Virus record (IMG/VR): IMGVR_UViG_3300027302_000032
Coordinates: 1-23,061 of that record
DNA: 23,061 nucleotides
From: a virus
Reading direction: 5' to 3' (one strand)
Positions 1-23,061 of this stretch are shown piece after piece. The notes under the pieces were generated by a model. It ran no database searches. It saw only the letters and a list, made by a program, of their open reading frames with translations, and was not told the DNA's origin. Every line of letters starts with the position of its first letter. The first letter of the stretch is position 1. The position numbers were made by a program, and so were the translations under genes.

Positions 1-746
1 GCTTGGGGCAGTGCAGGTTGCGCACCCGTCTCAGCCTTAGACGGCACCATCTTGAAGTCGATGGCGTTCTTGGCATCTTCGGTCACGCTCTGTGCCTTGG
101 CCAGGGCCCACTCCTCTTGCGACAGGGGGCGCACAGCGCGGAACTTCATGACCGGCACAGCTTCGCTGGTGTCAAAGCGGGCTTCGGTCACCAAGCCAGT
201 GATGGGGATGCCATGACCTGACAGGAACTTACCAAACGCTTGCAGGGGCATCTTCTCGCCTTCAGCCTTACCGAAGTACGACTTGGCGGGCACCGACAGG
301 CGATAGATATTGCCGCCGATGTCATGCTCCAATGCAACAGCAAGACGCTTGCTGAAACGGCATGCACGGGCTTTGCCTTCACCGGAACCTTCGATGTTCT
401 GGGGGCAGGTAGCGCATGCAGAGCTTTGCGGGTTGACCACTTCTGGCTCGGGCTTCACGCCTTCGGCAGACCAGCAGGCAGGCTTGATGTCTTTGCCTTC
501 TTCATATTTCTCGGCGTAGTAGGTGCGTGAGACGCCCTTGCCACTGGCGATGATGACGAAGTTCATTGCGCGGTCCTCATTGCGTGCGACCTCTTCGCCG
601 CCTACGACCATACGCCACACACCGCCCTTGATGGAGATTTGCTTGCCGCCGGAGCTGCCTGCAATATCTTTGGTTGTGGAGTCCTGCTGGTCGCGCAGGT
701 AGTCGGGGATCATGGAACCGGATTGGAAAAGTGCAATGTTACTCAT
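1..746 (-). CDS. Conserved phage-type protein with a four-cysteine cluster, 3' end cut by the window
   Basis: The reading frame is open from an ATG at 746 to the window edge (at least 248 codons), so the C-terminus is missing. The start is MSNIALFQSG, preceded by an AAGGAAAT-type ribosome site. Four cysteines at about residues 91, 111, 114 and 129 (PAC, ACATC and RAC contexts) could bind zinc. Predicted content is mixed beta and alpha, with no signal peptide or membrane segment. It is the last gene seen downstream of the promoter at 1287-1314 and of the helicase and polymerase genes, so a DNA-metabolism role such as single-strand DNA binding is possible. That role is inferred from position only; I do not recognise the family. 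Confidence 0.8.
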   Translation of the reverse strand, partial: MSNIALFQSGSMIPDYLRDQQDSTTKDIAGSSGGKQISIKGGVWRMVVGGEEVARNEDRAMNFVIIASGKGVSRTYYAEKYEEGKDIKPACWSAEGVKPEPEVVNPQSSACATCPQNIEGSGEGKARACRFSKRLAVALEHDIGGNIYRLSVPAKSYFGKAEGEKMPLQAFGKFLSGHGIPITGLVTEARFDTSEAVPVMKFRAVRPLSQEEWALAKAQSVTEDAKNAIDFKMVPSKAETGAQPALPQ

Positions 747-764
747 GGTGATTTCCTTTGTTGA

Positions 765-1160
765 TTAAGAGGCCCTACGGACCGTGATTGAGTACCGTGA
801 CTCAACATTCATACCCTCAGGCATCTTGTCAGGATTTGAGGATAAGAATTCTTTGAACGCTGTCTGCGCTACTCGGCGTTCGAGCAGTTCAGGCGCGTCA
901 TTATCTCTGATGAATTGGTACATCTTGTCCCAGTCTGAAGTCCAGTACCGGGTTTTGATCGAGCGACGGAATGAACCGTGCTGTGTTTTTCCGCCATCTT
1001 GGCCGGTAGTTTTGCAAAGCTCCAGCAGCTCTTGCTCAATGGCACCCAACTGTTCGTCAAGGGCACCAAGCTCAGCTTCCATCTGCTTGGCTTTCATTTC
1101 TTTTGCGTCCCTGATCTTGATGTAGACCTGGACTAATTTGTCGGCATTTATGTCTGACAT
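765..1160 (-). CDS. Hypothetical coiled-coil phage protein
   Basis: 131 residues starting MSDINADKLV at the ATG at 1160, which has a GGAGAAACCC ribosome site directly upstream. The frame is open further upstream to 1301, but that stretch contains the promoter and looks like leader sequence. Residues about 15-50 are charged and heptad-like (KEMKAKQMEAELGALDEQLG), predicting a coiled coil; the C-terminal half is a compact alpha/beta stretch rich in W, Y and R. The arrangement loosely recalls small phage nuclease-inhibitor or DNA-binding proteins, but no family motif is certain. It is the first gene after the consensus promoter at 1287-1314, and the cysteine-cluster gene follows 18 bp downstream. 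Confidence 0.8.
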   Translation of the reverse strand: MSDINADKLVQVYIKIRDAKEMKAKQMEAELGALDEQLGAIEQELLELCKTTGQDGGKTQHGSFRRSIKTRYWTSDWDKMYQFIRDNDAPELLERRVAQTAFKEFLSSNPDKMPEGMNVESRYSITVRRAS

Positions 1161-1286
1161 GGGTTTCTCCTGGGTGATTTGCGTTGAACTAGGTGTGGGG
1201 CGCTCACATGAAGCAGTGTCGCGGCGCTGTTGCACTCTGATACATTGATGCCGCACGGCGCTAACCCGTTTCGCCCCACAATTAAA

Positions 1287-1314
1287 ATTATACAGTGTCA
1301 AATACCTTTGTCAA
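1287..1314 (-). promoter_or_regulatory. Perfect-consensus sigma-70-type promoter
   Basis: On the minus strand TTGACA (1314-1309) is followed by a 16-bp spacer and TATAAT (1292-1287), both exact consensus boxes. The predicted start of transcription is near 1280, leaving a roughly 120-nt leader before the ATG at 1160. The -35 box and spacer lie inside the 3' end of the metallopeptidase-like gene, whose stop codon is at 1298-1300. A second TTGACA at 1303-1298 sits only 5 bp from the -10 box and is mis-spaced. None of the CTAACNGTTAG palindromes is near, so this promoter may be constitutive or differently controlled. Confidence 0.85.
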
Positions 1315-1711
1315 GCCGGCGCGCGTATTCAGCCATAAGTTCTTGGCTGATGGACTGAATGCCGTAGGCTTCCTGTTCTATGCCGGGGGACTTCTCGCCT
1401 ATGCGCTCGCAGTAGTCCTGCCACACATGCACTGCCTCATGGACTAGCAGGCCTGCAATCTCGATAGGGGTGCGGCCTTCGCAGCTTCGTATACACACAA
1501 TGCAAGCCCGCTCGTTCTTGGCGCTAATCAAGTGGTGGGTAGTAGCGTCTGCCTGCGGGGTTGCAATCCAGTCGCAACGCTCTTTGATTCGCAAATGGTG
1601 CAGGGCTTCGTGAAACTCATCTTCACTCAGGCACAGTGTGAGGAACGGGCCAGGGTGCGCTATGCGGCGGTCCAGCCATTCAAATTTTGATTCGGGTTTT
1701 TTGGGTTTCAT
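1298..1711 (-). CDS. Putative zinc metallopeptidase-like protein (HExxH)
   Basis: 137 residues. The motif HEAVH at residues 91-95 matches the HExxH zinc-binding and catalytic motif, and acidic residues in GIEQEAYG (about 110-117) could supply the third zinc ligand, as in gluzincin-like folds. Protein length is small, so it is a minimal peptidase domain or an inactive relative; substrate unknown. The ATG at 1711 overlaps the TGA of the helicase gene by 4 nt (ATGA) with GGAAATCG upstream, so translation is probably coupled. The 3' end carries the promoter for the next genes. Confidence 0.75.
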   Translation of the reverse strand: MKPKKPESKFEWLDRRIAHPGPFLTLCLSEDEFHEALHHLRIKERCDWIATPQADATTHHLISAKNERACIVCIRSCEGRTPIEIAGLLVHEAVHVWQDYCERIGEKSPGIEQEAYGIQSISQELMAEYARRLDKGI

Positions 1712-3246
1712 TCGATTTCCTGTTTGTATAGTTCGACTAGGCTCAAATGCATGTCAACTTTGTTTTGCAGAAGGCTGTACATTCTGCGCTCAACCGGACT
1801 GCCTTGCAAGTGCGTGACGGTGACATTGTGCTTCTGGCCTGCGCGGTGGGCGCGTGAGTTGGCCTGGATGTAGAGCTCTGTGGAGGCTATTGGACCCCAC
1901 CAGACAACTTGGTCAGCGCGGGTTAGGGTAATCCCGTGGGCGGTTGCTTGTGGCACCAACAACAGAATGCGCGGGTCGTCTTCGGTTTGGAACTGTTTGA
2001 TGATCTCGCCTCGCCGAGTAGCGGACACGTCACCGTGGATTGCGTCCACCGTGTACCCATCTTTTATCAACACCTCTTGCAACATCTGCAATGAGTGGCG
2101 GAACGGCATGAACACCAGCACCTTCTGGTCGGTGCCATCAATAACTTCCTTAAGTGCGGCGTAGCGGGTTGCAATGTCAAACTCCACCACGTCACGGTCG
2201 TCAGTGTAGACAGCGCCCTGCGAGATTTGCAGTAGCTTGTTGAGCATAGCCGCCGCATTGGTTGCAGTGATTTCTGCCCCTGCCGCGATCGTCATCATCT
2301 GCTTGCGGATAGCGCCGTAGTACTTGTCCTGTTGAGCGGTGAGCGGCACCTCGCGGGCAGTGAACAGCAGGTCCGGCAGGTCAAGGCATTCCTCTTTGGT
2401 GAACCGAATCGCTGGCTGTAACACCTTATGCACAACGTCCTGTGCGTCACGCTTGGGCGCCCACTTGTACTGCGTGAGCTTGGTCATGACCTTGTCGCGG
2501 AAGGCGCCAAAGAAGCGGGGCACCGAGTCCGGGTTCACGATCTTGGCGAGGCCATACGCATCCAGCGGCGACTGCGATGCAGGCGTGCCAGTCATCAGCC
2601 ACAGGCGCGTGCTAGGCTTTACAAGCGTTGCCAAGGCTTTCCATCTTTCGGTCTGGACACTCTTGATTGCGTTGGCTTCGTCAACGATAATGAGATCGAA
2701 GCCCCCTGCTTGCAGTTCGGGAGTGACTACCTTTACGCCGTCGAAATTGATGATGATGAATTCGTAGTTGCCCTTGACGATCTCTTGGCGCTTGGCCCGT
2801 GAGCCAGTCGCAATCGCCACGGTGCGATGCATCACCGTACGGAACAAGTCAGACCGCCATGCCGTCTCCATGATGGACACCGGGCACACAATCAATACGC
2901 GCTTCACGCGCCCCTGCCGCATCAAGTAGTCGGCCGCCCATGCTGCCGCACTGGTCTTGCCGGTACCAGCCTCATTGAACACATAGCACCGTGGGTGCAT
3001 GGTGAGGAAGTGCGCGGTGTCGCGCTGGTGTTCGAACGGTGTGTACACGCCGGGCCAGTCGTAGCGTCCCAGGATCGGGCTTGGCACGTCTTTGATACCC
3101 AGGTTGCGTAGCAGTTGCACCTCGTCAAAGCCCCAGTTAACCAGCACTTGATCGCCTTCCAACACCTTGCTCTTGGGGATGAGCGCAGTGATCTGCGCCG
3201 GGTTCGGCGCGTTAAAAAGCAGTGCTTTATCTTGAATGATTTGCAT
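1708..3246 (-). CDS. SNF2-family DNA helicase/translocase
   Basis: 512 residues of superfamily 2. Motif I is AGTGKTS (93-99), motif II is DEAN (189-192, in place of DEAH), motif III is MTGTPAS (218-224), and motif VI near residues 465-475 reads NSRAHRAGQ, the signature of the Swi2/Snf2 group. It should couple ATP hydrolysis to movement on double-stranded DNA or to strand separation during phage replication or recombination. The length matches compact phage SNF2 proteins lacking accessory domains. The gene follows a strong terminator-like hairpin (3279-3306) about 30 bp before its ATG, so expression may depend on read-through or antitermination. It is coupled to the metallopeptidase-like gene downstream. 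Confidence 0.93.
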   Translation of the reverse strand: MQIIQDKALLFNAPNPAQITALIPKSKVLEGDQVLVNWGFDEVQLLRNLGIKDVPSPILGRYDWPGVYTPFEHQRDTAHFLTMHPRCYVFNEAGTGKTSAAAWAADYLMRQGRVKRVLIVCPVSIMETAWRSDLFRTVMHRTVAIATGSRAKRQEIVKGNYEFIIINFDGVKVVTPELQAGGFDLIIVDEANAIKSVQTERWKALATLVKPSTRLWLMTGTPASQSPLDAYGLAKIVNPDSVPRFFGAFRDKVMTKLTQYKWAPKRDAQDVVHKVLQPAIRFTKEECLDLPDLLFTAREVPLTAQQDKYYGAIRKQMMTIAAGAEITATNAAAMLNKLLQISQGAVYTDDRDVVEFDIATRYAALKEVIDGTDQKVLVFMPFRHSLQMLQEVLIKDGYTVDAIHGDVSATRRGEIIKQFQTEDDPRILLLVPQATAHGITLTRADQVVWWGPIASTELYIQANSRAHRAGQKHNVTVTHLQGSPVERRMYSLLQNKVDMHLSLVELYKQEIE

Positions 3247-3278
3247 GATTTGCCTGTTGAATAAAAGTTGAACGAACG

Positions 3279-3306
3279 AAAAAAGCTGGGTAGCGAACTA
3301 CCCAGC
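3279..3306 (-). terminator. Rho-independent terminator with UUCG loop
   Basis: On the minus strand a perfect 9-bp stem (GCTGGGTAG / CTACCCAGC) closes a TTCG tetraloop and is followed directly by six T residues (3284-3279). This is a textbook intrinsic terminator. It lies between the HNH gene and the helicase gene, in the 116-bp gap. A second, weaker 6-bp stem (GCCTGG / CCAGGC, 3327-3348) precedes it. No clear promoter is visible between it and the helicase start. Confidence 0.85.
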
Positions 3307-3362
3307 AATACCCATCAGAGGAGAATGCCTGGAAACCCAAAACCAGGCCCCTCAATACTAAA

Positions 3363-3653
3363 TTATTTCTTCCTTTCGCGCTTAGAAATTTGCGATTTCA
3401 GGCCGTTATCTTTTTGCCGTGCGAAGCTACGATTGGCGTTATCTGTGGTAGCCCGCAGGTTGGACAGCTTGGTGGGGTCGCCGCCCTTGGACAGCGCCTT
3501 CTTGTGGTCCACGTCCATGTCCGATGGCAGGTTGCCATGGGCCTTTTCATAGGCACGCCGCGCTTTGTTGCGGTTGGACCGGTTCTTGATCTGTTCAGGG
3601 GTGCCCTGGTACAGGGCGTACTCGCGCTTGTAGTCGCGTGGTTTGGTGGCCAT
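3363..3653 (-). CDS. HNH endonuclease
   Basis: 96 residues starting at the ATG at 3653 with an AGGAGGAACC ribosome site. The C-terminal half holds the beta-beta-alpha-metal pattern: DVDH (47-50), a glycine-rich turn SKGGDP (55-60), N65 in LSNLR, and N74 in DNANRSF. The N-terminus is basic and probably contacts DNA. Small stand-alone HNH proteins in phages act as homing-type nickases or in packaging; position beside the Cas4-like nuclease and polymerase favours DNA processing or homing, which is inference. The terminator at 3279-3306 follows it. Confidence 0.88.
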   Translation of the reverse strand: MATKPRDYKREYALYQGTPEQIKNRSNRNKARRAYEKAHGNLPSDMDVDHKKALSKGGDPTKLSNLRATTDNANRSFARQKDNGLKSQISKRERKK

Positions 3654-3661
3654 GGTTCCTC

Positions 3662-4333
3662 CTAGCGGTGATGGTCACAGGTGGTTACGGGGCAGAACTT
3701 GCACAGGGGCCCCGAGCGTGGGTTCCACACGTTCAGGTTCAGGGCGTTCTCAATAGCACCGGCGCGGCCGGCCCAACGAGAGAGGATGTCAGGCAGGTGG
3801 TCACGCGTGTACTCAGAACGAATGATGTCACCAGCCACCACAAATAGCAAGACGCCCTTGACGGTGTCCACCTCGGGGTAGTGAGCCATAATCATTGCAG
3901 CCATCAGCTCAAGCTGGGCCTTGTCAGCGAAGCGGCTTGACTTGCCCGTCTTGTAGTCTGCTACCCGCGCGACCCGCTTGGGGACGTTGATTGCCATGAA
4001 GTCCGGGACGCCCCGGAACCATACGTCTTTATCAAAAAATCCACACGGGCTAAAGTCAGCTCGGATACCCATTTTTTCCTCGCACTTGATGTCGCCTTCA
4101 ATGGCCGCGAGGGGTTCGATGTATCGCTGGAATTGAGCGAACTGAGGAGGGAGGGGTGTACGGTCTTTGATGTAGTCTTCAAATGCTTTGTGAACTGCTG
4201 TTCCATACAGTGTTGCTTCTGTCTCTGATTGCTTGAACTTCTTGAGGATTCGCACCTCGTTGTACTGGCGGGGGCAGTTTTCGAATTGCTTGATTGACGA
4301 GTACGAGTGGGCGAGTGCCATGGTAGAAGCCAT
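3662..4333 (-). CDS. Cas4/RecB-like PD-(D/E)XK nuclease with putative Fe-S cysteines
   Basis: 223 residues. Nuclease motifs appear in order: H48 in GTAVHKAF, D111 in GVPDFMAI, D126-x-K128 in ADYKTGKS, and Q140 in QLELMA. One cysteine near the N-terminus (C20, ENCPRQY) and three at the C-terminus (C211, C214, C219 in LCKFCPVTTC) reproduce the four-cysteine iron-sulfur layout of Cas4 and AddB-type nucleases. It probably trims DNA ends in phage recombination or replication. The ATG at 4333 has weak AAGG upstream and sits inside an 19-bp palindrome; an alternative ATG at 4321 lacks a ribosome site. There is no CRISPR array here. Confidence 0.88.
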   Translation of the reverse strand: MASTMALAHSYSSIKQFENCPRQYNEVRILKKFKQSETEATLYGTAVHKAFEDYIKDRTPLPPQFAQFQRYIEPLAAIEGDIKCEEKMGIRADFSPCGFFDKDVWFRGVPDFMAINVPKRVARVADYKTGKSSRFADKAQLELMAAMIMAHYPEVDTVKGVLLFVVAGDIIRSEYTRDHLPDILSRWAGRAGAIENALNLNVWNPRSGPLCKFCPVTTCDHHR

Positions 4334-4348
4334 CTAAGCCTTAGATGG
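4330..4348. repeat. Perfect 19-bp palindrome over the start of the Cas4-like gene
   Basis: The sequence reads CCATCTAAG, a central C, then CTTAGATGG, nine paired bases on each side. It covers the start codon of the Cas4-like gene. It resembles the dispersed CTAACNGTTAG element but with CTAAG/CTTAG half-sites, so it could be a diverged copy, a site for a different regulator, or an RNA hairpin hiding the start codon. Confidence 0.6.
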
Positions 4349-4390
4349 TGGATGAGTTGGGATTACTGAGTTTACATCCAGTTGCTGGGT

Positions 4391-6286
4391 TCAGCAATCC
4401 CCATAGCTTTCCCCCATGCCGGACTCGCAGGCAAGCGGCAGATCGGGCGCCCACTTGGGGCGCCAGGACATGCATTGCTCAACGTAAGCCTGGGCAGCAT
4501 CGGCTTCCTCTATCGGGGCGATGCAAGCGATAGCGTCATGCACGGTCAGCACCACAGGGTAGCGCTTTTGTACCCGCAGCATCTGCTCCCCGATGACACA
4601 GCGTGCCACGGCTTGGCAAATGTTTTCTGTAACCAGCCCGCCGTACACCTTGGTGCTGACACCCTTGGATTCGTAGCGCCAGCCAGGGCGCGAATCGCCC
4701 ACCACGCGCTCTTCGGTCACCCGGATGAGGCCTGGGTACTGGATGTGCAACCCGCTTGGCAGGGTGATGCCGATGTCGTCCGTCTTGCACAGGCCCGGGA
4801 TGTCGATCGTGGTCTCGTTGCCATAGTGCAGGGACTCCAGCGCCTTGTTGGCACGCTCCCACAGCTCAGGGATGCGGTTGTACGTCTGCCGGTAGGTCAT
4901 GATGATGGACTTGGCTTCGGCTTCAGACACCTCCACCCCAGCTTGCAGCTTCAGGAACGCCCGCAGCTTGACGTGCCCAACGCCGTAGCCCGCGCCCAAA
5001 ATCACGGTCTTGCCCACTTGCCGTTGGGTCTTGTCCACCTGCGCTATCGGCACGCCATAGATACGGCTTGCCATGATCTTGTACACATCTTCTTTGTCTT
5101 CGAAGGCTTGCACCAAGTCGTACTGCCCAGCCATCCAGGCCAGGGTCCGCGCCTCGATCTGCGAAGAGTCGCAGTCAATCACAACGTGCCCGGGGGGTGC
5201 CTTGATAGCCTTCTTGAGCTTGCCGCCGTACATGCCACGGGCAGGGATGTTTTGCAGGTTGACTTTGTCTTGCCCTGACCAACGCCCGGAGTGGGCGCCG
5301 TAGTACCGCAGGGGCACAGGGAACGCGCCTCGCGTGGACATGCCAATGAAGCGGTCAGTGCGGGTCTCTTCCAGCGTGGTCTTGTGTCCCAGCCGGGCGG
5401 ATACCAACGCCTGCACCTGCTCGTCAGGGTGCTCAGCCAGGGTCTTCATGGCTTCGTCTGTCTTGGCAAACGCGTAGGTCATGCGCCCTGTGGTGGCACT
5501 GAGCTTCATGGGTGGGTCTACATTGGCCAGCCGCAACATCTCCGCAAACTTCTCGTTGGACATCAGCAGCTTCTTGATGCCGTCCATGCCTTCTGAAAAG
5601 ATCATGTGGACAAAGTCAGGGTTCGCCCCTTCCAGCATCTTGTCCCGCAGTTGCTCAAGCAATGCCTCTTTGCGGTCACGCACGTCTTGCAGGTGGGCCT
5701 TCAGCATCTGCCCATCCAGCACCAACCTTGGCTCAATGAAGAGGCGCAGGGTCAGGTCAAGCAGCTTCAGCTCTTGCAGGGGGAAGCCATCGTCAAGATA
5801 CTTCTGGAACAACTGGTACGTCAGGTGCACGTCATTGATACAGTATGCGCCGTAGACCCCCAAGTCGGAGGGGTAGAAGTCAGCGAAGCGCTTACCCATT
5901 GCACGCACAACCTCATCGCCCTTCTCACCAAGTCCGGCACGCTCTGCCTGCGACTTCAGGCTGTGGGATTTCTCATGCGGGTACAGGGCACGCGACATGC
6001 CCATGATGTCTGTCCACGCCTTGGGCTTGATGCCGTAGCGCCACGCCATGATGGCGCCATCGAACGCAGTGTTCTGCGCCACGACCAGCTTGTCCGACCA
6101 GTCAATGGCACTCAGCGCTTCTTCAACGTCAGGCTTGGCGTACCAAACAGTCGGTCCATCGTTGTGCTTGATGGCAACGCCAATGGTCTCAAACTGCGGC
6201 GAGCGCACGTACTCCTCCGTGGTGAGCTTGGTAAGGCTGTACTCGGAAGAGTAGTACGTCTCGAAGTCAATGGTGACAATGTTCAT
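4391..6286 (-). CDS. Family A DNA polymerase with 3'-5' exonuclease domain
   Basis: 631 residues. The proofreading domain shows IDFET (D7, E9), QNTAFD (D76) and YCIND (Y148, D152). The polymerase domain shows GRWSGQDKVNLQNIP (334-348), motif A DSSQIEAR (D373), motif B with R422, K426 and Y434 at the spacing of E. coli Pol I R754/K758/Y766, and motif C TVHDAI (H583, D584). The usual glutamate after the motif C aspartate is alanine (A585). There is no 5'-3' nuclease domain, as in many phage polymerases. This is the replicative polymerase candidate. Its ATG overlaps the TGA of the preceding gene (ATGA), and the gap to the Cas4-like gene downstream is about 57 bp. Confidence 0.96.
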   Translation of the reverse strand: MNIVTIDFETYYSSEYSLTKLTTEEYVRSPQFETIGVAIKHNDGPTVWYAKPDVEEALSAIDWSDKLVVAQNTAFDGAIMAWRYGIKPKAWTDIMGMSRALYPHEKSHSLKSQAERAGLGEKGDEVVRAMGKRFADFYPSDLGVYGAYCINDVHLTYQLFQKYLDDGFPLQELKLLDLTLRLFIEPRLVLDGQMLKAHLQDVRDRKEALLEQLRDKMLEGANPDFVHMIFSEGMDGIKKLLMSNEKFAEMLRLANVDPPMKLSATTGRMTYAFAKTDEAMKTLAEHPDEQVQALVSARLGHKTTLEETRTDRFIGMSTRGAFPVPLRYYGAHSGRWSGQDKVNLQNIPARGMYGGKLKKAIKAPPGHVVIDCDSSQIEARTLAWMAGQYDLVQAFEDKEDVYKIMASRIYGVPIAQVDKTQRQVGKTVILGAGYGVGHVKLRAFLKLQAGVEVSEAEAKSIIMTYRQTYNRIPELWERANKALESLHYGNETTIDIPGLCKTDDIGITLPSGLHIQYPGLIRVTEERVVGDSRPGWRYESKGVSTKVYGGLVTENICQAVARCVIGEQMLRVQKRYPVVLTVHDAIACIAPIEEADAAQAYVEQCMSWRPKWAPDLPLACESGMGESYGDC

Positions 6287-6759
6287 CGTGGTTGTTTTGC
6301 TATGGCGTTGCGTAGATGTTCGTTGATGGGATGGTAATACACCATTGCGTCAGCCCCTTCAGCTTTTAGTGGCGCGGTCTGGAACCCTTGTCCTACCTTC
6401 TTCGGCGTCACCACCACACGCTTGCGCTTCTCTGCCTCTCCAAACACTTGGGCAATCACCCCCGCAGTAAACGCCTGGCGCATCATCTTGCGGTACGCCA
6501 CAAGCAGGGCGGCTTTTTCTTCAGAAGTCAGGTGCAGAAAGCGGGTGTTCGCCTCATTCCCCATCAAGACTTCTTCCAAAGCATCGGCAATGTGCATGAA
6601 GCGGGGCGCGTCATCGCCGTAAGTGTAGTAGCCTGGCTGTCTAATAAAGTCCTCAGGGTTGGACTCCATGCGGTCGATGAGAATCTGCACACCCTCAAGC
6701 ATCTCTGTCTTGGTAGATGTCGAATTGTTCGTAGTTGGATTTGGCGTTTCTGATGTCAT
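6283..6759 (-). CDS. Hypothetical protein coupled to the polymerase
   Basis: About 158 residues from the ATG at 6759 (MTSETPNP), which has a GGGGTG ribosome-site-like stretch upstream. This start overlaps the VRR-NUC gene by 65 nt and gives a low-complexity Thr/Ser/Asn N-terminus. An internal ATG at 6702 would leave an 8-nt overlap (ATGCTTGA) and is a credible alternative. The body is mostly helical with AEEKAA-type charged stretches, and the C-terminus is basic. I do not recognise the family. Its stop overlaps the polymerase ATG by 4 nt, so it is probably co-translated and could be a polymerase accessory protein; that is inference from position. Confidence 0.75.
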   Translation of the reverse strand: MTSETPNPTTNNSTSTKTEMLEGVQILIDRMESNPEDFIRQPGYYTYGDDAPRFMHIADALEEVLMGNEANTRFLHLTSEEKAALLVAYRKMMRQAFTAGVIAQVFGEAEKRKRVVVTPKKVGQGFQTAPLKAEGADAMVYYHPINEHLRNAIAKQPR

Positions 6760-7036
6760 GCAGACACCCCACAAGATAGGTTAAGTTGTTTTCGTTGATG
6801 ACCAATGCCAGACCCCCCGCGCTGTCGATGTGACGTAGCGCGCTGATCTGCAACATGGTGGGCTTGTTGCTTCCTGCCTTTGCTTCGATACCAACGAAGC
6901 GCCCGTCAATGCAGGCAAGGATGTCAGGGGTGCCAGCCTTTGCGTACTGGCCCCCGATGTAGTTCACGGCGTAAGCCTCCGCACCTTTGAGGATGCGGTG
7001 TATCTTGTCTTTGACCTTGGACTCAGGCGTTGCCAC
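6695..7036 (-). CDS. VRR-NUC family nuclease
   Basis: 113 residues starting at a GTG at 7036. The core is GTPDILACIDGRFVGIEAKA (36-54... D38, E51, K53), the PD-(D/E)XK pattern of the VRR-NUC domain, with Q63 in MLQISALRH after it. Phage VRR-NUC proteins are structure-specific nucleases, often annotated as Holliday-junction resolvase-like. It should resolve branched DNA made during replication and recombination. It overlaps the DUF3310 gene upstream by 14 nt and the hypothetical gene downstream by up to 65 nt; no strong ribosome site is seen, so coupling is likely. Confidence 0.9.
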   Translation of the reverse strand: MATPESKVKDKIHRILKGAEAYAVNYIGGQYAKAGTPDILACIDGRFVGIEAKAGSNKPTMLQISALRHIDSAGGLALVINENNLTYLVGCLHDIRNAKSNYEQFDIYQDRDA

Positions 7037-7355
7037 GTTCGAGGTGCTCAGTCAAACGCTCAAGGTAGTGCCGTGCCTTGTACACGTCTTCGATGCCGTT
7101 CTTGTCTTTGTAGCGGGCGATGTACTTGATGACGTTCCCACGCAGGTAGCCTTCGAATTCCTCTGGGGTCATCCATGACTCCATCGCAGTCCAAGGTTGG
7201 ATTGACTTGGCGCGGTAGTGCTCGCCGCCCACCTGCCTGTCGCTGGCAAGCGCTCGGTCTGCCATAGCTTCCATTTGCCTTGCAAGGTCTTCCATCGCCT
7301 CTTTCTCTTCGTCTGTTACTTCTGGGTACGTCAGAATGGTTGGTTGCCCGATCAT
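7023..7355 (-). CDS. DUF3310 family protein
   Basis: 110 residues. The C-terminal 65 residues carry the DUF3310 pattern: QVGGEHY at 41-47, then SIQPWTAMESW, GYLRGNVIKYIARY and DVYKARHYLERL. This small family is very common in phage early regions and is often labelled nucleotide kinase, for which I see no Walker motif, so the biochemical role is open. The N-terminal 40 residues are acidic and helical. The ATG at 7355 overlaps the stop of the 42-residue gene upstream (ATGA), and the 3' end overlaps the VRR-NUC gene. Confidence 0.85.
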   Translation of the reverse strand: MIGQPTILTYPEVTDEEKEAMEDLARQMEAMADRALASDRQVGGEHYRAKSIQPWTAMESWMTPEEFEGYLRGNVIKYIARYKDKNGIEDVYKARHYLERLTEHLERGNA

Positions 7356-7480
7356 AATAGTGCGTCCTCAATCTCTGATAAGTTGTTGCCAGATTGTTTT
7401 TGGTTTTTCGGGAACCGGCTTGGGTCCAGGCGGGTGAACGGCCACCACGCTTGCAGTTCCTGTTGCGTCAGTCGGTGCAT
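7352..7480 (-). CDS. Small 42-residue protein overlapping its neighbour
   Basis: Starts MHRLTQQELQAWWPF at the ATG at 7480, which has an AAAGGAAAAACC ribosome site. It ends in an ATGA overlap with DUF3310. For 113 nt it runs in a different frame inside the 3' end of the 86-residue gene 7368-7628. The strong ribosome site and exact coupling argue that it is real; the overlap argues for caution. Function unknown. Confidence 0.55.
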   Translation of the reverse strand: MHRLTQQELQAWWPFTRLDPSRFPKNQKQSGNNLSEIEDALL

Positions 7481-7628
7481 TGGTTTTTCCTTTGTTGATG
7501 ACGTTGTTGAGATAGGCGCGTAGCCACTTAGCGCCGCCAAGTTTGTAGAAGGCTTCACGTTGTTCTTCCGTTAAGCGTGCGCCTACGAAGCCCTTTTGTC
7601 CGGTGAGTGCAGACTTGGGCCGTGGCAT
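7368..7628 (-). CDS. Hypothetical small phage protein
   Basis: 86 residues from the ATG at 7628 (MPRPKSALTGQKG), overlapping the TAA of the gene upstream as TAATG. The stretch GARLTEEQREAFYKLGG followed by KWLRAYL resembles small DNA-binding proteins of the ribbon-helix-helix sort: a short strand, then two helices. The C-terminal 35 residues are proline-rich and end PKTIWQQLIRD. The frame reads on from further upstream, but the overlap and the MPRPKS start fit best. A DNA-binding role is a guess. Confidence 0.7.
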   Translation of the reverse strand: MPRPKSALTGQKGFVGARLTEEQREAFYKLGGAKWLRAYLNNVINKGKTNAPTDATGTASVVAVHPPGPKPVPEKPKTIWQQLIRD

Positions 7629-8383
7629 TACTGGCTCATCCACCCACTGAAGGGGCACTTCTTTTCTTCGCTTTCCCGCACACGGCGGTATGCACGATAG
7701 CGATTGATGTTGGCTATCTTCTCGCCTTGCATCAGCTTGTCGAACTCCTCACGCGCAACCATGTGGTGATGCAACTTCACCGGGCGCTCAGTCAGCGGGG
7801 TCAGGTGCACCAGCGGTTGCTGAAACATCAGCCTGTGTTCGATAGGCGTGTGCCCTCTTGCGAACATGATGTTGACATTCAGCGAGTACTGGTACTTGAA
7901 CTCCGTGGTGCCCGGCAGGAGAATCATGTCGTTGGGGCGGGGGTAGCTCCACGTGGGTTGCTCCCACATCCACATGATGTCTTCCTTGCACTTAGCCGCC
8001 CACGGGTTGCTCATCTTGATGTGGCAGTAGTGCGTGTCCGGCAGGTAAGACCCACGCAGCATCTCAGGATGCTGGGACACCGGCGTGGTGTTGTCAGAGA
8101 ACGCCGCCTCAAAGAACGGGTCGCCGACAGGCCCAGTGCGGCAGATAAAGTCAGACCACAGCGGCTGAATGATGCCGTGCTTGTAGTAGTCCACCATCCC
8201 CATACAGCGGCGCATGGTCGCCGTGGGGAAGATACTGCCCTTCATGGGTATCTCTGTCTTGAGTTCTTTCCACCAGTCGGGGTAGAACTGCGCGGCGGGC
8301 TTGGGCTTTGCCGCGTCAAAGATCATCTGCCGGCACGTGAACAGGTCAAGGTTCACTGGGCGTTGCTTGAAAATGAATAGCAT
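7628..8383 (-). CDS. Conserved phage protein of unknown function
   Basis: 251 residues from the ATG at 8383 (MLFIFKQRPVNLDLFT), with a GGAGGATGA ribosome site; a longer frame to 8437 lacks one. The protein is rich in W, F, P and H, with segments such as IIQPLWSDF, TPVSQHPEML, SYPRPNDMILLPG and HLTPLTERPVK, suggesting a beta-rich, cupin-like or jelly-roll fold. The layout is reminiscent of a family of uncharacterised phage proteins (similar to DUF6065), but I cannot confirm membership. No membrane segment. It follows the winged-helix-like gene by 1 bp. Confidence 0.8.
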   Translation of the reverse strand: MLFIFKQRPVNLDLFTCRQMIFDAAKPKPAAQFYPDWWKELKTEIPMKGSIFPTATMRRCMGMVDYYKHGIIQPLWSDFICRTGPVGDPFFEAAFSDNTTPVSQHPEMLRGSYLPDTHYCHIKMSNPWAAKCKEDIMWMWEQPTWSYPRPNDMILLPGTTEFKYQYSLNVNIMFARGHTPIEHRLMFQQPLVHLTPLTERPVKLHHHMVAREEFDKLMQGEKIANINRYRAYRRVRESEEKKCPFSGWMSQ

Positions 8384-8384
8384 C

Positions 8385-8990
8385 TCATCCTCCGAAAAGG
8401 GCGTTGAGCTTATCACGCAATGCACGAGCCTCTGCAATAGTCAACGACTCGATGTCCAGGTCGAACACAGACCGCATCTGCGGGGCAGGCGAACTAACGG
8501 TTAGTTCGGGCTTCGGTGCCGGGGGAACTTTGCGCTCAGAGGTGTCCAGGGTAAACATGTCCATTTGATTCACTTGTTTTTTGGCCGCCTTCTTGGGCTT
8601 AGCTTTTACAGGATTGCTCATGCGTTTGCCACGCCCCACGCCTAATTGTTCAGCCGGGGACATGTACTTGTCCACTGCGGCATGGTATACGCCGCCGTAA
8701 TGGTTGGAGCCCGCGCCACCAGACTTGATAATTAAATGGCGCTTTGCCATGGCGGCCAGCAGTGAACTTACAGACCCCTTCGGAATCTGAGGGACATGCG
8801 ATTCAATCTGCACGCCTGTCAAACCGGGGTTCGCTTTCACAAAATTAAACAAGACTTCGTTGTACGGGGCGGGTGTGGTTGTATCCATGGTGGGTGTGCT
8901 CTCAGGTTGGGCTTCGGGTTGGGCTTCGGGTTGCTCAGGTTGTTCCCAAGCGTGGATTACTTTCTCAAGTTCTGAACGTAGGTCTGGCAT
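8385..8990 (-). CDS. Putative winged-helix DNA-binding protein
   Basis: 201 residues from the ATG at 8990 (MPDLRSELEK), which has GGAGAATGAA upstream; an in-frame ATG at 9017 has a poorer site. Residues about 18-33 contain PEQPEAQPEAQPES, a Pro/Glu/Gln repeat linker. The middle looks like a winged helix: LFNFVKANPGLTGVQIE, then KGSVSSLLAAMAKRHLIIK and a GGVYHA wing. A basic linker (NPVKAKPKKAAKKQ) and an acidic helical C-terminus follow. It may bind DNA as a regulator or replication accessory. Its own gene contains one copy of the dispersed palindrome (8491-8505, encoding ELTVSS), which allows autoregulation; that link is speculative. Confidence 0.75.
   Translation of the reverse strand: MPDLRSELEKVIHAWEQPEQPEAQPEAQPESTPTMDTTTPAPYNEVLFNFVKANPGLTGVQIESHVPQIPKGSVSSLLAAMAKRHLIIKSGGAGSNHYGGVYHAAVDKYMSPAEQLGVGRGKRMSNPVKAKPKKAAKKQVNQMDMFTLDTSERKVPPAPKPELTVSSPAPQMRSVFDLDIESLTIAEARALRDKLNALFGG
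8491..8505. repeat. In-gene copy of the dispersed palindrome (centre G, lacks only the gap context)
   Basis: Perfect 15-bp AACTAACGGTTAGTT apart from the central base. Embedded in the coding sequence of the winged-helix-like gene, read in frame as part of ELTVSS. It is the only exact copy inside a convincing gene and the leftmost copy in the window. Confidence 0.85.
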
Positions 8991-8991
8991 T

Positions 8992-9168
8992 TCATTCTCC
9001 GTAATGTTCCAATTCATCTTCTAGTCGTTGCACTTCATCCTGCAAGTCTTTGATGTCTCGCAGTCGCATCTCCAGCCGCTCGGCAAGGATGTTGACGAGC
9101 CGTTCTTTGTGCGTCTCCACGTGGATGCGCCGTAGTAGCTCAGCGTCAGTTAGGAAGTCGTAGTTCAT
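8992..9168 (-). CDS. Small coiled-coil protein
   Basis: 58 residues starting MNYDFLTDAE at the ATG at 9168, overlapping the previous stop as ATGA; its own TGA precedes the next ATG as ATGAAATG. Almost entirely charged helix with heptads (RDIKDLQDEVQRLEDELEHY), so probably a short coiled coil that dimerises or binds a partner. Function unknown. Confidence 0.7.
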   Translation of the reverse strand: MNYDFLTDAELLRRIHVETHKERLVNILAERLEMRLRDIKDLQDEVQRLEDELEHYGE

Positions 9169-9488
9169 ACATCAATGTACTCCGTTAGGTTGAATTGTTT
9201 GTCGGTGCTGAACCATAGGATCAGGTCGGGCGGCGGGGCAGTCGCACGGTTCACCGTGTTAGCCACCACAGCCACGTCCACAATCTTCACCAGCCACTCG
9301 GGGCGGGTAGCCAGCTTGCCATGCGCCGAACGATGCACATCAGGCGGGTTGAAGAAACCCTGAAGCCTGTACGTGTCGCCGGTTTGTTCGTATCGGAATT
9401 CGTATCCGTCTTTGGTCATGGTTGCGTAGGTCTCTTTGAATAGATTTGTATTGATGCGCCAAAAGTCCCGCGTCCTATGCTGAGTCAT
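9165..9488 (-). CDS. Hypothetical protein
   Basis: 107 residues from the ATG at 9488 (MTQHRTRDFWRIN), placed 9 nt after a GAGG ribosome site; two longer in-frame starts (9497, 9515) lie too close to or before that site. Predicted beta-rich: YEFRYEQ, DTYRLQGFF and WLVKIVDVAVVAN. Overlaps the stop of the DUF3150-like gene by 14 nt and the next ATG by 4 nt. No recognised family. Confidence 0.7.
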   Translation of the reverse strand: MTQHRTRDFWRINTNLFKETYATMTKDGYEFRYEQTGDTYRLQGFFNPPDVHRSAHGKLATRPEWLVKIVDVAVVANTVNRATAPPPDLILWFSTDKQFNLTEYIDV

Positions 9489-10371
9489 CCGTATCATCCT
9501 CAATCCCCCAGTCAAACGCCGCCAGAATCTCGTCCACCTTCTGCTTGGTCAATGCCCGGGTGCCGTCCTCCTCCCGCAGTTCTTTGGGAGTTACACCAGA
9601 CAATACCTCCTCAAGCTTACGCCGAGCTTTCTCTAGCGATGGGTCTTGCAAGACGTTCATGTGGGTCAGCAGCTCGCACATCTCCAGGGCGCCAGTCACG
9701 ATCGTGTCGTGGAAGATTCGCTTCTTGCCATCCTTCTCAACCACTAGGCGTTCACTGAGGCGCTTCAAGGCGTTGTACAGCCGTGTCCATGAGTCTTGGG
9801 TAGCCGCAACCACCTGCGCCACAGCGCGCTTCTCGTACTGGTCGATGAGGTCGCGTTGCACCTCAGCCTCGATGTCAAGGCGGAAGTCACCTGCGGTTGG
9901 CAACGGCGAGAACGTGACGTTCATGCGGAACTTGTTAGCCACCTGGGCGCGTGAGGGGTACTCATTGCGATCAAACAGCGTGCCGATCTGGAACGCGGCG
10001 GCGGCAACCAGCGTGTCGTACTTGTCCAAGAACTTATCAACAAGTCGGTCAAACTCAGCCTCCAGGCGGTTCATGGTTTGCTTGTAGTCCTGCAACAGGC
10101 CAGTGGGTAAAAGCCGTGCCCCGTAGTCGTTCCACGGTTGCGTCAGGCGGTAGTGCTCGGCACGTACACGGGCTTGGAATTTACTGATGGCGTCCAGCTC
10201 AGGACAGTCAGCAAACAGCGACTTGTACACGGACGCCGCACGGCGCGATGCCGCACCTTTAGCCGCAGTCACTTCAGCTTGGGTGCGCTTGTCTTGCTTG
10301 CGCCCCGAATAGATTGAAATCTCCAGGTCAACGAGCACAGCGGCTCGTGCGATTCCAGCAATGGTAGTCAT
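9475..10371 (-). CDS. DUF3150-like protein, probable partner of the MoxR/VWA pair
   Basis: 298 residues with an excellent AAGGAGAGACGT ribosome site before the ATG at 10371. The N-terminal pattern LVDLEISIYSGRKQDKR, followed by conserved-looking LLPTGLLQDYKQTMNRLEAEF and LVDKFLDKYD, matches my memory of DUF3150 proteins. Those are known to sit beside MoxR-type AAA+ ATPases and VWA proteins in phages and plasmids. Both partners are in this window (16512-17573 and 14422-15588), about 4-6 kb upstream. The rest is long amphipathic helices with no catalytic motif, fitting an adaptor or scaffold. The acidic tail ends WGIEDDTDDSA. Family call moderately sure; function inferred. Confidence 0.75.
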   Translation of the reverse strand: MTTIAGIARAAVLVDLEISIYSGRKQDKRTQAEVTAAKGAASRRAASVYKSLFADCPELDAISKFQARVRAEHYRLTQPWNDYGARLLPTGLLQDYKQTMNRLEAEFDRLVDKFLDKYDTLVAAAAFQIGTLFDRNEYPSRAQVANKFRMNVTFSPLPTAGDFRLDIEAEVQRDLIDQYEKRAVAQVVAATQDSWTRLYNALKRLSERLVVEKDGKKRIFHDTIVTGALEMCELLTHMNVLQDPSLEKARRKLEEVLSGVTPKELREEDGTRALTKQKVDEILAAFDWGIEDDTDDSA

Positions 10372-10544
10372 ACGTCTCTCCTTAAAGTTGTTGCAGGCTT
10401 CTGTGCCTTGCGGTAAAAGTTGATGAGTAGGTCAACCACTTGTGCGTAGCTGTACTCCACTCCGTGTTCCTCTTGCAGTTGGCGTTTGATCGCCTCGATG
10501 TTGCCGCTGATGGTCAGCGTGATGCGTTTTGTTCTCACCAGCAT
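10368..10544 (-). CDS. Small ribbon-helix-helix-like protein
   Basis: 58 residues from the ATG at 10544 with GGAGGTAA upstream; its TGA overlaps the next ATG as ATGA. The sequence starts MLVRTKRITLTISGNIEAIK, a short basic strand, then a helix, then YSYAQVVDLLINFYRKA, the layout of CopG/Arc-type DNA-binding proteins. It may be a small repressor, possibly of one of the repeat operators here, but that is untested. The ORF is under 60 codons. Confidence 0.65.
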   Translation of the reverse strand: MLVRTKRITLTISGNIEAIKRQLQEEHGVEYSYAQVVDLLINFYRKAQKPATTLRRDV

Positions 10545-10630
10545 TTACCTCCACATACCAGTAGCCCCTGGATCACGCCCACCACGTAGGCGGCGATCAG
10601 CAGTAACAGTTTCTTTGCGCCGGTGTTCAT
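10535..10630 (-). CDS. 31-residue single-pass membrane peptide
   Basis: Starts MNTGAKKLLLLIAAYVVGVI at the ATG at 10630, followed by QGLLVCGGKCW. Two lysines then about 18 hydrophobic residues make a clear transmembrane segment with the N-terminus probably inside, and two cysteines near the C-terminus. The ATG overlaps the stop of the gene upstream (ATGA), and its end overlaps the ribbon-helix-helix-like gene by 10 nt. Phages use such peptides as host-membrane effectors; no specific role can be named. Confidence 0.55.
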   Translation of the reverse strand: MNTGAKKLLLLIAAYVVGVIQGLLVCGGKCW

Positions 10631-11088
10631 CGCTTCGCCCTCACGCGGGCACTGCCTTTGACTACGTTCCAGTCGGTGTTGTGGTTGCGGTTGGTGACTG
10701 ACTGCGTACTCATTCCTATCTTCAGTCGGTTACGCTTCAGTTGGTTGTTGATGTTTTTATGCTCAGTATCACTTGCAGTCAGATACGCTTTGTCCTCAAC
10801 GTCATACTTCGAAGTTGCCAGCTTGCGAAGCAACAGCACATCCTTCTCAGGTGGTTGGTCGAACAGCCGCTCACTAATCTTGGGCAGGAACTGCGCCACA
10901 AAGAGTCGTATCCCCGAATGAGCAGGGAAGAACTGTCTGGGCGTACGCAAAACTGAACGGCGCCCTTCTTCAGTCATCAAGTCAATGCCTGTGATTGACT
11001 TGAACATATTCACGGCATCCAGAAAACTGCCGTGCTGTCGCCACGTCTTGATGACGCAGGCATCCCAGTACTCTTGTGATGTGCTCAC
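10627..11088 (-). CDS. Hypothetical protein
   Basis: 153 residues beginning at a GTG at 11088 that overlaps the preceding TGA (GTGA), with GGAGATG upstream. The N-terminal 60 residues are helical; the C-terminal third is Asn/Lys/Arg-rich (NINNQLKRNRLKIG, SVTNRNHNTDWN) and could bind nucleic acid. No family recognised. Confidence 0.75.
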   Translation of the reverse strand: MSTSQEYWDACVIKTWRQHGSFLDAVNMFKSITGIDLMTEEGRRSVLRTPRQFFPAHSGIRLFVAQFLPKISERLFDQPPEKDVLLLRKLATSKYDVEDKAYLTASDTEHKNINNQLKRNRLKIGMSTQSVTNRNHNTDWNVVKGSARVRAKR

Positions 11089-11315
11089 TTTTTCATCTCC
11101 TTTAGATACACGGCAATGCTTGCCAAAGTGTCTTCACCGAATGCTGACTTGAAATCGTTCTTCAACTTGAACGCCGCCAGCTCTAGTGCTGAGTTCCAGC
11201 CACGGTCGTAGTGGGCTTCGTATTCGTCCTTGGTGTACATCTGCACCCCAGGCTCTTCGTCTCGTGGGTCGTGCATGGGGCACCCGCGCTCAGCGCATCC
11301 TTCGTCTGCAATCAT
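11085..11315 (-). CDS. Hypothetical protein
   Basis: 76 residues from the ATG at 11315, GGAGGAAAA upstream, ATGA overlap with the gene before. The N-terminus has a CAERGCPMHD stretch, with two Cys and one His that might bind a metal; the rest is helical (DEYEAHYDRGWNSALELAAFK). Unknown function. Confidence 0.72.
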   Translation of the reverse strand: MIADEGCAERGCPMHDPRDEEPGVQMYTKDEYEAHYDRGWNSALELAAFKLKNDFKSAFGEDTLASIAVYLKEMKK

Positions 11316-11566
11316 TTTTCCTCCTTGACATAGCCGTTCTTTTCCATCAGCTTGGCTTCGAGTTGCGTCACTAATTCGAGGTCAGTCCACTTATTCCCAA
11401 CAGCAGTTACCACAAGGTCAAGCCTGTCCTGCTCCGTCAAGCTCACCCATGGACGCGCGCTATCCAGCGCTTTATTCGCCCTCTCCAACGCGTTCTTCAG
11501 GCGGTGCAGTTCAATCTCAACGTCCTTGAGTTTCTCAATAGCCGCAAATGTTTTTTCGTGTTTCAT
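11312..11566 (-). CDS. Hypothetical coiled-coil protein
   Basis: 84 residues from the ATG at 11566 with GGGGAAGAA upstream and ATGA overlap with the previous gene. Residues 8-36 form a probable coiled coil (EKLKDVEIELHRLKNALER), followed by a second helical part (DLELVTQLEAKLMEKN). Unknown function. Confidence 0.72.
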   Translation of the reverse strand: MKHEKTFAAIEKLKDVEIELHRLKNALERANKALDSARPWVSLTEQDRLDLVVTAVGNKWTDLELVTQLEAKLMEKNGYVKEEK

Positions 11567-11829
11567 GACTTCTTCCCCTCATGTTGTTTAGTTACAAATT
11601 TCATTGCCTCGTATGCCTCTTCGTCCAAGACGGTCATGCGTAATTGGTGTTGCAACCTCGCTGGCTTGATGCCGTGGATGTACTGCTCGGCATAGCCGTG
11701 TGTGCCATTGCCCTTGCCAATATCAATGTCCGTCAGCATCTCCGTGCCGCTGAGTGCGGTGACCAGAATCTCCACCTGCGCGGGGGACAGCAGGTACTGC
11801 GCGCCTTCAATATGAATTACAAACTTCAT
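11563..11829 (-). CDS. Hypothetical protein
   Basis: 88 residues from the ATG at 11829 (MKFVIHIEGAQYLLSPAQ), which has GGAGGAAGA upstream; the frame extends to 11910 without a ribosome site. A beta strand, a helix (SPAQVEILVTALSG), a turn and a basic stretch are predicted. It overlaps the acidic gene upstream by 23 nt. Unknown function. Confidence 0.72.
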   Translation of the reverse strand: MKFVIHIEGAQYLLSPAQVEILVTALSGTEMLTDIDIGKGNGTHGYAEQYIHGIKPARLQHQLRMTVLDEEAYEAMKFVTKQHEGKKS

Positions 11830-12445
11830 CTTCTTCCTCCTCAATTTCAAACATGACTTCGTTGGCTTCACACGCTTCAATAAACGAATTCTCGTCACTG
11901 ATGCTTTCATACTCCTTACGGAGGTCTTGGTACAACTCCGGGCACCGCGCAGACACCCATGCCTCTACGTTGGATTGCAGGTCAGCCTCTTGCTCTTGGT
12001 CATACACAAGGTCACGCCATGTGTCTTCGTCAAGGTGTTGGAACACGCCTTCGGGGTCGGTGTATTCAATGTTGCTGTGGTAGTCAACGTCAGCGTGGCG
12101 CCGGTATCGGTCACTGATATTCGCGTAGGTCCCGTCTTGCACTACGGCAAGGTAGAGCGCAGGGAACGCTTCTGCAAACGTCCGGTCCTCGTCATATTTT
12201 TGATGGTGCATCCACATGCCAACGTCAATGCGCCCTTCGAACGTGGCGTAGTCGCCTTGCGAATATGATAGTGAGAACAAAATCTTATCGACACGCACGC
12301 CCACTGCCGCCATGCGGTCGGTGAAGTCTTGCTCAAGGAACTCCCACCATTCGTAGTTGAAGTTGTAGCCAAGCCAGTCGTTGTACTCTTTCTCGAAACG
12401 CTTGGGGTCAAGCGCTTGCAGTTCTTTCGCGGTTACTTCTTTCAT
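11807..12445 (-). CDS. Conserved acidic phage/plasmid-type protein
   Basis: 212 residues. The central stretch VDKILFSLSYSQGDYATFEG closely resembles a pattern (D-I-Y-F-S-x-x-S-Q-G-D-G-A-x-F) I know from uncharacterised phage and plasmid proteins, some annotated loosely as antitoxin-related. The whole protein is strongly acidic and ends in FEIEEEEDEVCNSY, so DNA mimicry is conceivable but unsupported. W/F-rich N-terminus (NFNYEWWEFLEQDF). The start at 12445 overlaps the upstream stop as ATGA. Confidence 0.8.
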   Translation of the reverse strand: MKEVTAKELQALDPKRFEKEYNDWLGYNFNYEWWEFLEQDFTDRMAAVGVRVDKILFSLSYSQGDYATFEGRIDVGMWMHHQKYDEDRTFAEAFPALYLAVVQDGTYANISDRYRRHADVDYHSNIEYTDPEGVFQHLDEDTWRDLVYDQEQEADLQSNVEAWVSARCPELYQDLRKEYESISDENSFIEACEANEVMFEIEEEEDEVCNSY

Positions 12446-12762
12446 GCCTCATCCCCCCGTTTGTCCATCAACACCAACACCGTAGCGATTGCGTCCACCA
12501 GGGTCTCGCCGTCTCTCACGATGTAGATGCATTGCTCGTAGTCATCGGCTCTTTGATGATTCCATTTGTGCCGGTTGAACTCAATGAAGGTGCCGTTCAA
12601 GGCTTCCTTCACAGTGAAGTTGCGTGACACGCCGGTATATTGGCGGGGCACGTCTGGCGACACTGATGCAATGACCGCTTCGTTTCGTTCGCGTCTTGCG
12701 CGCCTCGCACGATCCCACGATGCGTGCAGGATTCGGTCAATTAGATTCGTAAACATCCCCAT
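12442..12762 (-). CDS. Hypothetical basic protein
   Basis: About 106 residues. A run of closely spaced ATGs follows AAAGGA; the one at 12762 has the best spacing, with 12765 and 12756 as alternatives. The N-terminal helix is very basic (ASWDRARRARRERNE), the C-terminus hydrophobic beta (ETLVDAIATVLVLMD). Overlaps the gene before by 26 nt and the next by 4. No family recognised. Confidence 0.7.
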   Translation of the reverse strand: MGMFTNLIDRILHASWDRARRARRERNEAVIASVSPDVPRQYTGVSRNFTVKEALNGTFIEFNRHKWNHQRADDYEQCIYIVRDGETLVDAIATVLVLMDKRGDEA

Positions 12763-13021
12763 CATCATTCCTTTCAGTTGCAAGTAAAAGTTTCATCATG
12801 TCCACGGCTTCTTGCGCCGTGTCGTATTCCCCCAAGGGGGTGCGTTTGGCGTATCCACGGCCTACCTTGAACACAAAGAACCTGTTGCCTTCGCGCTCAG
12901 GGGTTGCAGACACCGCTACGCCGTAGCCGTACCGCGACCCTTCCACTATGGTGGGGTAGTTCTCTACCCCAAAATGTTTCATGACCCAGCTCACATTCTT
13001 TGCCCTCGTGTTTGCGTCCAT
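12737..13021 (-). CDS. Small beta-alpha protein, one of a run of look-alikes
   Basis: 94 residues. Beta strands (GVAVSATPE, NRFFVFKVGRGYAK) are followed by LGEYDTAQEAVDMMKLLL, a turn and helix seen with variations in three other proteins nearby (13034-13258, 13852-14133, 14130-14411). The T-x-x-E-A turn also recalls AP2-type DNA-binding domains, a weak resemblance. The ATG at 13021 has no ribosome site; the dispersed palindrome ends 4 bp upstream of it. Confidence 0.7.
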   Translation of the reverse strand: MDANTRAKNVSWVMKHFGVENYPTIVEGSRYGYGVAVSATPEREGNRFFVFKVGRGYAKRTPLGEYDTAQEAVDMMKLLLATERNDDGDVYESN

Positions 13022-13024
13022 ACG

Positions 13025-13039
13025 AACTAACCGTTAGTT
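13025..13039. repeat. Dispersed palindrome, centre C
   Basis: Perfect AACTAACCGTTAGTT. It occupies the gap between two genes, supplying the TAA stop (13036-13034) of the upstream one and ending 4 bp before the ATG of the downstream one, where a ribosome site would normally be. Confidence 0.9.
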
Positions 13040-13258
13040 GTCAGGTGTTGAATGCAACACCAATTTCAGAAACGACTTGGCATCTTCCTCTGTCTCGAAG
13101 TCTGCGCGGTCGCCAGCCACGGTACGCGCCACCCAGTGCTCGGGCCCGTGTTGCATGATCCACCCCTTGAGGTGGTGCTTCTTGCCAAACACCATGGTTG
13201 ACTTGCCAGCTTGCGGGTCGATAACGTCACGCCAGTCAAAGTCATCAGGAATCTCCAT
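13034..13258 (-). CDS. Small beta-alpha protein
   Basis: 74 residues starting MEIPDDFDWRDVIDP. Predicted strands (MVFGKKHHLKGWIMQ, HWVARTVAG) and a final FETEEDAKSFLKLVL helix, matching its neighbours' C-terminal pattern. Overlaps the upstream gene by 14 nt. Its stop codon lies within the palindrome. Unknown function. Confidence 0.7.
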   Translation of the reverse strand: MEIPDDFDWRDVIDPQAGKSTMVFGKKHHLKGWIMQHGPEHWVARTVAGDRADFETEEDAKSFLKLVLHSTPDN

Positions 13259-13520
13259 CGTCTTCTCCAGGTTTGCGGTGCGTCATGTGAAGCATGGACA
13301 GCATGTAGTCAGGCGGGAACACCTCCTCACCTATGTACATCTTCTCGTCAGACGTGGACGGGTTGACGTTGCCAATCCTCACGAACCAGCCACCGTCTCT
13401 GGCGCGTTTCGCATACGCCACGAGCTTCCAGTCACCGGCAGTTGTGCCGTTGCCTTGGTGCACCGACCACGTTGGTTCGCTCGTGGTGCTCATCGTGAAT
13501 CCCCATTTCAGAATACTCAT
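13245..13520 (-). CDS. Hypothetical protein
   Basis: 91 residues from the ATG at 13520 with AAGGAGAACGC upstream and ATGA overlap with the preceding gene. Beta-rich: TWSVHQGNG, DWKLVAYAKRARDGGWFVRI. An internal ATG (MSTTSEPTW) is a possible later start. Unknown function. Confidence 0.7.
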   Translation of the reverse strand: MSILKWGFTMSTTSEPTWSVHQGNGTTAGDWKLVAYAKRARDGGWFVRIGNVNPSTSDEKMYIGEEVFPPDYMLSMLHMTHRKPGEDDGDS

Positions 13521-13855
13521 GCGTTCTCCTTCCAGTCCTCGTGATCGTCAGGTCTTGGTGCCATGCCATGGAACAGTCTTGCCATGGGGCGTGCGGCACG
13601 CATTGCGGACAGCTTTGACGGGTACGGTCCGCAGTCAATCCATTGGTCAGCGCTGTTGTTACGGAACCTATTCCCAGGCCTTACAGACCATGCATGCATG
13701 CGCCACTCCTCACCTGTGTAGAACACAAGCGCTCGGTGGTTAAACATCCATGGGTCTTGCTTCCAGCGCAAGCCGTACATAACCATCGCCCCTGGAATCC
13801 AGTTGCCATGGGTAAGCGCGACCGGCTCCCACTTTGCATCTGCTATGTCACTCAT
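13517..13855 (-). CDS. Hypothetical tryptophan-rich protein
   Basis: 112 residues from the ATG at 13855 with GAAGGAGATGGA upstream and ATGA overlap. Contains many aromatic residues (WIPGAMVMYGLRWKQDPWMF) and ends PDDHEDWKENA. It has a SKLSAMRAARPMARL helix after the strands. Unknown function. Confidence 0.7.
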   Translation of the reverse strand: MSDIADAKWEPVALTHGNWIPGAMVMYGLRWKQDPWMFNHRALVFYTGEEWRMHAWSVRPGNRFRNNSADQWIDCGPYPSKLSAMRAARPMARLFHGMAPRPDDHEDWKENA

Positions 13856-14133
13856 TCCATCTCCTTCGAGTTCAGTAATACAGCCGCGATTGATTTAGCT
13901 TCGTCCCACGATTCAACTTGGGCACGATGTTCGCCATGGATGTAGATCACCCATGCGTCAGGACCCACGCAACTGATTGCGGCAAGCACGTCAGACAAGC
14001 GCCCAGGGTGAAGCCCCGACATTGCACGGTAGTCGGAGTAGCCGAAGTGGTACCTCGACCCAAACCCCCAACATGCGGGGCTTATCTTGAACCATGCGTT
14101 GTCGTCATGGATGTTAGGTATGGTAGGCGTCAT
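13852..14133 (-). CDS. Small beta-alpha protein
   Basis: 93 residues. WFKISPACWGFGSRYHFGYSD, then AWVIYIHGEHRAQVE, then the SWDEAKSIAAVLL helix that matches neighbouring small proteins. ATG at 14133 has GGGGAGCAG upstream; ATGA overlap with the gene before. Unknown function. Confidence 0.7.
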   Translation of the reverse strand: MTPTIPNIHDDNAWFKISPACWGFGSRYHFGYSDYRAMSGLHPGRLSDVLAAISCVGPDAWVIYIHGEHRAQVESWDEAKSIAAVLLNSKEME

Positions 14134-14411
14134 AGTTGTCTGCTCCCCAGTATCAGCATCTTGGCGGTGGCCAATGCTTCGGTCTGCGTCAGTCCGGTGA
14201 GGTAGACAACCTGTACATCAGGGTCCCCCCAATGCGTCTTGGCTAGTTTGATGCCTACATGCCACCGCATCTTCTTGACCGAGCCAAGCTTCAGGTACCC
14301 TATGGCTGGGCTCCACACGAGCCCCCGAGGGGGCACCGTAGTTGCGTCATACCTACGCATTAGCCATTCAGGGTGGCGCCCACCCCGTATGCGTTCCCAA
14401 TGTGCGTCCAT
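14130..14411 (-). CDS. Small beta-alpha protein
   Basis: 93 residues. MRWHVGIKLAKTH and VQVVYLTG strands and a TQTEALATAKMLIL helix resemble those of 12737-13021, 13034-13258 and 13852-14133, so these may be diverged duplicates. The ATG at 14411 has no ribosome site and begins 3 bp below the palindrome 14414-14426, which may mean coupling to the VWA gene. Unknown function. Confidence 0.7.
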   Translation of the reverse strand: MDAHWERIRGGRHPEWLMRRYDATTVPPRGLVWSPAIGYLKLGSVKKMRWHVGIKLAKTHWGDPDVQVVYLTGLTQTEALATAKMLILGSRQL

Positions 14412-14413
14412 GA

Positions 14414-14426
14414 TCTAACCGTTAGA
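14414..14426. repeat. Dispersed palindrome variant, TCTAAC-C-GTTAGA
   Basis: 13-bp perfect inverted repeat with outer T/A pair replacing the usual A/T. It supplies the TAA stop (14424-14422) of the VWA gene and ends 3 bp before the next ATG. An identical 13-mer is at 16504-16516, in the same stop/start position. Confidence 0.9.
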
Positions 14427-15588
14427 CGGAGAGGTCGATAGACGTACCGAACGGCGCGGCGATGCCTGAGGATGTGATCGCCCACAGGGTAGGCACGTTC
14501 GTGTGTCCCCAGTCACCCACGTAGCCGTCAGTGAACTGCACGATAGCCTGCGGGTCCATGCGCTTCTCGCGCAGGTAGTCGAACAACACCGAGCCGTCAG
14601 TGCCGCCGCCACCCTTGACCTTGAGGTCTTGCACAGCGAACTGCCCGTCCTCGAACACCTGATGCCCAGCGACTCGCGTATCCCAGTAAATGACGTGGCA
14701 CTTGGCTGGCTTGACCTGCTCAATGATGACCTTGAGCTCGGACACGAAGCGTGTCATCTCATCGCCACCGAACACAGAGCCTGATGTATCGAAGCCAATC
14801 ACCAGCTCACGCAACGTCACGCCATGCATGGACGGCATGTAAACATCTTGCGATAAGTACCGGCGGTTGGGCTTGCGCCACGTTGACTCGTCACGCCCCG
14901 CACAGGTCTCTTGCACGAAGTCGCGCAGGGCACGCTTCCAGTCCACCTTGGGAGCCAGCACGTCCCCGAAGATGCCGTCCTCAGCACCGGCACCCTTGCC
15001 TGCCAGCTTCTTGCGAAGCATCTCGCCTTGACGCAGGGCACGTTGGATTTCATCGGCACGCTTCTGTACTTCCTCAGGGGTTGCGCCGTCTTGTGCGTCT
15101 TGCCAGTCATGGTCGTCCATGCCCTCGCCCCCACCCTCGGGCGGCGGGTTCTCTTTGAGCTTCTGGTAAATCTGACCCACCGACATGCCACGATATTGCG
15201 GGTCAGGTTGGATACCGAGCTTGGGCATCTTGACGAATCCTTCACCCTTGTCTGCATCTACCAATGCAAGGTTCACGAACAAGTCAGCCGCCACGTTAGC
15301 GAGGTGCATGTTCTCCTCGTGTATCTCACGCCACACATGCAGGTGACGGAACGCCTTGTGTGTCGCCTCATGCAACACAAGAAAGCGTAGCTCGGGGTCA
15401 GTGGGCATGAACTGCTCCACGAACTTGGGGTTGTAGGTCACATCCCAGCCATTGGTCATGGCAGTTGGGATGTTCTCATCGAACTTGACCTTGCCACACG
15501 ACAGCACGCCGGAATAACCAGCGAAGACTTTGTGTTGCATGATTGCGATGTGGGCGCGTTTGATGCGGTCGGGTACGGACATAGCCAT
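14422..15588 (-). CDS. VWA-domain protein with HExxH peptidase-like N-terminus (DUF2201-type)
   Basis: 388 residues. The N-terminal part carries LVLHEATHKAF (HEATH 73-77) and ANVAADLFVN (98-106), the pattern of putative metallopeptidases of the DUF2201 type. A Gly/Pro/Asp-rich linker (about 148-170) leads to a helical region. The C-terminal von Willebrand A domain has the full MIDAS: DTSGS (267-271), GGGGTDGS (327-333) and FTDG (352-355). Known relatives work with MoxR AAA+ ATPases; the one at 16512-17573 is the likely partner. ATG at 15588 has GGAGAAATCA upstream. Palindromes lie on both sides of the gene. Confidence 0.92.
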   Translation of the reverse strand: MAMSVPDRIKRAHIAIMQHKVFAGYSGVLSCGKVKFDENIPTAMTNGWDVTYNPKFVEQFMPTDPELRFLVLHEATHKAFRHLHVWREIHEENMHLANVAADLFVNLALVDADKGEGFVKMPKLGIQPDPQYRGMSVGQIYQKLKENPPPEGGGEGMDDHDWQDAQDGATPEEVQKRADEIQRALRQGEMLRKKLAGKGAGAEDGIFGDVLAPKVDWKRALRDFVQETCAGRDESTWRKPNRRYLSQDVYMPSMHGVTLRELVIGFDTSGSVFGGDEMTRFVSELKVIIEQVKPAKCHVIYWDTRVAGHQVFEDGQFAVQDLKVKGGGGTDGSVLFDYLREKRMDPQAIVQFTDGYVGDWGHTNVPTLWAITSSGIAAPFGTSIDLSV

Positions 15589-15601
15589 TTGATTTCTCCT
15601 G

Positions 15602-15616
15602 AACTAACGGTTAGAT
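15602..15616. repeat. Dispersed palindrome upstream of the VWA gene
   Basis: AACTAACGGTTAGAT, with an 11-bp perfect core (15604-15614) and mismatched outer bases. It lies 14 bp upstream of the VWA start codon, just above its ribosome site, and 3 bp after the stop of the previous gene. Confidence 0.88.
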
Positions 15617-15619
15617 GGG

Positions 15620-16156
15620 TTATTGAAAAACATTTACAGGGAAGGGTTGCCCTGTCTCGAACGCAGTCAGCACTTGCTGTGCCTTGTGCATGTCAACTGA
15701 GTAGCGGTTACGCAGAATGATGGTGGAGAGTTGCTCTCGGAACTCAGCCATGTCACATTGGATGTAGCCGTACTTGTCTCTGTTTTCTATTGCTCGGGTA
15801 AAGGTTCCGAGCTTGCCGTCCCAGTAGTGGGTGTACTGCGCTTGGTCTTGCGCCTTACGCACCATGATGTGCGCTTGGTACAGCTCAGTGGCTTCCGCTT
15901 TGTCGGCATCGCTCATGTTGATGAGCCCATGAATGCGGATACCCCACTTGTCTTCGCCGATGTAGGGTACGTCTTGTGAGTTGAGCACATGCCGTGCGAC
16001 TCTCGCCGATGCGCCCCATCCATTCACACGCCCCGATGCAATCATCTTGCGGGCAGAGTTGAACACACGCGTGGTCAGCGTTGTGGGGTCGAGGTGTGCT
16101 TGGACTTGAACGCCAGGCATTTTGAGGTTGCGTGCTACTTCATAGACTGTTGCCAT
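15620..16156 (-). CDS. Hypothetical phage protein between the MoxR and VWA genes
   Basis: 178 residues from the ATG at 16156 (MATVYEVARNLKMPG) with GGAGCAACACA upstream; the frame runs on to 16219 without a ribosome site. N-terminal VQAHLDPTTLTTRVFNSARK and GASARVARHVLNSQ may be a small helical DNA- or protein-binding domain; the rest is helical with many Y, Q and R. Lies in the MoxR/VWA cluster and may be part of that system, by position only. Confidence 0.75.
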   Translation of the reverse strand: MATVYEVARNLKMPGVQVQAHLDPTTLTTRVFNSARKMIASGRVNGWGASARVARHVLNSQDVPYIGEDKWGIRIHGLINMSDADKAEATELYQAHIMVRKAQDQAQYTHYWDGKLGTFTRAIENRDKYGYIQCDMAEFREQLSTIILRNRYSVDMHKAQQVLTAFETGQPFPVNVFQ

Positions 16157-16334
16157 TGTGTTGCTCCTTGTGTGCGTTGATCTTGGTTGTGATTTCTTTG
16201 TACAGTTGCGGGTCGTCAAGCAGGTGGACTGTGAACCGCTTTGCGGTCAGCACCATGTCATGAAAATAAAACGCGGCGATGGTTGCGAACAACGCCCAAA
16301 TGAACAGAAAGAACTCGGTGACAGTGATCTCCAT
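16140..16334 (-). CDS. Small membrane protein
   Basis: 64 residues with one clear N-terminal transmembrane segment (FFLFIWALFATIAAFYF) and a charged C-terminal tail (TVHLLDDPQLYKEITTKI). The ATG shares a base with the TAA before it (TAATG). It lies between the MoxR and VWA genes. Function unknown; possible membrane anchor or inner-membrane effector. Confidence 0.72.
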   Translation of the reverse strand: MEITVTEFFLFIWALFATIAAFYFHDMVLTAKRFTVHLLDDPQLYKEITTKINAHKEQHNGNSL

Positions 16335-16501
16335 TACTTAATCCCCCTGCCAATGAAGGCGGTTTGTATCTTGTATGCGTCCTTGGACTGCACGTTGTTT
16401 TTGATAGGCGGGATGTAGGCTTTCCCGATGCGATCGGGGTGCCAGTCCTTGTGAAGACGCACGATCGTGCGCCCATCTGATGTGCGTTCTGTGATTAGCA
16501 T
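16334..16501 (-). CDS. Small basic protein
   Basis: 55 residues starting MLITERTSDGRTIVRLHKDW and ending IQTAFIGRGIK. Positively charged, with beta strands predicted. No ribosome site; its ATG is 3 bp below the palindrome 16504-16516, and its TAA overlaps the next ATG (TAATG). Function unknown. Confidence 0.6.
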   Translation of the reverse strand: MLITERTSDGRTIVRLHKDWHPDRIGKAYIPPIKNNVQSKDAYKIQTAFIGRGIK

Positions 16502-16503
16502 GA

Positions 16504-16516
16504 TCTAACCGTTAGA
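16504..16516. repeat. Dispersed palindrome variant, TCTAAC-C-GTTAGA
   Basis: Same 13-mer as at 14414-14426. It supplies the TAA stop (16514-16512) of the MoxR gene and ends 3 bp before the ATG of the 55-residue gene. Confidence 0.9.
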
Positions 16517-17573
16517 AGTACTTGCCGAGCTTGGCGGCGGCGCTTGTGAACTGGCGGTTCTTACACGCCATGCCCACCTTGTTGCGGTTGCCTGCAAGGG
16601 AAGTAATGAACAACGCATGCGCCTCGAAGTGAGTCCATCGTGTGACGTACGTCATGACCGCATCGAGCGTGTCGGCATTGACGCGAGAGCTGAGCATGAA
16701 CGCAAGGATAAACAACGCAGACACGCTGTCGTTGTCAGGTATCTTGGTCTTGTTGGGGTCCTTCACGATGTTCTCGAACAGCGGCAACTTGTCGGACAGG
16801 TTGACCAACGCCTCCATCTGACGGGCGGCAGACTCACCGATCGTGCCGGACAACGCAGGCAACAACGCCTCGCCCAATGCGTCACGGTTCTCAATCAGGT
16901 GCGATGCCTTAGCCAGCGAACGCGGCGAACAGAACGTGCGGGTGTTGCCGTTCATGGGGTTGAAGATGTACGGGTTCTTCTCGTTCTTGCCAAGCTCTGT
17001 GTAGCATTGGAACACCTCGCTGGTTTGCTTGGCGAACGCCAGCACCTCGGGGGACACGCCGTGCATGGTGCCCCACTCAAGCCATTGGTCAACAGTCGGA
17101 CCTGCCACGATAACCTCGGACATGCGGTTGTATGCATGGGCAGGGATGTTGTCGCCCACGCCGTCAGTATCAAGGTTGGTTGTTGCAAACACGATAGACC
17201 CAGTAGGCAGGGGCACGTCACCAAGGCGGCGCTCAAGGATGACAGGCAACAGCATGTTCAGCACAGGGCGGGATGCCTTGCCCAGCTCGTCAAGCATCAG
17301 GATGACAGGCTTGTTCTGGTCACGCCCGATACCGAAGCGGGCGTTCGGTGCGTAGTGGGTGACCATTGTGTCTCGGTCAATGACAGGCATGCCGAGGTCA
17401 CCGAGGTCAAGGTTGGCTACGTCAATGTAGCAGGGCAGGTAGTCAGGCAATGCCTCGCCCACCATCTGTAAGACAGAGGACTTGCCCACGCCAGGGCGAC
17501 CACGCAGAATGAATGTGTTGGTAACGCCGCAGTTACGGATGAGGGAAGCGGCTTGGTTCAGGTTAACTTGCAT
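16512..17573 (-). CDS. MoxR-type AAA+ ATPase
   Basis: 353 residues. Walker A is GRPGVGKSS (25-33), Walker B is ILMLDE (91-96), sensor 1 is FATTN (129-133), with a candidate arginine finger in AYNRM (147-151) and sensor 2 in SPRSLAKAS. The compact single AAA+ module with short N-terminus is typical of MoxR/CobS-like ATPases, which remodel protein complexes together with VWA partners. ATG at 17573 has AGGAAATAAA upstream. Palindromes sit on both sides (16504-16516 and 17596-17610), as for the VWA gene. Confidence 0.93.
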   Translation of the reverse strand: MQVNLNQAASLIRNCGVTNTFILRGRPGVGKSSVLQMVGEALPDYLPCYIDVANLDLGDLGMPVIDRDTMVTHYAPNARFGIGRDQNKPVILMLDELGKASRPVLNMLLPVILERRLGDVPLPTGSIVFATTNLDTDGVGDNIPAHAYNRMSEVIVAGPTVDQWLEWGTMHGVSPEVLAFAKQTSEVFQCYTELGKNEKNPYIFNPMNGNTRTFCSPRSLAKASHLIENRDALGEALLPALSGTIGESAARQMEALVNLSDKLPLFENIVKDPNKTKIPDNDSVSALFILAFMLSSRVNADTLDAVMTYVTRWTHFEAHALFITSLAGNRNKVGMACKNRQFTSAAAKLGKYF

Positions 17574-17595
17574 TTTTATTTCCTAGTTTGGGTTG

Positions 17596-17610
17596 ATCTA
17601 ACGGTTAGAT
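17596..17610. repeat. Dispersed palindrome variant upstream of the MoxR gene
   Basis: ATCTAACGGTTAGAT, perfect apart from the centre. It lies 23 bp above the MoxR start codon, just beyond its ribosome site, in the 66-bp gap after the previous gene. TCAACCCA-like words flank it on the minus strand. Confidence 0.9.
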
Positions 17611-17639
17611 GATTTTGATTGGGTTGACTTACGTTTTGC

Positions 17640-18437
17640 TTACCGCAATACAGGGATTGCGAACACCTCCGTTTCGATTGTTTTGTGCATGCTGTGCTTC
17701 GCCCAGCTCATGATTGCGCCCCATGTGTTTGTTGGTGTGCGCTTGATGTATCGTGTGTCGTATCGCTGTTTGCTGGCATCCCAATAGGTTTTTATGTCGA
17801 ACGCAAAGTACGCCACCATTTCACGCCAGCGCTCGGCGTAGGTGTCAGGCATAGAGAACACATCGGTGCGGTCGTTCACGTTCTGCCATGATAGGTGGTC
17901 CCAACGGCTCGGGCAGTCGTCAGACGTCACGGCACCCCATAACACCTTGAACATTTCTTTGAATCCGTTTTCATCCAGGGCTGTGTTCAGCTCTGCCACC
18001 TCATCTTTGTCGATGCGCAGGGCAAGGAAGGGCTTCAGCGGGGTAGTGGGCTCACCATTTGCATCGAACGAGATTCCATCGTAGTAGCGGTACGCACCCT
18101 TGGGGGTGTATATGGCAAGTTGGCTGTGGCTCATGACCCTGCTCGATGCAAGGCACATACGGGCGTTCTGGTACAGCCATTGGTTGAGGTGTGTCTTGGT
18201 GGTGGGGCGGTCTGCGTAGCCTTCGCAGTCGATCATGATTGACCCATCAGGGTACGCCTTGAGGATGTCGGTCTTGTAGAACCGCAGAGCCATGTGGTCT
18301 TTGCGGTCGATGATGAGGTAGTGCGATTTGTAACGCTTGCCAGCAGGGGCATCGCCTTTGTTTGCACCGCGCTTGAAGATGTGGCGCTCAAGGTGCAGTT
18401 TCATTTTGCTGTGCAGGGTTTGGGTGTACGTTTCCAT
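17640..18437 (-). CDS. Conserved phage protein of unknown function
   Basis: 265 residues starting METYTQTLHSKMK, with a GGAGAACCAA ribosome site before the ATG at 18437. A basic N-terminal part (FKRGANKGDAPAGKRYKSHY) is followed by a beta-rich middle (ALRFYKTDILKAYPDGSIMI), then helices. No catalytic signature that I recognise. Stands between palindromes at 17596-17610 and 18457-18471, so it is a separately punctuated unit. Confidence 0.78.
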   Translation of the reverse strand: METYTQTLHSKMKLHLERHIFKRGANKGDAPAGKRYKSHYLIIDRKDHMALRFYKTDILKAYPDGSIMIDCEGYADRPTTKTHLNQWLYQNARMCLASSRVMSHSQLAIYTPKGAYRYYDGISFDANGEPTTPLKPFLALRIDKDEVAELNTALDENGFKEMFKVLWGAVTSDDCPSRWDHLSWQNVNDRTDVFSMPDTYAERWREMVAYFAFDIKTYWDASKQRYDTRYIKRTPTNTWGAIMSWAKHSMHKTIETEVFAIPVLR

Positions 18438-18456
18438 TTGGTTCTCCTGGGTTGTT

Positions 18457-18471
18457 AACTAACGGTTAGTT
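18457..18471. repeat. Dispersed palindrome, centre G
   Basis: Perfect AACTAACGGTTAGTT, 20 bp upstream of the start codon of the 265-residue gene and 15 bp after the zinc-ribbon gene's stop. Confidence 0.9.
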
Positions 18472-18485
18472 GGGTTGGGGTTGGG

Positions 18486-18698
18486 TCAAGTTGTGCGCTT
18501 GGGGTTGAGTTGCGTGAGCAGGGAAGGGTCGGTAATCAAAACGTAGTTTGATTTGTTGAGGGGCGCGATGGTGTGGCGCACTTTGCGTGACAGTGCTTCG
18601 CCGCAAGCGGCGCACGTTGGGCGCAGTAAGTTTTTGCGTTGGGGTTCAACGCGCACGGCATAGCACTCGGTGCAGATGGGCAGGTGGTAGTCTTCCAT
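18486..18698 (-). CDS. Zinc-ribbon-like small protein
   Basis: 70 residues. C9-x2-C12 (ICTEC) and C29-x2-C32 (TCAAC) with 16 residues between form a classic zinc ribbon. The ATG at 18698 has AAGGAAGTGA upstream. It may bind DNA or partner proteins such as RNA polymerase, as other small phage zinc ribbons do; the target is unknown. The previous gene also has a CxxC pair. Confidence 0.78.
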   Translation of the reverse strand: MEDYHLPICTECYAVRVEPQRKNLLRPTCAACGEALSRKVRHTIAPLNKSNYVLITDPSLLTQLNPKRTT

Positions 18699-18699
18699 G

Positions 18700-18819
18700 T
18701 CACTTCCTTTCTTTCAAAATACGTTTCCAATCAATGCGGGACAGGAACCATCGGAACAATGGGGTCGAGCAGTCCTGACACAGCAGGGTGGGGTTATCAA
18801 TCGTTCTCTGCGCCTGCAT
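18700..18819 (-). CDS. 39-residue protein with a CxxC pair
   Basis: Starts MQAQRTIDNPTLLCQDC at the ATG at 18819, which has GGGGGTGC upstream. One CxxC knuckle, then aromatic and basic residues to the end (RIDWKRILKERK). Its TGA is followed by the ATG of the zinc-ribbon gene after one base. A longer frame (to 18960) has no ribosome site. Function unknown. Confidence 0.6.
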   Translation of the reverse strand: MQAQRTIDNPTLLCQDCSTPLFRWFLSRIDWKRILKERK

Positions 18820-19036
18820 AGCACCCCCTGAAAAAGTTGGTTGCGCCCATCGCACGCACCATGCCTGTCGTAACCCGATGCGACTTGCGCCCATCGAGCC
18901 AGACCATGCGCTCATACCGCAGGTACGACACGCTGTTCGAATAAAGCGGGCGTGGCTCACGTTGGATACCCCATTGGAATATCTTTTGAATGGGCTTGCG
19001 TTGGCTCGGACCCCATTGGTAGTTCTTGGTTTTCAT
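18797..19036 (-). CDS. Hypothetical basic protein
   Basis: 79 residues from the ATG at 19036 (MKTKNYQWGPSQRKPIQ) with GGAGAACTGA upstream. Basic with many Y, W and R; predicted small beta fold (SVSYLRYERMVWLDGRKS). Overlaps the next gene by 23 nt. The palindrome 19048-19062 lies 12 bp upstream. Unknown function. Confidence 0.68.
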   Translation of the reverse strand: MKTKNYQWGPSQRKPIQKIFQWGIQREPRPLYSNSVSYLRYERMVWLDGRKSHRVTTGMVRAMGATNFFRGCYAGAEND

Positions 19037-19047
19037 TTCAGTTCTCC

Positions 19048-19062
19048 AACTAACAGTTAGTT
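19048..19062. repeat. Dispersed palindrome, centre A
   Basis: Perfect AACTAACAGTTAGTT, just above the ribosome site of the 79-residue gene; its last base is the first base of the previous gene's stop triplet. Confidence 0.9.
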
Positions 19063-19238
19063 CAGGTCGGCACGTTGCGGCAGTGCTCGATCCACTCAAG
19101 GAAGATGTCACGCGCCGCGCGCTTGTCGAGGTCGAACGCTTCCATCAGGTAGGGCGCACAGCCCCACATATTCACACGCCCTGAGTCCCGCAGGTCAAGC
19201 AGGTAGGCGAAGATTTTGGCTTTGTATGCGTCAGTCAT
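19062..19238 (-). CDS. Small phage protein
   Basis: 58 residues starting MTDAYKAKIFAYLLDLRDSG. The part RVNMWGCAPYLMEAFDLDKR, followed by ARDIFLEWIEHC, matches a pattern I know from many short phage proteins (S-G-x-x-N-M-x-G-A-x-P-Y-L, then a helix). Predicted helix-turn-helix-like. The ATG lies in an 8-nt overlap with the previous gene (ATGACTGA). Function unknown. Confidence 0.75.
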   Translation of the reverse strand: MTDAYKAKIFAYLLDLRDSGRVNMWGCAPYLMEAFDLDKRAARDIFLEWIEHCRNVPT

Positions 19239-19419
19239 TTGTATCCCCTTTGGTCATGTAGCACAGCTCGGCGAGGCGACGTGCCACAGGCTCAAGCATC
19301 TTGTTTGCTTTGTAGGCGCAGTCGGTGCCGCCCCCACCCAGCGTTTCTTTTGCATGGCGCACCTGCTGAAGCAGGTAGTCCAGCTCGATGTGCCACAGGT
19401 GTTCTTGTCCTTCAGTCAT
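19231..19419 (-). CDS. Hypothetical helical protein
   Basis: 62 residues from the ATG at 19419 (MTEGQEHLWHIELDYLL) with AAAGGGGAATGAA upstream; an in-frame start at 19455 lacks one. Almost all helix, one GGGG turn. Unknown function. Confidence 0.68.
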   Translation of the reverse strand: MTEGQEHLWHIELDYLLQQVRHAKETLGGGGTDCAYKANKMLEPVARRLAELCYMTKGDTND

Positions 19420-19420
19420 T

Positions 19421-19597
19421 TCATTCCCCTTTCTTTGGTGCATCTTCATAGTCAATCAGGTACTCGTTGCCGTAGCTGATGGACGCATCCTCCACCCACT
19501 CGGGGTCAATGTCGCCCATTTCCTCCGGCGTCCAGACAATCACGGCATAGCCCTCGGCTCTCATCTCGCGCAGTACTTGTTTCCATTCGTCTTTCAT
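19421..19597 (-). CDS. Hypothetical acidic protein
   Basis: 58 residues from the ATG at 19597 (MKDEWKQVLREMRAEGY) with AAGGGGAACG upstream. Alpha/beta (EGYAVIVWTPEEMGDID), acidic C-terminus. Its TGA and the next ATG form TGAAATG. Unknown function. Confidence 0.68.
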   Translation of the reverse strand: MKDEWKQVLREMRAEGYAVIVWTPEEMGDIDPEWVEDASISYGNEYLIDYEDAPKKGE

Positions 19598-19607
19598 GTC
19601 GTTCCCC

Positions 19608-19862
19608 TTACAGTTGATAAACACCCAGCTCGCCTGCGTTGATCCATTCGCTGAACAAGCCATATTTCTTGAGCACGGCATCCAGCTCGGGGTTGACCCC
19701 GAAGTCCCAGCCCTCCCTGTTGTAGGCGTAGTAGTTGCACCACAGATACGAATCGGGTTCCTCGCCGCTGATTTGGAAGCGCCCATCCATGTCGTCACGC
19801 ACATACACGGGAACGCCCAGTTTCTTGAGTGCGTTGTAAGCATTGCGGTAGTCACGTTTCAT
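19608..19862 (-). CDS. Hypothetical protein
   Basis: 84 residues from the ATG at 19862 (MKRDYRNAYNALKKLG) with GGAGAATCAA upstream. Helix then a Y/W-rich beta region (DSYLWCNYYAYNREGW) and a helical end. The palindrome 19879-19893 is 17 bp above the start. Unknown function. Confidence 0.7.
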   Translation of the reverse strand: MKRDYRNAYNALKKLGVPVYVRDDMDGRFQISGEEPDSYLWCNYYAYNREGWDFGVNPELDAVLKKYGLFSEWINAGELGVYQL

Positions 19863-19878
19863 TTTGATTCTCCAGTAG

Positions 19879-19893
19879 AACTAACAGTTAGTT
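19879..19893. repeat. Dispersed palindrome, centre A
   Basis: Perfect AACTAACAGTTAGTT in the 34-bp gap between two genes, above the ribosome site of the downstream gene. On the minus strand a TTGACT lies 14 bp upstream, but no convincing -10 box follows. Confidence 0.9.
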
Positions 19894-19896
19894 GGG

Positions 19897-20115
19897 TCAG
19901 ATTACAAAGTCAATGGCGTACTGCGTATCGCTCTCGGTGATCTCCACCGGACAGCACACCATCTTGGCGATTACATCCATGCAGTTACGCAACTGCATGA
20001 AGCAATAGGTGTCATCCTTGCGGATGAACAGCGAGCCATTGAAGAACTCAGCGTTATCGAAAATGTCGGCGTTAACTTCCATGATTCGGTTCAGTACTAC
20101 TTTCTCAAGTCCCAT
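19897..20115 (-). CDS. Hypothetical protein, first gene after the long leader
   Basis: 72 residues from the ATG at 20115 (MGLEKVVLNRIMEVNAD), with GGAGATCATC upstream; the in-frame ATG at 20127 has no good site. Predicted alpha/beta, with two adjacent cysteines (MVCCPVEITE). First gene of the main leftward operon from the promoter at 20783-20811. Unknown function. Confidence 0.7.
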   Translation of the reverse strand: MGLEKVVLNRIMEVNADIFDNAEFFNGSLFIRKDDTYCFMQLRNCMDVIAKMVCCPVEITESDTQYAIDFVI

Positions 20116-20143
20116 GATGATCTCCATTAAAAGTAAACAAAGC

Positions 20144-20185
20144 GGTGAAACAGCTCACCCAATAGAGGACTGCGTGCAATCCTCT
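20144..20185 (-). promoter_or_regulatory. Two stem-loops before the first gene
   Basis: In the minus-strand RNA a 9-bp stem with a tetraloop (AGAGGAUUG / CAGUCCUCU, one G-U pair, 20185-20164) is followed by a 5-bp stem (GGTGA / TCACC, 20159-20144) and a loosely T-rich stretch. Possible attenuator or stabilising 5' structure. Confidence 0.45.
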
Positions 20186-20274
20186 ACCAGTTAGTCTGTC
20201 ATTCAGTTGGCATCTAACTCTGGGCATCTCCCAGGTCGGTACGATAGGGTTTGTCGGTGTGATTTACTGGGGCT

Positions 20275-20289
20275 AACTAACTGTTAGTT
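20275..20289. repeat. Dispersed palindrome, centre T
   Basis: Perfect AACTAACTGTTAGTT inside the leader, more than 150 bp from the next gene. A further half-site CAGTTAGT is near 20188. Confidence 0.9.
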
Positions 20290-20410
20290 CCCATCCCACA
20301 TCCCTCGTTGGTGTCAACTGCTGTGCGCGCTGTGAACTTGTGTGCCCCCTCATATATAGGTGGTAGGCGTTGTCCATCCACAGCCTGCATCCAGTACTTT
20401 CCAACTTAAA

Positions 20411-20442
20411 GGGTTCATTGAGCGTTAGCCCAAGAGGAACCC
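20411..20442 (-). promoter_or_regulatory. Stem-loop in the leader
   Basis: Minus-strand RNA pairs GGGUUC with GAACCC (6 bp); inside, after a small internal loop, UUGGGC pairs with GCUCAA (one G-U) around a UAAC loop. Followed by only three U residues, so a weak terminator at best; could be a protein-binding element. Confidence 0.5.
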
Positions 20443-20631
20443 ACCCATTTAGGTACGTTGCATTTGCATTGCATTGTGCTGTTACCACACAATGCCACGA
20501 CTGACTACGTGACGCCTATTCACCAATGTAAGGATATTTGACCTGCGTTCGGGGAGTCTTAGTGCCTCTTGTTTTTGCGAGTCTGTCACCTGTTGGCTTC
20601 TGGATTGTTCCAGCGGCGGTGTGTTTGGGGC

Positions 20632-20652
20632 GCCAACTAACAGTTAGTTGGC
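20632..20652. repeat. Longest dispersed palindrome, 21 bp
   Basis: The 15-bp core AACTAACAGTTAGTT is extended on both sides by GCC/GGC to give a perfect 10+1+10 inverted repeat. It lies about 125 bp downstream of the predicted start of transcription of the main operon, the position of a roadblock or early stop site. Confidence 0.92.
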
Positions 20653-20730
20653 ATCCGGTGTCGGGGTAGGTTGTTAAAGAACAATGCCGTGTGGGGCGAT
20701 GCCCACAGAGGGAAATTAAGGTTGATACGA

Positions 20731-20754
20731 TAAAGAGTTTTGCGAGAAATATTT
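20731..20754. repeat. Direct repeat copy 1 (24 bp), downstream of promoter
   Basis: TAAAGAGTTTTGCGAGAAAT continuing ATTT, matching 20838-20861 at 22 of 24 positions, 107 bp apart. The two copies flank the promoter 20783-20811. Confidence 0.85.
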
Positions 20755-20782
20755 TTATCACAACTCAACCGAAACAGCCTCT

Positions 20783-20811
20783 ATTGTAGCTTAAATCTTA
20801 TGGAAAGTCAA
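20783..20811 (-). promoter_or_regulatory. Strong sigma-70-type promoter of the main leftward operon
   Basis: Minus strand TTGACT (20811-20806), 17-bp spacer, TACAAT (20788-20783): 5 of 6 matches in each box with ideal spacing. Predicted start near 20776. Direct repeats at 20731-20754 and 20838-20861 flank it and could be operators allowing looping. Confidence 0.8.
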
Positions 20812-20837
20812 GGGGGTAGAGGTCTATTGAGTCTTGG

Positions 20838-20861
20838 TAAAGAGTTTTCCGAGAAACATTT
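20838..20861. repeat. Direct repeat copy 2 (24 bp), upstream of promoter
   Basis: TAAAGAGTTTTCCGAGAAAC continuing ATTT, 22 of 24 identical to 20731-20754. Confidence 0.85.
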
Positions 20862-21115
20862 GAATGGAGAAATTTAGGGCGAAAAAGGACTACTAATGGT
20901 TTCGAAAATGGGGGCGGAGGTTACGTGGTTACGCAAGGGTTACGCGGCGAAACGCGGTTTGTAATGAGGGTGGGGGTATCGTAAGTTATTGATTTCATTA
21001 CGTTACTTGCGTAACAGGTGGGGGATGTTACGTGGTTACGCGGTTTTGGGTAAATGTACGTATCCGGCACTAGGCAAAGGGGGGTTTGAGCGCGGCGTTT
21101 TTTAACTTTTTGGGG

Positions 21116-21130
21116 AACTAACGGTTAGTT
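21116..21130. repeat. Dispersed palindrome, centre G
   Basis: Perfect AACTAACGGTTAGTT within the GTTACG array region. Confidence 0.9.
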
Positions 21131-21178
21131 GGGCGGGTTGCCGGTCGTGCACTTTTCAGAAACTGCGTAACGCGTAAC

Positions 21179-21219
21179 GAGAGAGAGAGAGAGAGAGAGA
21201 AAGTATTATATATATATAT
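21179..21219. repeat. (GA)11 microsatellite and TA tract
   Basis: Eleven GA units (21179-21200) then AAG and an alternating TA run (about 21207-21219). Simple repeats are unusual in compact phage DNA. The TA run could be the easily melted part of an origin; on the minus strand it contains TATAAT but has no matching -35 box. Confidence 0.85.
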
Positions 21220-21368
21220 GGTATTAGCGTTTCGTAACCCACAGTTGCAACCTTTGGTATTCATTTGCTGTGTTACGCGCTCGCGTAACAACTGCGTAAC
21301 AGCGTAACGGAAATGCCATGATGTTACGAGCGTAACAAGGTGGGATGTTACGAGCGTTACAAGCCACG

Positions 21369-21382
21369 AACTAACGTTAGTT
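21369..21382. repeat. Dispersed palindrome, 14-bp form without centre base
   Basis: AACTAACGTTAGTT, same half-sites but joined directly. Another 14-bp form is at 21462-21475, 93 bp away. Confidence 0.88.
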
Positions 21383-21461
21383 GGTGCGCCGAGAAGTGTG
21401 ACAGTGACCCCTGCGGGGGCACGCAGGAGGCGAAGCCTCCCCCAATGCAACGCCTACCATG

Positions 21462-21475
21462 AACTAACGTTAGTT
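21462..21475. repeat. Dispersed palindrome, 14-bp form without centre base
   Basis: AACTAACGTTAGTT, identical to 21369-21382. Between the two are small hairpins CCTGCG/CGCAGG (21410-21427) and GGAGGC/GCCTCC (21426-21440). Confidence 0.88.
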
Positions 21476-21580
21476 GGCAACCCCGCCGTGCCGCGCCGCC
21501 GCCCCGCCGCCGAAGGCTCGCTCACTCACGCGCGCACCCACTCGCTCACGCGCTCACTCGCCCTACGCTACTATCACGAA
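21476..21580. repeat. GC-rich low-complexity non-coding stretch
   Basis: CCG-type repeats (about 21481-21511) give way to a series built on CTCGCTCAC and CGCTCACTC words (about 21517-21560). Reading frames here encode only Ala/Pro/Arg/Ser-rich peptides without ribosome sites, so I see no gene. Confidence 0.6.
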
Positions 21581-21602
21581 AACACCCGCCGTAGCGGGTG
21601 TT
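21581..21602 (-). terminator. Rho-independent terminator of the first operon
   Basis: Minus strand 9-bp perfect stem AACACCCGC / GCGGGTGTT around a TACG loop, then TTTT counting the stem end. It begins 5 bp after the stop codon of the 66-residue gene. Confidence 0.75.
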
Positions 21603-21606
21603 GGTG

Positions 21607-21807
21607 TTAGATGTAACCAAGCTCACAGATATGGGCTTGGACTGTTGCGGTATCCATGTTGTCTATGATGTCGCAAAAATCATCGTCACAGTACATGATG
21701 CGCGGGTCTTGGTCGAACATAAGCGCGAGGGTCACCGCTTCGCAATCCACTTTGGAATAGTCCAGAGACTGCGAGATTTCATACACTTGCAATTCAGTTA
21801 GATTCAT
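21607..21807 (-). CDS. Hypothetical acidic protein
   Basis: 66 residues from the ATG at 21807 (MNLTELQVYEISQSLDYS) with AAGGGGAATTG upstream. Acidic, helical, with a Cys/Asp-rich centre (IMYCDDDFCDIIDNMD). Last gene of the short operon from 22988-23016. Unknown function. Confidence 0.72.
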   Translation of the reverse strand: MNLTELQVYEISQSLDYSKVDCEAVTLALMFDQDPRIMYCDDDFCDIIDNMDTATVQAHICELGYI

Positions 21808-21820
21808 TTTCAATTCCCCT

Positions 21821-22003
21821 TCAAAGATCGCGCGCCATGTCGGCGATGGCGGCTAAGCCGATCACGGCGAAACTGAAACCAAAAACCAAGGTGGCGGCGC
21901 CAGAGAGCGCGCCCAATTCGAAAAGCCAGATCACGCCAAGTAAACCAAGGGCTGAGAGGGTTCCGGCAAGGGCGCGAAAGGCGATGGTGCGAGGGTCATT
22001 CAT
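21821..22003 (-). CDS. Small two-pass membrane protein
   Basis: 60 residues from the ATG at 22003 (MNDPRTIAFRALAGTLS) with GGAGAATTGA upstream. Two hydrophobic segments: about residues 9-28 (LSALGLLGVIWLFELGA) and 32-54 (AATLVFGFSFAVIGLAAI). Topology fits a hairpin membrane protein such as a holin-like or exclusion protein; nothing specific can be said. A longer frame includes only the repeated leader. Confidence 0.7.
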   Translation of the reverse strand: MNDPRTIAFRALAGTLSALGLLGVIWLFELGALSGAATLVFGFSFAVIGLAAIADMARDL

Positions 22004-22031
22004 TTTCAATTCTCCATTAGGTTTTAGGAAA

Positions 22032-22054
22032 CCCTCCACCGAATCGGTGGAGGG
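22032..22054 (-). terminator. Intergenic stem-loop, cassette copy 1
   Basis: 10-bp perfect stem CCCTCCACCG / CGGTGGAGGG with a 3-nt loop, followed on the minus strand by TTTCCTAAAACC and the ribosome site of the next gene. The pairing is kept in copy 2 (22327-22349) despite base changes. May be a partial terminator or processing site. Confidence 0.7.
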
Positions 22055-22061
22055 GTGAGGG

Positions 22062-22298
22062 TCAAAGCGGAAAATGCTCGCGGGTTATAAATTCAACGTC
22101 AATGTGTCCATTGTCATTAGATAACCCAGGGTTCGCCTTGGTAAATTGATCAAGTGTGGCTGGAACATCATCGCGATGCATAAAGCGGGTGAAAAGGGTT
22201 CGCCATTGGCCATTCAAGCGCCCATGTTGATCGGGTTCGCCATTGGACACAAAAAATTTGATTGTCAAGCGGCCCATGAGTTCGGGATATTGTTGCAT
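22062..22298 (-). CDS. Hypothetical protein
   Basis: 78 residues from the ATG at 22298 (MQQYPELMGRLTIKFFV). The ribosome site is weak (AGAGAATTG, where the sister cassette has GGAGAATTG). Alpha/beta: LTIKFFVSNGE, then RTLFTRFMHRDDVPATLDQF and a short HIDVEFITRE strand. Unknown function. Confidence 0.7.
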   Translation of the reverse strand: MQQYPELMGRLTIKFFVSNGEPDQHGRLNGQWRTLFTRFMHRDDVPATLDQFTKANPGLSNDNGHIDVEFITREHFPL

Positions 22299-22326
22299 TT
22301 TCAATTCTCTATTAGGTTTTAGGAAA

Positions 22327-22349
22327 CCCCCCACCGAATCGGTGGGGGG
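22327..22349 (-). terminator. Intergenic stem-loop, cassette copy 2
   Basis: 10-bp perfect stem CCCCCCACCG / CGGTGGGGGG, 3-nt loop, then TTTCCTAAAACC on the minus strand. Compared with copy 1, one T-A pair is replaced by C-G, a paired substitution that keeps the stem. Confidence 0.7.
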
Positions 22350-22357
22350 CGTGGGGG

Positions 22358-22924
22358 TTATTCCTTGAATTCGGAATCAATCTCCACCGCGAGGTCGATC
22401 AACGCGCCGACTTGCGAATCGCGATTCAAGAGACGCGCCTGCTGAATCGCCTTGCGATAGGTGTCCAGCAATTCCTTGTCGGTGGTGGTGACAACCTTGC
22501 CAGCCTTTTTTGGATCGGTTGCGGAACCCTTGGTGTTTTCCGCTTTGTCCACTTTGGCGGTGCGCTTAGACCAAGGCAAAAGGCGCTCGGTGTCTTGAAA
22601 CAGACGCGGTGTCCATTCAATGTTGAAGTGGAGGGCGCGCATCGCCGATTGTGCATAGTTGGTGAAGGTGCGCTTATCCATTGTCCCTTCACCCTCGCAA
22701 GCGTCAATGACAACTTGCGATTCGCGAATCGCCTTGCCCAATGCGGTGCAAGTGGCTTGGTCACGCTTGCCAGTCGCGAGGAAAACCTCATCGACATAGG
22801 CTTGCATTTGAAAGCGAATGGTATCGGACAGCGTAGCCGATGCGGTATCGAAAACCTCATGGGCGCCGATGATGACGGAGGCGCGCTGGTCAAACGCGGG
22901 AAAGACCGACTGAGACTTAGACAT
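22358..22924 (-). CDS. Hypothetical protein, first gene of the first operon
   Basis: 188 residues from the ATG at 22924 (MSKSQSVFPAFDQRASV) with GGAGTTTTT upstream. Helical N-terminal 100 residues, a Lys/Thr/Ala-rich linker (about 120-145, KVDKAENTKGSATDPKKAGK), then a helical C-terminal part. The linker suggests two domains. Transcribed from the palindrome-associated promoter at 22988-23016, so perhaps one of the earliest or most tightly controlled products. No family recognised. Confidence 0.78.
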   Translation of the reverse strand: MSKSQSVFPAFDQRASVIIGAHEVFDTASATLSDTIRFQMQAYVDEVFLATGKRDQATCTALGKAIRESQVVIDACEGEGTMDKRTFTNYAQSAMRALHFNIEWTPRLFQDTERLLPWSKRTAKVDKAENTKGSATDPKKAGKVVTTTDKELLDTYRKAIQQARLLNRDSQVGALIDLAVEIDSEFKE

Positions 22925-22987
22925 AAAAACTCCAATGATGTCTGTTGATTTACATCGGCCGAGGCGAATTCCCCAACCGATGAATCA

Positions 22988-23016
22988 ATTGTGCATTAAA
23001 TCTAATGGTATGTCAA
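22988..23016 (-). promoter_or_regulatory. Sigma-70-type promoter abutting a palindrome
   Basis: Minus strand TTGACA (23016-23011), 17-bp spacer, CACAAT (22993-22988). Predicted start near 22981. The palindrome 23018-23032 ends one base above the -35 box, its centre near -44. Confidence 0.82.
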
Positions 23017-23017
23017 G

Positions 23018-23032
23018 AACTAACAGTTAGTT
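23018..23032. repeat. Dispersed palindrome, centre A, at a promoter
   Basis: Perfect AACTAACAGTTAGTT immediately upstream of the -35 box. A protein bound here could contact RNA polymerase as a class II activator or hinder its binding as a repressor. Confidence 0.92.
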
Positions 23033-23061
23033 CCGAAAAGTAGAACGGGGTTGACCCACCC

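What the first reader, a model, noticed from the sequence alone, without database searches (positions are those of the whole stretch)
20920..21361. 16 exact GTTACG/CGTAAC hexamers in about 430 bp: candidate iteron origin
The density is far above chance and copies are in both orientations, some forming inverted pairs of 16-20 bp. The array lies in the only long gene-free region, beside a GA and a TA microsatellite and upstream of replication genes. Iteron arrays next to AT-rich DNA mark plasmid and phage origins. The half-site GTTAC is one base from GTTAG of the dispersed palindrome, so the two could be read by related or competing proteins.
Basis: partly seen in the sequence, partly recalled or inferred. 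Interest (0 to 1): 0.78.

Follow-up and report, generated by a model that had tools for sequence, protein, structure and literature searches.

The report
Phage replication origin with paired iterons
This stretch of repeated GTTACG words is very probably where a family of large, mostly uncultured phages starts copying its DNA; it has the layout known from satellite islands such as SaPIs, whose ring-shaped helicase loads itself onto such repeats, so that mechanism appears to run in full-size phages too.

Summary
In detail: 16 exact GTTACG/CGTAAC hexamers (18 GTTAC cores) lie in 20920-21360, against 1.2 expected in shuffles, with (GA)n/(TA)n tracts inside the array.

Fourteen of 19 related contigs covering this place carry a GTTAC array at the same syntenic position (one more is cut by the contig end; four lack it). 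The sites are 87-100% conserved, the flanking bases 46-81%. Several relatives have about 12 sites in near-mirror spacing.

A protein-blind motif scan found 60 arrays in other phages, mostly at the 3' end of initiator-helicase genes. A motif-blind search with one such helicase found dense hexamer arrays just 3' of 41 of 43 homologues (controls 1/43, 1/40); the words differ, but the blocks are mirrored, often 6+6.

The family's primase-helicase (DUF927, predicted just beyond the window's left end) matches SaPIbov1 Rep and SCCmec Cch by sequence profile and predicted fold.

Best reading: a SaPI/PICI-type origin read by this self-loading hexameric helicase, here about 20 kb from its gene. No replication data exist. 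The suggested competition with the GTTAG palindrome is not supported.

The parts
20920..21360 (.). Iteron array: 18 GTTAC/GTAAC sites (16 as GTTACG), both orientations; predicted replication origin
   Evidence: conserved in 14 of 19 relatives covering the place
20920..21040 (.). Left block, 7 sites (+(8)+(11)+ 63 +(9)- 16 +(8)+); the same spacings recur in relative L017
21041..21165 (.). Central gap: 132 bp start to start between the inner pairs (116-141 bp in most relatives; some have an extra site inside it); holds one dispersed palindrome (21116-21130)
   Evidence: for the palindrome
21166..21178 (-). Inner pair CGTAACGCGTAAC bordering the GA/TA tract
21179..21219 (.). (GA)11 and (TA)n tract, predicted DNA-unwinding element; similar tracts lie inside the arrays of most relatives
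21233..21360 (.). Right block, 9 sites (one single site, then eight)
20783..20811 (-). Sigma-70-like promoter TTGACT-17-TACAAT, outside the array, pointing into the early unit; its counterpart is visible in L017
   Evidence: consensus match only
22358..22924 (-). p188: conserved all-helical protein of unknown function flanking the array on the late side
3..746 (-). Start of the gene that directly precedes the primase-helicase gene in relatives (82-84% identical); the primase-helicase itself is predicted just beyond the window's left end
   Evidence: relatives
4391..6286 (-). Family A DNA polymerase of the early unit
1708..3246 (-). SNF2-type helicase of the early unit

Best explanation
The array is the phage's replication origin, of the SaPI/PICI type. 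The C-terminal, winged-helix-like domain of the phage's PrimPol-DUF927 primase-helicase binds the GTTAC(G/A) words. Sites on either side of a roughly 130 bp centre recruit two hexameric rings that face each other. The rings melt the TA/GA tract beside the inner pair, and the helicase, its fused primase and the phage PolA start bidirectional replication. Shown by sequence: the array, its conservation and layout, the helicase homology, and the helicase-array linkage in other phages. Inferred: binding by this helicase, two hexamers, melting at the TA tract, bidirectionality.
For: Syntenic GTTAC arrays in 14 of 19 relatives covering the place. Purifying selection on the sites: 0.89 v 0.47 identity for window v L017, and 0.87-1.00 v 0.46-0.81 in four other pairs. 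Near-mirror spacing of 12 sites in G008, 8-20-14-85-8|124|8-85-14-21-8. A protein-blind motif scan gave 60 arrays; Pfam hits among the neighbouring longest ORFs were DUF5906 18, AAA_25 11, Toprim_3 10 and VapE 10 of 60, and none of these in 32 controls. A motif-blind search with one such helicase found arrays 3' of 41/43 homologues, v 1/43 and 1/40; 38/39 had mirrored blocks, with 11-12 sites in 27/39. A DUF927 helicase in L240 ends 3 bp from a GTTAC array and matches SaPI Rep at 3e-23. The window family's helicase matches 5dgk (Cch) and 8tch (SaPIBov1 Rep) by profile (6e-12, 5e-11) and by fold (5e-17, 5e-18). Literature: SaPI Rep C-terminal domains bind iteron origins (PMC7581432); PICI origins always have two iteron sets flanking an AT-rich region, one tested in a plasmid (PMC6092414).
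Against: No binding, replication or read-depth data. In this family the array is not next to the helicase gene, unlike in SaPIs. Four relatives covering the place lack a dense GTTAC array (G018, G010, G009, L006), although G018 and G010 encode the same helicase. Window and L017 have 17-18 sites, not 12, and mixed orientations. The GC-skew minimum lies 2-7 kb away in four of five genomes and 16 kb away in the fifth, and is confounded by gene direction. The helicase model is of moderate confidence (mean pLDDT 75). The link of this motif to DUF927 proteins outside the family rests on one element (L240/L194).
Confidence: 0.78

Rival explanations
1. It is an origin, but the iterons are read by another protein: the small helix-turn-helix-like protein encoded beside the array in several relatives, p188, or a host factor; the DUF927 helicase is then recruited indirectly.
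For: A short HTH-like gene abuts the array in G001, G003, G004, G006 and G008, and p188 flanks it throughout. KPP25 keeps a GTTACGA array while its helicase is of another family, DUF5906. GTTAC arrays neighbour at least three helicase families.
Against: The HTH gene was not found in the window next to the array. The unrelated phages sharing the arrays share helicases, and no p188 or HTH gene was identified there. SaPI Rep and Cch2 bind their iterons themselves (PMC7581432).
Confidence: 0.12
2. It is a regulatory region: operator sites of a transcription factor controlling the divergent early and late units.
For: It sits between divergent units, a sigma-70-like promoter lies about 110 bp from its left edge, and dispersed palindromes lie nearby.
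Against: The sites do not overlap the predicted promoter. The dispersed palindromes already look like the operators. The same word forms arrays beside initiator helicases in unrelated phages, where no such divergent unit is needed.
Confidence: 0.06
3. It is the packaging (pac/cos) site bound by the small terminase subunit.
For: The small and large terminase genes lie about 2 kb away on the late side in relatives.
Against: Among the 60 arrays found by motif alone only one neighbour was a terminase gene, against 18 DUF5906 hits. An AT tract inside the array fits melting, not packaging.
Confidence: 0.03

Closest known systems
SaPIbov1 Rep and its iteron origin (S. aureus pathogenicity islands); PDB 8tch
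   Same: DUF927-type self-loading helicase by profile and predicted fold; short iterons in opposite orientations about an AT-rich stretch
   Different: The phage protein has an added PrimPol-like N-terminus; the origin is about 20 kb from the gene instead of directly downstream; sites are largely in mixed-orientation pairs; the carrier is a 61-68 kb phage, not a satellite
Gram-negative PICI origins, e.g. EcCICFT073 pri-rep-ori
   Same: Two iteron sets flanking an AT-rich melting region (PMC6092414)
   Different: [quoted passage not shown] here it is in full-size phages
Phage P4 alpha protein with ori1/crr (from memory)
   Same: Primase-helicase that also recognises short iterons in both orientations; DUF5906 homologues in the survey are of this general class
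   Different: P4 alpha belongs to another helicase family than DUF927; P4 needs two cis elements kilobases apart
SCCmec Cch / Cch2 helicases
   Same: Cch (PDB 5dgk) is the second structural match of the family's helicase; Cch2 needs a 5-bp iteron, AAGTG
   Different: Only three iterons were described for Cch2; those elements are chromosomal cassettes
Pseudomonas phage KPP25 (Kochitakasuvirus)
   Same: PolA 34% identical; intergenic array of nine GTTAC sites around an AT-rich island
   Different: Its helicase is DUF5906, about 12 kb from the array; no origin annotation was seen there

Membership tests
SaPI/PICI-type iteron origin | Dense short repeats in opposite orientations, far above chance | tested here: met
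SaPI/PICI-type iteron origin | Two iteron sets about an AT-rich stretch | tested here: met
   blocks on both sides and a GA/TA tract between sites; the tract is beside the inner pair, not at the exact centre
SaPI/PICI-type iteron origin | Cognate initiator helicase homologous to SaPI Rep/Cch encoded in the element | tested here: met
   In relatives G003, G008, G010, G015, G018. In the window only the preceding gene is present
SaPI/PICI-type iteron origin | Origin directly 3' of the rep gene | tested here: not met
   About 20 kb apart in G003 and G008; met in L240 and most other surveyed phages
SaPI/PICI-type iteron origin | Sequence-specific binding of the Rep C-terminal domain to the iterons | not testable with these tools
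   A winged-helix-like C-terminal domain is predicted; linkage only
SaPI/PICI-type iteron origin | Autonomous replication of rep plus ori | not testable with these tools
   needs an experiment
Packaging (pac/cos) site | Arrays co-occur with terminase genes | tested here: not met
   Helicases, not terminases, neighbour the arrays found by motif alone
Classical plasmid iteron origin (RepA/RepE type) | Long (about 17-22 bp) direct iterons with a Rep initiator gene | tested here: not met
   Repeat core is 5-6 bp in both orientations; no RepA-type gene was identified. DnaA boxes were not searched

The most novel reading that the evidence does not exclude
The PICI/SaPI-type origin is a general origin class of tailed phages, with a stoichiometric code: six iterons per side, one per subunit of each hexamer, in mirrored blocks. 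It can be uncoupled from its helicase gene, as in this 61-68 kb family, while the iteron word drifts between homologous initiators.
Probability: 0.4. Interest if true: 0.75.

Novelty: new variant of a known kind. Interest (0 to 1): 0.6.

Why it matters
Origins of most phages are unmapped. This gives a concrete, conserved origin and a named initiator family for a group of 61-68 kb phages known mainly from metagenomes. It also extends an origin type once thought confined to satellite islands (PMC6092414) to whole phages. The recurrent 11-12 sites in mirrored blocks offer a clean test of how self-loading hexameric helicases assemble head to head on double-stranded DNA, and the many homologous helicases with different iteron words are natural material for decoding origin recognition.

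Tried and rejected
(1) A link between GTTAC and the GTTAG palindrome: rejected, since palindromes differ between relatives while GTTAC stays. (2) GC skew as origin evidence: weak and confounded by gene direction, minimum 2-7 kb from the array in four of five genomes. (3) p188 as initiator: all-helical model, no PDB match, no family. (4) Direct DNA relatives among annotated phages: none. (5) Variant iterons in relatives lacking GTTAC: G018 shows only two GTTAC and three GTATC, not convincing; L006 shows no cluster. (6) Reading the shared GTTAC word in several helicase families as common descent of the recognition: not claimed, because the motif scan preselected that word. (7) The primary SaPI origin papers and the self-loading-helicase paper were not held in the library.

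Full report
WHAT IS THERE. The window is a 23,061-bp IMG/VR phage fragment. Sixteen exact GTTACG/CGTAAC hexamers lie at 20920-21352, against a shuffled mean of 1.19 and maximum of 5 in 2000 trials; with one GTTACT and one GTTACA there are 18 GTTAC cores. A (GA)11 tract and a TA tract lie inside the array. The gap has no convincing gene. Nearly all genes to the left are on the minus strand and include a family A DNA polymerase, a PD-(D/E)XK nuclease and an SNF2 helicase.

RELATIVES. The AAA and p188 proteins of the window brought in 13 viral contigs, and primase-helicase hits added more. Three contigs of 61-65 kb (G003, G008, G010) show the layout: TerL-TerS, then p188, then the array, then an AAA ATPase, PolA and a primase-helicase, with the array between the divergent early and late units. 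Dense GTTAC arrays are present in 14 contigs including the window: W, G001, G003, G004, G006, G008, G011, G013, G014, G016, G017, G020, G021, G025. G015 is cut by the contig end inside the array. G018, G010, G009 and L006 cover the place, at least largely, but lack a dense array.

SELECTION ON THE SITES. In five pairwise alignments the GTTAC sites were 87-100% identical and the other bases 46-81%; shifted masks almost never reached the observed value (0/599, 1/499, 3/499, 0/499, 1/499). The 132-bp centre and the spacings of the window's left block (8, 16, 9, 63, 11, 8 outward from the centre) recur in L017. In G008, 12 sites have near-mirror spacing, 8-20-14-85-8|124|8-85-14-21-8, and G017 is similar.

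INDEPENDENT LINK TO INITIATOR HELICASES. A scan of viral contigs for GTTACGCNGTTACGC, which uses no protein information, returned 119 stretches. Sixty have at least 8 GTTAC sites in 450 bp. For the longest ORF near each array, Pfam gave DUF5906 18, AAA_25 11, Toprim_3 10, VapE 10, and one each of DUF927, DUF3987 and PriCT_2, among others. In the 32 loci with the same pattern but no array, none of the four main families was hit; one DUF3631 and one DnaG-type primase were. In 54 of the 60 the ORF's 3' end faces the array. One element (L240/L194) has a DUF927 helicase, related to the window family's, ending 3 bp from a GTTAC array with a TA tract.

THE CONVERSE TEST. The DUF5906 helicase of L131, searched in bacterial genomes, found 45 loci. 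Of 43 with enough flank, 41 have at least 7 copies of one hexamer within 700 bp 3' of the matched part of the gene, against 1/43 inside the gene and 1/40 further downstream. The word varies (GTTACG, ATTACG, TGTGCG, TGTGCA, GTGAAG, TACGGT and others), as expected if iterons co-evolve with initiators. In 39 analysed, 38 have mirror-oriented blocks, 26 strictly; 27 have 11-12 sites; 6+6 and 6+5 are commonest; the median gap is 88 bp. Many of these prophages are related, and one (L255) is the query itself, so the counts are not independent events.

THE INITIATOR. The window family's primase-helicase (962 aa in G003) has DUF927 and a PrimPol-like N-terminus. The window's left end stops inside the gene that precedes it in relatives (82-84% identity). 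Its profile matches PDB 5dgk (SCCmec Cch, 6e-12) and 8tch (5e-11). The AlphaFold2 model of residues 380-962 (mean pLDDT 75) has as its only significant PDB matches 8tch, described there as the SaPIBov1 initiation-of-replication protein, and 5dgk (5e-18 and 5e-17). The last about 80 residues look like a winged helix (helices 510-519 and 524-533, strands 544-547 and 560-567 of the model).

LITERATURE. [quoted passage not shown] DUF927 Cch is related to SaPIbov1 Rep; Cch2 needs the iteron AAGTG (PMC7581432). SaPI origins have repeats in opposite orientations that direct two head-to-head hexamers (PMC9894130). [quoted passage not shown]

CONCLUSION. The array is very probably the phage's origin, of SaPI/PICI type, read by the phage's own self-loading primase-helicase. 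What differs is the carrier (a large phage), the distance of about 20 kb between origin and initiator gene, and the paired, mixed-orientation sites. Binding, double-hexamer loading and bidirectional replication are inferred, not shown.

Noticed in passing
window 8492, 13025, 18457, 19048, 19879, 20275, 20635, 21116, 21369, 21462, 23018: Dispersed palindrome AACTAAC(N)GTTAGTT, 11 copies. Each relative has its own repeated palindrome, e.g. ATGTAATnATTACAT (L017), TCTAATATTAGA (G001, G003, G004, G015), TCTAAGCTTAGA (G011), AACTAATATTAGTT (G010), mostly in the early half of the genome: looks like operators of a repressor or activator whose specificity has diverged.
   Followed up: partly
window 22358-22924: p188, a conserved all-helical protein always next to the array; no Pfam, PHROG or PDB match.
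   Followed up: partly
L041:1007-1490 (KPP25 about 26.3-26.8 kb): Cultured Pseudomonas phage KPP25 has nine GTTAC sites around an AT-rich island in an intergenic gap; near-identical DNA in phiR18, CRPAP1904 and YMC17/07/R4900a.
   Followed up: partly
L038:6130-6480 (Pag-Yong1); L037:2313-2486 (HTVC023P): Distant relatives show other short repeats in comparable intergenic gaps: GTCATAC about 9 copies, CTAGGA 6 copies.
   Followed up: no
L123, L161, L167, L204, L218, L222, L226, L239: A Toprim_3/AAA_25 primase-helicase family also has GTTACG arrays at its 3' end, although it is unrelated by BLAST to the DUF5906 and DUF927 sets.
   Followed up: no
G018:38014-38340 (L245): A relative without the GTTAC array keeps the GA tract and two GTTAC plus three GTATC words, possibly a drifting iteron.
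   Followed up: partly
G015 contig start (L248:1-130): The contig breaks inside the origin, in the AT/CT tract.
   Followed up: yes
window 16512-17573, 14422-15588, 9475-10371: AAA ATPase, VWA-like metallopeptidase (DUF2201) and DUF3150 proteins form a conserved module of unknown role in the early unit.
   Followed up: no
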